NCBI GenBank assembly: GCA_009881125.1
Contig: WXFH01000035.1
Span: 1 to 51,092, forward strand
Length of the DNA: 51,092 nucleotides
Direction: 5' to 3'
From: Acidaminobacter sp.
GTDB lineage: Bacteria; Bacillota_A; Clostridia; Peptostreptococcales; Acidaminobacteraceae
Part shown: positions 1 to 51,092 of the stretch, one piece after another
Layout of the letters: each line of letters opens with the position of its first letter
How positions within the stretch are numbered: position 1 is the stretch's first letter
Position numbers and translations under genes: made by a program
The notes under the pieces: generated by a model
Database searches by the model: none
The model's input: the letters and a program-made list of their open reading frames with translations, nothing else
What the model was told of the DNA's origin: nothing

Positions 1-86
1 ACAATGTCCTGATCCGCTGAGAATGCCGGTACGCCTATGCCAATCAACAATACTAAACTCATTAGTAAACTCATTAGTCTTTTCAT
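1..86 (-). CDS. Secreted protein, N-terminal fragment
   Basis: This is the start of a gene that runs off the left edge; only 28 codons are visible. ATG at 86 follows an AGGAGG site at about 94-99. The peptide begins MKRLMSLLMSLVLLIGIGVP and continues AFSADQDI: two basic residues, a hydrophobic stretch and an AxA-like FSA site, which is a classic Sec signal peptide. It has a canonical promoter (-35 at 175-180, -10 at 152-157) and is divergent from a class B sortase across a Fur-box-like site. An iron-related or sortase-linked surface protein is therefore plausible, but that is inference; the mature protein is not in view. Confidence 0.75.
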   Translation of the reverse strand, partial: MKRLMSLLMSLVLLIGIGVPAFSADQDI

Positions 87-151
87 TTGAAATGCCTCCT
101 AATTTATATTTGGGTGTGATATTTTTTTTCTGGTGTTCCTTTGATGTCTAT

Positions 152-180
152 AAAATATCACATATCGTGTTGCTTGTCAA
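152..180 (-). promoter_or_regulatory. Promoter of the secreted-protein gene
   Basis: On the minus strand, TTGACA (175-180) and TATTTT (152-157) are separated by exactly 17 bases. This near-consensus sigma-A promoter reads into the partial secreted-protein gene. The Fur-like site at 189-203 lies just upstream of its -35. Confidence 0.7.
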
Positions 181-188
181 CTGTTATT

Positions 189-203
189 TGAAATTAATTC
201 TCA
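189..203. promoter_or_regulatory. Fur-box-like site
   Basis: TGAAATT-A-ATTCTCA fits the 7-1-7 Fur pattern TGATAAT-N-ATTATCA at 11 of 14 positions. It lies between two divergent promoters, the leftward one at 152-180 and the rightward one at 209-237. A similar half-site (ATTCTCA) recurs in a second candidate box at 19954-19968. Iron control of a sortase B locus would match the known Isd-type arrangement; binding itself is inferred. Confidence 0.5.
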
Positions 204-208
204 ATCAC

Positions 209-237
209 TTGATTTTTATCTCGTTTTGTGATATTTT
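209..237 (+). promoter_or_regulatory. Promoter of sortase gene
   Basis: TTGATT (209-214), a 17-base spacer and TATTTT (232-237) sit immediately before the ribosome binding site GAGGTGA (244-250). The leader would be very short. An alternative -35/-10 pair, TTGAAA (188-193) and GATTTT (211-216), overlaps the Fur-like box. Confidence 0.5.
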
Positions 238-255
238 AAGCTTGAGGTGATCCAC

Positions 256-1065
256 ATGACTTCCTCTAATAAGAAGAAAATACTAAATGGGATTATAGCA
301 GCAGCCATGCTCCTTCTGGTAGGTACAGCCTACGTCGCTTGGGAGCGTGCTCAGGCTCAAAACAACTATGAGCGCTTGTCAGAGCAAAGAAATGATCAAC
401 TGGCGCAAGAAGCTTCAACTGCACTCCCTGCACCGGGTTTAAGCGAGACTGACCAAACCGGTTCCGCCGAGGGCGCTTCCATCAATGAAACGTCATATTC
501 CTATAAAGAAAACATCAATAAAAAGTGGCTTGCCATCAATCCGGATTTCATGGGCTGGCTTCAAATCCCTGGTACCAACATTGACTATCCTTTCGTACGA
601 AGCAAGGACAACCAAGACTATCTCAAACGTGATTTCAAAGGGAACTACAGCGAGGCGGGCACCTTGTTCATGGACTATAGAAACCTTGGCAATTTCAATG
701 ATCCCCACACGCTGATCTACGGTCATAATATGAAAAACAAATCCATGTTTCAAAATTTAACCTATTATCAGAATGCTGAATTCTTTTCTCAAAACCAGCT
801 TATTCAGCTATCCGGACTGTATGAGACAAGAACCTACAAAATCTTTTCCGTTTATGAGATTTCAGCCGATGATTACGTCTTCACACTCCAATTCGAAAAT
901 GACACCGAGTACCTGGCGTACTTGAATGGCCTTGAAGACCTTTCCCTGCATCGTCAGGATTTCGATCCGGAAGCCGACCAAAAGCTTCTAACCCTGGTGA
1001 CTTGCAGTTACGGCGTCAACAACGGGAGAACTATTGTGCATGCGGTGGAGATTTCTGAAAAGTAA
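256..1065 (+). CDS. srtB: Class B sortase
   Basis: A cysteine transpeptidase that covalently anchors surface proteins to peptidoglycan at the outer membrane face. The protein has 269 residues. It has a short N-terminal cytoplasmic part, one membrane segment (about 11-28), a linker, then the sortase fold. The catalytic triad is visible: His157 in YGHN, Cys250 in LVTCSYG and Arg258 in NNGR. Class B features include the GWLQIPGT...YPFV opening and the insert before the catalytic Cys. ATG 256 was chosen over an in-frame GTG at 247 because GAGGTGA lies just ahead of it. Class B sortases usually serve one or two iron-regulated substrates, which fits the Fur-like box; the divergent secreted protein is a candidate substrate or partner. 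Confidence 0.9.
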   Translation: MTSSNKKKILNGIIAAAMLLLVGTAYVAWERAQAQNNYERLSEQRNDQLAQEASTALPAPGLSETDQTGSAEGASINETSYSYKENINKKWLAINPDFMGWLQIPGTNIDYPFVRSKDNQDYLKRDFKGNYSEAGTLFMDYRNLGNFNDPHTLIYGHNMKNKSMFQNLTYYQNAEFFSQNQLIQLSGLYETRTYKIFSVYEISADDYVFTLQFENDTEYLAYLNGLEDLSLHRQDFDPEADQKLLTLVTCSYGVNNGRTIVHAVEISEK

Positions 1066-1096
1066 TGAGTAAAAAGCAAAACACACGAAATAGACA

Positions 1097-1153
1097 AAAG
1101 CGGCATCAAACAGCGAGGAGTGATCTCTGCTGTTTGATGCCGCTTTATTGTTT
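1097..1153 (+). terminator. Rho-independent terminator
   Basis: A 16-bp perfect stem (AGCGGCATCAAACAGC with its complement) around a 14-base loop, followed by TTTATTGTTTT. It ends the sortase transcript and could also stop the leftward ars operon. Confidence 0.85.
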
Positions 1154-1177
1154 TAAGTTCAATGACAAGCCTCTCGA

Positions 1178-1597
1178 TTATTGAAGCGCGATGTCACCAT
1201 TTTTGATTTTATCAGAAAGCATTTTAACGTTTTCTTCGATCTTCTGAATAATGATCTTAAATTCATCATCGCTTTTACCCGATGGATCATCAAGTCCCCA
1301 ATCCTCTTCATGCTGGCTCGGAAGAAATGGACAGATCACGTTGCATCCCATCTTGATGACAATGTCAACTTCCGGAATATCCGGGAGCAATTTAGGCTTC
1401 TGGGTTTCTTCCATGTCAATGGAGTAAATCTCTTTGATCAATCTTACTGCGTCCTGATTGATTTGAGGTCTCATTTCAGTGCCTGCGGAGTAGCTTTCAA
1501 AGACATCTCCTGCAAAATGCTTCCCCAACGCTTCTGCCATCTGGCTTCTGCAGGAATTGTGAACACATATAAAAGCGACTTTCGGTTTTCTTCTCAT
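1178..1597 (-). CDS. arsC: Arsenate reductase, thioredoxin-coupled
   Basis: A cytoplasmic reductase of As(V) to As(III), which the Acr3 pump encoded upstream then exports. The low-molecular-weight phosphatase loop CX5R (Cys11-VHNSC-Arg17) is at the N terminus. The redox cysteines of the thioredoxin-dependent type are Cys85 and Cys89 in MGCNVICP, and DDPSGKS is the acid loop. At 139 residues it has the normal length. The start is ATG 1597, with GGAGGCGG nine bases upstream; an ORF extension reaching 1639 overlaps the end of acr3 and has no binding site. It is the last gene of arsR-acr3-arsC. Confidence 0.92.
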   Translation of the reverse strand: MRRKPKVAFICVHNSCRSQMAEALGKHFAGDVFESYSAGTEMRPQINQDAVRLIKEIYSIDMEETQKPKLLPDIPEVDIVIKMGCNVICPFLPSQHEEDWGLDDPSGKSDDEFKIIIQKIEENVKMLSDKIKNGDIALQ

Positions 1598-1613
1598 TAT
1601 TTTCCGCCTCCAA

Positions 1614-2675
1614 TTATAATGCTTTTTTCTCTGGCACAAACCAGTTTCTTGTATTGTTGGCGATTTTGACGAGTGTCAACATGACCGGTACCTCTACGAG
1701 TACACCGACCACTGTAACTATAGTCGCGCCGGATTGAAGTCCAAAGAGAGAGATCGCAACTGCAACCGCAAGCTCAAAGAAGTTTGACGCGCCAATCATG
1801 CCAGCAGGCGCCGCGACATTGTGAGGCAGTTTCCAAAACTTCGCCCAGAAATAGGCTATAAAGAAAATTAAGAAGGTTTGAAGAATCAATGGGATTGCGA
1901 TCAAGACAATATTGATTGGATTATCGACAATGATTTGTCCCTGGAAAGAAAAGATGATGATCAGGGTCAAGAGTAATCCGGCGATTGTAACATTACCGAA
2001 TTTTGGAATATAGACCTTTTCAAAATACTCAAGCCCTTTGTTTTTTGAAATGATTACCCTTGAAAACCATCCAGCACCCAGCGGAATGACGACGAAAAGA
2101 ACGACTGAAAGAAACAGTGTGTCCCATGGAACTACGACATTACTGATCCCAAGCAGGAAGGCGACAATCGGCACAAAAGCAACAAGGATGATGAGATCGT
2201 TGGTTGCAACCTGTACGAGCGTGTAGGCAGGATTTCCTTTTGTCAGGTGGCTCCATACAAAGACCATAGCCGTACAAGGCGCCGCGCCAAGGAGAACGGC
2301 CCCAGCCAAATATTCCTTGGCAAGCTCGTTTGATATCAGACCTTTGTAAAACACATAAAAGAACAGTGAGGCAATGCCAAACATGGTAAAGGGTTTGATC
2401 AGCCAGTTGGTCACCCAGGTGATAATGAGACCTTTCGGATTTTCGCCCACTTTTTTGATGCTGTGGAAGTCAACCTTGAGCATCATTGGGTAAATCATGA
2501 GCCAGATCAAGATCGCGACTGGAATGGACACGCTGGCATACTCAAACTTGCTCAGCCAAGCTGGAACCTGAGGCAAATAGACGCCTATCAAAATACCAAT
2601 GATCATGCAGGCCGCGACCCACACTGTCAAATATCTCTCGAAAAAACTCATGCCTTGGATTTGTTTCTTTTTCAC
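1614..2675 (-). CDS. acr3: Arsenite efflux permease Acr3
   Basis: An inner-membrane arsenite exporter of the Acr3 (BART superfamily) type, not the ArsB type. It has 353 residues with about ten hydrophobic helices. The family signature around the essential cysteine is visible as LLGAAPCTAMVFVWS near residue 135. The start is GTG 2675, preceded by GGGAGG with suitable spacing. The gene sits 34 bases after arsR and 16 bases before arsC, so the three are one operon. No arsD, arsA or arsM is nearby. Confidence 0.93.
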   Translation of the reverse strand: MKKKQIQGMSFFERYLTVWVAACMIIGILIGVYLPQVPAWLSKFEYASVSIPVAILIWLMIYPMMLKVDFHSIKKVGENPKGLIITWVTNWLIKPFTMFGIASLFFYVFYKGLISNELAKEYLAGAVLLGAAPCTAMVFVWSHLTKGNPAYTLVQVATNDLIILVAFVPIVAFLLGISNVVVPWDTLFLSVVLFVVIPLGAGWFSRVIISKNKGLEYFEKVYIPKFGNVTIAGLLLTLIIIFSFQGQIIVDNPINIVLIAIPLILQTFLIFFIAYFWAKFWKLPHNVAAPAGMIGASNFFELAVAVAISLFGLQSGATIVTVVGVLVEVPVMLTLVKIANNTRNWFVPEKKAL

Positions 2676-2709
2676 TTTTGGATCCTCCCTGAAATTTGCT
2701 GCCTTGATT

Positions 2710-3102
2710 TTAGCTGCGATTCACGTGATTCATAATGTAATTTTCGACTTTGCTTTTATCGCTGGTTATATCCGAGCAGTTGTAAGCGCTTTTTTTGTAC
2801 ACATCGCATTTCTCAAGATCTAGAACAAAGGGTTGTTCCTTTTGAAATCCTTCTTTCAAATAAGTTGACAACTGTCCATGGTCGTTGAGAAATCTGTCAT
2901 CGACTTTGTAATGGACCCATTGGCCATCTTTGGACCCTGTAATGATCTTTTCTTTTCTTAGTACGCCCAGGTGCCTGGACACGTTCGACTGACTGAGGCC
3001 AAGGATGACTTCTATTTCGCAGACACACAGCTCGTAGTGCATTAGGAGATTTAATAGTCTTAGTCGGTTCTCGTCACACAAGCTTTTAAATATATCAAGC
3101 AT
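2710..3102 (-). CDS. arsR: ArsR-family arsenite-responsive repressor
   Basis: A winged-helix repressor of the ars operon that leaves DNA when As(III) or Sb(III) binds its cysteines. Its 130 residues include the helix-turn-helix (about 30-55, LGLSQSNVSRHLGVLRKEKI). The metal site ELCVCEIE at the start of the recognition region supplies two cysteines (CVC), with further Cys in the C-terminal tail (EKCDVYKKSAYNCSD). ATG 3102 follows AGGTGA. A dyad operator overlies its promoter at 3158-3187, implying autoregulation. Confidence 0.9.
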   Translation of the reverse strand: MLDIFKSLCDENRLRLLNLLMHYELCVCEIEVILGLSQSNVSRHLGVLRKEKIITGSKDGQWVHYKVDDRFLNDHGQLSTYLKEGFQKEQPFVLDLEKCDVYKKSAYNCSDITSDKSKVENYIMNHVNRS

Positions 3103-3147
3103 TGTTTAATGTCACCTGCCTTTCATTCCATTAATATTTAGTTTCTA

Positions 3148-3187
3148 ATTATAAGTTCATATGATTATATTTGAATTCAATCATATA
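3148..3187 (-). promoter_or_regulatory. ars promoter and operator
   Basis: On the minus strand the -10 is TATAAT (3148-3153) and a weak -35, TTCAAA, lies at 3170-3175. Between and over them is an inverted repeat, CATATGAT (3158-3165) with ATCATATA (3180-3187), plus the perfect palindrome TTGAATTCAA (3171-3180). The placement between -35 and -10 fits ArsR repression. Confidence 0.55.
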
Positions 3188-3267
3188 TTAGCATGAGAAA
3201 GTGATTCGTTCAATAGCGAGATTGTAAAACTTGTGTAAAATGTGTTTAGCAGTGCAGCCCCTTATCC

Positions 3268-3318
3268 AAAAAGACACGACATTTCAAAGAGCCAGCTCTC
3301 TGAAATGTTGTGTCTTTT
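3268..3318. terminator. Bidirectional terminator
   Basis: A long stem of AAAAGACACGACATTTCA pairing with its complement around GAGCCAGCTC, flanked by A and T runs. On the minus strand it ends GTGTCTTTTT and terminates the yjbQ transcript before the ars promoter. Confidence 0.75.
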
Positions 3319-3391
3319 GATTATCTTCAAATTCATTTTCAAACGTGCAGTGCCCATCAGGCCTAAAACGCCTCTATAGTCACCCGAATCG

Positions 3392-3424
3392 GATGAAACT
3401 CGGTGTCAGACACCCAGTTTCATC
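3392..3424. repeat. Short-core GTGTCAGACAC hairpin
   Basis: GATGAAACT and AGTTTCATC arms enclose CGGTGTCAGACACCC. The same arms and core recur at about 13412-13508 and 32873-32928. It is a member of the window's dispersed intergenic hairpin family. Confidence 0.7.
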
Positions 3425-3439
3425 CCCGACTTCCACCAA

Positions 3440-3856
3440 TTACTCCCCAATAATCTTCACCAATACCCGCTTATTTCTCTTACCGTCAAATTCCCCGTAA
3501 AAAACTTGCTCCCAGGGTCCAAGATCCAGCTTGCCTGCCGTCACCGCGACCACAACCTCACGTCCCATGATGGTGCGCTTGAGGTGAGCATCGGCATTAT
3601 CTTCGTATCCGTTGTGGTCATACTGATTGTAGGGCTTCTCAGGCGCCAGTTTTTCCAGCCAGCGTTCGAAATCCCTGTGGAGGCCGCTTTCGTCATCATT
3701 GATGAAGATGCTGGCTGTAATGTGCATGGCGTTGCAAAGAAGCAGGCCTTCTTGGATCCCACTTTCTCTTATACATTTCTGCAGGTCTCCGGTGATATTC
3801 ACGAAGCCCCTGCGGGTGGGCAGGTTAAACCACAGTTCTTTTCTGAAATGCTTCAT
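3440..3856 (-). CDS. yjbQ: YjbQ/UPF0047 family protein
   Basis: A compact 138-residue cytoplasmic protein of the UPF0047 family; some members show weak thiamine-phosphate synthase activity, and the true role is unsettled. Diagnostic stretches are the N-terminal [21 protein letters not shown], the [16 protein letters not shown] motif with its conserved His/Asp residues, and the C-terminal [22 protein letters not shown] 3856 follows GGAGGTT. It is flanked by hairpin repeats on both sides and appears to be a single-gene unit ended by the terminator at 3268-3318. Confidence 0.88.
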
Positions 3857-3875
3857 TCGACAACCTCCAGACTTC

Positions 3876-3918
3876 GAAACTCGGTGTCTGCGGCTGACGC
3901 CTATTGACCCCGAGTTTC
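3876..3918. repeat. GATAGGC-core hairpin element, copy 1
   Basis: GAAACTCGG (3876-3884) and CCGAGTTTC (3910-3918) form the arms. The enclosed core, read on the minus strand, is GGGGTCAATAGGCG then TCAGCCGCAGACACC. It is downstream of the ABC-F gene and adjacent to copy 2. Confidence 0.75.
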
Positions 3919-3943
3919 ATCAGACACCAAGTTCCACCTTCAA

Positions 3944-3990
3944 GATAAACTCGGTGTCTGCAGCTTGCGCCTATCAACCCCGAGTTTATC
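3944..3990. repeat. GATAGGC-core hairpin element, copy 2
   Basis: The arms GATAAACTCGG and CCGAGTTTATC (11 bp, perfect) enclose the core, which on the minus strand is GGGGTTGATAGGCG then CAAGCTGCAGACACC. It lies immediately after the ABC-F stop codon and may serve as its transcript end. Confidence 0.75.
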
Positions 3991-3994
3991 CTCC

Positions 3995-5944
3995 TTAATT
4001 CTCCCGCTTGTTCCGCTCGATCTCTTCATATCGCTCGTTTAGATAGGTCCATCGCTCGATGGCCTCATCCATCCGCTGCTCTAGGGCTGACTTTTCCTCT
4101 GTCAGCCGTCCAAGGGCTTCAAAATCTGACGAGGCTTCCAGCATCCGTTCCTCCAGCCTTTGCAGCTCCGCCTCCAGCCCTGCGATGACCGAATCGATCA
4201 GATCAAACTCCCGCTGTTCCTGGTACGAAAACTTAAGTAGTTTGGATTTCGTTTCATTGCTGGTGGTAGGGGTGTTGGATTTGGTGACCATCGGCCCACT
4301 GGATTTTTTTAAGCTCTTTTCGTTTTGAAGGGCTTCTTCCTCCTGGGCCTGGCGATCCATGAACTGCCTGTAATCCGTGTAGTCGCCTGCCAGCTGTCTG
4401 ACGCGGCCGCCACCTTCAAAGGAGAAGATGCTGGTCACAATGCGGTCGAGGAAATAGCGGTCGTGGGAGACCACCAAGACGGCGCCCGGGAATTCGTCCA
4501 GGTAGTCCTCCAGGATGCCTAGGGTCTGGATGTCCAAGTCGTTGGTGGGCTCGTCCAGCATCAGGACGTTGGGGGCGCTCATGAGGATTCTGAGGAGGTA
4601 CAGGCGGCGCTTCTCACCGCCGGACAGCTTGGAGATGGGCGTCCACTGGGCACCGGGCGGGAACAGGAAGCGTTCCAGCATCTGAGAGGCGCTCTTGACG
4701 CCATCGTTGGTGGTGATGAATTCCGCCTGCTCACGGATGTATTCAATGACCCGCAGCTGGGTGTCCATGTCTTCGTTTTCCTGAGAGAAATAGCCAATTT
4801 TCACCGTATCCCCTATGGAGACCTTGCCGTGGTCCGGCAGCAGCCGTCCGGCGGCGATCTTCATCAGGGTGGACTTGCCAATGCCGTTTGGACCAATGAT
4901 GCCTATGCGGTCATCCCTCAGCAGCGTGTAGGTGAAGTCCTGAACCACCGGCAGGTCGCCATAGGCCTTACTGACGTGGTCCATCTCAATGATCTTCTTG
5001 CCAAGCCTCGAAAAGCTGACCTGCATCTCCACGTTGCCGCCGCCATCCGGGCCGCGCTGGGCTGTCAGCTGTTCGAACCGCTCGATGCGGGCCTTTTGCT
5101 TGGTGGATCTGGCCCGTGCGCCGCGCTGGATCCATTCCAGTTCTGTCCGGATCAGGCTCTGGCGCTTGCGCTCCGAGGCCTGGGCCATGTCCTCCCGCTG
5201 GGCCTTGAGCTCCAGATAGCCGGCGTAGTTGGCCTGGTAGCTATAGAGGTTCCCATCCGCCAGCTCCAGAATGCGGTTGGAAATGCGGTCCAGCAGGTAC
5301 CGGTCGTGGGTGACCATCAGGAGCGCACCCCTGCGCTTCAGAAGATATTTCTCCAGCCAGTCCACCGTGTCGTTGTCAATGTGGTTGGTCGGTTCGTCCA
5401 GGATCAGCAGGTCCGCGGGGCTGATCAGCACGCTGGCCATGGCCACGCGCTTACGCTGGCCGCCGGACAAGGTCGCCACGTCCGCCTGGAACGAGGTGAT
5501 GCCCAGCTGCGTCAGAATGTTCTTCGCCTCGGCCTCCGTGGTCCAGGCCTCCATGTGATCCATCTTCTGGCTCAGGGCGATCAGGTGCTTTTCCTTTTGG
5601 GCATCACCCGGATGCGTCTGAACGTCCTCCAGTGCCTGCTCGTAGTCCCGGATCAGGCGCATCACCGGCGAATGGCCCTTAAAGACCTGCTCCAGCACCG
5701 TCGTCCCCGGCTCGAATTCTGGGCTCTGAGGCAGGTATTCCACCTTCATGCCGCTGCCGATGGTCACCTTCCCACCATCCGGCCCCTCCACACCCGCTAT
5801 CACCTTCAAAAACGTGGACTTTCCCGTCCCGTTGATGCCAATCAGCGCGATGCGCTCCCCTTCATTAATGGCGACGGAAACGTCCTGCAGCAGTCGTTTT
5901 TCACTGTAGCTCTTTGTAATTTTATCTGCAATTAGAATATTCAT
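3995..5944 (-). CDS. ABC-F ATPase, Uup/YfmR type
   Basis: A soluble ABC-F protein with two ATPase cassettes and no membrane domain; the family acts on ribosomes to relieve stalled or distorted translation. There are 649 residues. The first Walker A is GINGTGKST (36-44), the first signature LSGGQRKR is near 158, and LLILDEPTNHID is the Walker B region. The charged inter-domain linker follows (about 240-300, rich in RARSTKQKARIERF). The second Walker A is GPNGIGKST and the second signature LSGGEKRR. The C-terminal 80 residues are a coiled coil, as in Uup/YfmR. Antibiotic-resistance ABC-F proteins are related, but the linker and tail look like the housekeeping type. Confidence 0.88.
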   Translation of the reverse strand: MNILIADKITKSYSEKRLLQDVSVAINEGERIALIGINGTGKSTFLKVIAGVEGPDGGKVTIGSGMKVEYLPQSPEFEPGTTVLEQVFKGHSPVMRLIRDYEQALEDVQTHPGDAQKEKHLIALSQKMDHMEAWTTEAEAKNILTQLGITSFQADVATLSGGQRKRVAMASVLISPADLLILDEPTNHIDNDTVDWLEKYLLKRRGALLMVTHDRYLLDRISNRILELADGNLYSYQANYAGYLELKAQREDMAQASERKRQSLIRTELEWIQRGARARSTKQKARIERFEQLTAQRGPDGGGNVEMQVSFSRLGKKIIEMDHVSKAYGDLPVVQDFTYTLLRDDRIGIIGPNGIGKSTLMKIAAGRLLPDHGKVSIGDTVKIGYFSQENEDMDTQLRVIEYIREQAEFITTNDGVKSASQMLERFLFPPGAQWTPISKLSGGEKRRLYLLRILMSAPNVLMLDEPTNDLDIQTLGILEDYLDEFPGAVLVVSHDRYFLDRIVTSIFSFEGGGRVRQLAGDYTDYRQFMDRQAQEEEALQNEKSLKKSSGPMVTKSNTPTTSNETKSKLLKFSYQEQREFDLIDSVIAGLEAELQRLEERMLEASSDFEALGRLTEEKSALEQRMDEAIERWTYLNERYEEIERNKREN

Positions 5945-6011
5945 ATATGGTTAGGCGCTCCTTTGTTGATAATTCATCATTATATTTTACCACGTTTATG
6001 AGAGGACGAGG

Positions 6012-6071
6012 AAGGAAAATGGAAGAGGGGGCGATAGGCACGAGCCGCAGACACCCCCTTCCATTTTCCTT
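6012..6071. repeat. GATAGGC-core hairpin element, copy 3
   Basis: The arms AAGGAAAATGGAAG (6012-6025) and CTTCCATTTTCCTT (6058-6071) are a perfect 14-bp inverted repeat, unrelated in sequence to the arms of copies 1 and 2. The core between them is the same: GGGGCGATAGGCACG then AGCCGCAGACACCC. Confidence 0.78.
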
Positions 6072-6076
6072 AAATT

Positions 6077-6115
6077 AAAAAGTCGGAAGCGGGCCATGGC
6101 CAACTTCCGACTTCC
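6077..6115 (-). terminator. Terminator of the SLH/inhibitor gene
   Basis: AAGTCGGAAG pairs with CTTCCGACTT, with an inner GGCCATGGCC. On the minus strand the stem is followed by TTTTTAATTT. Confidence 0.75.
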
Positions 6116-6144
6116 TTTTCCAACTTACAGCTCTGCGCCTGTTG

Positions 6145-7371
6145 TCACTTAATCCTTCTGACACTTTCCAAAAGCCCGTCCTCACCGACATTCACAGCGT
6201 AAACTCTAGTTTCTGCTGCGGTTTCCGGTGCTTCCCACGGTCTGTAATACCGGAAAGTCAAGCGGACGCAGCCCATCGTAAGGACCTTGAAGGTCCAGGT
6301 GTGTTGCCCGCCTGCACCGACAACATTGGCTGAAGTCTGGCCGCTGACAAAGGCATCGTGATCCAGGGCCAGGATGCCCTCCGGTGCCAAAGTGTAGGCC
6401 CAACTGTAGCCAGTGGTTGGATTCTCATCCAGCGTCAGTGTCAGGGACGTCATTGCATCCGCCACAACCCATTCAGGCGGCATGACGTCAAGGGCTTGGA
6501 TGACATTCATCAGCATGGCGGCTGCCTCTGCTCTGGTAACGAGGCGATCCGGCTCAAACTTGCCATTGTCGCCGGAGATCAGGCCTAAGTTCTGAAGAGA
6601 GAGGATGTAGCCGCGACCATCGGCAGGAATCTTTTCGAAATCACTGAAAGGCGGTGCCATGCCAGGCCCCGGACCCTCTGATTTCTGAAGTTCCAGTGCT
6701 TTGGCCAGCATGACCGCCAGCTGGTAACGGTTCAGCGGCATCTGGCTGTAGGTCTGGCTCTGATTCATTATGCGGAGCGCCGTCTGGTCGCGAAGGGCAT
6801 CCCTCGCCCACAACGGAATGAGTGACCAGTCTATGTCCATATCCAGCGCGGTGTAGGGCTCAATGCCCTTGAGGTCCCGAACCAGGTGGCCGGTCATAAG
6901 TACGCCTTCGAGGCCGGTGATGAGCCCCTGAGGATGAAATGTCCCATCCGGATAGCCGCTCGCGAGACCCCAAAGATAGGCCCAGCGGATGTGGTCCTTC
7001 GCCCAGTGGGTCTCGATGTCCGAGAAGCATAGGCGATACTGGTTGGTGTTGGCGGACTGAGTTTCCGCCATTGTCCTGAGTGCTGTTTCCAGCCGCTCCT
7101 GCAACTGCAGCTGAGCTTCATTGCTGAGCTGGAGCTGTTCTCTGAGCTGACTTCTAAGGAGAAGCTGCTCCTCAGTCATAAGTTGAACGCGATCCTGATC
7201 GCGCATTTGAATCATAGGTTGGATACCACTGTTCATCATATCCTGCATTCGGTCACGGTCCTGCACTGCGCCGCTCGCGCCCGTTGTTTCTGCGGCAAAG
7301 CCAGGCAGTTGGACTGCCATGATTGTGAGTACCAGTGATAGGACCAGAAATAGACTTAATAATTTACGCAT
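6145..7371 (-). CDS. SLH-domain protein with chagasin-like (I42) inhibitor domain
   Basis: A secreted cell-wall-bound protein of 408 residues. It has a signal peptide (about 1-27), a Gln/Met-rich probably helical stretch (about 40-105), then three SLH-like modules (about 115-295, for example FSDIETHWAKDHIRWAYLWG). The C-terminal domain (about 305-405) has the three loops of chagasin/I42 cysteine-protease inhibitors: NPTTGYSW, VGAGGQHTW and RPWE. The domain would hold a papain-like protease inhibitor at the surface, perhaps controlling the cell's own proteases or host ones; this is inference from family knowledge. ATG 7371 was chosen over 7386 because GGAGGTG lies seven bases before it. Confidence 0.85.
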   Translation of the reverse strand: MRKLLSLFLVLSLVLTIMAVQLPGFAAETTGASGAVQDRDRMQDMMNSGIQPMIQMRDQDRVQLMTEEQLLLRSQLREQLQLSNEAQLQLQERLETALRTMAETQSANTNQYRLCFSDIETHWAKDHIRWAYLWGLASGYPDGTFHPQGLITGLEGVLMTGHLVRDLKGIEPYTALDMDIDWSLIPLWARDALRDQTALRIMNQSQTYSQMPLNRYQLAVMLAKALELQKSEGPGPGMAPPFSDFEKIPADGRGYILSLQNLGLISGDNGKFEPDRLVTRAEAAAMLMNVIQALDVMPPEWVVADAMTSLTLTLDENPTTGYSWAYTLAPEGILALDHDAFVSGQTSANVVGAGGQHTWTFKVLTMGCVRLTFRYYRPWEAPETAAETRVYAVNVGEDGLLESVRRIK

Positions 7372-7480
7372 GTTGTTCACCTCCATGTCAGGTTATTCCT
7401 CGAGTTAGGTTTGAGATAGAGAAGGATCGAAGTGGGCTGCATATTATATATACCCATCCTAAAGAATAAATACCCGTTTG

Positions 7481-7508
7481 GCCGATGGTTACGTGCACCA
7501 CCATCGGC
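7481..7508. terminator. Hairpin from paired GCCGATGGT words
   Basis: GCCGATGGT (7481-7489) and ACCATCGGC (7500-7508) form a 9-bp perfect stem downstream of the leftward gene ending at 7574. The T run is poor, so termination strength is uncertain. The arms are copies of the window's over-represented word. Confidence 0.5.
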
Positions 7509-7573
7509 TAATGTTCTTAGAGTTGGGGTATAAATATTAATACTCGATAGGATCTGACTTCAGGGGAAACAGT

Positions 7574-8458
7574 CTATTTCTCTGAGGTAAAAAGCACTTT
7601 GCCATTTGAATCGAGGATGGTAATCCGTTCGCCCTGACCATAATCCCCGTTAAAACCGCTTGAAGGATCCAGATAAAAACCTTCAACATAATGATTGTAG
7701 ATCAGTCCATTGACGTCTTCCATCACGGCCATCAACTCGTAACTCTGACCTTTTTCGATGGTAATCTCCTCATTCAGCGGGATGATTATGTCCATGTTCA
7801 GCGCCGTCTCATGGCTTTTAACCGGCACGCCGTCCAGCAGCTCCACGAGTTTGACACTTTTCACGTCTGTCTGATATTTGTTTGGATCGAGGGCAATGTG
7901 GACTTCGCCCTGAAAACGCCATTTATTGGTGTTCGGTGGATTTGAAATTTGCCCGTTGTAATTGGCGCCCATGTTGGGGAGATAGTCGTAGCGCAGCGGG
8001 CCGTATGTTATCAGGTTTTCGAGTTCTTTCACATCGCCGTTTTCAAAGACTATTGTAGGATGAAGTTCCTCAAATACGGAAACCTCAACAGTCCCTACAA
8101 GGGCGTAGCTGGAACCGGGTGTCATAATTGCTTCCTGGCCGTTGATGATGAGCTTGGCCATGGTTCCCTGTTCGAGGCGCTTTGGCATTACTGTAACCTG
8201 GACAGGCACTTTGAAGGTTTCGAGATCCATGTCGCCAAAATCAAGAGTATGTGAAGACAGCAGACTGGCCTGCTCATTGAGTTTTTGCTCGATAGTACTG
8301 GATATGCCGTTAATCCGCGAATCCATACCCTGTAATTGGGACTGAAGCTGATTACTCTGCTGGCTAAGACTCTGGCTCAGACTGCCCATTCTTAATACTG
8401 TGTAAGCGTTCAGAATCAGGGATAGGATGAGCAGCAGGGTTAGATGTTTCGTCTTCAT
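7574..8458 (-). CDS. Membrane-anchored extracellular protein of unknown function
   Basis: I do not recognise this family. The 294 residues start with a hydrophobic segment (about 5-22, LTLLLILSLILNAYTVL) without a lipobox, so an N-terminal anchor is likely. A Gln/Ser-rich heptad-like stretch follows (SLSQSLSQQSNQLQSQLQGM), probably a coiled coil. The rest is beta-rich, with repeated IgG-like phrases (VPVQVTVMPKRLEQGTMAKL; GSYALVGTVEVSV-type). ATG 8458 was chosen: a GGAGG lies 11 bases upstream, while the earlier ATG at 8467 is only two bases from it. It is divergent from the lipoprotein peptidase at 8576. Confidence 0.7.
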   Translation of the reverse strand: MKTKHLTLLLILSLILNAYTVLRMGSLSQSLSQQSNQLQSQLQGMDSRINGISSTIEQKLNEQASLLSSHTLDFGDMDLETFKVPVQVTVMPKRLEQGTMAKLIINGQEAIMTPGSSYALVGTVEVSVFEELHPTIVFENGDVKELENLITYGPLRYDYLPNMGANYNGQISNPPNTNKWRFQGEVHIALDPNKYQTDVKSVKLVELLDGVPVKSHETALNMDIIIPLNEEITIEKGQSYELMAVMEDVNGLIYNHYVEGFYLDPSSGFNGDYGQGERITILDSNGKVLFTSEK

Positions 8459-8575
8459 GGTCTGCATAACCTCCAGCGAATTTTTTCATACTACAACACG
8501 GGAATGATCTTTATTAAGGCTCGCCTTTTGTCTTTACCCATTTGTTATAGTGTTAACCTGGTTAGGAGGATTTTT

Positions 8576-9799
8576 ATGGACATGTCCGTTCGACGTTTCA
8601 TTATCATCGGACTTACTATTGTTCTGTTGATTTCCACAATATCTGGCGTTATAGGCTGCAGCCAGCGAGATGGCGAAGGTGAAGGCGTGCCCGAGCCTGA
8701 GACTGATTCTGCATTGCCTGATGGATTGACTACTGAAGAGCTAGCGGTGTATGAGGCAATAAAAGAGGTCATAGCAGTACAGCAAGACAGCGTTCGGGCA
8801 AAGGACAGTGGCTTATACTTGTCCACCATTGATGGCAGCAATGAGACTTATATGAATGAAGCGACCTATTTTGCTCATAGGCTGGCTAGTGCTGATATCT
8901 CTGACTTTAACATGAACCTTCTTGGGATCTCTATCGAGGGGGATAACAGCGCTGTCGCAGAGATCCAGCAGAGCTATAGAATGAACAACCAGCTAAACAC
9001 CGTCACCTACCGTGAACGCTTTCTAAAGTCAGGTGCGTCGTGGCTGGATCATGATGTCGCATTTGAAGAAAAAGAAGTTGGGGTCATCAAAGTATTCTAT
9101 ATGCCTGAGGTTGGTAATCCTCAGGACTTTATTGAGCTCATTGAAAAAAGTCTTGATAACGTCGATGAAACCTTCCCTGATCCACTGGCCGAAAATGTTG
9201 AAATCAAGCTCTTCAGCGACAGGGAGCTGCTGCGTCAGAAAACAGACCTTGGAATCGCCTGGCTCTTCACCGGCTGGGCGGAAGAAGGACATGCCATTAA
9301 AGCGTTTACCGGACGCGAGCCTGAATACAACTATGAAGCACTGTTTACGCATGAGCTGATTCACAAATTGACCATTTCGGTGTCCAAAGGAAATATGCCC
9401 ATCTGGTTTGCAGAGGGATTGGCAATCCATTATGGCACCTTTAGAGTCAACGGTTCTACTTATATGGATGATGGCACGGTTTCTATGGATGACATAAAAA
9501 TTTCAGTAAGAGAATTGTCAGAAACGCACCTTGAACTACTCACCGATCAGACCGATATCCTCACCTATTATGCAACTGCCGGCATGGTGGTCCGCTATCT
9601 CGCCGAAACTTATGGCGATGATCAAGTTTTCGGGCTTTATCAAGCCCTGGGCAACTATCCATTCAATGATATTGCTTCCGATCCCGCCTGGGGACAACAT
9701 TCTGATGAACGCCTGCGCGCAGTCCTCCAAGACATTTTAAACCTCGAAATGACTGAGCTCAGCGAGGGCTACCTTGAGTGGATTTACCTTCAGAGCTGA
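8576..9799 (+). CDS. Lipoprotein gluzincin metalloprotease (peptidase MA-like)
   Basis: A predicted extracytoplasmic zinc protease of 407 residues. The N terminus carries a lipoprotein signal ending in GVIGC, so it is probably tethered to the outer membrane leaflet. The zinc site is HELIH near residue 265, followed by WFAEGLAIHYG, whose Glu is the third ligand as in gluzincins of the peptidase MA-like superfamily. A region between the signal and the catalytic domain (about 50-165) resembles small ligand-binding or inhibitory domains but I cannot name it. ATG 8576 follows AGGAGG. The ORF extension upstream to 8444 lacks a binding site. Confidence 0.8.
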   Translation: MDMSVRRFIIIGLTIVLLISTISGVIGCSQRDGEGEGVPEPETDSALPDGLTTEELAVYEAIKEVIAVQQDSVRAKDSGLYLSTIDGSNETYMNEATYFAHRLASADISDFNMNLLGISIEGDNSAVAEIQQSYRMNNQLNTVTYRERFLKSGASWLDHDVAFEEKEVGVIKVFYMPEVGNPQDFIELIEKSLDNVDETFPDPLAENVEIKLFSDRELLRQKTDLGIAWLFTGWAEEGHAIKAFTGREPEYNYEALFTHELIHKLTISVSKGNMPIWFAEGLAIHYGTFRVNGSTYMDDGTVSMDDIKISVRELSETHLELLTDQTDILTYYATAGMVVRYLAETYGDDQVFGLYQALGNYPFNDIASDPAWGQHSDERLRAVLQDILNLEMTELSEGYLEWIYLQS

Positions 9800-9845
9800 C
9801 CTCTCAAACTCTCGAAGCTCTGGTACAAAAGTAAAATGGGGGTCA

Positions 9846-10066
9846 GTCACTCAGTTGAGTTTGGTGTCAGACACTCAGTTAAACTCGGTGTCTGACACTC
9901 AGTTGAACTCGGTGTCTGACACTCAGTTGAACTCGGTGTCTGACACTCAGTTGAACTCGGTGTCTGACACTCAGTTGAACTCGGTGTCTGACACTCAGTT
10001 GAACTCGGTGTCTGACACTCAGTTGAACTTGGTGTCTGACACTCAGTTGAACTTGGTGTCAGTGAC
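9846..10066. repeat. 24-bp tandem array, nine units
   Basis: Nine head-to-tail units of ACTCAGTTGAACTCGGTGTC plus TGAC, the central ones identical. Each unit can fold on GTGTC/GACAC with AACT/AGTT flanks. There are no unique spacers, so it is not a CRISPR. The unit is 8 codons long, so an ORF repeating NSVSDTQL passes through it, but there is no binding site or independent support for a protein. It lies after the peptidase gene and before a terminator. Confidence 0.9.
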
Positions 10067-10092
10067 TGTAATATATCTGTAACATTAGCAAA

Positions 10093-10140
10093 AAATTGGG
10101 GAACGGGTGCAACTTTTAGTTGTGCCCGTTCCCCAATTTA
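10093..10140. terminator. Strong bidirectional terminator
   Basis: AAATTGGGGAACGGG-TGCAAC pairs with GTTG-TGCCCGTTCCCCAATTT around TTTTA. It separates the tandem array from the convergent pentapeptide-repeat gene. Confidence 0.8.
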
Positions 10141-10179
10141 CTGCTCATAAATTTTATTTCAACTATTACAAATCACTGC

Positions 10180-11079
10180 CTACACCCAATGCACCGGCCT
10201 GTCCAAAATCTCCGGTAAGCGAGTTTCTCTATCCCCTTTGGCCGAGTTGACTTGGGCCTGGGTTAGGTAAAGCGCTCCTGACAAATTTGCGCCACTCAGA
10301 TTGGAATCCCTGAGATCCGCGCCAATCAGCTCCGCACCGCTGAGATCCGAATGACGTAGATCTGAAGCAATCAAAATTGCACCTCTTAAATTCGCGCCTT
10401 TGAGATTCATATCACTGAGCTTCGCCCCTGCTAGATCCGCATAACGACCCAGCCGCTGCCTTACAGCCTGCGGCGCAGCTTTTCCGTTCCCATAGACACC
10501 TCTAACCTGCTCGCCGACTTCAATGAGCAGCGCGTTTGACTTACCCCTCAGCGCATTCATATCAATCTTCTTCAATGCCTCAGCATCCAAGCAGGTCAAA
10601 CGGTCAACTTCCTGCAATTCCTCGTGGAGGGCTCTTCGAAGCCGCTTGCCGTCGCATCGCTCCAGAGCCTCACTGAGATACCAGAGCAGCTCGTAGAGAT
10701 GGCGCATCACCACGAAAGCCTCAAACATAGGCTTGGCAATCTTAGGCGCGGTCCTCCAGCTCTGCAAAGGAAAGGTCACTCTGGATACCCTTTGCCCGGC
10801 ACCCAGGCAGTCAAAGCCTATGCAGCCTTTGTAACCCCGGACGGCAAGGGAATGATGGACCTCACATTTAAAGTTCGCCATTAAATACGGGCAGGGCTTT
10901 CCAGGCGCCTTGTCCAGCGGGAAGCCCTCTGAAGCCGAGAAGTGCAGTGCGACGCAGCACAGACCATAACACTCCGGACAATCCGACTTCAGAACCCTCA
11001 GCCGCCATTCTTTAAGTGCACTAATATTCCCTGCTTCCAGTGGAACAGGGGTGATACCAGCATCTTTAACTTCAGTCAT
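10180..11079 (-). CDS. Pentapeptide-repeat protein with N-terminal cysteine cluster
   Basis: A cytoplasmic protein of 299 residues. The N-terminal third has clustered cysteines (DCPECYGLCC near 33-43, GKPCPY, FKCEVH, GCIGFDC) that look like a metal or iron-sulfur site. A helical middle follows (about 115-185). The C-terminal part (about 215-275) is a right-handed beta-helix of pentapeptide repeats of A(D/N)Lxx form (ANLRGAILIASDLRHSDLSG). The exact function is unknown; pentapeptide helices often act as binding surfaces. ATG 11079 follows AAGGTGA. It stands alone, facing the tandem array. Confidence 0.8.
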   Translation of the reverse strand: MTEVKDAGITPVPLEAGNISALKEWRLRVLKSDCPECYGLCCVALHFSASEGFPLDKAPGKPCPYLMANFKCEVHHSLAVRGYKGCIGFDCLGAGQRVSRVTFPLQSWRTAPKIAKPMFEAFVVMRHLYELLWYLSEALERCDGKRLRRALHEELQEVDRLTCLDAEALKKIDMNALRGKSNALLIEVGEQVRGVYGNGKAAPQAVRQRLGRYADLAGAKLSDMNLKGANLRGAILIASDLRHSDLSGAELIGADLRDSNLSGANLSGALYLTQAQVNSAKGDRETRLPEILDRPVHWV

Positions 11080-11182
11080 AGTTCACCTTCAAATCCTTTC
11101 ACATTCATATATGTAACCAGAGCAAGCCTATAGCATGCCAAAGCACCGGACTCACACCCAGCGCCCAAGAATACCACAACGC

Positions 11183-12058
11183 CTATTTGTATCCTGCCGC
11201 TATGGCGTAGACATTCGAAATCCTTCGTTCCGGTACGACTGGCTTCAAATAAAGGTCATACAGCCTAGACGGCGGATAATCCTCCGCCCGCGTGAAACCC
11301 CGATCCAGCAAAAATCCCTCAGCCGCGCCCTGCTCAATCCCAGACAAAATAGGCTCATGGAACACGAACTTCAGTGAATTCATATGCTGAATCACCTTAC
11401 TCTTGATCCGCCCGTCCAGTGCCGCAGCATAAACATAATCGAACAGCACCATGGACCCCGCGCCAGCGTGCTGTACCACAAATCCCAAAGTCTCCCGCAC
11501 CGCCGCCTCCGGCAGGTACATAACGACCCCCTCGAGGGTAAACATGGTGGGCAGACCTGGGTCGTACCCAGCCTCAACCAGACAAGACAATAAATCATCC
11601 ACCGTAAAATCCACGGGCACATAGGATACATAATCCGGCAGCGCGCCAAAATGCATTTCGACCCGCTCTTTTTTCACACCCTGTGACGCCGGATGGTCCA
11701 CCTCAAAAGTCCGCACCCCGGCAAGCTGGTCCCTAAACCGGTACGCCCTGGAATCCAGCCCCGCTCCGAGGATGATGTATTGGAGACAACCATCGGCAGC
11801 GCCTTTTAACACGAAGTCGTCGAACAACCGGGTCCGGACGGCCATATAGCCGGAAACGCCCGTGCCCTTCTTTTCAAACGCCCAGTCCATAAAGCGCGTC
11901 GGGAGCGGCTGGCAGAGCCTCGCCGTGAGACGCGCCCACCAGGCCATGAGCGGATAGGCCAGCTCGTCAGAGCATATGCGCGTCGCCGCCGGCCGCTGGG
12001 ACTCATAAAACCGCATGTAGGCAACACCTTCCGCGGTACCGCTCGACAGGTTCTTCAT
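11183..12058 (-). CDS. Class I SAM-dependent methyltransferase, LCM/PPM1 type
   Basis: A 291-residue methyltransferase of the leucine-carboxyl-methyltransferase-like family found widely in bacteria; its substrate is unknown. The SAM-binding loop is YIILGAGLDSRAYRF at about 92-106. The acidic residue ending beta-2 is in VRTFEVDHP, and the motif FTLEGVVMYLPEAAV is typical of the family. ATG 12058 follows GGAGG. It begins 15 bases after the tiny OadG-like gene, so it appears to be cotranscribed with the decarboxylase subunits, an unexplained pairing. Confidence 0.85.
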   Translation of the reverse strand: MKNLSSGTAEGVAYMRFYESQRPAATRICSDELAYPLMAWWARLTARLCQPLPTRFMDWAFEKKGTGVSGYMAVRTRLFDDFVLKGAADGCLQYIILGAGLDSRAYRFRDQLAGVRTFEVDHPASQGVKKERVEMHFGALPDYVSYVPVDFTVDDLLSCLVEAGYDPGLPTMFTLEGVVMYLPEAAVRETLGFVVQHAGAGSMVLFDYVYAAALDGRIKSKVIQHMNSLKFVFHEPILSGIEQGAAEGFLLDRGFTRAEDYPPSRLYDLYLKPVVPERRISNVYAIAAGYK

Positions 12059-12073
12059 GGCAATCCCTCCAGA

Positions 12074-12196
12074 TCACTTCACCGGAAACACCTTGTTCAG
12101 CAGCTTAATCATCAGGTAAATCAGGAACACGATCGAAAAAATGCCCGACATCCCGCGCCACATGAGCTCGAGGGACATGAGAAACGTTTCATTCAT
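12074..12196 (-). CDS. OadG-like mini gamma subunit, 40 residues
   Basis: Found by reading the gap between two genes. ATG 12196, preceded by AAGGGGATG, opens a 40-codon frame beginning MNETFLMSLELMWRGMSGIF and continuing into IVFLIYLMIKLLNKVF. The Met/Trp/Gly-Met turn and the single membrane helix ending in Lys are what sodium-pumping decarboxylase gamma (OadG-like) subunits look like at their membrane anchor, but the usual soluble tail is missing. It lies between the OadB-like gene (30 bases) and the methyltransferase (15 bases). It probably anchors or stabilises the beta subunit. Confidence 0.78.
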   Translation of the reverse strand: MNETFLMSLELMWRGMSGIFSIVFLIYLMIKLLNKVFPVK

Positions 12197-12226
12197 GGAA
12201 TCATCCCCTTTTCGGATTCGCCCGGG

Positions 12227-13354
12227 CTACAGGCTCTGCACCAGCATCAGAATCAAACCGCCGGCCAGCACCGACGCGATCTGCCCGCCCACGTTGGCCC
12301 CCACCGCATACATCAAAATGAAATTCTGGCTGTCCTCTTTCTGCGCCATTTTCTGGATCACCCGCGCAGACATTGGAAACGCAGAGATGCCGGCAGCGCC
12401 AATCATCGGGTTGATTTTTTCCTTACGGAAGAGGTTGATCAGCTTCGCAAAGAGTACCCCGCCGATGGTATCAAACACAAACGCAATCAGTCCCATACCT
12501 ATGATGAGACCGGTCTGAGGCGTCAGGAACCGCTCGGCCTGCATGGTCGTGGAAATGGTCAGTCCCAGCAGTATAGTCACAATGTTGACGAGCTCGTTCT
12601 GAGCGGACTTCGCCAGCCTGTCGAGCACGCCGCACTCTCTCAAGAGGTTGCCGAACATGAGAAAGCCAATAAGCGGCACTGCGTTCGGTGCTACCAGCCC
12701 CGTCAAAATGGTGATGACAATTGGAAAGACAATGCGCGTCGTTTGCGAGACATTTTCCGCCTTATAATGCATGCGAATCTGACGTTCTTCCTTGGTCGTG
12801 ACCAACCTGATCGCAGGAGGCTGGATCACCGGTACCAGGGCCATATAGCTATAAGCCGCCACCGATATTGGGCCCAGCAGCTCCTTGGCAAACTGATTCG
12901 CGACGTAAATGGAGGTAGGGCCATCCGCCGCGCCTATAATTCCAATCGCCGCAGCCTCTTTAATGCTGAAACCGGCCAAAGTCGCCACAGCAACGGTGAA
13001 AAAGATGCCAAACTGCGCAGCAGCGCCAAAGAGCAGCATAAAGGGATTGTGGAGGATCGGCCCAAAATCGATCATGGCGCCAATCCCAATAAAGATCAGA
13101 AGGGGAAAAAGCTCAGTTGCAATGCCCATATCAAACAGGACATTAAGCACACCCTCTACGGCGGTGCCCTGAATCACTTGAGTGATGGCGCCCGACATAG
13201 GCAGATTGACCATAATGGCGCCAAAGCCCATGGGCAGCAGGAGCGCGGGCTCAAAGTCCTTTGCGACCGCCAGATAAATCAGCGTGCCGGCGATAATCCA
13301 CATTACAATTTGCTGAGGGGTCACGGCCATGAGGCCGCTTAAGAATATATCCAT
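12227..13354 (-). CDS. oadB: Sodium-translocating decarboxylase beta subunit
   Basis: An integral membrane ion channel subunit of the biotin-dependent oxaloacetate, methylmalonyl-CoA or glutaconyl-CoA decarboxylases, coupling decarboxylation of carboxybiotin to sodium export. It has 375 residues with about nine helices and the conserved GIIGAADGPTSIYVA segment and NQFAKELLGPISVAAYSYMA. The start is ATG 13354 with GGAGG; the frame stays open upstream through a hairpin repeat to 13486, but that extension is repeat-derived. No alpha (carboxyltransferase) or biotin carrier gene is in the window, so the substrate cannot be assigned. Confidence 0.9.
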   Translation of the reverse strand: MDIFLSGLMAVTPQQIVMWIIAGTLIYLAVAKDFEPALLLPMGFGAIMVNLPMSGAITQVIQGTAVEGVLNVLFDMGIATELFPLLIFIGIGAMIDFGPILHNPFMLLFGAAAQFGIFFTVAVATLAGFSIKEAAAIGIIGAADGPTSIYVANQFAKELLGPISVAAYSYMALVPVIQPPAIRLVTTKEERQIRMHYKAENVSQTTRIVFPIVITILTGLVAPNAVPLIGFLMFGNLLRECGVLDRLAKSAQNELVNIVTILLGLTISTTMQAERFLTPQTGLIIGMGLIAFVFDTIGGVLFAKLINLFRKEKINPMIGAAGISAFPMSARVIQKMAQKEDSQNFILMYAVGANVGGQIASVLAGGLILMLVQSL

Positions 13355-13411
13355 TTTCAGTCCTCCAGAGGGGCGAAATAGGGGCGAGGGAATGTTGGAT
13401 GACGGTTGGGA

Positions 13412-13508
13412 CCTGATGAAACTCGGTGCGATGAAACTCGGGGTCGATAGGCGACAGCCGCTGAGATGAAACTCGGTGTCTGACACCGAGTTTCAACACC
13501 GAGTTTCA
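13412..13508. repeat. Composite hairpin repeat, copy 4 of the GATAGGC family
   Basis: Three copies of GATGAAACTCGG are interleaved with a core GGGGTCGATAGGCGAC then AGCCGCTGA, and with a short GGTGTCTGACACC core whose arms are GAAACTC and GAGTTTC. The right end overlaps the rhodanese stop codon (13506-13508). It looks like a long-core and a short-core element that have recombined or inserted side by side. Confidence 0.7.
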
Positions 13509-13946
13509 CTGCACTACCTCATACGGCCAATCCATAATGCCGCCCAGATCAAAGACATTCTGATAGCCCAACTCCACCATCATAGACGTCGCAGCACCGC
13601 TGCGGCTGCCACTGCGGCAATAGACAAAATAGACGGCGTCCTTGTCGGGAAACATATCCACTGCGTTCTTTTGAATCTGGTCCACCGGCAGAAGCACTGC
13701 GCCCTCAATGTGGCCGCTGTCAAACTCTTCTTTGGTTCTGACGTCCACTAGAATGATAGCTTCGTCTGAATCCAACCGTTCCTTAGCTTCTTCTGGCGTG
13801 ATGTCCTGCACCGTGGCTTTTGCCGGCTGTTCAACCTGTTCCCCGCTTGTTGGCGGCGCTTGATCAGGCACTGGCGCCGGATCACCGGCACAGGCTGACA
13901 GCGCCAAACTCAGGGCAATGACTGACATAAAGGTCCATCGTTTCAT
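13506..13946 (-). CDS. Rhodanese-domain lipoprotein
   Basis: An exported sulfurtransferase-like protein of 146 residues. The signal peptide ends in a lipobox (LALSAC), followed by a Pro/Gln-rich linker (about 25-45) and one rhodanese domain. The domain has the entry motif VDVRTKEEFDSGHI and an active-site loop YCRSGSRS, with catalytic Cys in a six-residue loop typical of single-domain rhodaneses. ATG 13946 follows GAGGAG. It is 26 bases downstream of the flavin-barrel gene and so probably cotranscribed with it. Confidence 0.88.
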   Translation of the reverse strand: MKRWTFMSVIALSLALSACAGDPAPVPDQAPPTSGEQVEQPAKATVQDITPEEAKERLDSDEAIILVDVRTKEEFDSGHIEGAVLLPVDQIQKNAVDMFPDKDAVYFVYCRSGSRSGAATSMMVELGYQNVFDLGGIMDWPYEVVQ

Positions 13947-13972
13947 ATAGGTCACTCCTCAGATGAAAATGT

Positions 13973-14404
13973 TTAAAGTTCGCCCTGCAGAGTTTGAACA
14001 GGGCCATTCAGCAACAAATAATTCTTCAGTCGAACGCTAAAAATGACGCAGCTGTCCTGTACGAGTATTTCTCCAAGTTCAGGATGACGCGCTCCGAACT
14101 TAGCGCGCATTTCTTCAAGCAGTGGGTTTTCAATTTCGAAAAATTCACCATCAAAAGTCACTGAAGTGATGGGATGTTTTGAACCCACCTCAAGCTGCTG
14201 GCGTGAATCGATGATCACGCTGACATTTGCGTTTTCCTTCAGATTTTTATACTTTCTCGAGTTCATTGAAGTGATCAGATAGAGTATTTTCCTCTCTTCA
14301 TCGAGAATATAGGTCATAAGTGAGCAATGGGGCATACCCTGACTCTCGGTGCATAGAACGCAAAGCTGATTTTCCTTCAGCATTTTTTCGACCATATCAT
14401 GCAT
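13973..14404 (-). CDS. Pyridoxamine-phosphate-oxidase-like flavin split-barrel protein
   Basis: A small (143-residue) cytoplasmic protein of the PNPOx-like FMN-binding split barrel. Visible are LCVLCTESQGMPHCSLMTY, the segment ILYLITSMNSRKYKNLKENANVSVII that contacts FMN phosphate, and the closing strands with VTFDGEFFEIE. Such proteins reduce or bind flavin and F420- or heme-type ligands; the substrate here is unknown. ATG 14404 follows AAGGAGG. It is downstream of the GNAT gene with a 68-base gap. Confidence 0.8.
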   Translation of the reverse strand: MHDMVEKMLKENQLCVLCTESQGMPHCSLMTYILDEERKILYLITSMNSRKYKNLKENANVSVIIDSRQQLEVGSKHPITSVTFDGEFFEIENPLLEEMRAKFGARHPELGEILVQDSCVIFSVRLKNYLLLNGPVQTLQGEL

Positions 14405-14472
14405 TGGAGCGCCTCCTTAAGTTATAATGACCAGTCTGTACCTTTGGCATTCATACCCCAAAAAAAGTTCAA

Positions 14473-14979
14473 CTAAGCCCTCAGGCGAGCCATTATAAAT
14501 TCGTCCACATAGTCGCCGCCGCGAATGGCCGCTTTCTTTCGAGTGCCCTCAATTTCAAACCCCATTTTCTTATATAGCCCAATAGCGCGCTCATTGTCCG
14601 TATAGACGGCAAGCTCCACACGAATCAGCATCAGCCAGTTGTCAGACAAATCCAGAAGCGCCTCCATCATTTTTTTGCCAATCCCCTGGTTTTGATAGTC
14701 TCTGTGGATCATAATGCCAAGCATAGCCGTGTGGCGGAGCCTTGGATTTACACCAATCACAATGCCTGCAGTGCCAACGACAAGCTCTCTTCCTTCTTCA
14801 TCGAGTCGAGTCGCAACCAGTTGGTGAGAATTAGAATCCAAGCCGGCAATAAACCCTTCACTGCGGTCTACGCGCTCGGATGGCAGCCCGAGAATATTTT
14901 CAAACACCCCCGGCATCCGCCTGATGGCGTTGATCTCCCTTGCATCTCTTGCCTCAATTGGCCTGATGGTTACATTCAT
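14473..14979 (-). CDS. GNAT N-acetyltransferase, YhhY/AaaT-like
   Basis: A 168-residue acetyl-CoA-dependent acetyltransferase. The acetyl-CoA site is DYQNQGIGKKMMEALL, followed by the characteristic RVELAVYTDNERAIGLYKKMGFEIEGTRKKAAIRGGDYVDEFIMAR. The order of blocks matches the YhhY (amino-acid N-acetyltransferase) group. ATG 14979 follows GGGGGT. It starts 21 bases after the Rrf2 regulator and is probably in its operon. The substrate is inferred only from family resemblance. Confidence 0.82.
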   Translation of the reverse strand: MNVTIRPIEARDAREINAIRRMPGVFENILGLPSERVDRSEGFIAGLDSNSHQLVATRLDEEGRELVVGTAGIVIGVNPRLRHTAMLGIMIHRDYQNQGIGKKMMEALLDLSDNWLMLIRVELAVYTDNERAIGLYKKMGFEIEGTRKKAAIRGGDYVDEFIMARLRA

Positions 14980-15000
14980 TTATAAAACCCCCACTTGGAT

Positions 15001-15450
15001 TCATATGTAATAGACAAGGACATTTGCGGCCTCTGCTTTTCTGGCCTCCTCTGCGAGCCCCTCAATAGTTGCAGAATCCAAGAGACTCAAAACCGCCTCG
15101 TCAATCTTCATCCAAAGCTGTTCCTTCAGACACCGTTCTATAACGTTTTCTTCCTCACTGGTCGCTCCGGCCCCTCCGCTGATAAGGGTGAGCTCTCCCT
15201 CCAGAGACCTCAAAACATCCCCCGCAGAAATTTCCGAAGCGGGTCTGGCAAGGATATACCCGCCACCGGCGCCTTTGATGCTCTTCACAAGGCCTGCTTT
15301 TCTCAAGGCTGAAAAAACCTGCTCAAGGTAAAGAATGGAAAGCCCCTGCCGTTCCGCAATGGTCCCCAGCGGCACATGCTGCTCCATGGCATTCAAGGCA
15401 AGATCCACCATACAGCGAAGCCCGTATCTTCCTTTTGTCGAAAGCTTCAT
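15001..15450 (-). CDS. Rrf2-family regulator, CymR-like
   Basis: A winged-helix regulator of 149 residues: MKLSTKGRYGLRCMVDLA, then IAERQGLSILYLEQVFSALRKAGLVKSIKGAGGGYILAR, the Rrf2 DNA-binding core. The three conserved cysteines of iron-sulfur Rrf2 proteins (IscR, NsrR) are absent; only Cys14 and one later Cys (ERCLKEQLW) are present. That favours the CymR type, which responds to cysteine status through a partner protein. It is divergent from a TcyP-type cystine transporter. ATG 15450 follows AAGGAGGTG. Confidence 0.85.
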   Translation of the reverse strand: MKLSTKGRYGLRCMVDLALNAMEQHVPLGTIAERQGLSILYLEQVFSALRKAGLVKSIKGAGGGYILARPASEISAGDVLRSLEGELTLISGGAGATSEEENVIERCLKEQLWMKIDEAVLSLLDSATIEGLAEEARKAEAANVLVYYI

Positions 15451-15580
15451 CACACACCTCCTTCTAAAAACCTAGTAAACCGATCACTTTATTTAAATTC
15501 TATAGCGCAGTATTTCAATTGTCAATTCACGTTCCAGTACGCTTAATCCTATCTCAAACACATAATAACATATTATTTTT

Positions 15581-15659
15581 ATATGTTTTATATGTTTTTT
15601 TGACAAGCACTTAGCTAAGCCCTATATTATAAACATAGTATTCATATATGTTTTAAATT
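15581..15659 (+). promoter_or_regulatory. tcyP promoter with AT-rich repeats
   Basis: TTGACA (15600-15605), 17 bases, then TATATT (15623-15628) is a good sigma-A promoter. Direct repeats ATATGTTTT lie at about 15581-15598 (two copies) and again at about 15645-15655. They bracket the promoter and are candidate CymR-like binding sites. Confidence 0.6.
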
Positions 15660-15677
15660 ATATTTAGGAGGTCCATC

Positions 15678-17081
15678 ATGCCAATCCTTCCCGTCCTGAT
15701 CAATCTGCTCATCATGCTGTCCCTTGTAGGCTTTTTAGTCTACTTGAAGAAGAAAAAGGTGTCCTTCTCCAAACGGGTTTTTGCCGGTCTGGGACTTGGA
15801 ATCCTCTTCGGTCTCGCCCTTCAAAATGTCTACGCAGACAACACCGGCATTATCAAGACCACCAATCAGTGGTTCAGCCTGATCGGGTCCGGCTACGTCA
15901 AGCTGCTGCAAATGATCGTTATGCCACTGATTATGGTGTCGATCATCTCTGCAATTGTTCACCTGAAGCAATCGAAGAACCTGGGCAAATTGAGCGGACT
16001 CATCATAGCCGTTTTGCTGCTGACCACGGCTTTGTCCGCCGGTATTGGCATAGCCTCAGCCCTTGGTTTCAATCTCAATGCGGACCAGATCATTCAAGGC
16101 GACGCCGAAGCTGCCAGAGCGGAATATCTGACCACAAAGCTCGACGAAGTATCCAAGCAGTCCGCGCCACAGCGGATGCTCGAAATGCTCCCGGCAAATC
16201 CCTTCGCGGACATGACCGGTGCCAGAAGTTCTTCCACCATAGCCGTCGTCATCTTCTCCACCTTGATTGGACTGTCCGTGATGGCGCTAAAAAAGCGCAG
16301 CCCTGAACAGGCAAAAATTTTCATTGATGGCGTGGACGCCCTCCACGGTGTCATCACCCAGTTAGTCAAAATGATTCTGAGGCTCACCCCATACGGCATT
16401 CTGGCCATTATGACCCGGACCGTCGCCGACACGAGTTTTGACGCGATCCTTCAAATGGGCAAGTTCGTTCTGGCGAGCTATGTCGCCCTGATCGTCGTCT
16501 TTGTGCTCCATTTGACGATCCTTTCCCTCTTGAAATTGAGTCCTGCCATTTACCTTCGAAAAATTCTACCGGTTCTCAGCTTTGCCTTTACCTCCCGCTC
16601 CAGCGCCTCGACCTTGCCACTGACCATTGATGCCCAAAAGAACAAATTGGGTGTCGAGGAAGGCATCGCCAACTTCTCTTCGACGCTGGGAACCGCAATT
16701 GGCCAAAACGGCTGCGCAGGTGTCTATCCCGCCATGCTGGCTGTCATGATTGCGCCTACGGTGGGACTCGATCCAACCGCACCCGGCTTCATTCTGACTC
16801 TGATCGGCATTGTCGCCATCAGCTCCTTTGGCATAGCAGGCGTTGGCGGCGGCGCGACCTTTGCCGCCCTGATCGTCCTTTCCTCCATGGGGCTGCCTGT
16901 CGGACTGGCCGGCCTGCTTATATCCGTTGAGCCTTTGATCGATATGGGCCGAACTGCCGTCAATGTCAGCGGTTCCGTGACCTCGGGCCTCGTGACCGGC
17001 ACCCTCCTGAAGGACTTGGACCGGGAGGTTTACTACAGGGACATCGAGGATGCATCCGAACTGGCTGTGGCAAATGCTTAG
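15678..17081 (+). CDS. tcyP: L-cystine sodium symporter, TcyP type
   Basis: A dicarboxylate/amino acid:cation symporter family protein (DAACS) of 467 residues, closest in layout to TcyP/YdjN cystine importers. Features are about eight helices plus re-entrant loops, the serine-rich hairpin FAFTSRSSASTLPLTIDAQ, and the substrate-ion region GVGGGATFAALIVLSSMGLPVGL with GRTAVNVSGS. ATG 15678 follows AGGAGG. It is divergent from the CymR-like regulator, which supports cystine as substrate. Confidence 0.87.
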   Translation: MPILPVLINLLIMLSLVGFLVYLKKKKVSFSKRVFAGLGLGILFGLALQNVYADNTGIIKTTNQWFSLIGSGYVKLLQMIVMPLIMVSIISAIVHLKQSKNLGKLSGLIIAVLLLTTALSAGIGIASALGFNLNADQIIQGDAEAARAEYLTTKLDEVSKQSAPQRMLEMLPANPFADMTGARSSSTIAVVIFSTLIGLSVMALKKRSPEQAKIFIDGVDALHGVITQLVKMILRLTPYGILAIMTRTVADTSFDAILQMGKFVLASYVALIVVFVLHLTILSLLKLSPAIYLRKILPVLSFAFTSRSSASTLPLTIDAQKNKLGVEEGIANFSSTLGTAIGQNGCAGVYPAMLAVMIAPTVGLDPTAPGFILTLIGIVAISSFGIAGVGGGATFAALIVLSSMGLPVGLAGLLISVEPLIDMGRTAVNVSGSVTSGLVTGTLLKDLDREVYYRDIEDASELAVANA

Positions 17082-17117
17082 AGGTTGAATTGTGACCATC
17101 GGCAAAAACAAAAAATG

Positions 17118-17174
17118 AAAAGGGGAAGTTGCGGCATAAGTCTTTATTGACCTATGACCTCAGCTTCCCCTTTT
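17118..17174. terminator. Bidirectional terminator between tcyP and selO
   Basis: AAAAGGGGAAG pairs with CTTCCCCTTTT; the interior holds a second weaker stem. Placed between two convergent genes. A copy of the word ACCATCGGC sits just upstream at 17095-17103. Confidence 0.7.
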
Positions 17175-17205
17175 GAATTGCGTTTGATATTCCTCCGGCG
17201 CTGCT

Positions 17206-18669
17206 TCAAGTCCCGCAAAAGGTCCGGTACGGCCGGGCGCTCTCAGGCGCGGGTGCTGCGTAGGCGGCTTGGTTGGGCGTATGGGCATAAGGCTTAGCCA
17301 GCGCTTCAGACAAGCGGTCCAGAACGCTGAAATCCCCCATACTCACCGCTGCTTCAAGTGCCTCTTCCACCCGATGGTTCCGTGGAATCACCGCCGGATT
17401 CGCGCCCTTCATCCTCTCCTGAACGTCACCCGCTGACTGCGACTGCCGCTGAAGCCGCTCCTGCCACTGAAGCTTCCACTGCTGAAAGTCGGGTTGCTCG
17501 AACAGGCCTCTCACCTCAGGGCGATCGAAGGTTAACGCCAAAAAAGTATTGGTGTAATCCGCGTGATGCCGGTGCATGATCTCGAGCAGCGCTTCAATGA
17601 GCCCCTCGTCCTCTGGCTCATTATTGAATAGGCCCAGTTTTGCGCCCATAGCGTCCAGCCAGCAACTGCGGTAAAGGCCCGAAAACCCGGAAATGGCTTC
17701 CTGCGCCAGGGTGAAGGCCTTCTCCTCATCAGGATCAAGCAGCGGCATTATGGTTTCAGCGAAGCGAGCCAGGTTCCAGGCGGCAATGTAGGGCTGATTG
17801 CCAAAAGCATAGCGTCCGTGGGCATCAATGGAGCTGAAGACCGTTGCTGGATCATAGGCATCCATGAAAGCGCAAGGACCGTAATCTATGGTTTCGCCGC
17901 TGATCGCCATATTGTCCGTGTTCATGACACCGTGAATAAAGCCAACGCTTTGCCACTTCGCGATCAGCCGGGCTTGTCGGTTCATCACCGCGTTCAGGAA
18001 ATCGTAGTAAGGGCGGTCCGAGCCGGATAATCCTGGATCATGCCTGGCAATGGCGTAGTCTGTCAACAGCCTTAGGTCCTGGTCAGAACCCCTGCTATAG
18101 GCGAACTGGAAGGTGCCTACCCTGAGATGGCTTGAAGCGACGCGCGTGAGGACTGCCCCCGGCAGCGACGTCTCCCGGTAGACGGGCTCACCGGTGGAAA
18201 CCACGGCAAGGCTGCGGGTTGTGGGGATTCCAAGGGCATGCATGGCTTCGCTGATCAGGTATTCCCTGAGCATAGGGCCAAGGGCGGCGCGGCCGTCTCC
18301 GCCTCGGGAATAGGGGGTTCTGCCTGAACCTTTCAGCTGCAGGTCGAGGCGATCGTTTTTTGTTGTCACTTGCTCTCCAAGGAGGATCGCGCGGCCATCC
18401 CCCAGCATGGTGAAGTGGCCGAATTGGTGGCCAGCATAGGCTTGAGCGAGGGGCTCCGCACCCTCCGGTGTCCGGTTGCCTGCCAAGTATTCAGTCCCGG
18501 CCTGGCTGTTCAGGGCATCCGGATCAAGCCCCATCTCCTCCGCCAAAGCGCTGTTGAATCGAATAAGCTTGGGCAGTCTGACCGGTGTGGGCTCCAGGTG
18601 GGTGTACAACAGTTTGGGCAGGCGTGCGTATGAGTTGTCGAAATTCCAGCCAAAGTTGGTTTTTGTCAT
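17206..18669 (-). CDS. selO: SelO-family protein AMPylase
   Basis: A pseudokinase-fold enzyme that transfers AMP to Ser/Thr/Tyr of target proteins, linked to redox stress. It has 487 residues. Diagnostic stretches are [91 protein letters not shown] and the C-terminal YRTFCGT. In many eukaryotic members a C-terminal selenocysteine is present; here the corresponding tail is an ordinary Cys followed by a regular stop. GCGGTGACCTC precedes ATG 18669. It is convergent with tcyP. Confidence 0.93.
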
Positions 18670-18703
18670 GAGGTCACCGCTTTTCTAATATAGGTTGTTG
18701 TCG

Positions 18704-19030
18704 TCAATCCAAATCGTGAATGTTCATTTTTTCAAGTTCCTGTCTTTGCTTGTCTTTGACTTTTGCGCGACAGGCAAGATAGATGGCGAAGTTAATGACG
18801 GCTGGGATCAGATAGAGCAGCAGCGCCAGGATAATGGGAACAATGTCGCCGGTATAGATCATGGCACCTAAAGAAAGGAAGAGTGCCAGACCGACATAAA
18901 TGACCGGCAGGATCAGTCCCAGCCATTTGTTTTTCTGAAGGGATAAAAAGATCTGAAGCGCGGTCAATAGAACGATGATTAAAATCAATACCGGCAAAAC
19001 GATCAAGCTTCTCACTGTGTCTATATTCAT
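18704..19030 (-). CDS. Small membrane protein, DUF2089 partner
   Basis: A 108-residue integral membrane protein with three hydrophobic segments (about 9-30, 36-58, 63-88) and a charged C-terminal tail (RAKVKDKQRQELEKMNIHD). I do not recognise a named family. ATG 19030 follows AAAGGAG. It begins one base after the stop of the DUF2089 regulator, so the two are translationally coupled. An anti-regulator or sensor role is possible, but that is inference. Confidence 0.8.
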   Translation of the reverse strand: MNIDTVRSLIVLPVLILIIVLLTALQIFLSLQKNKWLGLILPVIYVGLALFLSLGAMIYTGDIVPIILALLLYLIPAVINFAIYLACRAKVKDKQRQELEKMNIHDLD

Positions 19031-19031
19031 T

Positions 19032-19334
19032 TTACTGCGACTCCTTTCGGGACTTCTTGTATTCGGAAATCAAAATTTTCGCTGTGTCAAAATCCAGTTT
19101 TTCATTGACCGCCAGACGTTTGATCAGCGCGATATAGGGTTCGTTCGATGTACTTTCGCTGATCTGAATCTTTTGGATTAACCGGTCCAGTCTTAACCTG
19201 ACGGTTGGATAAGTCACCCCGTAAAGGGCAGCGACTTCTTTCAGCGAACCGGAGGCTAGCAGGAATTTCTTTATGAAGACCATCTCCTCATCATCAAAAT
19301 TACTCATCCAGTCCGGCATCACATTGACAGACAT
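19032..19334 (-). CDS. DUF2089-family helix-turn-helix protein
   Basis: A 100-residue protein built around FLLASGSLKEVAALYGVTYPTVRLRLDRLIQKI, the DUF2089 helix-turn-helix, followed by a short helical SHOCT-like tail (LDFDTAKILISEYKKS). The zinc ribbon found in longer members, such as the one at 31238, is missing. ATG 19334 follows GGAGGTG. It is coupled to the membrane protein downstream and has its own near-consensus promoter at 19385-19413. Confidence 0.82.
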   Translation of the reverse strand: MSVNVMPDWMSNFDDEEMVFIKKFLLASGSLKEVAALYGVTYPTVRLRLDRLIQKIQISESTSNEPYIALIKRLAVNEKLDFDTAKILISEYKKSRKESQ

Positions 19335-19384
19335 AACGTCACCTCCAGGGCAAAGCTTTCATGCTCTACTCTTTAATAATATTA

Positions 19385-19413
19385 ATTGTATTTTTTAACA
19401 TTATTAAAGTCAA
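19385..19413 (-). promoter_or_regulatory. Promoter of the DUF2089 gene
   Basis: Minus strand TTGACT (19408-19413), 17 bases, TACAAT (19385-19390). It is surrounded by repeated TTAATATTATTAA-like AT-rich sequence that could be an autoregulatory site. Confidence 0.6.
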
Positions 19414-19480
19414 TAAACATTAAAATGTTTAATATAATTAAATACATACTTAATCTATTTTTGAATTAAATGAACAAAAG

Positions 19481-19517
19481 ACTGATCCTCAGGTTTTTTC
19501 TTCCTGTGGATCAGTCC
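19481..19517 (-). terminator. Terminator of the 79-residue protein gene
   Basis: GACTGATCC-CAGG pairs with CCTG-GGATCAGTC around a T-rich loop. On the minus strand it is followed by TTTTGTTC. Confidence 0.6.
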
Positions 19518-19578
19518 TGTATAACTGGCTTGCAGTATGACTTCTGTCTGACTTTCTGTCTGCCGATTTTCCGATCGT

Positions 19579-19818
19579 CTATCTGTCCTGTCGATGCAGC
19601 TCCCCAAAGGTCAGCATGGCATTCAGCTGTGCCGGATTGCGAAGTGATGGGGCCGTCATTGCCCCGGAAATTTTATGAGCTGGTTTGTCACATTCACTGC
19701 ATTCCAATGAACAGTAAAGGTCAACTTCCTCTTCTCTGATCCATTTTTCAGTGACAAGACTTGCGCGTCCTATAAACCAGAATAATACGACAAAAAATAT
19801 AAACAAAGCCACTAGCAT
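19579..19818 (-). CDS. Small Cys-containing membrane protein under a Fur-like site
   Basis: I do not recognise the family. The 79 residues have an N-terminal membrane helix (about 2-16), then a soluble part with YCSLECSECDKPAHK, a CxxxCxxC arrangement suited to metal binding. ATG 19818 follows GGGGAGG. Its promoter overlaps a good Fur-box match, so an iron-related role is plausible. FeoB-associated small Cys proteins have a similar size and layout, but the sequence does not clearly match them. Confidence 0.62.
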   Translation of the reverse strand: MLVALFIFFVVLFWFIGRASLVTEKWIREEEVDLYCSLECSECDKPAHKISGAMTAPSLRNPAQLNAMLTFGELHRQDR

Positions 19819-19953
19819 TAAGGTTTCCTCCCCAAATCAGACTGTAAATCTATGTAAAGGTGATTGGGGGGATGGTACTTGTCAGGTTCAAGTGACCAAT
19901 GCAGTCAGGACTTTGAGAGCGTGATTTATCTTCTGGTGATTTTTATTTGATTT

Positions 19954-20004
19954 TGATTATCATTCTCATACTTTATTTTTATCACATACAGATGTCATAG
20001 TCAA
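19954..20004 (-). promoter_or_regulatory. Fur-like box on a promoter
   Basis: Minus strand -35 TTGACT (19999-20004), 17-base spacer, -10 TAAAAA (19976-19981). Right at the expected transcription start lies TGAGAAT-G-ATAATCA (19954-19968), 12 of 14 matches to the 7-1-7 Fur consensus. The untranslated leader to ATG 19818 is about 150 bases with no clear structure that I can see. Confidence 0.6.
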
Positions 20005-20085
20005 ACATACAATATGACCGTAATTCGAGACGGATTTCTTCCAATACCTTAGGTTCATACAACCCAAGTTAAAAGGTTTCTGGGA

Positions 20086-20128
20086 GGAAGAAGGGGTCGA
20101 TAGGCGCCAGCCACTGACACCTTCTTCC
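20086..20128. repeat. GATAGGC-core hairpin element, copy 5
   Basis: GGAAGAAGG (20086-20094) and CCTTCTTCC (20120-20128) flank the core GGGTCGATAGGCGCC then AGCCACTGACACC. It sits six bases after the DUF2164 stop. Confidence 0.78.
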
Positions 20129-20133
20129 TGGTC

Positions 20134-20361
20134 TCACTTCAAATACCCGAGCAGATCCTCACTCTTGTCATTGATATATTTATAGGCGTCGTAGACTCCC
20201 TGGTTATAGGCATGGGGCGCCAACGACTCCAAAAAAAACTCAAAAATCAAATAGGCCGCCAGATCGCCCAAGTCCTCATCCCGTTCTTTCAAGAAATAAG
20301 TCTTGATTGCCTGTATCATTTCCTTTTTCGCTTCCTCGGCAATGATAATCTTTCCTGCCAT
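20134..20361 (-). CDS. DUF2164-family protein
   Basis: A 75-residue cytoplasmic protein matching DUF2164 in layout: a helical N-terminal block (AKKEMIQAIKTYFLKERDEDLGDLAA) and the conserved LIFEFFLESLAPHAYNQGVYDAYKYI. No function is known for the family. Its upstream region has a GAGGGTTCTGAG-type site before ATG 20361. It is a single-gene unit ending in a hairpin repeat. Confidence 0.8.
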   Translation of the reverse strand: MAGKIIIAEEAKKEMIQAIKTYFLKERDEDLGDLAAYLIFEFFLESLAPHAYNQGVYDAYKYINDKSEDLLGYLK

Positions 20362-20455
20362 CTCAGAACCCTCCGTTTCTTTAAGCGAGGTTGAACTTAG
20401 AATCCAACCTCAAGTACACCCACGTTTCACTTTCATAAAGTATAACACGAAAAAT

Positions 20456-20490
20456 CAGGCGCTCCATGGGGATTCCCGATGAAGCGCCTG
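20456..20490 (-). terminator. Terminator of the small lipoprotein gene
   Basis: CAGGCGCT and AGCGCCTG form the stem; on the minus strand it ends ATTTTTCG. Confidence 0.65.
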
Positions 20491-20516
20491 TCTCTCAAAC
20501 CTTCCGTGCTTAAAAT

Positions 20517-20924
20517 CTACTCCTGCTTTTCAATGAACGTGAGCACCAGCTGGCCATCCGCATTTGGCTTATAGCCAAATTTGACGCGGTCGCCATCCTC
20601 CAGTCCCTCAAGCTGATCCTGCACCTCTGTAGTTCTGAACGCGACAATATCTGTTGGGCTCATCTGGATCTCAATGGAATTGTTGTCAATCTGGCCATTG
20701 TAAACGCCTTCAGCATCCGCAGCCTGATCCGCAATTTTAGCGGATGGTGCCGGCAAGGTAACTTCCGGTGCCGGTGTCGACACCTCAGGTGCCGGCGTTG
20801 ACACTTCAGGGGCAGGCCCTGATACTGCAGGCCCATCAGGCTTGGCACATCCGCCGAGTGCCCCTATCAATACCGCGACCAGTGCCGTCATGGTTATAAG
20901 CTTCAAATTTAATGATTTTTTCAT
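20517..20924 (-). CDS. Small lipoprotein with Pro-rich repeats
   Basis: A predicted lipoprotein of 135 residues with signal ending in LIGALGGC. Four PAPEVST/PAPEVTL-type repeats follow (about 33-60), then a compact beta-rich domain (about 68-135) with GVYNGQIDNNSIEIQ and GLEDGDRVKFGYKPN, resembling small OB- or SH3-like folds; I cannot name it. ATG 20924 follows AGGAGGT; the frame runs on to 20960 without a better start. The leader contains a GC-rich hairpin at about 21000-21045. Confidence 0.75.
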   Translation of the reverse strand: MKKSLNLKLITMTALVAVLIGALGGCAKPDGPAVSGPAPEVSTPAPEVSTPAPEVTLPAPSAKIADQAADAEGVYNGQIDNNSIEIQMSPTDIVAFRTTEVQDQLEGLEDGDRVKFGYKPNADGQLVLTFIEKQE

Positions 20925-21037
20925 TTGTGTGACCTCCTTTGGAATGCTTGTTAGACGCATGCCAAGTCCTGAAGGTTCCCTTGCGTTTTGTCCTTAAATA
21001 TTACCGTCCGCGTCCCCAATCTGAGATGGGGGGGTGC

Positions 21038-21066
21038 GGTAATATAATTGTAACATTAAACAAAAG
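21038..21066. repeat. Tail sequence shared with the two tandem arrays
   Basis: GGTAATATAATTGTAACATT plus AAACAAAAG closely resembles the sequence after both 24-bp tandem arrays (10068-10096 and 36942-36968), yet no array is present here. Instead a hairpin of ATTACCG and CGGTAAT arms around C- and G-runs lies beside it (about 20999-21045). Confidence 0.5.
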
Positions 21067-21090
21067 ACCGCCCAGGCACCCTGAGCGGTC
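21066..21090 (-). terminator. Terminator of pspA
   Basis: GACCGCCCAGG and CCTGAGCGGTC pair around CAC; on the minus strand it is followed by TTTTGTTT. Confidence 0.8.
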
Positions 21091-21101
21091 AAGTTCTAAT
21101 C

Positions 21102-21779
21102 TTATAAGCCTAATTCACCTTTTAACTTCTCCAGCTCATCTTCCACTGAAGCAGTGCCTTTGGCAGCATACTTTTCTTCCAGCGCCTTGGCTTCGTCTAC
21201 GGCTTCGGTATTCAGCTCAGCCATGGCATTAGCTTCGTCCAGCATTCTGCTGGCCTTCTCTTCCATGCGGTTGAACGCGTCCATGGCACCCTGGGTTTTT
21301 TCGGTAGCCGTGTTGACCTTATTGAGGGTCTCCTGAGTCTTGGCAACCGTGACTTTTGCCTTGATCATTTCACGGCGTGCCTTCAATGCTTCAATGTCGG
21401 ACACCAGCTTGTCATGCATCTGACGCATTTTAACGGCATTCTCGTGGGCAGCGGCATAAGCCGTCATAAACCCTGCGCCAACATTCTCCAGTTCCTGCTT
21501 TTTGGCGATAAAGGTACGCGCGTCACCTTCATTGCCGGCAACCAGCGCTTTCTTTGCAAAATCAGCGTATTTCGCGACCTCGGCCTGATTATCATCCACC
21601 AGCCGCTTGGTGCGCGCTTCCTCTGCCATAACACCTGCAGTGCTGCGTTTGACCTCAGCCAGATCCTCCATCATGTCGTTCAAATATTGATCGATCATTT
21701 TTGATGGGTCTTCCATCTTATCGAGCAGCACATTGATGTTCGCTTTGATGATGTCACTGAATCTTTCCAAAATTGCCAT
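21102..21779 (-). CDS. pspA: PspA/IM30 (ESCRT-III-like) membrane-stress protein
   Basis: A 225-residue, almost entirely helical protein that assembles on damaged membranes. The N-terminal amphipathic helix (MAILERFSDIIKANINVLLD) is followed by the family motif EDPSKMIDQYLNDM and long coiled coils with AKKALVAGNEGDARTFIAKKQ. ATG 21779 follows AGGAGGAG. It is downstream of a glycine-rich TPM-like membrane protein (about 90 bases), a pairing common in Bacillota, so a joint envelope role is likely. Confidence 0.92.
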   Translation of the reverse strand: MAILERFSDIIKANINVLLDKMEDPSKMIDQYLNDMMEDLAEVKRSTAGVMAEEARTKRLVDDNQAEVAKYADFAKKALVAGNEGDARTFIAKKQELENVGAGFMTAYAAAHENAVKMRQMHDKLVSDIEALKARREMIKAKVTVAKTQETLNKVNTATEKTQGAMDAFNRMEEKASRMLDEANAMAELNTEAVDEAKALEEKYAAKGTASVEDELEKLKGELGL

Positions 21780-21870
21780 TTAAACTCCTCCTCGTATAGA
21801 TCGCTAAGAGCTTATAGCCTATAGCACTGCCCGCAAAGGACAGAGTGCTTTCTGCCGATGGTCGTCGCCC

Positions 21871-22995
21871 CTAAACCTCAGGGCCACTGTCATTGTCGTT
21901 ATCCCGACCCGGTTCCCGTTCTTCGTATTTCTTAGCCAAATCTTCAGCCTCCTTGTTGCCAAATTGATCCAGAGGCGTTTTCAAAACCTCCTCCATGCGC
22001 TTGGCTTCAAGATTCTTCTGGTTGACGGAATATCTCCACCAGACGAAGAGAACGCCTGCCAGCATCAAGACGCCAAAGATGGACAACACCGGAATCCACG
22101 GGGACTTTGTCACTGTCATGATGCGGTCCGCCGCGTCGCCGAAGGACTCGCTGAAGAACTCCTCATCAGTCATGCTGCTGTCAAAGTAGTTCCGATCGAG
22201 ATAGTCCAGCAGGATGTCACCCGCCTCCATATCAATGACCGTCTTTGCCTGCGTCCCCGCCACATACCGCGTCATATAGTTGCTGTCATACTCTAAGAAA
22301 ACCAGCAGCAAATGGGCTTCATCCGTAAAAAGCTGATCATAAAGATCTCGGGCAAAACTGTCCAGCTCATCCATGGTCGGTTGATTTTCACCGTTGACGT
22401 TGTCCGTAATGTAGAGGAACGGCTGAACACCCGTCTCCTGATAGAAGTGTCTCATCCCCGACAACAGCCGCGTCTCATTTCCGATCCAGTCGAGCTCGTC
22501 CCTGTAATAGTCCGTCTCGTTCACTGATCCCTTTGGCAAGGCTTCGCGCACGATCGTCGACGTCGTAACGCCGCCATCTCCGGAATCTCCAACACGGGCG
22601 CTGAACAGCGCCGAAAACACAATGGCACCAATGATTAATAGAATCACCAAAACTAAAATTGCTATGGCACACCCGCTGCAGCCACTGCCTCCGGAACCGC
22701 GACCACCGCCGCCTGGAGATCCACCGCCGGATGGCCAGTCGTCATTTCTGGTTCTACGTCCCATGGCGTTTGGAAAAAAGACCGGGCCAAAAGACCCGCC
22801 AGGACTGCTGCCGCTCCCGCCAAAAGGGCCCATGCCTCCGCCGCTGCGGCTGCTTCCACCGCCAAAGATCCCGCCGCCTCCGCCGCGGCTGCTGCCTCCG
22901 GAGAAGCCTCCTATGCGCCCGCCGCTGCTGCGGCTTCCGCCAAAGGATCCCCCTCCGCTTCGTCCTCCTCCTCCAAAACCACCGCTTCTGCCCAA
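21871..22995 (-). CDS. Glycine-rich TPM-domain membrane protein
   Basis: 374 residues: a Gly/Ser/Arg-rich N-terminal stretch (about 1-100), a membrane segment (IAILVLVILLIIGAIVFSALF), an extracytoplasmic TPM-like domain (about 150-285, with RHFYQETGVQPFLYITDN and FARDLYDQLFTDEAHLLLVFLEYD), a second membrane segment and a charged tail. I chose TTG 22995: GGAGGT ends seven bases ahead and the product then begins MGRSGGFGGG, as in relatives. ATG 23010 would place that binding site inside the gene. TPM proteins are linked to envelope or photosystem maintenance; here the PspA neighbour supports an envelope role. Confidence 0.82.
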   Translation of the reverse strand: MGRSGGFGGGGRSGGGSFGGSRSSGGRIGGFSGGSSRGGGGGIFGGGSSRSGGGMGPFGGSGSSPGGSFGPVFFPNAMGRRTRNDDWPSGGGSPGGGGRGSGGSGCSGCAIAILVLVILLIIGAIVFSALFSARVGDSGDGGVTTSTIVREALPKGSVNETDYYRDELDWIGNETRLLSGMRHFYQETGVQPFLYITDNVNGENQPTMDELDSFARDLYDQLFTDEAHLLLVFLEYDSNYMTRYVAGTQAKTVIDMEAGDILLDYLDRNYFDSSMTDEEFFSESFGDAADRIMTVTKSPWIPVLSIFGVLMLAGVLFVWWRYSVNQKNLEAKRMEEVLKTPLDQFGNKEAEDLAKKYEEREPGRDNDNDSGPEV

Positions 22996-23177
22996 TTTCC
23001 AGACCTCCATCTCAGACTTTGAGCTCCAAAAACGCTCCTCGCGCTTGAATAGGATTAACTCATTCCAAAGTGTTGAAAATTAACTTAACATTCTGAACTC
23101 ATTATATCCCTTTTACAGCCTCCACGTTATTAAATAATTCTTAAAGATTGGGACGTGGAAAATGGTGTCTGAAACGT

Positions 23178-23222
23178 GGAAGATGGGGTCAATAGGCTCC
23201 ATGCCGCTGACACCTTCTTCCA
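23178..23222. repeat. GATAGGC-core hairpin element, copy 6
   Basis: The arms TGGAAGATGG and CCTTCTTCCA (one mismatch) enclose GGGTCAATAGGCTCC then ATGCCGCTGACACC. Degenerate related pieces flank it: GGTGTCTGAAACGTGGAA at about 23164-23181 and GTCAATAAGCC at about 23252-23262. Apart from these the 308-base gap shows no gene. Confidence 0.72.
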
Positions 23223-23303
23223 TCATCAAACTCCGTCTTCCACGGTATCGAAGTCAATAAGCCTTTGCCGCAGCCGCGGCAACAGCTTCCACCCAATTGT
23301 CAC

Positions 23304-23765
23304 CTAATCCCTCAGTGCCACTACCATCTCAACCTCACAGGCCGCGCCGCCGGGTAGGGCGCTGACCCCCACCGTCGATCGGGCTGGACGTCCGGCGTCA
23401 CCGAAAATGGCGACGAGGAGGTCGGTGGCGCCATCGGCAATTTTCGCGTGCTGCTCGAAGTCCGGGGTGCAGTTCAAAAACACGGTGATTTTGAGGATTT
23501 GGCTGAGGTTGTCGAGACCATCGGCATAATGATTGATAATGGTCAGCGTGTTTAACGTACACAGCCGCACAGCGGCGTAACCCTCCTGCTCGCTGATCCC
23601 GGCCCCCAGTTTGCCCTTGAAGACGAGCTTGCCATCTTTCTTGGGGGTCTGACCGGCCGTATAGAGAAGGCCGCCGTTTTTGACAGCCGGCGCGTAATTG
23701 GCCGCCGGCGGATTGAAGCTGGGCAGCTCGATGCCGAGTTCTTTAAGGCGTTCCTGCAGACTCAT
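23304..23765 (-). CDS. RidA-family enamine/imine deaminase
   Basis: A 153-residue Rid/YjgF family protein that hydrolyses reactive enamines released by PLP enzymes. Conserved parts are GLLYTAGQTPKKDGKLVFKGKLGAG, LDNLSQILKITVFLNCTPDFEQH and the C-terminal GRPARSTVGVSALPGGAACEVEM, where the Arg is the substrate-binding residue. ATG 23765 follows GGAGAGGAG. It begins 20 bases after the threonine dehydratase, which makes exactly such enamines, so the pair is a functional unit. Confidence 0.9.
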   Translation of the reverse strand: MSLQERLKELGIELPSFNPPAANYAPAVKNGGLLYTAGQTPKKDGKLVFKGKLGAGISEQEGYAAVRLCTLNTLTIINHYADGLDNLSQILKITVFLNCTPDFEQHAKIADGATDLLVAIFGDAGRPARSTVGVSALPGGAACEVEMVVALRD

Positions 23766-23785
23766 CTGAAAACTCCTCTCCTGGC

Positions 23786-24760
23786 TTACGTTTGATCGGA
23801 AACAGCGTCACTGCCGGCCATCTGCCTGACAATGTCCGCCGGGTCAATGTTGCCGCCTGAAATGACAAAGCAGACCCGGTCCTCAGGCTTGACGGGCAAG
23901 CGCCCATGCAGCGCCGCCGCGAGCACAATGGCGGAGGAGAACTCAGCAGAAATTTTACCGGCTGTCAGAAGTGTAGTGCTGCCGTCTGGAATCTCTTCTT
24001 CTGGGACGGTCACAACATGATCGACATACTTTTGCACTATTGGAAAATTGACCGCTCCGGGCTGCAGGGTCAGGATGGCGTCGGCAATGGAATGGGCCGG
24101 CTCCAGCAAGACGCGTTCGCCCGCCTCGAGGCTCTTGGTATAGCGCGGCATGCAGGCAGGTTCGACGCCAATCACTTTTACATGAGGCGCCGTTAATTTA
24201 ACGGCCGTTGCAATGCCCCCAATGAGACCGCCGCCGCCAATTGGCACGACCACCTGGTCCACCTCCGGCAGCTGCTCAATCAGTTCCAGACCTATAGTCC
24301 CCTGACCCGCAATAATCGCCTCATCATCATAGGGATGGATCAAAGCATAGCCATGGTCGAGGCTCAGCTTCCCGGCCACCTCATGGCGCTTTTCGTAGGG
24401 ACATTTGACAATTTCTGCGCCATAGGACTGAATGCCCTCCACTTTGATATTCGGTGTCGATTCCGGGACGACAATGGTCGCTTTGACGCCGAGCAGCTCC
24501 GCAACAAAGGCCACGCCTTTGCCGTGATTCCCGGAGGATGCCGCGACGACGCCATTTTTCAGTTCCTCCGGCCTCATGCTGAGCATCTTGTTCAGAGCGC
24601 CCCTGATTTTGAAAGAATTCGTGCGCTGGATATTTTCGAGCTTTAGATAAACCCTGCAGCCCATCAGCGCGTCCAAAATTTCCATCCGTACAACGGGTGT
24701 TTCAATAATATGAGGGCTCAGCTTTTCTTTAGCCCACTGTAGTTCTTGAAGTGTCACCAT
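23786..24760 (-). CDS. Threonine/serine dehydratase, PLP-dependent
   Basis: A fold-type II PLP enzyme of 324 residues that converts threonine (or serine) to a 2-oxoacid plus ammonia. The Schiff-base lysine is in TNSFKIRGAL, the SSGNHGKGVA loop binds substrate, and GGGGLIGG binds the cofactor phosphate. It lacks the C-terminal ACT domain of the biosynthetic enzyme, so it is the short, catabolic-like type; serine racemase-like activity cannot be excluded. ATG 24760 follows GGAGG. It is cotranscribed with a RidA protein that removes its aminoacrylate/aminocrotonate products. Confidence 0.88.
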   Translation of the reverse strand: MVTLQELQWAKEKLSPHIIETPVVRMEILDALMGCRVYLKLENIQRTNSFKIRGALNKMLSMRPEELKNGVVAASSGNHGKGVAFVAELLGVKATIVVPESTPNIKVEGIQSYGAEIVKCPYEKRHEVAGKLSLDHGYALIHPYDDEAIIAGQGTIGLELIEQLPEVDQVVVPIGGGGLIGGIATAVKLTAPHVKVIGVEPACMPRYTKSLEAGERVLLEPAHSIADAILTLQPGAVNFPIVQKYVDHVVTVPEEEIPDGSTTLLTAGKISAEFSSAIVLAAALHGRLPVKPEDRVCFVISGGNIDPADIVRQMAGSDAVSDQT

Positions 24761-24794
24761 AGAGTCCTCCGAAGGTCGTGATCTGTAGTTTAAA

Positions 24795-26096
24795 TTAAAA
24801 GATATTCAGTTTCTCACCCAGCGGCTTACTTTCACCTTTGCTGTTGGTCATGAGGGTGTGCACCATGACTTTAAACAAATCACCTCTTAAAATATTCTCA
24901 CCGGATGGCGTACTGACGTCATCAAATAGACCGAGAGCCTTTGCTTTATCAAAAGCATCATTCCAGGTAAAGTCGACATCCGCCTTATAGCCCAGGGCTT
25001 TCAGCATGAACACCGCTGCTTCCCTGGCCCTGTGCGGCACTTCGAAGCCAAACTGATTGTTCCCCATACCGGAGGTCCAGCCTTGATTCTGGGCATAAGC
25101 CACATAGGAAGCGGCCCAGTGCCCAACCCCGTCCGAAAAGGTAGAAGGAAACTTGTACGCATAAGCTTCATCAAACCTGCCCATCATTCGGGCAAAGATG
25201 ACCATCATCTCAGAGCGCTTCAAAAATGTGCCCTCGTTAAGGTTTCCATACGGATCCCCTTCTATGAGCTTCCAAAGCTTGAGCTGTTCCCCCGCGTTCA
25301 AATTTGGCGTCCCAATCGTCCCCGGAGTCGTTCCGCCTGAAGCTCCAGCCGGCTTCAGCACGATCTGCTGCGCCACCCACTGGGACTCCACAGACTCGCT
25401 GAGTCTGTCATTTTCCCAGGATCGCGCGATTCGGTCCCCCGTCAGGGCATCCATAGACAGCTGCTGCTCCGAGGCCAGGATCGCGTAATCATTGTCTGGA
25501 TCCCAGGCCTGATAGACCTGGTGCATATAGTCCGGCGACTCGAGAAACGCCATTTCCTTAAAGCCAAAGAAGGCTATGAGCTTTCCACCTTCAACCCCGC
25601 TTACGGTTGGTGCGAGCAACTGATTCTTTCCTGTTGAGTCCCCATAGCCGCCCTGTCCGCCTGAAGCAAAAATTGGGGCATCCCCATCCACGCCTTCATA
25701 TTGCGCGATACCACCCAGTGCTTTTACCATTTGCGAAAAGGTCCAGATATAACCGGAAGGCTCATTCGCGCCCGCCACTTTATAATAGAGCGCCTGGCCA
25801 ATGTCCTTATAGCCGCCGTCCACATAGGCGTTTGTGGTGATGATTTCTTTCCAGCCGGTTGGCGCGACAATTGGCAGGGCGTCTTGGCCTTTCTCATAGG
25901 TGATCTGGGCGATCAGCAGCCTGCCGGCAGCTGCGCCGAGATTTGGAATTACCAAGGTTTCAGCATCTCCGTTGACAGCAGTTGACGTCGTGAGCACTGC
26001 AATGTCATTAGCCACTGCAAAAGTGGTTGTCCCCAGGACCATCAGCCCCAGCAGCATGGCCAAAATCAATGCCAAAGATAATCTCCTAGTCTTCAT
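24795..26096 (-). CDS. SLH-domain surface protein
   Basis: A secreted 433-residue protein with signal peptide (about 1-29, ending FAVA). The N-terminal domain (about 30-270) is a beta-sandwich with YYKVAGANEPSGYIWTFSQ and ALGGIAQYEGVDGDAPI, a repeat type seen in many exported bacterial proteins of unknown ligand. The C-terminal part (about 275-420) has SLH-type modules (STFSDGVGHWAASYVAYAQN) that bind the secondary wall polymer. ATG 26096 follows GGGAGGA. It begins downstream of the selenoprotein candidate (about 120-base gap). Confidence 0.8.
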   Translation of the reverse strand: MKTRRLSLALILAMLLGLMVLGTTTFAVANDIAVLTTSTAVNGDAETLVIPNLGAAAGRLLIAQITYEKGQDALPIVAPTGWKEIITTNAYVDGGYKDIGQALYYKVAGANEPSGYIWTFSQMVKALGGIAQYEGVDGDAPIFASGGQGGYGDSTGKNQLLAPTVSGVEGGKLIAFFGFKEMAFLESPDYMHQVYQAWDPDNDYAILASEQQLSMDALTGDRIARSWENDRLSESVESQWVAQQIVLKPAGASGGTTPGTIGTPNLNAGEQLKLWKLIEGDPYGNLNEGTFLKRSEMMVIFARMMGRFDEAYAYKFPSTFSDGVGHWAASYVAYAQNQGWTSGMGNNQFGFEVPHRAREAAVFMLKALGYKADVDFTWNDAFDKAKALGLFDDVSTPSGENILRGDLFKVMVHTLMTNSKGESKPLGEKLNIF

Positions 26097-26217
26097 TAAG
26101 TCTTCCTCCCATCTGTCCGTATTCCAATTAAGTCGACGGCGGGCAGGTTTTTCCGCCGGTAACAGTGTAAATACCCACTAATGGCAGAATTTATCAGTTT
26201 TCATTGTTTCTACGGAT

Positions 26218-27414
26218 TTACGCCTTATCCTGAAAATACTTAAACCCATATTTCAGCGACAATTCCGCCGCCATCAGTTCTTTGCCCAGGTAGGCCGCGT
26301 GGCTGAGCTCGCTGACCCAGCCGCCTTCCAGGATGGTCCAGTATAAGTCTCGGGCGTTTTCCCCCTGAATGATGTGCAGCAGCTCATTTTGATTGCTGTA
26401 GTGTTCCACGAGGATGTGCCCGGTTTCAGCTTTGGGCACAATGACGAAGTAGCCCTCTTTGTCGAGTTTGACCTGATTGGGGTCTTTATAAGCTGCGACG
26501 AGGATGTTTGGAGTTGAGGCGGGTTGGGGCTTGGTGACCATCGGCAAAATGTCTTTAAAGGTGCCGGCAGAGGTGTTCATGAGGACTTCCTCGCGCTGAC
26601 CCTTTCGCGACGCAATCTCGTTCAGGATCACCGCTTCATCCAGACAGCCAATCAGATTGACGATTTGGACCTGAGACCTGAAGGCTTCGACCTCATCCCC
26701 GGACACATTGGTCAGTACCGGCTTTCGGCCTTTGGAGCCTATGACGCGGCCATTTTGGTCCACACCGTTTTTCACCAGCGCTTCAAGTGTCTGTCCGGCG
26801 AAGTGCCCCTCTGAGTCATTGCCGCAGAGGATCAGCGTCCTGAGGGCGGGCATTGCCAGTGTATTTTGGATGATCTTTTCAATGCCAATATTCTCCGTCT
26901 CAGCTTTGCCTGCAATGCTGAGGCCCTCCGGTTTTAGCTGAGACATGCGCTCTGCAAGCGCCGGCGAGGCCAGAGTTACGAGGGCCACGCTGGACTGCGG
27001 CTTCAGAGAAATCACGTGGTATTCTCCAATTGCCGGGAGTGCGGCGTCTAGGGCGCTTAACGGCAGCTCGGCCACAGTTTCAATAGCGTGGATGCTGCTC
27101 AGGTCCGAAAAAACGTCATCAAAGGCATTGGTTATATCTGCTGACCAGCAGTGAGCGCAGCCCGGTCAGGTGTACTCTATGGGTTCCATGAGACCAAGGG
27201 CCTGGTCAACGTCGCGCAGGATCATTGTCGTTTCATGGGCGCTCTCGGATTTCCCGGATGCTGAGGCCGCCGTCAGCTGTCCTTGAATTGTCAGCAGCGT
27301 TTCCTTCATGCAGCCGCACTTCCTGCATTTGGCTGTGTCCATAGCAGTCTGAATCAGTGTCTGAAGCTGAAGTGCCGTCTTTGGGGATGGATTTGTTTTA
27401 TTCAAAATCAACAT
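26218..27414 (-). CDS. Probable selenoprotein: MtrA-like / DUF4346-type protein with in-frame UGA
   Basis: Read through the TGA at 27166-27168 as selenocysteine, this is one 398-residue protein. Residues 1-82 carry CRKCGC (Cys30, 33, 35). Sec83 begins U-P-G-C-A-H-C (Cys86, Cys89). Residues about 185-265 match methyltransferase subunit MtrA: LILCGNDSEGHFAGQ with a His at 204 where MtrA ligates cobamide, then GRVIGSKGRKPVL. The C-terminal block (about 320-398) is DUF4346-like. ATG 27414 follows GAGGTG. After the TGA, 30 sense codons contain no ATG, GTG or TTG until GTG 27075, which has no binding site, so a separate downstream gene is unlikely. A corrinoid or methyl-transfer role is inferred. 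A nonsense mutation is the main alternative. Confidence 0.8.
27138..27168 (-). promoter_or_regulatory. UGA codon and SECIS-like hairpin
   Basis: On the minus strand the TGA is 27166-27168. Fourteen bases later CTGCT (27147-27151) and AGCAG (27138-27142) form a stem around the four-base loop GGTC (27143-27146), which starts 19 bases after the TGA. The E. coli fdhF SECIS presents a GGUC apical loop 18 bases after its UGA. Outer GGC (27161-27163) and GCC further on could extend it. Bacterial SelB recognises this kind of loop. Confidence 0.72.
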
Positions 27415-27494
27415 GTTGAAATCACCTCATTTATTAGATGCTTCTATTTTACACAAAAAAGTTGAAAGCATCAGCCTCACTCACAATAATCTTC

Positions 27495-27553
27495 TTGACG
27501 AAGTCGAAAATATATAGTAAATTAACATTGATCATATTATTAACATTGTTAAT
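27495..27553 (+). promoter_or_regulatory. Promoter and palindromic operator of the DUF4386 gene
   Basis: TTGACG (27495-27500), 17 bases, TAAATT (27518-27523). Just downstream is the palindrome ATTAACATTGTTAAT (27539-27553) and a partial direct copy TTAACATTG at 27522-27530, suited to a dimeric repressor encoded elsewhere. Confidence 0.5.
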
Positions 27554-27585
27554 ATATAAAGCATAAAAAAGGAGGCCGCCCGCCC

Positions 27586-28257
27586 ATGACGCCCTTAAAC
27601 GACTGGCGCCCGCTCTACCTCATCTCGTTTGTTTCTGCGATTCTGCTGATCCTCATCATCCCGGTGCAAATTCTCATTTACTTCCTCTCACCACCACCCA
27701 CAACCGCTGAGGGCTTCCTGGCACTCTACGCCGCAAGTCCCTTGAAAGGCCTGCTCAGCCTGGACCTCCTCTATGTTCTCAACAACGTTCTGATGATTCC
27801 CATCTACCTGGCGTTTTACCAGTCCCTGAAAACCCACCGGCCGGCGCTGATGACACTGGCGACCGCCTTTGGACTGGTTGGATTGGCGGTGTATTTCCCA
27901 TCGAATACCGCCTTTGAGATGCTGACTCTGAGCCAGCGCTATGCCGCGGCGTCCACGCCTCTTCAGCAGCAAGGCCTCATCTCAGCTGCAGAAACGTTGC
28001 TGGCCATCTACACCGGCACCGCTTTCAACGCGTACTATGTCCTGAACGCCCTCACCCTGCTGATCGTCAGCTGGGTCATGCTGAAAACCGGTGTCTACAG
28101 CCGCGCAACAGCCTCCTGGGGGCTGGCCGCCGGACTCCTGATGGTGATCCCATCCACCGCCGGCACCCTGGGCCTCGTATTCTCCATTCTATCCCTGATT
28201 CCCTGGATCGTGTTTTCCGCGAAGGTCGCCAGGGCCTTCCTGAAGTTAAAAGACTAA
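27586..28257 (+). CDS. DUF4386-family membrane protein
   Basis: A 223-residue integral membrane protein with six predicted helices. The layout fits DUF4386: an N-terminal helix with PVQILIYFLSPPP, the LLYVLNNVLMIPIYLAFYQSL pair, then AFEMLTLSQRYAAASTPLQQQGL and paired C-terminal helices. The family's function is unknown. ATG 27586 follows AAAAGGAGG. It stands alone, with a palindromic site at its promoter, and is divergent from the selenoprotein gene. Confidence 0.78.
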   Translation: MTPLNDWRPLYLISFVSAILLILIIPVQILIYFLSPPPTTAEGFLALYAASPLKGLLSLDLLYVLNNVLMIPIYLAFYQSLKTHRPALMTLATAFGLVGLAVYFPSNTAFEMLTLSQRYAAASTPLQQQGLISAAETLLAIYTGTAFNAYYVLNALTLLIVSWVMLKTGVYSRATASWGLAAGLLMVIPSTAGTLGLVFSILSLIPWIVFSAKVARAFLKLKD

Positions 28258-28258
28258 A

Positions 28259-28302
28259 GACCTAGCCGATGGCAGCGGCAATCAGCAACCATCGGCTGGG
28301 TC
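28259..28302. terminator. Bidirectional terminator built on the GCCGATGG word
   Basis: GACCTAGCCGATGG and CCATCGGCTGGGTC pair between two convergent genes; the stem has one G-A interruption. Both arms carry the over-represented word or a close match. Confidence 0.65.
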
Positions 28303-28335
28303 CTTTAAATTTTCAAACTTTCAACTGGTTTAGTA

Positions 28336-29580
28336 TTAACCGGACACCACATTTTTCTTCTCAGGAAGCAACAGCGTGGACAAAACCGTGAGTAAAATGG
28401 GGATCATGAGGTACATACTGCCTGCCATCAGCCCATGCAGGTCGGAGAGCTTGCCGAACAACAGCATCAGCAGGCCGCCCAGCCCGCCGGACATACCCAT
28501 GATCAGCCCTGTCGCCATGTTGATGTTGCGCGGCAGCAGCTCGTGGGCCATGACAATATTCGCCGTGTTCGAGCCGCCCAGGGCAATGCCCATCAGGACA
28601 AAGCCTGCGAGCATTGTATAACCGGTCGTCATAACAATAGCCAGCATGCACAACACAGTGAGTCCGTTGAACAGGATCAGGGCGCGCTTGCTGCCTATGG
28701 CATCATTCGCGATTCCGCCGACGATCGTCCCAAAAGAGTTCGCGAACAGGTAGCCGGACAGAACCGCTCCGGCAATCTTGACGTCCCACTTGCCAAGCAT
28801 CATGATCTGAACGCCAAAGGTAATCAGAAAGCCCCGGACCAGTACCCTGCTGGAGGAAATAAAGACCAGGAACGAAAGCCAGAGGACAGATTTTCGGTTG
28901 AGCTTTTCATTTTGCTTTCCTTTTTCTGTACGCTCAGGGAGCAGCGCCACTTTGTGAATCTGTGCGGCGTGCATAAACAGGGCGGTCACCAGTCCCGGAA
29001 TAACGAAAAAGACCAAGGCGGTCAAGCCAAAGCGCTCCACAATTGGGATCGTGACGACAGGTGCGACTGAAGCGGCAAAGCCCCCAATAGTCATAAATAC
29101 CGAAAGGCTGCGCCCGCGCGAATTTTTCGCTAGCTTCACCGCCATGGCGGAGCCCAGCGGATGATATAGCGCAGAAGCCAGCGCGCCAACGCCCACGACG
29201 AGAACGAGCAGATAATAGTTCGTGATAATGCCGGAAATCGACATCCAAGCTGCAATCCAAACCAAAGACAGCGTCAGCAGCCATGGCTTGCCCCTTTTGT
29301 CGACGATATAACCAATGAACGGCTGCGCGAAGGAGCCGCTGCTCGTAATTACAAAGGCTATAAAAGCCTGCTGTGACAAACTTAGACCCATGGCCGAGAC
29401 AAATATAAAGAGTATAGGTGGTACCAGATTCATGTAAAAGTCATTGAAAAAATGTCCTACGGAAACGGCGATCAGCTTTGTCAGAAAGCCTTTTTCCTTT
29501 TCTGCAGTCACTTCAGCCTGTTCGGTATCCATCCCCGTTCCCATGCCCATCTCCATTCCCCCTTTGCCGATAGTCAGCAT
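28336..29580 (-). CDS. MFS exporter, fosmidomycin-resistance (Fsr) type
   Basis: A 12-helix major facilitator of 414 residues, resembling Fsr efflux proteins. The N-terminal family motif is VGHFFNDFYMNLVPPILF, and ALYHPLGSAMAVKLAKNSRGRSLSVFMTIGG is the loop between helices 4 and 5. The substrate is unknown; small drugs or toxic metabolites are typical. The N-terminal 30 residues (Met/Gly-rich, GMEMGMGTGM) are poorly conserved and any of several ATGs up to about 29544 could be the start; I kept ATG 29580, which has GAGG seven bases upstream. Confidence 0.82.
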   Translation of the reverse strand: MLTIGKGGMEMGMGTGMDTEQAEVTAEKEKGFLTKLIAVSVGHFFNDFYMNLVPPILFIFVSAMGLSLSQQAFIAFVITSSGSFAQPFIGYIVDKRGKPWLLTLSLVWIAAWMSISGIITNYYLLVLVVGVGALASALYHPLGSAMAVKLAKNSRGRSLSVFMTIGGFAASVAPVVTIPIVERFGLTALVFFVIPGLVTALFMHAAQIHKVALLPERTEKGKQNEKLNRKSVLWLSFLVFISSSRVLVRGFLITFGVQIMMLGKWDVKIAGAVLSGYLFANSFGTIVGGIANDAIGSKRALILFNGLTVLCMLAIVMTTGYTMLAGFVLMGIALGGSNTANIVMAHELLPRNINMATGLIMGMSGGLGGLLMLLFGKLSDLHGLMAGSMYLMIPILLTVLSTLLLPEKKNVVSG

Positions 29581-29650
29581 CCACCATCCTCGGTCTATTC
29601 AGCAACACTCTCAGCTGCATTTGGTTTGGAGTGGTGCTCTCTTTTAAAAC

Positions 29651-30400
29651 TTACCATTCCACATCAGGATAATCCAAATTGAGTCTGACCTCATCCGGTG
29701 CGATCCCCATAGCTTTAGCATAATCTTTCACTTCATGCCTGAGCCCCAGGTAATCCGGCGCGTCGAGTTCAGTTAAACGCTTAGCCAGAACCGTCACAAA
29801 CTTGAGCCTTTTATCCTGAGCCATTTCAAGTATTTCAACATTTAATTCATCTAAATACTGCGTGAAATAGCCGTCCATCCAAGGATAATCCTGGATCATG
29901 AGATTGAGCAGCCGCGTGACGGCCCTTGGCTCAAGCGCCCTGGCCAGGCAGTCAAAAATGGCGGACTGGAGCATTCTGATCTGCGCTATGTCTCGGTCCC
30001 AAATGATTTTTTTATGGCGCATGGGATCCAGCATCTGCTTGGATTCTTTTCTGGCGCGCAAGAGGCAGAAGTCGTTGAGCGCCATGACTATAAACAGGAT
30101 TTCAGGCATCAGCACCTGGAATTCGTAATAGACATTGGTGGTATGGACCACTTTTCCTGTGAGTTTCATTTTTTCACGGGTCATATTGTTGTCAATGACC
30201 TTTATATCTCGATCACCCATATAAGCATGCCTGATGTCGTAACAAAGTCCCAGAACCCTGATTCTCGCTGCAGCATAGGCTGGGTACTCGTCCTCGTCAC
30301 CCAGGATTCGGATCAGCGCGTCATATAAATGTTCCAGATCCTCATAGTCACCGGCAATGGCAATGCCGGCATGCCGAGGGGTCAGTTCTGCCTTGATCAT
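29651..30400 (-). CDS. Unknown protein, DUF6904-like
   Basis: A soluble 249-residue protein. The N-terminal part ELTPRHAGIAIAGDYEDLEHLYDALIRILGDEDEY followed by RVLGLCYDIRHAYMGDRDI resembles the DUF6904 family, as far as I recall; I am not certain. The rest is helical and lacks recognisable catalytic motifs. ATG 30400 follows GGGGAGG. It is a single-gene unit. A possible copper or nucleotide link cannot be judged from sequence. Confidence 0.6.
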   Translation of the reverse strand: MIKAELTPRHAGIAIAGDYEDLEHLYDALIRILGDEDEYPAYAAARIRVLGLCYDIRHAYMGDRDIKVIDNNMTREKMKLTGKVVHTTNVYYEFQVLMPEILFIVMALNDFCLLRARKESKQMLDPMRHKKIIWDRDIAQIRMLQSAIFDCLARALEPRAVTRLLNLMIQDYPWMDGYFTQYLDELNVEILEMAQDKRLKFVTVLAKRLTELDAPDYLGLRHEVKDYAKAMGIAPDEVRLNLDYPDVEW

Positions 30401-30488
30401 TGTAATGCCTCCCCGAGTTGCTTTCTTACTACCATAATATTGTATTTGTAGGTTTTAGGAAATAACTTTTTCATGTGCTAAACGGAAA

Positions 30489-30506
30489 TAGGTGTCAGAC
30501 ACCTTT
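30489..30506. repeat. Isolated short-core GTGTCAGACAC palindrome
   Basis: ATAGGTGTCAGACACCTTTT: a perfect GGTGTC/GACACC palindrome without the longer arms seen elsewhere. The rest of the 384-base gap 30401-30784 holds only AT-rich repeats of TTAAT and the promoter at 30693-30721. Confidence 0.6.
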
Positions 30507-30692
30507 TTCTCTCAACACTCAGCACATTATGCTTCGCATTTTCTTTAAGCCTTTGAAACCTGCTCTGAACTGAACGTTTCCATTTTTATGATCTTCAACT
30601 CAGTCATTCAACTTTTGGATTAAAGATTTCTTGACATTTTAAACCGTTTGTTAATTTTATTAATTTCTTAATTAATTTTATTGATTTGTTAA

Positions 30693-30721
30693 TTGACTTT
30701 TAGGTGAAATTGATATATTTT
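30693..30721 (+). promoter_or_regulatory. Promoter of the DUF2089/SHOCT operon
   Basis: TTGACT (30693-30698), 17 bases, TATTTT (30716-30721). Upstream lie repeated TTAATTTTATTAAT/TTAATTAATTTTATTG stretches; AATATTAAT follows the start, as at the other DUF2089 promoter (19385-19413). Confidence 0.55.
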
Positions 30722-30784
30722 ATAATCAGATAGATAATATTAATCATGAGATTGAATTTATTAATTAAAGGTAGGGGATGCGAC

Positions 30785-31177
30785 TTGAATGTGATGGCAT
30801 TACTTGACCAAGTAGAACGGAAAGAAATATCTGTTCCTGATGCTGCCTCGAAAATAAAGGCCTCGCTGAATTCCTCCGACTCGACTTTGACTGTTGTATC
30901 TCAATCTGAAACGCCTGCAAAATGGCTGAAAATCAAAATTATTGACCCCGAGTCCAATTTCAAAATGAGTCTGCCGCCACTTCCCCTCCGACTCACAGGC
31001 AAGCTTGCATCATTTATACTCAAAGTGAGTATGCGGTACACCGAGGACTCTGATTTGGATTCCATCGACTATGAAGATATCCGTCTGATGCTTGACACAC
31101 TCAAAGAGCTGCCGCCCGTTCACTTGGTTTCTGTTGCGGATGATCAGGGCATGCAGATCGAAATTTTTACCAAGTAA
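30785..31177 (+). CDS. YvlB/LiaX-like SHOCT-like domain protein
   Basis: A 130-residue protein: a short SHOCT-like helical hairpin (MALLDQVERKEISVPDAASKIKASL), then a domain with AKWLKIKIIDPESNFKMSLPPLPLRLTGKL and ELPPVHLVSVADDQGMQIEIF. It is a paralogue of the protein at 31646, with the same order of blocks. I chose TTG 30785 (GGTAGGGG seven bases before); the ATG at 30746 has no binding site, and an inner GTG/ATG at 30791-30794 is possible. It heads a four-gene operon with a DUF2089 regulator and DUF975. Confidence 0.68.
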   Translation: MNVMALLDQVERKEISVPDAASKIKASLNSSDSTLTVVSQSETPAKWLKIKIIDPESNFKMSLPPLPLRLTGKLASFILKVSMRYTEDSDLDSIDYEDIRLMLDTLKELPPVHLVSVADDQGMQIEIFTK

Positions 31178-31237
31178 ACGTCTCAGTTCTTTGAAGCGCC
31201 AATTCAACTTTTCGACCAATAAAAAAGAGGTGATCCC

Positions 31238-31612
31238 ATGGCAAAAGAAGTCATAGGCCAATGTCCAATCTGCCAGGACAAACTGCGCGTCACTCAGTTA
31301 TCCTGCAAAACCTGCGGCACGCAAATTTCAGGAGAATTTGAGCTCTGTAAGTTCTGTCAGCTCGAAAAAAACCAGAAGTATTTCGCAGAGATCTTCATTA
31401 AAAATCGGGGCAATATCAAAGAGATCGAAAAAGAAATGGGCATCTCCTATCCTACCGTCAGGCGGCTTCTGGATGAAGTGATCGAAGCCCTTGGGTATAA
31501 GGAAGAAGCCAAGAAAAATGCCGTCAACCAAGGTGATATCCTGGAACAGCTCAGCAAAGGCGAAATCACCTCTGAAGAAGCGCTTAAACTTCTGAACGGT
31601 GAAACTGTATAA
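31238..31612 (+). CDS. DUF2089 regulator with zinc ribbon and SHOCT-like tail
   Basis: A 124-residue DNA-binding-type protein. It starts with paired CxxC knuckles (Cys9/12, Cys23/26) plus Cys37/40, then the DUF2089 helix-turn-helix FIKNRGNIKEIEKEMGISYPTVRRLLDEVIEALGY. The tail ILEQLSKGEITSEEALKLLNG is a SHOCT-like hairpin akin to the N terminus of its two neighbours. ATG 31238 follows AGAGGTGATCCC. It probably regulates its operon, and the tail may pair with the neighbours' domains (inference). Confidence 0.85.
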   Translation: MAKEVIGQCPICQDKLRVTQLSCKTCGTQISGEFELCKFCQLEKNQKYFAEIFIKNRGNIKEIEKEMGISYPTVRRLLDEVIEALGYKEEAKKNAVNQGDILEQLSKGEITSEEALKLLNGETV

Positions 31613-31645
31613 TCCTGTAATCGTATAATGAAGGAGGAACTGACC

Positions 31646-32038
31646 ATGAACGAAGAAAAACTCAAAATCCTGAAGATGATTGAAGACGGCATAATTACGG
31701 CGAATGAAGGCGCTCAGCTTCTGAAGGCAGTGGATGACATTGCCCAGCCGCAGATGCAGACGGCTGCAAAAACCATCGGCACAAGCAACGCCAAATGGCT
31801 CAGAGTCAAGGTTCTGAGCACAGAAAACGGCATCAAGACCAAAGTTAATGTCAACGTCCCAATTGCGCTGGTCGAAACAGGGCTTAAGATTGGAAAACAC
31901 TTTGACAAGAACATTGAAGATTCTATCAAGGACATTGACCTGTCAGAAATTCTCGAGCTGATCAAGAATGGCGCTGAAGGCAAGATCGTTGAAGTGGAGT
32001 CTGACAACGGGGATATTGTTGAAGTCTACGTGGAGTAA
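31646..32038 (+). CDS. YvlB/LiaX-like SHOCT-like domain protein
   Basis: A 130-residue paralogue of the operon's first gene. SHOCT-like N terminus (EEKLKILKMIEDGIITANEGAQLLKAV), then the AKWLRVKVLSTENGIKTKVNVNVPIALVETGLKIGKHF domain found at the start of YvlB/LiaX-type envelope stress proteins, and a C-terminal strand GKIVEVESDNGDIVEVYVE. ATG 31646 follows GGAGGAA; the ORF start at 31628 precedes that site. It starts 33 bases after the regulator. Confidence 0.85.
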   Translation: MNEEKLKILKMIEDGIITANEGAQLLKAVDDIAQPQMQTAAKTIGTSNAKWLRVKVLSTENGIKTKVNVNVPIALVETGLKIGKHFDKNIEDSIKDIDLSEILELIKNGAEGKIVEVESDNGDIVEVYVE

Positions 32039-32146
32039 CGCGCCCCTGCAAACGACAATTGTTAACTTTCCCTTAAATTCCACTCAGCACCAAAAATTTG
32101 CGCTATAATTATGCCGTAATCCATCCCATAGGAGGAGGCCCTTCAC

Positions 32147-32773
32147 ATGTCATACGATGAAATGAAGCTCAAAGCCAAGGAACACCTCAGCGGAAATTGG
32201 CCTGTCGTCATCATTACAGTCCTCATTTTCCTGGCACTGACACAGCTCTTCACAAACCAGGACCGCGTCGTCACCCTGTCAAACGGCGAAAGTATGCTCA
32301 GTCCCTCATCTGCTTTCTTCAATCTGCTCAGCTTTATTCTGACCGGCCCTCTGACCTACGGACTCATGGTGTTTTTCAGACGACTCAGAGAGCAAACCGC
32401 AGACATCAAGGACCTCTTTGTGGGCTTTAAGCGCTTTGGCGACACTTTTCTGCTGAATCTGCTGACTACCCTTTTTATTGCCCTTTGGTCACTACTCCTG
32501 ATCGTCCCCGGCATTATAGCCGCCATCCGCTACACCATGGCTTATCTGATCATGACAGAGAACCCTGACATGACCACTCTCGAGTCCATTACCGCTTCCA
32601 AGATGATGATGGAAGGACACAAGATGGAGTTTTTCAGCTTTGCCCTCAGCTTCATTGGCTGGTTTCTCCTCGGCATAGCGACCTTTGGGTTGGGCTTCCT
32701 CTACGTCATTCCGTACTACAATGCCTCAAAAGTCGAGTTTTACGAAAATCTTAAGCGAGGCACAGTTTATTAG
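32147..32773 (+). CDS. DUF975-family membrane protein
   Basis: A 208-residue integral membrane protein of four to five helices. The DUF975 marks are the N-terminal KLKAKEHLSGNWPVVIITVLIF, then FRRLREQTADIKDLFVGFKRFGDTFLLNLL and VPGIIAAIRYTMAYLIMTENPDM. Its function is unknown, though the family recurs near envelope-stress modules. ATG 32147 follows AGGAGG. The 108-base gap after the previous gene contains TATAAT and may hold a second promoter. Confidence 0.86.
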   Translation: MSYDEMKLKAKEHLSGNWPVVIITVLIFLALTQLFTNQDRVVTLSNGESMLSPSSAFFNLLSFILTGPLTYGLMVFFRRLREQTADIKDLFVGFKRFGDTFLLNLLTTLFIALWSLLLIVPGIIAAIRYTMAYLIMTENPDMTTLESITASKMMMEGHKMEFFSFALSFIGWFLLGIATFGLGFLYVIPYYNASKVEFYENLKRGTVY

Positions 32774-32805
32774 TGCTGTTATTAAAGTGAGAGTCAAAAA
32801 AACAT

Positions 32806-32850
32806 AACGGGAAATGGACGCCTTCTTACGGCTCCATTTCCCGTTTTTTA
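32806..32850 (+). terminator. Terminator of the DUF2089/SHOCT operon
   Basis: AACGGGAAATGGA and TCCATTTCCCGTT form a 13-bp stem followed by TTTTTTA. Confidence 0.88.
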
Positions 32851-32872
32851 TGCCGATGGTCACCTTTCAAGA

Positions 32873-32928
32873 TGAAACTCGGTGTCAGACACCGAGTTTC
32901 ATCTCAGACACCGAGTTTCATCTCACAC
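32873..32928. repeat. Double short-core GTGTCAGACAC hairpin
   Basis: GATGAAACTCGGTGTCAGAC plus ACCGAGTTTCATC forms a perfect hairpin, directly followed by a second copy of its right half (CAGACACCGAGTTTCATC) and a degenerate third. Confidence 0.72.
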
Positions 32929-32961
32929 CAAATTTCATCCACCAAGCTTCACCAACGCTGT

Positions 32962-33654
32962 TTATAGCCCAGGCCCCAGTATAACTTCAACCCGCTCTTC
33001 AGCCTCCAGCGTCGACTCCGTGACCGTGCAGTCCACCGCGATCACCTCTCCGCCCCGCTGCGAAAGTCTTCTGAGCGCCTCCCCAAACTCGGGATGCATG
33101 GTATCATTCGGTTCGAAATACCGAACCCCTTTCATCTGCACTATGAAAACCACCAGCGCCTCATACCCGTCTTCAAGACATGCCATCAGCTCATTGAGGT
33201 GCTTGACCCCCCGCTGCGTTGGGGCATCCGGGAAGCGAACCACGCCATCTTCCTCAAGGGTCACACCTTTGACCTCGACAAATACTTTTCGCGTCTCCGT
33301 CTCAAGGTAAAAGTCAAAGCGGGAGTTCCCATATTTCTGTTCCGGTTTGATCAGACGAAGCCCTTGAAAAAAGCCGCTCGTCTCCGCCCACTCCTTGAAA
33401 ACCTTATTGGGCGCCTGGCTGTCCATGTTGACGAGCCGCTCCCCTTTCCAAACCGAGATCAAATCAAACTTGGTTTTTCTCCCGGGATGGTCGCATTCTT
33501 GAACCAGCACCCTGGCCCCTTCCGTCAGCAGTTCCCTGCACCGGCCAGTATTCTTCACATGACAGATCTCCTCGTTCCCGTCGACTTCAACGTGCGCAAT
33601 GAAGCGGTTCGGCCGCTTGAGAAAAACGCCGTCCTTCATATTAGGATATCTCAT
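32962..33654 (-). CDS. sfsA: SfsA-family nuclease-like protein
   Basis: A 230-residue SfsA (sugar fermentation stimulation) protein; structurally it pairs an OB-fold with a PD-(D/E)XK nuclease-like domain. Visible are CHVKNTGRCRELL, KFDLISV, SRFDFYL and the conserved VFVEVKGVTLEEDGVVRFPDAPTQRGVKHLNEL, where Glu-Val-Lys is the nuclease-type motif. ATG 33654 overlaps the end of the symporter gene by 14 bases, so the two are translationally coupled. Its biological function is not established. Confidence 0.92.
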   Translation of the reverse strand: MRYPNMKDGVFLKRPNRFIAHVEVDGNEEICHVKNTGRCRELLTEGARVLVQECDHPGRKTKFDLISVWKGERLVNMDSQAPNKVFKEWAETSGFFQGLRLIKPEQKYGNSRFDFYLETETRKVFVEVKGVTLEEDGVVRFPDAPTQRGVKHLNELMACLEDGYEALVVFIVQMKGVRYFEPNDTMHPEFGEALRRLSQRGGEVIAVDCTVTESTLEAEERVEVILGPGL

Positions 33655-35035
33655 TATGATTTTGCCTCCCTCTCGCCCAGCCTGTGAGCATTATAGCGAC
33701 CGGTCCGCCAACCCCAATCAGAATGGGATTGAACCAAGAAGGGAGCAGCCACTGACCCCCAAAGACCAGAATCGGTCCAGCCGCCATGGCCACATAAGCA
33801 TAGCCTTTTGCCACTTTCCCGGGCAAAAACAGCGCCATGGCCAGAGGCGCGAACGCCACAGCCCCTCTGAGCCCCATGGAGATAAAACTCCACCCAAGAA
33901 TCCCAGAGCCCAGATTGCCGATGGTCATCACACCCGACAACACCAGCACTACAAAAATCACCAGCCGCGTCACAAACAACATTTTCCTGTCGCTGGCGTT
34001 CGGCGCGACATAAACCTTAAACAGATCCTGGCCCACCATAGCGCTGATCCCAAGCGCCATCCCGGCGCCGCTGCCCACCAGCGTCACCAGCAGCGTCGCC
34101 AAAACAGCACCGGCCAACACCGGCGGCAGATAGCTCATAACGAAGACAGGCAGCGCATAGACCGGATCCATACCGGGCGCCTGGATTCTCATAAACATCC
34201 CTACATAAATCCCCGCAAGCCCAATCAGCGGAATCAGCAACATGCTGATCCACGCCCCTTGTCTGGAAGTCTTTAAAGTCTTCGCAGCAATGATCGCCTG
34301 AATATACACCTGACCGGTGACAACCCCGACCACAACGGACACCACAGACCCCATATTGACAATGAGTCCACGGGAAAACAGATCGAAGTAAACGGCTTCC
34401 GGAAGTGCCAGACGAAACGCCGACACGCCGCCCTGCAGCTTCACTGCAAGCACGCCGCAAAGTCCAACCCCAAGATACATCAGCAGGGCTTTAAGCACCC
34501 CAACTATGCCCGTCCCCCAAACGCCGCCAAAAATGACGTAGGCCATCATGAGGAGCAGCACCAGAATAGTGGCGCTGACCGGCCCAAGACTGCTCAACGC
34601 TGTGATCAAGGCAATTCCGGACAGAAATTGTGAGATGATGCTTAAAAAACTGCCCAGACTCGTCAACACCGCAGACAACATAGCTGCAGTTCTGCCATAT
34701 TCCGCGGAGATCATCTGAGGCAGCGTCACATGTCCGCTTTGATACAAGGGTTTTGCGAAAAACAGACCTAAAATCAGGCATCCAAAGCCATTCCCCAGTG
34801 TGAACCACCAAGCTGAAAACCCCTCTGTAAAAGCAAGCTGCGCTGTTCCAATAGTCGATGCCCCACCCACCAGCGTCCCGATGATCGTCCCCGCCACAAT
34901 CCCGGAGCCCGCACGTCTCCCGCCGCTGGTAAAATCGCTGCTCGAATTAATCTGACGTCCCGAATAGAGCCCACCCAAAGTCATAATAACCAGTACTATG
35001 GCTGCTCCAATATAATGCGACAATTCCATTGTCAT
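33641..35035 (-). CDS. Sodium:solute symporter (SSS) family transporter
   Basis: A 464-residue, 13-helix LeuT-fold transporter of the sodium/solute symporter family. Features include YSGRQINSSSDFTSGGRRAGSG, TIIGTLVGGASTIGTAQLAFTEGFSAWWFTLG, and AGAVLATLLVTLVGSGAGMALG, the helix 8 region with the second sodium site. The substrate is not evident; pantothenate, proline or acetate are family options. ATG 35035 follows AGGAGGT. It overlaps sfsA. Confidence 0.85.
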   Translation of the reverse strand: MTMELSHYIGAAIVLVIMTLGGLYSGRQINSSSDFTSGGRRAGSGIVAGTIIGTLVGGASTIGTAQLAFTEGFSAWWFTLGNGFGCLILGLFFAKPLYQSGHVTLPQMISAEYGRTAAMLSAVLTSLGSFLSIISQFLSGIALITALSSLGPVSATILVLLLMMAYVIFGGVWGTGIVGVLKALLMYLGVGLCGVLAVKLQGGVSAFRLALPEAVYFDLFSRGLIVNMGSVVSVVVGVVTGQVYIQAIIAAKTLKTSRQGAWISMLLIPLIGLAGIYVGMFMRIQAPGMDPVYALPVFVMSYLPPVLAGAVLATLLVTLVGSGAGMALGISAMVGQDLFKVYVAPNASDRKMLFVTRLVIFVVLVLSGVMTIGNLGSGILGWSFISMGLRGAVAFAPLAMALFLPGKVAKGYAYVAMAAGPILVFGGQWLLPSWFNPILIGVGGPVAIMLTGWARGRQNHNEIS

Positions 35036-35090
35036 GATGTCACGACCTCCTAGAAGTAAGCGAACCTTCGCTGCTCTCATATCCCCCGAA

Positions 35091-35160
35091 AAACAATAAA
35101 GGGAGAAGACCCGTTCAGTGCCCCGCTGCTCAGCGACGCCCTGTTCGTACCCTCTCCCCT
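35091..35160 (-). terminator. Branched terminator of the wall-protein gene
   Basis: On the minus strand GGGGAGA pairs with TCTTCTCCC over an inner GTCGCTG/CAGCGG stem, followed by TTTATTGTTTTT. It lies between the stop at 35182 and the symporter start. I considered a riboswitch here but matched no class. Confidence 0.55.
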
Positions 35161-35181
35161 GGATTATACCTTTTATTTCAA

Positions 35182-36009
35182 CTACATCCCAGACTCAAAT
35201 GCCTTTTGAATCGCATCCTGGTGCTTGCTGTCCACTTTATTGGTGGAATGCGTCCGACTGTTCAGGAAGTGAATATCAAAGTGTCCATCCATGCCATTGC
35301 CTTTGACCGCATCCAGGTTTTGCCCTGTGCCAAAGCCGCCGCTTCGATTGCTGACCACCACAACCTCTGGCTTGTCATCCCTTCCGGCATGCGGCATTGC
35401 GGTCATGGACGCAGCAATTCTATACCCGTCAATTTCCACGATGACCGGACGCCGGGTCCAGTTCCAGCTGCCGCCCGCGATTTCTTTCAAAATGGCCGTG
35501 TCCTCTTTGGTCAGCGTCTCCACATCCGCGTGGTTTCCGCCGTATGTACGCTTGATCTGCATCTTCAATCCCGTTTGAACGTCGATCACAGTCGCGACGT
35601 CCCCTCTGGCGTAAATGCTCTTAACGTCGTCAAACCACGGCAATTTCTGCGCGCTTTTCGTCGCAGCTGCATTCGCCCTTGAGACCCCGCCCCTTGAAAT
35701 TGGCTTATCCACACCCAAAAGCCCGGTAATTTTGCCGATGGTCTGCGCACCCGCAACCCCATCCGCCGTCAAACCGTTGGCTTTCTGAAAATTTGCAACC
35801 GAAGACTTTGTCACACTGCCAAAGTAACCGGTAATATCCACAGAAAAATACCCAAGTTGTTTCAAATCCCGCTGCAATTCAGCCACATCAGTGCTTTGAA
35901 TTCCCTGCTTCAACAGTGCGCCTGTGTAAGCAAACCCGGCAGGCTGGAAAGCTGAAGTCGTGAAAGCCAGTGCTGCGACTAGCACAGCAATTTTCATTTT
36001 TGATATCAC
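35182..36009 (-). CDS. Peptidoglycan-binding protein with conserved His-rich C-terminal domain
   Basis: An exported 275-residue protein. The signal peptide (about 1-28) is followed by a PG_binding_1 domain (about 35-95, STDVAELQRDLKQLGYFSVDITGYFGSVTKSSVANFQKANGLTADG split as three helices). The C-terminal domain (about 125-275) has AMPHAGRDD, GHFDIHFLNSRTHST and DSKHQDAI with conserved His/Asp that could be catalytic; I cannot assign a class. GTG 36009 was chosen because GGAGG is seven bases ahead. A c-di-AMP riboswitch precedes it, as for wall hydrolases elsewhere. Confidence 0.8.
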   Translation of the reverse strand: MISKMKIAVLVAALAFTTSAFQPAGFAYTGALLKQGIQSTDVAELQRDLKQLGYFSVDITGYFGSVTKSSVANFQKANGLTADGVAGAQTIGKITGLLGVDKPISRGGVSRANAAATKSAQKLPWFDDVKSIYARGDVATVIDVQTGLKMQIKRTYGGNHADVETLTKEDTAILKEIAGGSWNWTRRPVIVEIDGYRIAASMTAMPHAGRDDKPEVVVVSNRSGGFGTGQNLDAVKGNGMDGHFDIHFLNSRTHSTNKVDSKHQDAIQKAFESGM

Positions 36010-36027
36010 TCGTGTTCCTCCTCTTTT

Positions 36028-36141
36028 AAGCTGACGAGGTTAGTTGACGGGTTAGGTAAAAGAGTTCACCCCACCGTTTGCACGGTTTCACCCCAAGGTA
36101 GTTCGTCCCCCGCTCTTCAATTTCGAAGATTAAGCATCAGT
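36028..36141 (-). promoter_or_regulatory. c-di-AMP riboswitch (ydaO-yuaA class)
   Basis: Minus strand leader with the conserved pieces of the class: GAGCGGGGGACGAAC, CCTTGGGGTGAAACC, a repeat TGGGGTGAAC, then CCCGTCAACTAACCTCGTCAGC (B. subtilis ydaO has CCGUCAGCUAACCUCGUAAGC). It ends 18 bases before the wall-protein start codon. In this class, c-di-AMP binding usually switches expression off. TATACT at 36145-36150 may be its -10. Confidence 0.85.
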
Positions 36142-36211
36142 AAGAGTATAACATAATATTTAATTGAAGCCTACTGCGAACCTTAGGTTGAGCTCAAATT
36201 GTAATGTTTCC

Positions 36212-36619
36212 CTATGCCCTTTGCTCAATCTCGGTGACACATTCCGTTTTGATTTTCTCCACCAGGAACTGAAGACCATCAATGACATTCGGTCGAATAT
36301 CGCCGCCAATCAAGACAAACATGATGTCATCCCCTACCTCAAGCTGCCCTTCATTCAGCCACACCTTGATATAATAGATCCCATCAAGTTGACGCGCTTC
36401 TTCGATGGCTGCCTCCACTTTGTCCGCATCATAGGAAAAAGTCATTCCCTTGACTTCAGTTCCATCATCTATGCCTTGCCGGACCAAAGCCTTGGGCGTT
36501 TCTCTGACGACCCCGTTGTGTACTAAAAACATCCCGACACGGGAAGCGTTTGGATCCATCTTAGCTTCTTTTAGCCACAGCTCCATGGATGGGGATGGTT
36601 TTTTGTTAGTCAGTTTCAT
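36212..36619 (-). CDS. moaE: MoaE-type molybdopterin synthase catalytic subunit
   Basis: A 135-residue protein of the MoaE type that makes molybdopterin from cyclic pyranopterin. The segments VGMFLVHNGVVRETPKALVRQG and MTFSYDADKVEAAIEEARQLDGIYYIKVWLNEGQLEVGDDIMFVLIGGDIRPNVIDGLQFLVEKIKTECVTE follow the clostridial variant. No moaD or other moa gene is nearby. ATG 36619 follows AAAGGAG. Confidence 0.82.
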   Translation of the reverse strand: MKLTNKKPSPSMELWLKEAKMDPNASRVGMFLVHNGVVRETPKALVRQGIDDGTEVKGMTFSYDADKVEAAIEEARQLDGIYYIKVWLNEGQLEVGDDIMFVLIGGDIRPNVIDGLQFLVEKIKTECVTEIEQRA

Positions 36620-36783
36620 GGTTTACACTCCTTTGAGTTTGAGGGACATATTCTAATAATTGCTTCACGATTTCGAAATTAGTACAACTTACTTAGATAA
36701 ACCAAGTTATTTGTATTGTAACAAACATTGATTCCATGTCAACGAATGAAGAGAATGATTTGATGATGCGAGCAACTTTTTAA

Positions 36784-36942
36784 TGAGTGTCAGACACTCA
36801 CTTGAACTGAGTGTCAGACACTCACTTGAACTTAGTGTCAGACACTCACTTGAACTTAGTGTCAGACACTCACTTGATCTTGGTGTCTGACACTCAGTTG
36901 AACTCGGTGTCTGACACTCAGTTGATCTTGGTGTCAGACACG
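36784..36942. repeat. 24-bp tandem array, about seven units
   Basis: Four units of GAGTGTCAGACACTCACTTG plus AACT, then three of the other array's type (GGTGTCTGACACTCAGTTGA). Each unit contains a near-perfect palindrome. The following GGTAACATTTCTGTAATATT matches the tail at 10068. No spacers, no repeat-encoded gene with a binding site. The 434-base gap 36620-37053 otherwise holds only the terminator below and AT-rich DNA. Confidence 0.88.
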
Positions 36943-36975
36943 GTAACATTTCTGTAATATTAGCATAACGACAGA

Positions 36976-37014
36976 AGACCATGAGCAAAGATTTAAAGTC
37001 TCTGCCGATGGTCT
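36976..37014 (-). terminator. Probable terminator of the first EAT permease
   Basis: AGACCAT and ATGGTCT form the base of a hairpin with further partial pairing; the right arm contains GCCGATGGT. The T run is weak. Confidence 0.45.
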
Positions 37015-37053
37015 CCTCAACTCACTTCACCTCTATAACACAACCGAATTTCA

Positions 37054-38454
37054 TCAATACCCCTTCGGACGCGGCCAGTAAGACGCCCCATGAGCTATAA
37101 ACCTCGACATATCCAGGGATCTCGACCTGTGCAGCACAAACCACAGTGAGGCCAGAAGATAAAACGCAAAGCCCGCCAGGAGATTGGTCCAATATCCAAA
37201 ATACATGCCAAAGAGAGTTGCTGCTGACAGGACAATGACAATCAGCGCTGGGAACGGATGCCAAGGGGCTATGTAGCCGCGGTCAATAGAGCCAATAGGA
37301 TACATGCGTCTGAATTTGAACATCATGTAGGCGGTCAGCAGGTAAACGAGGAGTGCTGAAAGGATTGAAAACGTGATAACTTGATCCAGCAGTCCCGTGA
37401 ATCCGAAGGCTATGGAAATTGGCATCAGAAAAACAATGGCGCGGTAAGGCGTTTTGTATTTGGGATGAATCGCCGAGAAGGCTTCCGGAATGAGGGTGTC
37501 CCGCGACATGGAATACCATGCCCGGCTTGAGTCTGCGATACATCCATTGGCGCTGGCCAGGCACGCGAGAATGGTACCAACAAAGAGAAGCTGAATGACA
37601 ATAGGCTTTCCGGTCGCCACTGCGGCATCGAAAAGCGGGTAGGTCGAAACGCCCAGCAGATCCGCAGGAACCAGGCCCGAGCTGACAAACCAAGTGATGG
37701 TAGCGCCAATGATCAGCGTCAGGAGACCAACCACAGCGCCTACTGGAAGCGAACGGCCCGTTGAACGGCATTCTTCCGCAGCCAGGGCAGTGCCTTCAAT
37801 GCCAAGATAAAACCAGCAGCCAAACTGAAAGGCCCCCAGAATCCCAATCCAGCCATACGGCAGCCCATTGGTCATTTCACTAAGCTTAATCATGCTTTCT
37901 GAAGGCGAGTAAAATTTGGTGCTGAAGAGCAAAATTATAATCGTAATAAATGCGACGCCTGTCAGAACGATATTGAGATTGAGTGTGGCATGGACACCAC
38001 GGTAATTGAGCCAGGTTAAAAACAGAATGCTGAGGATAATATAAGGCAGCGCCTGTATGTCCGGGCTGATCGTCTTGAGAATCTCGCCAACCACCAGGGA
38101 ATCCGCAGCGGCGAGCATGACGTACTCGAAGACGAGCATCATTCCAATATTAAATGCAGCCAGCGGCCCCAGCAGGTATTTGGCCATGGAATACTGACCG
38201 CCGGCTTCCGGCATAACGGATCCCATTTCCGTGTTGAACATGATCAGAGAAATATAGAGTATGCCAATCACCCAGCAAGCTATAATCGAGCCCAATGATC
38301 CACCTTTGGCAATTGTAAAGTTCCAGCCCATGAATTGACCCACAAGAACAATGCCTACCCCGAGTGCCCAAATATGCATCGGGCCCAACACCTTGGACAG
38401 GTGAGAGCTCGAGGAAGCTTCCTTCGACGCGTTCAGATCAGGTAAATGATCCAT
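37054..38454 (-). CDS. APC-superfamily permease, ethanolamine (EAT) type
   Basis: A 12-helix amino acid-polyamine-choline superfamily permease of 466 residues. MHIWALGVGIVLVGQFMGWNFTIAKGGSLG and the FGCWFYLGIEGTALAAEECRS segment are typical of the ethanolamine transporter group. It is downstream of EutV/EutW and three small membrane proteins whose leader carries ANTAR hairpins, so ethanolamine or a related amine is the likely substrate. ATG 38454 follows AAAGGTGG. Confidence 0.85.
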   Translation of the reverse strand: MDHLPDLNASKEASSSSHLSKVLGPMHIWALGVGIVLVGQFMGWNFTIAKGGSLGSIIACWVIGILYISLIMFNTEMGSVMPEAGGQYSMAKYLLGPLAAFNIGMMLVFEYVMLAAADSLVVGEILKTISPDIQALPYIILSILFLTWLNYRGVHATLNLNIVLTGVAFITIIILLFSTKFYSPSESMIKLSEMTNGLPYGWIGILGAFQFGCWFYLGIEGTALAAEECRSTGRSLPVGAVVGLLTLIIGATITWFVSSGLVPADLLGVSTYPLFDAAVATGKPIVIQLLFVGTILACLASANGCIADSSRAWYSMSRDTLIPEAFSAIHPKYKTPYRAIVFLMPISIAFGFTGLLDQVITFSILSALLVYLLTAYMMFKFRRMYPIGSIDRGYIAPWHPFPALIVIVLSAATLFGMYFGYWTNLLAGFAFYLLASLWFVLHRSRSLDMSRFIAHGASYWPRPKGY

Positions 38455-38476
38455 TTCAGTTCCACCTTTCAGCTAA

Positions 38477-38593
38477 TTAGTCTTCTTTCTTGATGCGGCC
38501 AAGCTCTACACGAATAAAATCTGAAAAGATCAGGTAAGCAAGTACTGCCGATAGTCCCCAGGCCACATAGTTCATCACGCTCCAAAAACTCAT
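38477..38593 (-). CDS. 38-residue membrane protein
   Basis: A short frame between permease and next gene: ATG 38593 has GGAGG ahead, the product begins MSFWSVMNYVAWGLSAVLAY and ends IRVELGRIKKED. It has one membrane helix (about 8-24) and a charged tail. Gaps of three and 22 bases to its neighbours put it in the operon. Possibly a transporter accessory subunit (inference). Confidence 0.75.
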   Translation of the reverse strand: MSFWSVMNYVAWGLSAVLAYLIFSDFIRVELGRIKKED

Positions 38594-38596
38594 TAT

Positions 38597-38890
38597 CTAC
38601 GCCTCCTTGACTTCTATGCTGATCGTTTCCGCGTCACTATACAAACTGTGAATCATGGATTTTAACTCTTTGTCAGACTGGTACAGGATATAAATCAGAT
38701 AAACAAATAAACTCGTGATGACTATGCCAAGGGTCTTGAAGTTAATGGCATAACTGAGCTCACCACTTGTATTTCCAGACATCAGCATAGCCGTCAATAA
38801 TGTAGCGAAGCAAAGGATCATAATAAACATTGAGTCCGCGAGTTCAATCCATAAATTCTTCTTCCCTTTTTTCTTTTCACTGTGCACCAT
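38597..38890 (-). CDS. 97-residue membrane protein of the EAT operon
   Basis: A basic N terminus (VHSEKKKGKKNLW), two hydrophobic segments (about 20-40 and 53-70), then a soluble tail (YQSDKELKSMIHSLYSDAETISIEVKEA). No family recognised. ATG 38890 follows AAAGGGTG. The layout (two helices plus tail) resembles its upstream neighbour, suggesting a small-subunit pair for the permease. Confidence 0.75.
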   Translation of the reverse strand: MVHSEKKKGKKNLWIELADSMFIMILCFATLLTAMLMSGNTSGELSYAINFKTLGIVITSLFVYLIYILYQSDKELKSMIHSLYSDAETISIEVKEA

Positions 38891-38980
38891 AGTTTCACCC
38901 TTTCCCGAATCCTCAACTGATGAATGTTGCAATTGACGACAACGCGGCATTTCAAAATTTGCCCTGTAAGATGTCTGGTT

Positions 38981-39265
38981 TTAGTTTTTCATAGTACCAG
39001 TCTTCTCATCTTCATAAGACAAAAGTTCCTGAACATAAATCTGCCGCTGATTTTTTCTCAGATGAATCAAAACGGCTACTGACGACGCTGTCCCAAAAGC
39101 AATGATCAATCCCGCGGCTGCAATAATTACACCTCTTACAGCGTGATCAGACGCCAAGGTCAAGACGTTGAAAGTAATGTAGATGAGAAGCAGACAAAAT
39201 AATGCCAGAAAAACAATCATGGTAATGCAGTCCGTCGAATAGAGCTTTTGTATCTTTTTTTCCAA
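38981..39265 (-). CDS. 94-residue membrane protein of the EAT operon
   Basis: Two hydrophobic segments (about 13-35 and 44-66) then a charged C-terminal region (HLRKNQRQIYVQELLSYEDEKTG). It uses a TTG start at 39265 directly after AAGGAGGTG. First gene after the ANTAR leader. No known family. Confidence 0.75.
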   Translation of the reverse strand: MEKKIQKLYSTDCITMIVFLALFCLLLIYITFNVLTLASDHAVRGVIIAAAGLIIAFGTASSVAVLIHLRKNQRQIYVQELLSYEDEKTGTMKN

Positions 39266-39348
39266 AGCTTACACCTCCTTAGATTTAAACTGCCGGGTTG
39301 GTTACTTGAAGCGACGGCACGCCAAACGAGAATAATTCAACAAAATTC

Positions 39349-39438
39349 CAAAAACAAAAAATGAGGCATCAAGCCATCATAAAAATGATGGTTTGAAAGC
39401 CTCATTGCTTTCGAAATCCGAATGCGCCGTTGCATTCG
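39349..39438 (-). promoter_or_regulatory. ANTAR-responsive antitermination leader
   Basis: On the minus strand, hairpin P1 (39419-39438) is CGAATGC-AACGGC-GCATTCG and hairpin P2 (39395-39412) is GAAAGC-AATGAG-GCTTTC. Both have six-base loops with A at position 1 and G at position 4, the signature of ANTAR RNA targets. P2 overlaps an intrinsic terminator (39361-39404, GAGGC with GCCTC around CCATCAT/ATGATGG, then TTTTTTG). Bound EutV should block the terminator and allow expression of the small proteins and permease. Confidence 0.88.
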
Positions 39439-39456
39439 TCGTTTTCAGTTGTCATT

Positions 39457-39485
39457 ATATTATCAGACTATTTCGTGAACGTCAA
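39457..39485 (-). promoter_or_regulatory. Promoter of the small-protein/EAT operon
   Basis: Minus strand TTGACG (39480-39485), 17 bases, TAATAT (39457-39462). Its start lies about 20 bases before hairpin P1, and the -35 is just past the end of the eutV gene. Confidence 0.7.
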
Positions 39486-39507
39486 GAACCACAAAGTCCA
39501 CATTGTC

Positions 39508-40080
39508 TTACCCCATGGCAATAATAATGGCCTCTGCGATTTCCTTCATGGTTTTTCTCTGGTCCATGCTCATAGTCCTGATCTTCTTAAACGCCGCCTC
39601 TTCATCCAGGTTATAGTGCTGCTGCAGAATGCCCTTTGCTTTCTCAATCTGCTTCCTCGAATGAAGCGCCTCATTCAAAGTGTCCACTTCCTGAGCCAAA
39701 AGGCTGAACTCCTCGTAACGGGAAACCGCAATATAGCAGGCAGGAATGAGATTTTGTTTATTGATTGGCTTGACGAGATAGGCAAGCACACCCGCCTCTC
39801 TAGCCTCTTCCACCAGCTGTTTCTGGCTGTAGGCGGTTAAAAGCATGACCGGCGCAATTTTCTCCTGATTGAGCAGTTTGGCGGCTTCTATTCCATTCAT
39901 ACCTGGCATTTTTATATCCATCAGGATCAGATCCGGTTTCAGCTTCCTGGCAAGCTCCACTGCGGTTTGACCATCTCCGCATTCGCCGATGGTTTTTATC
40001 TTAGCCTCCGCGAGCATCTCACGCAGATCCTTTCGCGTCACCGGCTCATCTTCAGCAATTATGACTCTTAATGACTTCAC
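39508..40080 (-). CDS. eutV: EutV-type ANTAR response regulator
   Basis: A 190-residue response regulator: receiver domain with Asp11/Asp12 (AEDE) and the phosphorylated Asp55 in LILMDIKMPG, conserved Lys in YLVKPINK, then an ANTAR domain (about 130-188, with RKQIEKAKGILQQHYNLDEEAAFKKIRTMSMDQRKTMKEIAEAII). ANTAR binds paired RNA hairpins to prevent termination. GTG 40080 was chosen because GGGGTG lies six bases ahead and the product then has normal length. It is 73 bases after eutW. Confidence 0.92.
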   Translation of the reverse strand: MKSLRVIIAEDEPVTRKDLREMLAEAKIKTIGECGDGQTAVELARKLKPDLILMDIKMPGMNGIEAAKLLNQEKIAPVMLLTAYSQKQLVEEAREAGVLAYLVKPINKQNLIPACYIAVSRYEEFSLLAQEVDTLNEALHSRKQIEKAKGILQQHYNLDEEAAFKKIRTMSMDQRKTMKEIAEAIIIAMG

Positions 40081-40153
40081 TCGAAACACCCCGCCCATAG
40101 ATCATACTTTCAAGATAACACACTTTCAAACCATATGTTGCAAAGCTTTTCAA

Positions 40154-41389
40154 TTAAGACTTGAGCGGAAACCGGATGACCGAAGTCGTTCCGTTGATTT
40201 GCCCATTAATCACAAAAGTGCCTTTCAGCTTTTCTACTGTAATCATTTCAATGATTTCAAGACCAAGGCTGTTTCTGTTTTTCTTTCCACCAAAACCAAT
40301 CCCGTTATCCGAGATGGTGATCACCGCTTCACCTTCCACCTCACTAATATCGACCTTGATAACACCCTTCTTTCGCATTTGAAAAGCATGCTCAACAGAA
40401 TTTTGAATCAGCTCCGTAATGCAAAGGGACAGACTGCTCGCCTTGTCAGCATCCTGATAAATCTCTGAGCCGCTCAGCTCACCTGTAATATTTTTTCCGG
40501 GAGGCACCATGCTTGAAAGCACCATTTCCATAATGTTCGCGGTCGCCGACTTGATATTGATCTTATCAATGCCGCCCCTGGAAAGCTCCTCGTGGATCAA
40601 AGCGATGCTGGAGATGCGGTTGATGCTCTCATTGAAGGCATTTTCCACTTTCTTGGAATTGACCCGCCGCATCTGAAGCCGCAGCAGACTCGCTATGGTC
40701 TGAAGATTATTTTTAACCCGGTGATGGATTTCCTTAATCACGGCAGACTTTGGATCCTGCGCGTTATCGGAAAGGATCACGAAATGCATGAGCCCCTCTT
40801 CGACACTTCGAATGGGAATTTTCACGGCGAGCATATGACACTGATGAATTTCGAGTTCCGTAACCTGAAGGGTCCCTTCACTTGACGACACCGGATTGTC
40901 GAAGGTCTGATCCATTAAATCCCGAAAAAGTTCAGGCGAAATGCGCGCCACTTCCGTCATTGTGCCATTCATCCAGACGACTTCGCCATGAGTATCCAGC
41001 AAACACTGGGCGCTTGGGATCAACGCATCCGGGTTTTCATTCAGCCTCAGCCGTGCGGCCTGATCCAGGTGAGCCAAAAAATCCGACCTGTTGAATAGAC
41101 CTTCTCTTTCCACCACGGAGAAGGTCCCGATGGATGCCCCATTCATCACAACGGTTAAGTCATAACCGTTTTTTTCATCCAGGCAGTCTGCTTCCAGCTG
41201 AGAATCAGTAGGATGATCCGGAGCGGAAGATGCCTCGAGAGAGGTGGAGGAGAGAACCATCGGCAAAGCGCCCTCAATCACTAAGCGCATTGATTTATAG
41301 CAGCTTAAAAGAGGGTGCCACCCGTCCCTGATCAGGCGGGCTGCGTCCTCACACAGCTGTCTGGATACTTCATATGTAGTGGGTCTCAT
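40154..41389 (-). CDS. eutW: EutW-type sensor histidine kinase
   Basis: A cytoplasmic sensor kinase of 411 residues. The N-terminal half has a sensor domain (about 1-180) and a PAS-like part (AQCLLDTHGEVVWMNGTMTE). Then comes the HisKA_2 dimerisation domain EIHHRVKNNLQTIASLLRLQ with the phospho-acceptor His and a HATPase with ELIQNSVEHAF and ISDNGIGFG. This is the EutW pattern that senses ethanolamine. ATG 41389 follows AGGGGTG; it starts 24 bases after the second permease. Confidence 0.9.
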   Translation of the reverse strand: MRPTTYEVSRQLCEDAARLIRDGWHPLLSCYKSMRLVIEGALPMVLSSTSLEASSAPDHPTDSQLEADCLDEKNGYDLTVVMNGASIGTFSVVEREGLFNRSDFLAHLDQAARLRLNENPDALIPSAQCLLDTHGEVVWMNGTMTEVARISPELFRDLMDQTFDNPVSSSEGTLQVTELEIHQCHMLAVKIPIRSVEEGLMHFVILSDNAQDPKSAVIKEIHHRVKNNLQTIASLLRLQMRRVNSKKVENAFNESINRISSIALIHEELSRGGIDKINIKSATANIMEMVLSSMVPPGKNITGELSGSEIYQDADKASSLSLCITELIQNSVEHAFQMRKKGVIKVDISEVEGEAVITISDNGIGFGGKKNRNSLGLEIIEMITVEKLKGTFVINGQINGTTSVIRFPLKS

Positions 41390-41413
41390 GAACGTCACCC
41401 CTGCTTTTCTGTG

Positions 41414-42829
41414 TCAATGAATTTTAATCATACTGCTTTGGGCTTCCCTCTCCTCTGGAGCGTCAAGGGCAATGTATTTCCTGCCAACTAAAAAATAGTA
41501 CAACACAGCGCCGCCCAAAAAAATGCCCACAAATTTAACACTATCCGGCGTACGCAGGCTAATAAACATCAGAGCACTGAAAATGAGCGCAGAAAAAACA
41601 ACCAGGGCAGCAGCCTTGACCTTGGTCGTCCAGCCAGGTGATGCCTTGCGCGCTGACAACTTGATTTTCAGATAAGACAAAATGACCAGCAGGTACATCA
41701 GAAGCGCGGAAAAACCAGCGGCAAACACCAGGATTCTGGCCGTGCCAAACTGAGCCAGTAATATGCCGATGGTCCCGGGCAGGACAATGGCAAGATAAGG
41801 CGTCTTTGTGACCGGATGAATTCGGCTCATGATTTTAGGCAGATACCCCGCCCGCGAAAGGGCGAAGCTCTGTCTGGAAAACCCGTTGATCATGCCGTGC
41901 AAGCTCGCCAGAAGGCTGCTGAGGGCAAGGGTCGTAAAAATGACCAGCCATTTGCCGCCATTTGGATTGACCAGATGCATTGCACTGGACAGTGGATAGT
42001 CGTTCATCAGGAGATCCCGCCAATCCACGGTTGCCAGGCAGAAAATCAGGACACCAAAATTAAGCACCGCCACCGTTATTATGCTTGTTCCAAAGCCTAT
42101 GCGCATGTCCGTCTTGGGATTGACGGTTTCCTCGGCCGCCAGTGCAATCCCCTCGAAGCAAAGATAGAACCAAAGCGCGTACGGGATCGCGATGACGATC
42201 CCTTTCGCCCCGCTGACAAAAGGCTCAATGTCAAACGTCCTGGAGAGGTTCACCGCGTCCGCTGTTCCAATGAAGAACATGATGAGCGCCCCAATCGCCA
42301 CACTGGTGATGATCAGTTGAAAATTCGCCGATTGTTTGATGCCAATGACGTCAATCATGAGAAATAACACATAGACACCCAGCGCGACGTACATCTTTGG
42401 AATGGAGGGGTAGACCCAGGAGACGTAGGAGGCAATGGAGATAGTTACGGCGGCAGAGGCGCAAATGAACTCTGCAATCGTCAGAACCCCAGTCAGATAT
42501 CCCCCAAGCTTCCCCAGCCCCTTTCTGACATAGGCATAAGGTCCGCCGGCATAAGGATATAATCCCGAAAGTTCAGAAAAGATAATGGCGAGGACAAAAT
42601 AAAAGCCGGTTACCACAAGTGTTGTAATAAAAAATCCCAGTGAACCGGACAGTTCCAAGCCATAGTTCCATCCAAAAAATGTGCCTGCAATGACCGTACC
42701 TACGCCAATCCCCCACAAGTGAATCCCTGATAGGATTCGCTTCAAGCCAAATTTCTTTCTGTAATCATCGATTTGTTTTTTCGTTATCAGAATATCGTCC
42801 TCAAAATCGTCATCTTGATCAAGGGGCAT
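41414..42829 (-). CDS. APC-superfamily permease, ethanolamine (EAT) type
   Basis: A 471-residue 12-helix permease, paralogous to the one at 37054 but with a longer acidic N terminus (PLDQDDDFEDDILITKKQ). IHLWGIGVGTVIAGTFFGWNYGLELSGSLG and LCFEGIALAAEETVNP are the matching blocks. It is immediately upstream of eutW (24 bases). Having two different permeases around one sensor system suggests separate affinities or two related amines. ATG 42829 follows AGGTGA. Confidence 0.88.
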   Translation of the reverse strand: MPLDQDDDFEDDILITKKQIDDYRKKFGLKRILSGIHLWGIGVGTVIAGTFFGWNYGLELSGSLGFFITTLVVTGFYFVLAIIFSELSGLYPYAGGPYAYVRKGLGKLGGYLTGVLTIAEFICASAAVTISIASYVSWVYPSIPKMYVALGVYVLFLMIDVIGIKQSANFQLIITSVAIGALIMFFIGTADAVNLSRTFDIEPFVSGAKGIVIAIPYALWFYLCFEGIALAAEETVNPKTDMRIGFGTSIITVAVLNFGVLIFCLATVDWRDLLMNDYPLSSAMHLVNPNGGKWLVIFTTLALSSLLASLHGMINGFSRQSFALSRAGYLPKIMSRIHPVTKTPYLAIVLPGTIGILLAQFGTARILVFAAGFSALLMYLLVILSYLKIKLSARKASPGWTTKVKAAALVVFSALIFSALMFISLRTPDSVKFVGIFLGGAVLYYFLVGRKYIALDAPEEREAQSSMIKIH

Positions 42830-42843
42830 TGTTTTTCACCTGC

Positions 42844-43566
42844 TTACCTGGTTGTGTACTTATCTTTGACTGTCAGAGATGTCTCGGCAGTGATCATGAG
42901 TAATAGGGTCCAACCGAGCATGTAAGTGCCCCAGATTAGATTTTCCTTCCACAGCAGGAACTGCTTAAAATAAGGGTGGAAAATGGAGAAGGCAACGACC
43001 ATGTCGCTTAAAAACAAAACTGTGCCGGCAGCGGTAATCATCCAGGCAGCATTTTTTTGAAAATAGCCTCGGTAGAGCGTCGATACCATGGTCATCCCTG
43101 TATAGCATAACACAATCCCCAAAACAACTGCTGCCCAAAACATGAATCCCACAGCGTATTCTACGAGCAAAAACAAGACGATCCCGAAGGTGATGACAAA
43201 AGGAACCACTGTGACAATTTCTTTTTTCCCGATTCTGAAATTTCTTTGAAAAGCGGCAATCAGAAACAGATAAGCCGCTATAAAGCCCAGCATGCCGTAG
43301 AGCTCTCGATTTGGAAAGTCCGGATCTGTCGCTCTTAAGAATACAAAGAAGTAATCCGACAGAATGGTGCACAGAAAGGCCAGGATGAGGATTCTTTGTT
43401 CCCAGTATTTTTTACTTAACACAATGACAGTCAAAAACATGGCAATCCGTACGCCAAATTTCAAATAAAGCGCAGGGCTTTCGAGAGAAAACAGGGTTGT
43501 GAAAAGGAGAATCATAAGTGTCAAGGTCAAATATGTAGCGAGCATGGTACGATTAGTGTTACTCAA
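42844..43566 (-). CDS. YhhN-family (TMEM86) lysoplasmalogenase-like membrane protein
   Basis: A 240-residue protein with about eight helices. The YhhN blocks are FLCTILSDYFFVFLRATD, GMLGFIAAYLFLIAAFQ, GTVLFLSDMVVAFSIF and NLIWGTYMLGWTLLLM. Eukaryotic TMEM86 proteins cleave the vinyl-ether bond of lysoplasmenyl-ethanolamine or -choline. Placement 14 bases before an ethanolamine permease suggests a link to ethanolamine lipid turnover (inference). TTG 43566 has GGAGG ten bases ahead; ATG 43590 is upstream of that site. Confidence 0.78.
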   Translation of the reverse strand: MSNTNRTMLATYLTLTLMILLFTTLFSLESPALYLKFGVRIAMFLTVIVLSKKYWEQRILILAFLCTILSDYFFVFLRATDPDFPNRELYGMLGFIAAYLFLIAAFQRNFRIGKKEIVTVVPFVITFGIVLFLLVEYAVGFMFWAAVVLGIVLCYTGMTMVSTLYRGYFQKNAAWMITAAGTVLFLSDMVVAFSIFHPYFKQFLLWKENLIWGTYMLGWTLLLMITAETSLTVKDKYTTR

Positions 43567-43650
43567 GGGGTCATCGCCTCCAAAGGTCAATAAAAGGTTT
43601 AGTTAATGGGTGCCTGTCATTTCACCTTCTTATTTGAAGTTTGGTTAAAA

Positions 43651-44103
43651 TCACGACTTTTGAATTTCATCCATAACCGCGCGTGTATCTTCCAAACTAA
43701 ATGACGCAAATAGTCTTCGATTTTCCTGATCTAAAATCCTGTAGTGATGAGATATTAAATTCTGCTGGATCCTATAGCCATCAGTCTCTTGAACGGTCTT
43801 CCACCACACTCTTCCGCCCCAGGTTCTCGGGTAGTCGACTTCCAAGTCTTTGAATGCCACTGAAATAATCATGCCAGAAATATCACCTCCAAGAGCGTCA
43901 CGCAGAAGTGTACTGTCTGAGAAAATGCTGGCCAATGTCACTGACCCTGTCCAGCCCAGACTCTTTCTGCCTTTCTCAATCTCGATCAGCGTCTTCTTTG
44001 AGATCCCAAGAATGACCGCCATTTTATCTTGTGTCAGCCCATATTCCGTTCTAATCAGTTTCATTTTTTCGTCCATGAGCTTTATAAATGTGGTTTTATC
44101 CAT
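43651..44103 (-). CDS. Xre-family transcriptional regulator
   Basis: 150 residues: a helix-turn-helix of Xre type at the N terminus (MKLIRTEYGLTQDKMAVILGISKKTLIEIEKGRKSLGW) and a C-terminal ligand or dimer part (about 65-150) without a named domain. ATG 44103 follows GGGG at suitable spacing; the earlier ATG at 44124 is less likely. It is the first gene upstream of YhhN and the permease, in the same direction, and has a palindrome at its promoter. Confidence 0.8.
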   Translation of the reverse strand: MDKTTFIKLMDEKMKLIRTEYGLTQDKMAVILGISKKTLIEIEKGRKSLGWTGSVTLASIFSDSTLLRDALGGDISGMIISVAFKDLEVDYPRTWGGRVWWKTVQETDGYRIQQNLISHHYRILDQENRRLFASFSLEDTRAVMDEIQKS

Positions 44104-44136
44104 AAACATTACCCCACAATTCATATTTTGGTTATA

Positions 44137-44150
44137 GTGTAATTTTACAC
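44137..44150. promoter_or_regulatory. Palindrome before the Xre gene
   Basis: GTGTAA-TT-TTACAC, a 6-2-6 perfect dyad about 35 bases before ATG 44103, suited to autoregulation by the Xre protein. Confidence 0.45.
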
Positions 44151-44264
44151 CTTTTGCCTCTTTTTTTCAATAATAATGCGAATAATTAGGACGACAAAGA
44201 CTAAGTCCGGATTGGCAAGGTATGACACCTATGGTACCGAAAATATTTCCACGACTAAAATAAA

Positions 44265-44307
44265 AAATAAGGTCAATTGGCACCTTATACACCAATTGAC
44301 CTTATTT
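44265..44307 (-). terminator. Terminator of the SIMPL gene
   Basis: AAATAAGGTCAATTGG and CCAATTGACCTTATTT form a 16-bp perfect stem; on the minus strand it ends TTATTTTTTATTTT. Confidence 0.88.
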
Positions 44308-44316
44308 CATACTCTT

Positions 44317-45054
44317 CTAATCCTCAATTTCAAAACTCGCTGTCACAATAGCTGTGATGGCTTTTTCTATAGACGATGTGTCATTGATCCCATAGTCCGA
44401 CACTTCAGTTGAGTTAGCCGGTGTGATCTGCATGACGCCCATCTTTGCAGAGCGCAGCTTTCCAATGTTGCCGCCTGTATTCAACGCAATCTGCTCCGCC
44501 CTGGCTTTGGCGTCTTTCGTCGCTTCTGCCAGCATGCTCACCTTTAAATCCGCGATCTTGGTATAGAAATATTGGGGCTGCCAGGATTGAAATTCAATGC
44601 CTTCATTAATGAGCTCTGTAACTTCTCTGGAAACTCTGGTCAACTTATCGAGCTCTGTGGAGCTGATTTCCACCCGCATTTCCAGTCGATAGGCCATCAC
44701 ATTCATGGTATACATACCGCTCGGTGTCACTTCGTAAATTGGGTTCGTGGAGATGGAGGAGAAAATCATCTGTTCTTCCGGAATGCCTTTGGATGACAAA
44801 AATGCTTTTACCTTTTCCTGGTCCGCATTCAACTTTGCGTAAGCTTCTTTAAGACTCGCTGACTGAGCGCTGAAGCTGCCGGTCCAAACCATGAGGTCTG
44901 AAGTAATCTGCTGTCTGGCAGATCCGGAAACAGTGATAAAATTCGTTCCTTTGATCTCCACCAAACTGTCCGCGACTTTATAAGTACTTGCCACAATGCC
45001 CCCCATGACAATTAAAGCTGCGAGTAAAATAGTCAACATTCGTTTATTTTCCAA
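44317..45054 (-). CDS. SIMPL-domain (DUF541) protein
   Basis: A 245-residue exported protein with an N-terminal hydrophobic anchor (about 7-23) and a SIMPL domain: ITVSGSARQQITSDLMVWTGSFSAQSASLKEAY, MAYRLEMRVEISSTELDKL, GIEFQSWQPQYFYTKIADLKVSMLAEATKDAKARAEQIA. Bacterial SIMPL proteins are envelope proteins, some linked to oxidative stress; function here is unknown. The start is TTG 45054, ten bases after AGGTGA. Confidence 0.85.
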   Translation of the reverse strand: MENKRMLTILLAALIVMGGIVASTYKVADSLVEIKGTNFITVSGSARQQITSDLMVWTGSFSAQSASLKEAYAKLNADQEKVKAFLSSKGIPEEQMIFSSISTNPIYEVTPSGMYTMNVMAYRLEMRVEISSTELDKLTRVSREVTELINEGIEFQSWQPQYFYTKIADLKVSMLAEATKDAKARAEQIALNTGGNIGKLRSAKMGVMQITPANSTEVSDYGINDTSSIEKAITAIVTASFEIED

Positions 45055-45103
45055 GTGCCCTCACTCACCTTTCAATTTTACAAAAAACGCTAATGCAGCC
45101 GAA

Positions 45104-45385
45104 TTATTCTCTAAAAATCAGATCATGATACTCACTGTTCTTTTCCATCTGCGCTTTGGCATAGGAACAAACTGGCGTAATTTTCAAATTTTCATCCCTT
45201 GCCCAGTCCGTCAGCGCTTTCAGCAGCAGCTTTCCAACGCCTTGGCCGTTGAGCGCTTCAGAAACATAGGTGTGATCAATTGTAATCCGTTTCTCTCCGG
45301 AAGGCACATAGGTCATAGTCGCTGACCATTGATCTTCGGATTCACCAATATAGAAGCTGTGGGCACCTTGTTTTACTTCATGCAT
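45104..45385 (-). CDS. Small GNAT-like acetyltransferase (YjdJ type)
   Basis: A 93-residue single-domain protein of the short GNAT group (N-acetyltransferase domain CG type). SATMTYVPSGEKRITIDHTYVSEALNGQGVGKLLLKALTDWARDENLKITPVCSYAK carries the acetyl-CoA loop GQGVGK and the conserved Cys of this group. ATG 45385 follows GGAGGTG; the longer ORF from 45418 lacks a site. The substrate is unknown. Confidence 0.85.
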   Translation of the reverse strand: MHEVKQGAHSFYIGESEDQWSATMTYVPSGEKRITIDHTYVSEALNGQGVGKLLLKALTDWARDENLKITPVCSYAKAQMEKNSEYHDLIFRE

Positions 45386-45477
45386 ACTGTCGCACCTCCG
45401 TTGTTTTCGAATTTCCAATTCAATTTTATCACACTTCTTTTATCAAAACCTAAATAAAGAGATGTTTTTGCCGATGG

Positions 45478-46125
45478 TTATTTTTCCTCAAATGACTGCC
45501 CCCACGCCTGGTATAAAAATCTCCAATAGGTAATATGATCTGACCACGCTTTCGGCAAATTTCCTTTCAGTACCCCAATGCGGCTATTAGCCTCATTAAC
45601 TTGTGCCTCATTCAACAATTCCAGCGCTTGATCCCGGAACACTTCAGCAGAACGAAAACGAATGGTTGAACAGTGCACAGCCATGGTCCCCCAGATAAAA
45701 GCCTCGACAGGATTCACATTTACACCAGTCCCGTTTAAGTAATAACCGGCCAAATTGCACTGAGCCCCCGGATTGCCGTGTTCCGAGGCTTTAAGCCACC
45801 ACTTGACTGCTTTTTCAGGATTATTTTCGCAAGCATTGTGTTTTGGATGCACGATTGCATAAAAGTTGCCAATACCACATTCTGCACTCGGGTAACCTTG
45901 TTCCGCAGCACTCATATAGCAGTTGAAGGATTCAACATAATCTCTGCGTACGCCCATGTGGTCAAAATAGGCAATTCCGAGTGCGCAGAGGGCTGGCGCA
46001 TAACTATTTTCAGCTAGTTTCTTAATAGTTTTGATGCCCTTGGCATAATTTCGCTCCTCCGAACTTCCGTAAAACAAAGGATACACGGCGGCAAACGCCA
46101 TTCTTTCTGCCTCTGTTCCCCACAT
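45478..46125 (-). CDS. Sel1-repeat protein
   Basis: A soluble 215-residue protein of helical Sel1-like repeats: ALCALGIAYFDHMGVRRDYVESFNCYMSAAEQGY, CGIGNFY...NPEKAVKWWLKASEHGN, and CNLAGYYLNGTGVNVNPVEAFIWGTMAV. Such repeats bind partner proteins. No signal peptide. It is 27 bases after the unknown 335-residue protein, and third in an operon with it and a phosphoesterase-like protein. ATG 46125 follows GGGGG. Confidence 0.82.
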   Translation of the reverse strand: MWGTEAERMAFAAVYPLFYGSSEERNYAKGIKTIKKLAENSYAPALCALGIAYFDHMGVRRDYVESFNCYMSAAEQGYPSAECGIGNFYAIVHPKHNACENNPEKAVKWWLKASEHGNPGAQCNLAGYYLNGTGVNVNPVEAFIWGTMAVHCSTIRFRSAEVFRDQALELLNEAQVNEANSRIGVLKGNLPKAWSDHITYWRFLYQAWGQSFEEK

Positions 46126-46152
46126 TTCGCATGCCCCCTTCTGCGAATGTAC

Positions 46153-47160
46153 CTATTTTCTCGTACCAAGAATTTTTTGCTCCAAAACCGCCAGCTCAGC
46201 TTTGGTTTTTTGATCCAAACGCCCGTATACTTCAGAACGGGCTTTAAGCGATTCCGTTTCTCTGTTTATGTTTGTTTTATTTTGCAGCGCCTCTCTCCAA
46301 TAGACCTTTTTGTTTTTTATGTATAGGTCATAATCGACGATTCGCTCACCATCTGAAAGATGCTCCAGACCCAGAAGGATTTGTTTAAAGACCTTCGGTT
46401 CAACGAAGGTCAAAAAGTGTACACTATAGACTTCCACGGGAAAGAGAAATTTGGGGTAGTCCTTTGACCAGCTCTCGCCGATCACGATTCCCAATTCAAG
46501 AGAATCCAACACTTCTATTAACCGCTGATAGTGAAGCTGAAAGGCACCATACACGTCGTAAATCCGGATTTCAAATTCATGCCATTCTTTATTGTCCATA
46601 CTGCTGTTCAAATATCTATAAGCGTCCATTGTCAGATCTCGGTGAAGTGTCGCGTAATCTTGGTCCAGCCTCAAAAAATTGTGATACATATCGCTGAACT
46701 TTGCACTTCTGCTGAGCGGTTTGTCCGTTAATCCAATAATGGTGGAGGCCGCACAGCCACTTTCGACACAATAATTGAAGGACCCAATCTTACCGCCAAA
46801 ATCCTTTTGAATATTAAGCAGCATTTTTTCCATATCGCCTATGGCTCTCATTAAGATGGTCTGAGGCGCTGGCCTGATCGCCTGAATCAAAGTGGCGTTC
46901 TCGTTCTGAATTAATTGACACAGAACATGCGCGACATCCTTTCTAATCAGCAATGTATCTTTCACGTCGCTTTTGTTTACACTTGGTTTCAGATCAGAAA
47001 ACAAATAAATTATTGTATTAAACTCATCCGACCTGTCAAAGACGACGTCCACATCCAAAATTTCAGCCTGAAATTTTTCGATTAAAAAATTTATGAATTC
47101 AAACCGCTTTGTAGTTCCTATATACAGCATACGCGGTCCATTTCTCAGCAGGGATACCAT
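46153..47160 (-). CDS. Protein of unknown function
   Basis: I do not recognise this 335-residue soluble protein. The N terminus (PRMLYIGTTKRFEFINFLIEKFQAEILDVDVVFDRSDEFNTIIYLF) looks like an alpha/beta nucleotide-type sheet, the middle is helical, and the C terminus is a charged coil (ETESLKARSEVYGRLDQKTKAELAVLEQ). ATG 47160 follows GGAGGTG. It lies 19 bases after the phosphoesterase-like gene. Confidence 0.7.
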   Translation of the reverse strand: MVSLLRNGPRMLYIGTTKRFEFINFLIEKFQAEILDVDVVFDRSDEFNTIIYLFSDLKPSVNKSDVKDTLLIRKDVAHVLCQLIQNENATLIQAIRPAPQTILMRAIGDMEKMLLNIQKDFGGKIGSFNYCVESGCAASTIIGLTDKPLSRSAKFSDMYHNFLRLDQDYATLHRDLTMDAYRYLNSSMDNKEWHEFEIRIYDVYGAFQLHYQRLIEVLDSLELGIVIGESWSKDYPKFLFPVEVYSVHFLTFVEPKVFKQILLGLEHLSDGERIVDYDLYIKNKKVYWREALQNKTNINRETESLKARSEVYGRLDQKTKAELAVLEQKILGTRK

Positions 47161-47179
47161 TTTTTCACCTCCAACTCAG

Positions 47180-47809
47180 TTATAGACGCATTCTCTTTCG
47201 ATTCAATCTCGCGCTGTCAGTGCCACCAGGATACATGATCTCAAAAACTTCACCGTTGGATAGATCGATTAGATGCATTGCTTCGATACCATTTAAGAAA
47301 TAAACTTCGTTCGTCCTTTGACTCTTGAGTGATAAGTCATGACCGTAAAGATAGAAGTCAGACCTTTTTGATTTTGACGATCCAAGTGCCGCTTCATGAT
47401 AATGAGCACACGAAATTCTTATGCCCTGAAAATTTTCTGTGATTGCGTCTTCATAAAATTCAGCGCGTCCGGCGTATCTTCTGACAAGTTCGAGATTATC
47501 ATGATTACCAAGGGTAAAAATTACTTTTTCAGCAGCACTCTGATTCACGATCTGCATGAGTTTAACCAGCGCGCTCTCATAATTTCTCAGCAAACTCGGG
47601 CGAAGCTGAAGCTTCAAATCATCTGCGAGATCCCCGGTATGGATGATGCAATTCGGTTTCAAAATGCCCAGGAGGCGGTTTAATTCAGGGTAAAAGGAGG
47701 TCGGTGTATCAGAAATATGAAGGATCGTTGGACCTTTTGCCCGCAGGACTGCTTCATCCAAAATCACACGTCCCAACATCTTCCAAAGCATTTTCTTGAT
47801 CGTATTCAT
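47180..47809 (-). CDS. Calcineurin-like phosphoesterase with altered metal site
   Basis: A 209-residue metallophosphoesterase fold. The motifs are HISD-TPTSF (usual D-x-H; here the His position is a Pro, residue 36), IIHTGDLAD (Asp60), FTLGNHDN (Asn102, His103), SCAHYHEA and LYGHDL (usual GHTH). So two of the metal ligands are replaced. It may be inactive or use a changed metal site. ATG 47809 follows GGGAGG, and an earlier start at 47854 lacks one. Confidence 0.78.
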   Translation of the reverse strand: MNTIKKMLWKMLGRVILDEAVLRAKGPTILHISDTPTSFYPELNRLLGILKPNCIIHTGDLADDLKLQLRPSLLRNYESALVKLMQIVNQSAAEKVIFTLGNHDNLELVRRYAGRAEFYEDAITENFQGIRISCAHYHEAALGSSKSKRSDFYLYGHDLSLKSQRTNEVYFLNGIEAMHLIDLSNGEVFEIMYPGGTDSARLNRKRMRL

Positions 47810-47880
47810 CACAGCCCTCCCAACGTGGACCCGCGATTCAGTTCTGCTGATCACTACATTATTTTACCCATTAATCGTTG

Positions 47881-48639
47881 TTAAAAAACCTCCGCCAAAG
47901 GCGCTTCAAGCCCCTCGAACACCTGAGACGCCGCGACTTCATCCGCTTTATAACTGATAAATTCTTCGACATCCAGGTTATTAAAGCCATAGATCATAAT
48001 AGTCTTTCGAACAGGATCTACCAGCCAGTATTCCTTAACACCTGAAAGCATATAGGTATTCAGTTTTTTGACCATGTCCTTGGACCGGGTGCTTGGAGAA
48101 AGAATTTCAACCACCAATGCAGGTGTCCCCATATAGCGGCCTTTTTCGTTAAGCTTTTCCTCAATATCACAAGCTATGAGGAGGTCCGGCTGGCACACAT
48201 CCGGATCTTTGATTTCAGGCTTGAAAAAATGAACATCAAAGGGTGCATAGACGACTCTGCACTTATTTCCTCGCAAAAATTGACTAAATAGAATATGCAA
48301 ACGTCCTGAAATCTCCTGATGCTCAAAATTCGGTGACCCCATCAACACAATTTCCCCGTCAATGAACTCCATCCTCAGCTCGCTCTTTTCATAGATCTCC
48401 ATGAATTCCTCATAGGAAACCTTTTTACCCCCATATTGGTAGTCCAGCACCTGTTCTTTCAACTGCATCAAGTTATACCGGTCATAGTCAGACAGGTAGG
48501 GTGTCATTCGAACCGCTTTTTCCCCGTTCTTAGTTATAACGACCTCGTTGTTCTCATTGACATAATCCAGGTATTTTCCCAAATTCTTTTTAAATTCCGT
48601 TGCAGTTATGGTTTTGCTGTAGACATTATTTTCACTCAT
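47881..48639 (-). CDS. Phd/YefM antitoxin-Uma2 nuclease-like fusion
   Basis: A single 252-residue protein joining two domains. Residues 8-50 are a Phd/YefM antitoxin (TITATEFKKNLGKYLDYVNENNEVVITKNGEKAVRMTP). Residues about 75-245 are a Uma2 (DUF820) PD-(D/E)XK-like domain, with EFIDGEIVLMGSPNFEHQ, PDVCQPDLLIAC, PALVVEILSPSTRSKD and KLNTYMLSGVKEYWLVDP. ATG 48639 follows GAGGTG. The palindromic operator at 48649-48677 is right before it, as expected for a Phd-type autorepressor. Its target is unknown. Confidence 0.87.
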   Translation of the reverse strand: MSENNVYSKTITATEFKKNLGKYLDYVNENNEVVITKNGEKAVRMTPYLSDYDRYNLMQLKEQVLDYQYGGKKVSYEEFMEIYEKSELRMEFIDGEIVLMGSPNFEHQEISGRLHILFSQFLRGNKCRVVYAPFDVHFFKPEIKDPDVCQPDLLIACDIEEKLNEKGRYMGTPALVVEILSPSTRSKDMVKKLNTYMLSGVKEYWLVDPVRKTIMIYGFNNLDVEEFISYKADEVAASQVFEGLEAPLAEVF

Positions 48640-48648
48640 AACATCACC

Positions 48649-48707
48649 TCGTACGATTTATAAAGTTAATCGTACGATTATTATATCATATCGCACTTCG
48701 ATTGCAA
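48649..48707 (-). promoter_or_regulatory. Promoter and palindromic operator of the Phd-Uma2 gene
   Basis: Minus strand TTGCAA (48702-48707), 16 bases, TATAAT (48680-48685). The inverted repeat TCGTACGATT (48649-48658) and AATCGTACGA (48668-48677) is 10 bp perfect and covers the start of transcription and the binding site. Confidence 0.8.
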
Positions 48708-48930
48708 CCGCATCGCTCGAAATTTTCCGATTCACTCCGGCTGACGGACAGCCAAATAAAAATCAGGGTGGTTGTCAGCTTGTGACCATAAGCAAAATTT
48801 AATGTTTTGTGGTCCTTGCTTTTATACCTCGAACCATCATATAATGTTAATGTTCGTAACGAAAAAAACACATGCCTTTTATGCTGTTTTCGATTACAAT
48901 ATGAGTAACATAACAACTAGGAGGTCACAA

Positions 48931-49302
48931 ATGGATTCAACGACAATTTGGATTATTGTAGGTAGTATTGTTATTGGTGCAGTTATTGGCGCTGTAGTGT
49001 ACTACCGCAAAAAGACCAAGGAAATGCATGAAATGTTCAGACACGTCCAGGAAACCGTCAAACAGGTGCCAAAGCAGAAAAAGCAAAGCTTCATTCTGTT
49101 CATGTTTAAGGAAAGTGTCAGAGCAGCCAAATCGAAAACCACGGTCAACCAAGGCCGTTTCAACGACCCAAGAATCCTTGAAGCTCAACTGATCCAAATG
49201 TCCGGCATTCTCAAAGACCGCTCCAAGGTCAGCGACAAGAAGATGAAGCAAGCCCTTCAAATGTACGACAGCTACATCAATTGGGAAAAAAAAATTTCCT
49301 AG
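48931..49302 (+). CDS. Single-pass membrane protein of unknown function
   Basis: 123 residues: a hydrophobic segment (about 6-24, IWIIVGSIVIGAVIGAVVYY), then a basic soluble region (KKTKEMHEMFRHVQETVKQVPKQKKQSFILFMFKESVRAAKSK) ending in helical charged sequence. No family recognised. ATG 48931 follows AGGAGGT; the ORF start at 48772 is upstream of it. It stands alone with a terminator. Confidence 0.78.
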   Translation: MDSTTIWIIVGSIVIGAVIGAVVYYRKKTKEMHEMFRHVQETVKQVPKQKKQSFILFMFKESVRAAKSKTTVNQGRFNDPRILEAQLIQMSGILKDRSKVSDKKMKQALQMYDSYINWEKKIS

Positions 49303-49331
49303 ACTAAACGCTTCATAAATCCAAATATAAA

Positions 49332-49377
49332 AACCTGAACCGCTCGAGAGAATTTGAGCGATTCAGGTTTTTTCTTT
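49332..49377 (+). terminator. Terminator of the small membrane protein gene
   Basis: AACCTGAACCGCTC and GAGCGATTCAGGTT form the stem with one mismatch, followed by TTTTTTCTTTT. Confidence 0.85.
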
Positions 49378-49433
49378 TGAACTTAAGTTTTTTCAGGAAA
49401 TGTTTCAGCCCATTGAACCGGATGTGCTGACGC

Positions 49434-50558
49434 CTAAAAAACGATCTCCCCCGGTCCATATCCGGCAGGCAGCGGCTCTTCGGTTAGGAACTCAAAGCTT
49501 TCATCCCGCAGGATCGGTAAAAACACTTCATACGGAATCCGCGCGAATTCACAGGCATAATTGCTGGCGCCAAACCACTTGCCCTCTTTAGCGCTCAAAT
49601 TCAAGCCTCTGGCAAATTTCGTGAAGTTCGAGCAATCGTGAACAGCCAGGTCCCAATTTTCTTCACTGGCAATTTTCATGAACTTCAGCGTGAGTTCCCT
49701 GCTCCAAACCGGCGATATATAGCCGTGTCGGGAGATATACATGTTTTCCCCGTTATAATTGTCAATATTGTTCTCATTCAAATGCAGCTCCGCGCAGTTG
49801 ATGAAATCCAGGCCAGTCCCTAAGATCGCCTGCTTCTTCTTGAAAAAGGCATCAAAAAACTCCGGTGTCATAGGGGTTTCAACGCCTACGTTTTTAATGT
49901 ATTTTTTCGCCAGCCCAATAGCTTCAATGACTTTATCCGAGCAGTGGGTCGCACCCAGGTTGAAACGGATCTCATCCAGACCGGCTTCCCCCAGTGCTTT
50001 CAAATTTTCCTCCGTACACAGGGTCCCATTGGTATACAAATGCTGATGAACCCCAGCCGCCCTAAATTTCTCAACCACCGGATAATATTTCTCAATTTCC
50101 ATGAACGGCTCCAAATAGACGTAGGAAATCCCCGTTGGCTTTTGCTGGATGGACAAGAGCAGGTCCAGATCCTTCTCGTAGAACTTGGTGCCGCCAATCT
50201 CCCACAGGCCTTCGCCGACCGGCGGGATGTCATCGAGCTCGCCGTAGTTGTAACAAAACTTGCACACGATATTGCATTTGTTCGTTTTTCTGATGGCGCT
50301 GAGCCCGGTTCCCAGGAGGCACGAGCGGCAGCCATCCGGAAATTTGCTGTCACTCCCCACGTAAAAGGTTCTATTCTCCAAAGTCTTCAAGTTCTTGATG
50401 TCCGCCATCAACGCATCCATTTTGTGATCGACCGCAGCCTCAATTTGCGCAAAGGTCGCGTAAATAATTTCTTGCTGTTTGGTCATAATTTCCTCATCTT
50501 CAGGCAAAATCGAAAAGAACTCGAACCAGTGCAGCGCGTCTTTTTTTGATATTTTCAA
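49434..50558 (-). CDS. Radical SAM protein
   Basis: A 374-residue radical SAM enzyme. The iron-sulfur motif CxxxCxxC is CNIVCKFC near residue 96, followed by the SAM-binding region (YGELDD...GGTKFYEKD) and the barrel (YVYLEPFMEIEKYYPVVEKFRAAGVHQHLYTNGTL). A GCRSCL pair at about 78-81 and further Cys (INCAELH, VHDCSNF, ASNYACEFA) suggest an additional cluster. The C terminus is unusual (EEPLPAGYGPGEIVF). The reaction is unknown. TTG 50558 follows GAGGAGAGG. Confidence 0.85.
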   Translation of the reverse strand: MKISKKDALHWFEFFSILPEDEEIMTKQQEIIYATFAQIEAAVDHKMDALMADIKNLKTLENRTFYVGSDSKFPDGCRSCLLGTGLSAIRKTNKCNIVCKFCYNYGELDDIPPVGEGLWEIGGTKFYEKDLDLLLSIQQKPTGISYVYLEPFMEIEKYYPVVEKFRAAGVHQHLYTNGTLCTEENLKALGEAGLDEIRFNLGATHCSDKVIEAIGLAKKYIKNVGVETPMTPEFFDAFFKKKQAILGTGLDFINCAELHLNENNIDNYNGENMYISRHGYISPVWSRELTLKFMKIASEENWDLAVHDCSNFTKFARGLNLSAKEGKWFGASNYACEFARIPYEVFLPILRDESFEFLTEEPLPAGYGPGEIVF

Positions 50559-50594
50559 AATAACCTCTCCTCAAAAGCGCCGTGACGCTTAAAT

Positions 50595-50631
50595 AACCAT
50601 CGGCAAAAGCCTTAGAGCTCTGCCGATGGTC
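50595..50631. terminator. Hairpin from paired GCCGATGGT words
   Basis: ACCATCGGC (50596-50604) and GCCGATGGT (50622-50630) form a perfect stem between the TnpB element and the radical SAM gene. Another copy of the over-represented word acting as a hairpin arm. Confidence 0.5.
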
Positions 50632-50725
50632 TTGTTAACTCTCTTCGTAACGCCTCTATATAACAATTATAATCATGATACAATAAAGTGTCGATACATT
50701 CACTATATACCGCTGTTGTCATATT

Positions 50726-50756
50726 GAACCTCCCATGACTCAAGTCACGGGATTCC
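50726..50756 (-). mobile_element. Right-end hairpin of an IS200/IS605-type element
   Basis: On the minus strand, after the TnpB stop comes CCCGTGAC-TTGA-GTCATGGG (50732-50751) then AGGTTCAA, the imperfect hairpin and end used by IS605-type elements. The element's right end is placed at about 50724-50726 by this pattern; the left end is outside the window. Confidence 0.65.
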
Positions 50757-50787
50757 TAAGAACACCGTTCTAACGAACAGTTTTTTA

Positions 50788-51092
50788 TTAGGCTATCCCC
50801 GCCGCACCAGCGGTTAGAAGCCTTAGGGCTTCATACTTAATATTCATGCTTGCGTTAAGATCTCTGTCATGGATTGCACCACATTCCGGACAAATCCATT
50901 TTCTAACAGCCAGATTCTTAACGTCTTTATTCTTGTATCCGCAATTTGAGCACAATTGGCTTGAAGGAAAGCTCCTTCCCACAGTAACAACCTGCCTCCC
51001 ATACCACTTTGCCTTATATTCAAGCAGACTTCTGAATTGTGACCAAGACACATCAGCGATGGCCTTCGCCAATTTGTGATTCCCCAGCAAAT
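50788..51092 (-). CDS. tnpB: TnpB (OrfB), C-terminal part of RNA-guided nuclease
   Basis: The 3' end of a gene that runs off the right edge. The 100 visible residues have the RuvC-like end [15 protein letters not shown], a zinc finger [24 protein letters not shown] and the final catalytic [19 protein letters not shown]. TnpB cuts DNA guided by an RNA made from the element's right end. Stop TAA at 50788-50790. No tnpA in view. Confidence 0.9.

Follow-up and report, generated by a model that had tools for sequence, protein, structure and literature searches.

A predicted selenocysteine in a probable corrinoid protein of the MtrA type from Acidaminobacter sp. with cysteine-containing relatives

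A gene on the minus strand of a 51,092-nucleotide stretch of Acidaminobacter sp. DNA (contig WXFH01000035.1; hereafter the window) has an in-frame UGA at residue 83, which we are confident is read as selenocysteine in a corrinoid-type protein. SelB would decode this UGA with the help of a downstream hairpin to give a protein of 398 residues. We base the selenocysteine reading on a frame that is conserved through the UGA, on the exchange of UGA for Cys codons among relatives, on invariant codons in the predicted hairpin and on the presence of sel genes; taken together, these sequence comparisons strongly support SelB-dependent insertion at residue 83. A preliminary description of this DNA had proposed a selenoprotein here, an interpretation that the UGA/Cys exchange, the sel genes and the predicted hairpin support. 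The hairpin itself, the occurrence of UGA genes in three clades and the corrinoid-binding residues go beyond that description. The features of the gene are given in Table 1.

Table 1. Positions of the gene, its predicted recoding signals and its domains in the window.
Feature	Position	Strand	Details and basis
Gene with in-frame UGA	27414-26218	minus	398 residues, TGA = residue 83
Shine-Dalgarno-like GAGGTGA	27422..27428	minus	7 nt 5' of ATG 27414-27412
Codons 1-82, including C30, C33 and C35 (CRKCGC)	27169..27414	minus	Sequence; Cys in 92/92 spanning rows
In-frame UGA, residue 83, predicted selenocysteine	27166..27168	minus	TGA or Cys codon in relatives' DNA
Frame 3' of the UGA through stop TAA (26220-26218)	26218..27165	minus	Sequence reading and codon comparison
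Predicted bacterial SECIS hairpin CUGCU-GGUC-AGCAG	27138..27151, loop 27143-27146	minus	Bases 15-28 after the UGA
N-terminal helical domain, residues 1-105, C-x2-C-x-C ... (U/C)-x-G-C-x2-C	27100..27414	minus	AlphaFold2
MtrA-type corrinoid-binding domain PF04208, residues 130-269	26608..27027	minus	Pfam
His204, aligned with MtrA His84 (cobalt ligand)	26803..26805	minus	112/112 rows
Glu174, aligned with MtrA Glu54 (holds cobalt-ligating His)	26893..26895	minus	112/112 rows
PF14251 (PterinBD-DUF4346), residues 317-396	26227..26466	minus	Pfam E 9.2e-22

Reading frame and selenocysteine genes

The preliminary description reported two minus-strand frames in a single register with one TGA between them. 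Reading the sequence bears this out: the frame from 27414 to 26218 has the TGA at 27168-27166 as its single interruption. The next common start codon in frame 3' of the TGA is GTG at 27075, and, as had been described, the 30 codons in between include no ATG, GTG or TTG, and no ribosome-binding site is seen in the sequence before that GTG. Across the junction the protein reads Y-T-U-P-G-C-A-H-C-W-S-A, which contains the U-P-G-C-A-H-C stretch that had been recognized as a motif with its first Cys replaced; the CRKCGC noted in the upstream part is likewise present, its three cysteines kept in every spanning row.

The TGA lies at the identical residue in Acidaminobacter hydrogenoformans DSM 2784 (locus L011), whose protein is 60-66% identical. 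Between these two genes 17 of the 30 codons from 84 to 113 differ, 12 of them synonymously. By codon position, the differences number 3 at the first, 1 at the second and 15 at the third, and this segment is more conserved than the protein on both of its flanks. Because most of the differing codons are synonymous and most of the changes fall at the third position, codons 84-113 look translated, and the codon comparison indicates that they are under purifying selection. The nearest genome to the window, G001, is 100% identical to it over 1901 bases around the gene and shares 86% of its sampled words; as an assembly it may not be independent of the window.

G001 contains selD, selA and selB consecutively on one contig with a tRNA-Sec gene nearby, which was called by ARAGORN too, and the set of genes that the preliminary description had suggested looking for is complete in this nearest genome. 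The selD frame starts upstream of the part that was scored, and the UGA that it crosses lies within SSG-U-AAKIGP, which we take to be the usual selenocysteine site of SelD. In the twelve genomes with UGA genes, SelB was found over the cut-off in 11, SelA in all 10 tested and tRNA-Sec in 9 of the 10 tested; SelB was not found over the cut-off in the MAG G066, and tRNA-Sec was not found in the MAG G068. SelA is also present in all five Cys-form genomes tested and in one genome having only an MtrA match, so the machinery alone does not discriminate between the two forms.

Two further observations concern selenium genes. The Syntrophaceae genome that contains loci L139 and L104 has a second tRNA-Sec-like gene (53.6 bits) adjoining a second SelB-like frame of 782 aa (G067:C15:7918-9991), and its higher-scoring tRNA-Sec and SelB sit on other contigs. 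In the window, positions 17206-18669 (minus strand) encode a SelO family protein (PF02696) ending in RTFCGT, hence a form without selenocysteine; this family has listed selenocysteine members.

Residue 83 and the downstream hairpin among relatives

In a scan of genome contigs 80 of 126 loci were kept, and 26 of these 80 span residue 83, seven with TGA and 19 with Cys. Searches of whole genomes added further UGA loci in G749, G593, G1007 and G1013 along with more Cys loci, and after duplicates were removed there were 12 UGA genes (the window and G001 counted once) and 26 Cys genes. In the loci read as DNA the codon at residue 83 is TGA, TGC or TGT, and none has TGG. The closest 120 listed database proteins have Cys at this residue in 76 cases and Trp in 13, and 31 begin after the site, the window protein's own entry P0001 being one of these. 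The 19 loci and 76 listed proteins are homologues that read continuously with Cys at residue 83, to which the preliminary description had looked for confirmation.

A phylogenetic tree of 65 rows, made by a quick method after residue 83 had been masked in those rows that derive from loci, places the UGA genes in three clades and needs three changes between selenocysteine and Cys, two of which are forced by the starred branches; the tree counts these changes without direction (gain or loss). Because three changes are needed, the tree indicates that selenocysteine and Cys have been exchanged more than once. The gene itself is rare in the genomes sampled. Of 61 relatives of G001 three carry it, in one case just as a C-terminal piece, and it was found in 1 of 391 genomes of the G001 class; in the phylum of the Syntrophaceae locus there were 16 matches in 395 genomes, some of them to the MtrA domain only, and in the order of the Sedimentibacter locus 4 in 249, one a C-terminal piece.

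The 13 listed proteins with Trp at the site would suit a UGA read as tryptophan (code 4), or as Cys without selenium, by the organism or by the gene, which we consider highly improbable. These Trp rows carry CWSA, CWAA or CWGA downstream of the site. Twelve of the 13 are in the tree, where 11 fall in a starred clade of 17 together with six Bacillota UGA rows and one, P0051, lies just outside it. Since no locus read as DNA has TGG, and given this placement in the tree, the Trp is most likely the gene caller's code-4 reading of a TGA, as judged from the protein entries rather than from the DNA of those contigs. Reading the UGA as Trp or Cys would, moreover, leave the sel genes and the invariant hairpin codons unexplained, both of which fit selenocysteine.

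If the UGA were instead a true stop, the gene would be decayed or would encode two proteins, the second starting from GTG 27075. Database gene calls that begin after the site agree with such a stop; besides the 31 for the window protein there are 116 among the 120 listed relatives of L125 and 15 among the 120 of L058. We nevertheless see very little chance that this explanation is right: the codons under apparent purifying selection lie 5' of GTG 27075, no ribosome-binding site is seen before that codon, the same TGA occurs in three clades at a position that is otherwise Cys, and C86 and C89 are kept in 94 of 94 rows of the alignment. Starts after the site fit a UGA without proving one, and not every short entry need hold a UGA; the large number of such entries suggests that the selenocysteine form is widespread.

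Downstream of the UGA, the codons for C89-W90-S91-A92 are TGC TGG TCA GCA without exception in the eight Bacillota UGA genes. In this sequence bases 16-27, counted from the UGA, can fold into UGCU-GGUC-AGCA, with the loop from the 20th base. Neighbouring conserved residues vary in codon across these genes (four codons for G85, two for C86), and elsewhere in them TCA is used for 35 of 186 Ser and GCA for 59 of 209 Ala, so that the chance of finding TCA in 8/8 is about 1.6e-6 and GCA in 8/8 about 4e-5, ignoring shared ancestry. A Trp whose codon gives the loop GG is found in none of the 80 Cys rows of the 112-row alignment. The pair L024/L058 has a different hairpin, UGCUACC-CGGC-GGUAGCA or a one-base variant, and L125 has a third type, UGCCG-GUUC-CGGCA; in the UGA gene L124 there is no hairpin under the criteria applied. 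Overall, a SECIS-like hairpin with G in the apical loop is present in 11 of the 12 UGA genes, the window gene included, and in 3 of 25 Cys genes (L023 was excluded from this count because of an N). In some Cys genes (e.g. L015 and L034) a stem is possible at a comparable position, with no G in the loop.

Shuffling synonymous codons gene by gene gave values below 0.05 for 5 of 12 UGA genes and for one of 25 Cys genes (L016). The stretch around the UGA folds no better than its shuffles (z 0.14), and the minimum-energy folds of the 50 nt downstream have other pairings in four of the six distinct Bacillota genes folded (L011, L013, L014 and L030). A likely hairpin, starting at the 15th base after the UGA, is predicted to assist the selenocysteine reading.

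Domain architecture and possible function of residue 83

The MtrA block that had been recognized in the downstream part is found as PF04208, which in the joined 398-residue protein scores 117.4 bits for a cut-off of 25; this part also has the MtrA fold. The cobalt-ligating His and its Glu partner are both kept, and therefore this domain likely binds a corrinoid. PF14251 scores 78.1 in the joined protein for a cut-off of 29.6; Pfam names this family pterin-binding. The N-terminal domain was modelled by AlphaFold2 (residues 1-110; pLDDT 84.5, pTM 0.78). It matches no PDB sequence and no Pfam family above the cut-off, and the first 82 residues alone gave no Pfam domain either. Its five conserved Cys and the Sec/Cys position make six Cys/Sec positions in all. 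The model of the whole chain has a pTM of 0.49, too low to place the three domains relative to one another.

The N-terminal Cys/Sec domain may hold a metal ion or an Fe-S cluster, a weaker inference than the selenocysteine reading, which Sec83 would serve as soft ligand or as redox residue. Such a module could protect, or reductively re-activate, the corrinoid cobalt of the same chain, which is suggested by the fusion of a Cys/Sec-rich module to a corrinoid domain. We put forward this role for the module and for Sec83 tentatively, as one that may well prove wrong. One precedent is the corrinoid iron-sulphur protein, in which, according to the accessible text of PMC7305189, a [4Fe-4S] cluster serves reductive activation; a second is MtrI, which by the accessible text of PMC12774963 places a Cys on the MtrA cobalt.

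Alternatively, the protein could be a selenoprotein in which Sec83 ligates the cobalt or captures metal, in a protein that handles metal(loid)s, instead of belonging to a re-activation module; we think this unlikely. Heavy-metal RND pumps of the CusA/CzcA family, heavy-metal P-type ATPases and ArsR/SmtB regulators are encoded close to several Cys-form relatives, and in the sources as accessible to us the MtrI thiolate sits on the MtrA cobalt (PMC12774963) and a Cys is proposed to link HgcA to its corrinoid (PMC7305189). Metal-related neighbours occur at 10 of 26 full-length loci versus 4 of 54 others, a biased comparison in that the search queries came from the first group. Among the seven UGA loci of that first group, however, only L013 has such a neighbour, an ArsR, and the ATPase adjoining L024 is of the magnesium type. 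Because of the origin of the queries and this single UGA locus, we treat the heavy-metal neighbourhood as a lead and not as a result. A more specific proposal, to which we give a low probability, is that Sec83 would be the axial ligand or immediate soft-metal donor of the corrinoid cobalt of its own chain, a natural Co-Se centre swapped at least twice with Co-S(Cys). The family would be large and systematically truncated, and some of its Cys members would be in heavy-metal resistance clusters. If true, a corrinoid system contained in one chain would serve in metal(loid) or redox stress, outside methanogenesis.

Several neighbourhoods are recorded here in their own right. Cys forms are found in or beside clusters with ArsR-type regulators, CusA/CzcA-type pumps or heavy-metal P-type ATPases in L020 (5488-12629), L017, L016, L021, L026 and L038, the gene order in L020 being ArsR, MtrA-like, OEP, HlyD and CusA on one strand. 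In L022 (1397-7026) genes for PAPS reductase, PHO4, glutamyl-tRNA reductase and porphobilinogen deaminase precede an Omnitrophota Cys form on its strand, which may point to a connection with tetrapyrroles. In the window, an ArsR-family regulator, an SBF-family transporter and a low-molecular-weight phosphatase-type protein are consecutive at 1178-3102 (minus strand), presumably resembling an arsenic (ars) cluster. The window also contains tandem arrays of 24- or 19-base units around a TCAGACAC core (9848-10060, 36786-36941 and 32885-32939), which yield repetitive frames such as SDTQLNSV.

Relation to known proteins and significance

MtrA is the corrinoid subunit of the Na+-pumping methyltransferase of methanogens (PF04208; PDB 5laa, 5l8x), to which the window protein adds the Cys/Sec-rich N-terminal domain and the PF14251 C-terminus. 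With TIGR01111, the model for MtrA of the methanogen Mtr complex, it scores 112.8, below the equivalog cut-off of 249.15. MtrH, the usual partner of MtrA, was found in none of the 12 UGA-gene genomes at E 1e-10; the control for this search, over 14 genomes, was positive in two methanogens. The Cys-form DUF4346 proteins, e.g. of cyanobacteria, Acidobacteriota, Nitrospirota and archaea, have the three-part architecture and six-position Cys pattern in common with the window protein and are 41-47% identical to it for most Cys rows of alignment A2; they differ in having Cys at residue 83, and the hairpin threshold is reached by only the three of 25 noted above. NF002128 is the nearest NCBIfam model, with a cut-off of 568; the window protein (337.5) and two Cys forms (443.4 and 423.1) all score below it.

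As described in the accessible text of PMC12774963, MtrI of Methanosarcina mazei is a helical protein that carries a Cys4 zinc ribbon; its target is the corrinoid of MtrA, and after oxygen exposure it puts Cys40 on the cobalt as axial ligand. MtrI is a separate protein of fewer than 100 residues. The N-terminal domain of the window protein gave no sequence match in the PDB, and no MtrI chain stands among the best 50 rows of either fold list. HgcA and HgcB, which are listed as selenoprotein families in the table of PMC13188914, resemble the present case in pairing a corrinoid protein with a Cys-rich partner and in having listed selenocysteine forms. The comparison is by description, and by description HgcA is set apart in that its corrinoid domain is of the CFeSP kind and it also has a transmembrane domain (accessible text of PMC7305189).

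Known prokaryotic selenoproteins likewise combine an in-frame UGA and Cys homologues with a bacterial SECIS and sel genes. The table of the 2026 inventory of 119 prokaryotic families or subfamilies has no MtrA, DUF4346 or tetrahydromethanopterin entry (PMC13188914). No selenoprotein model came up in NCBIfam 20.0; the models that did, general MtrA-type and dihydropteroate-synthase-like ones, all stayed below cut-off. A literature search, mostly outside subscription journals, found no paper on DUF4346 and no description of the family as a selenoprotein; in the accessible part of PMC11291895, selenoprotein and enzyme are treated as separate subjects. Within these sources, the earlier statement that this is not a described selenoprotein family holds.

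If the selenocysteine reading is true, the selenoprotein catalogue gains a family in a new protein context, that of the MtrA type. Gene finders would end such genes early at the UGA, which would account for many of the short database entries listed for L125, the window protein and L058. Because selenocysteine and Cys forms occur in one family, with hairpins that differ by clade, the two forms can be compared directly, and the family would allow a connection of selenium with B12 and Cys-rich metal sites to be tested.
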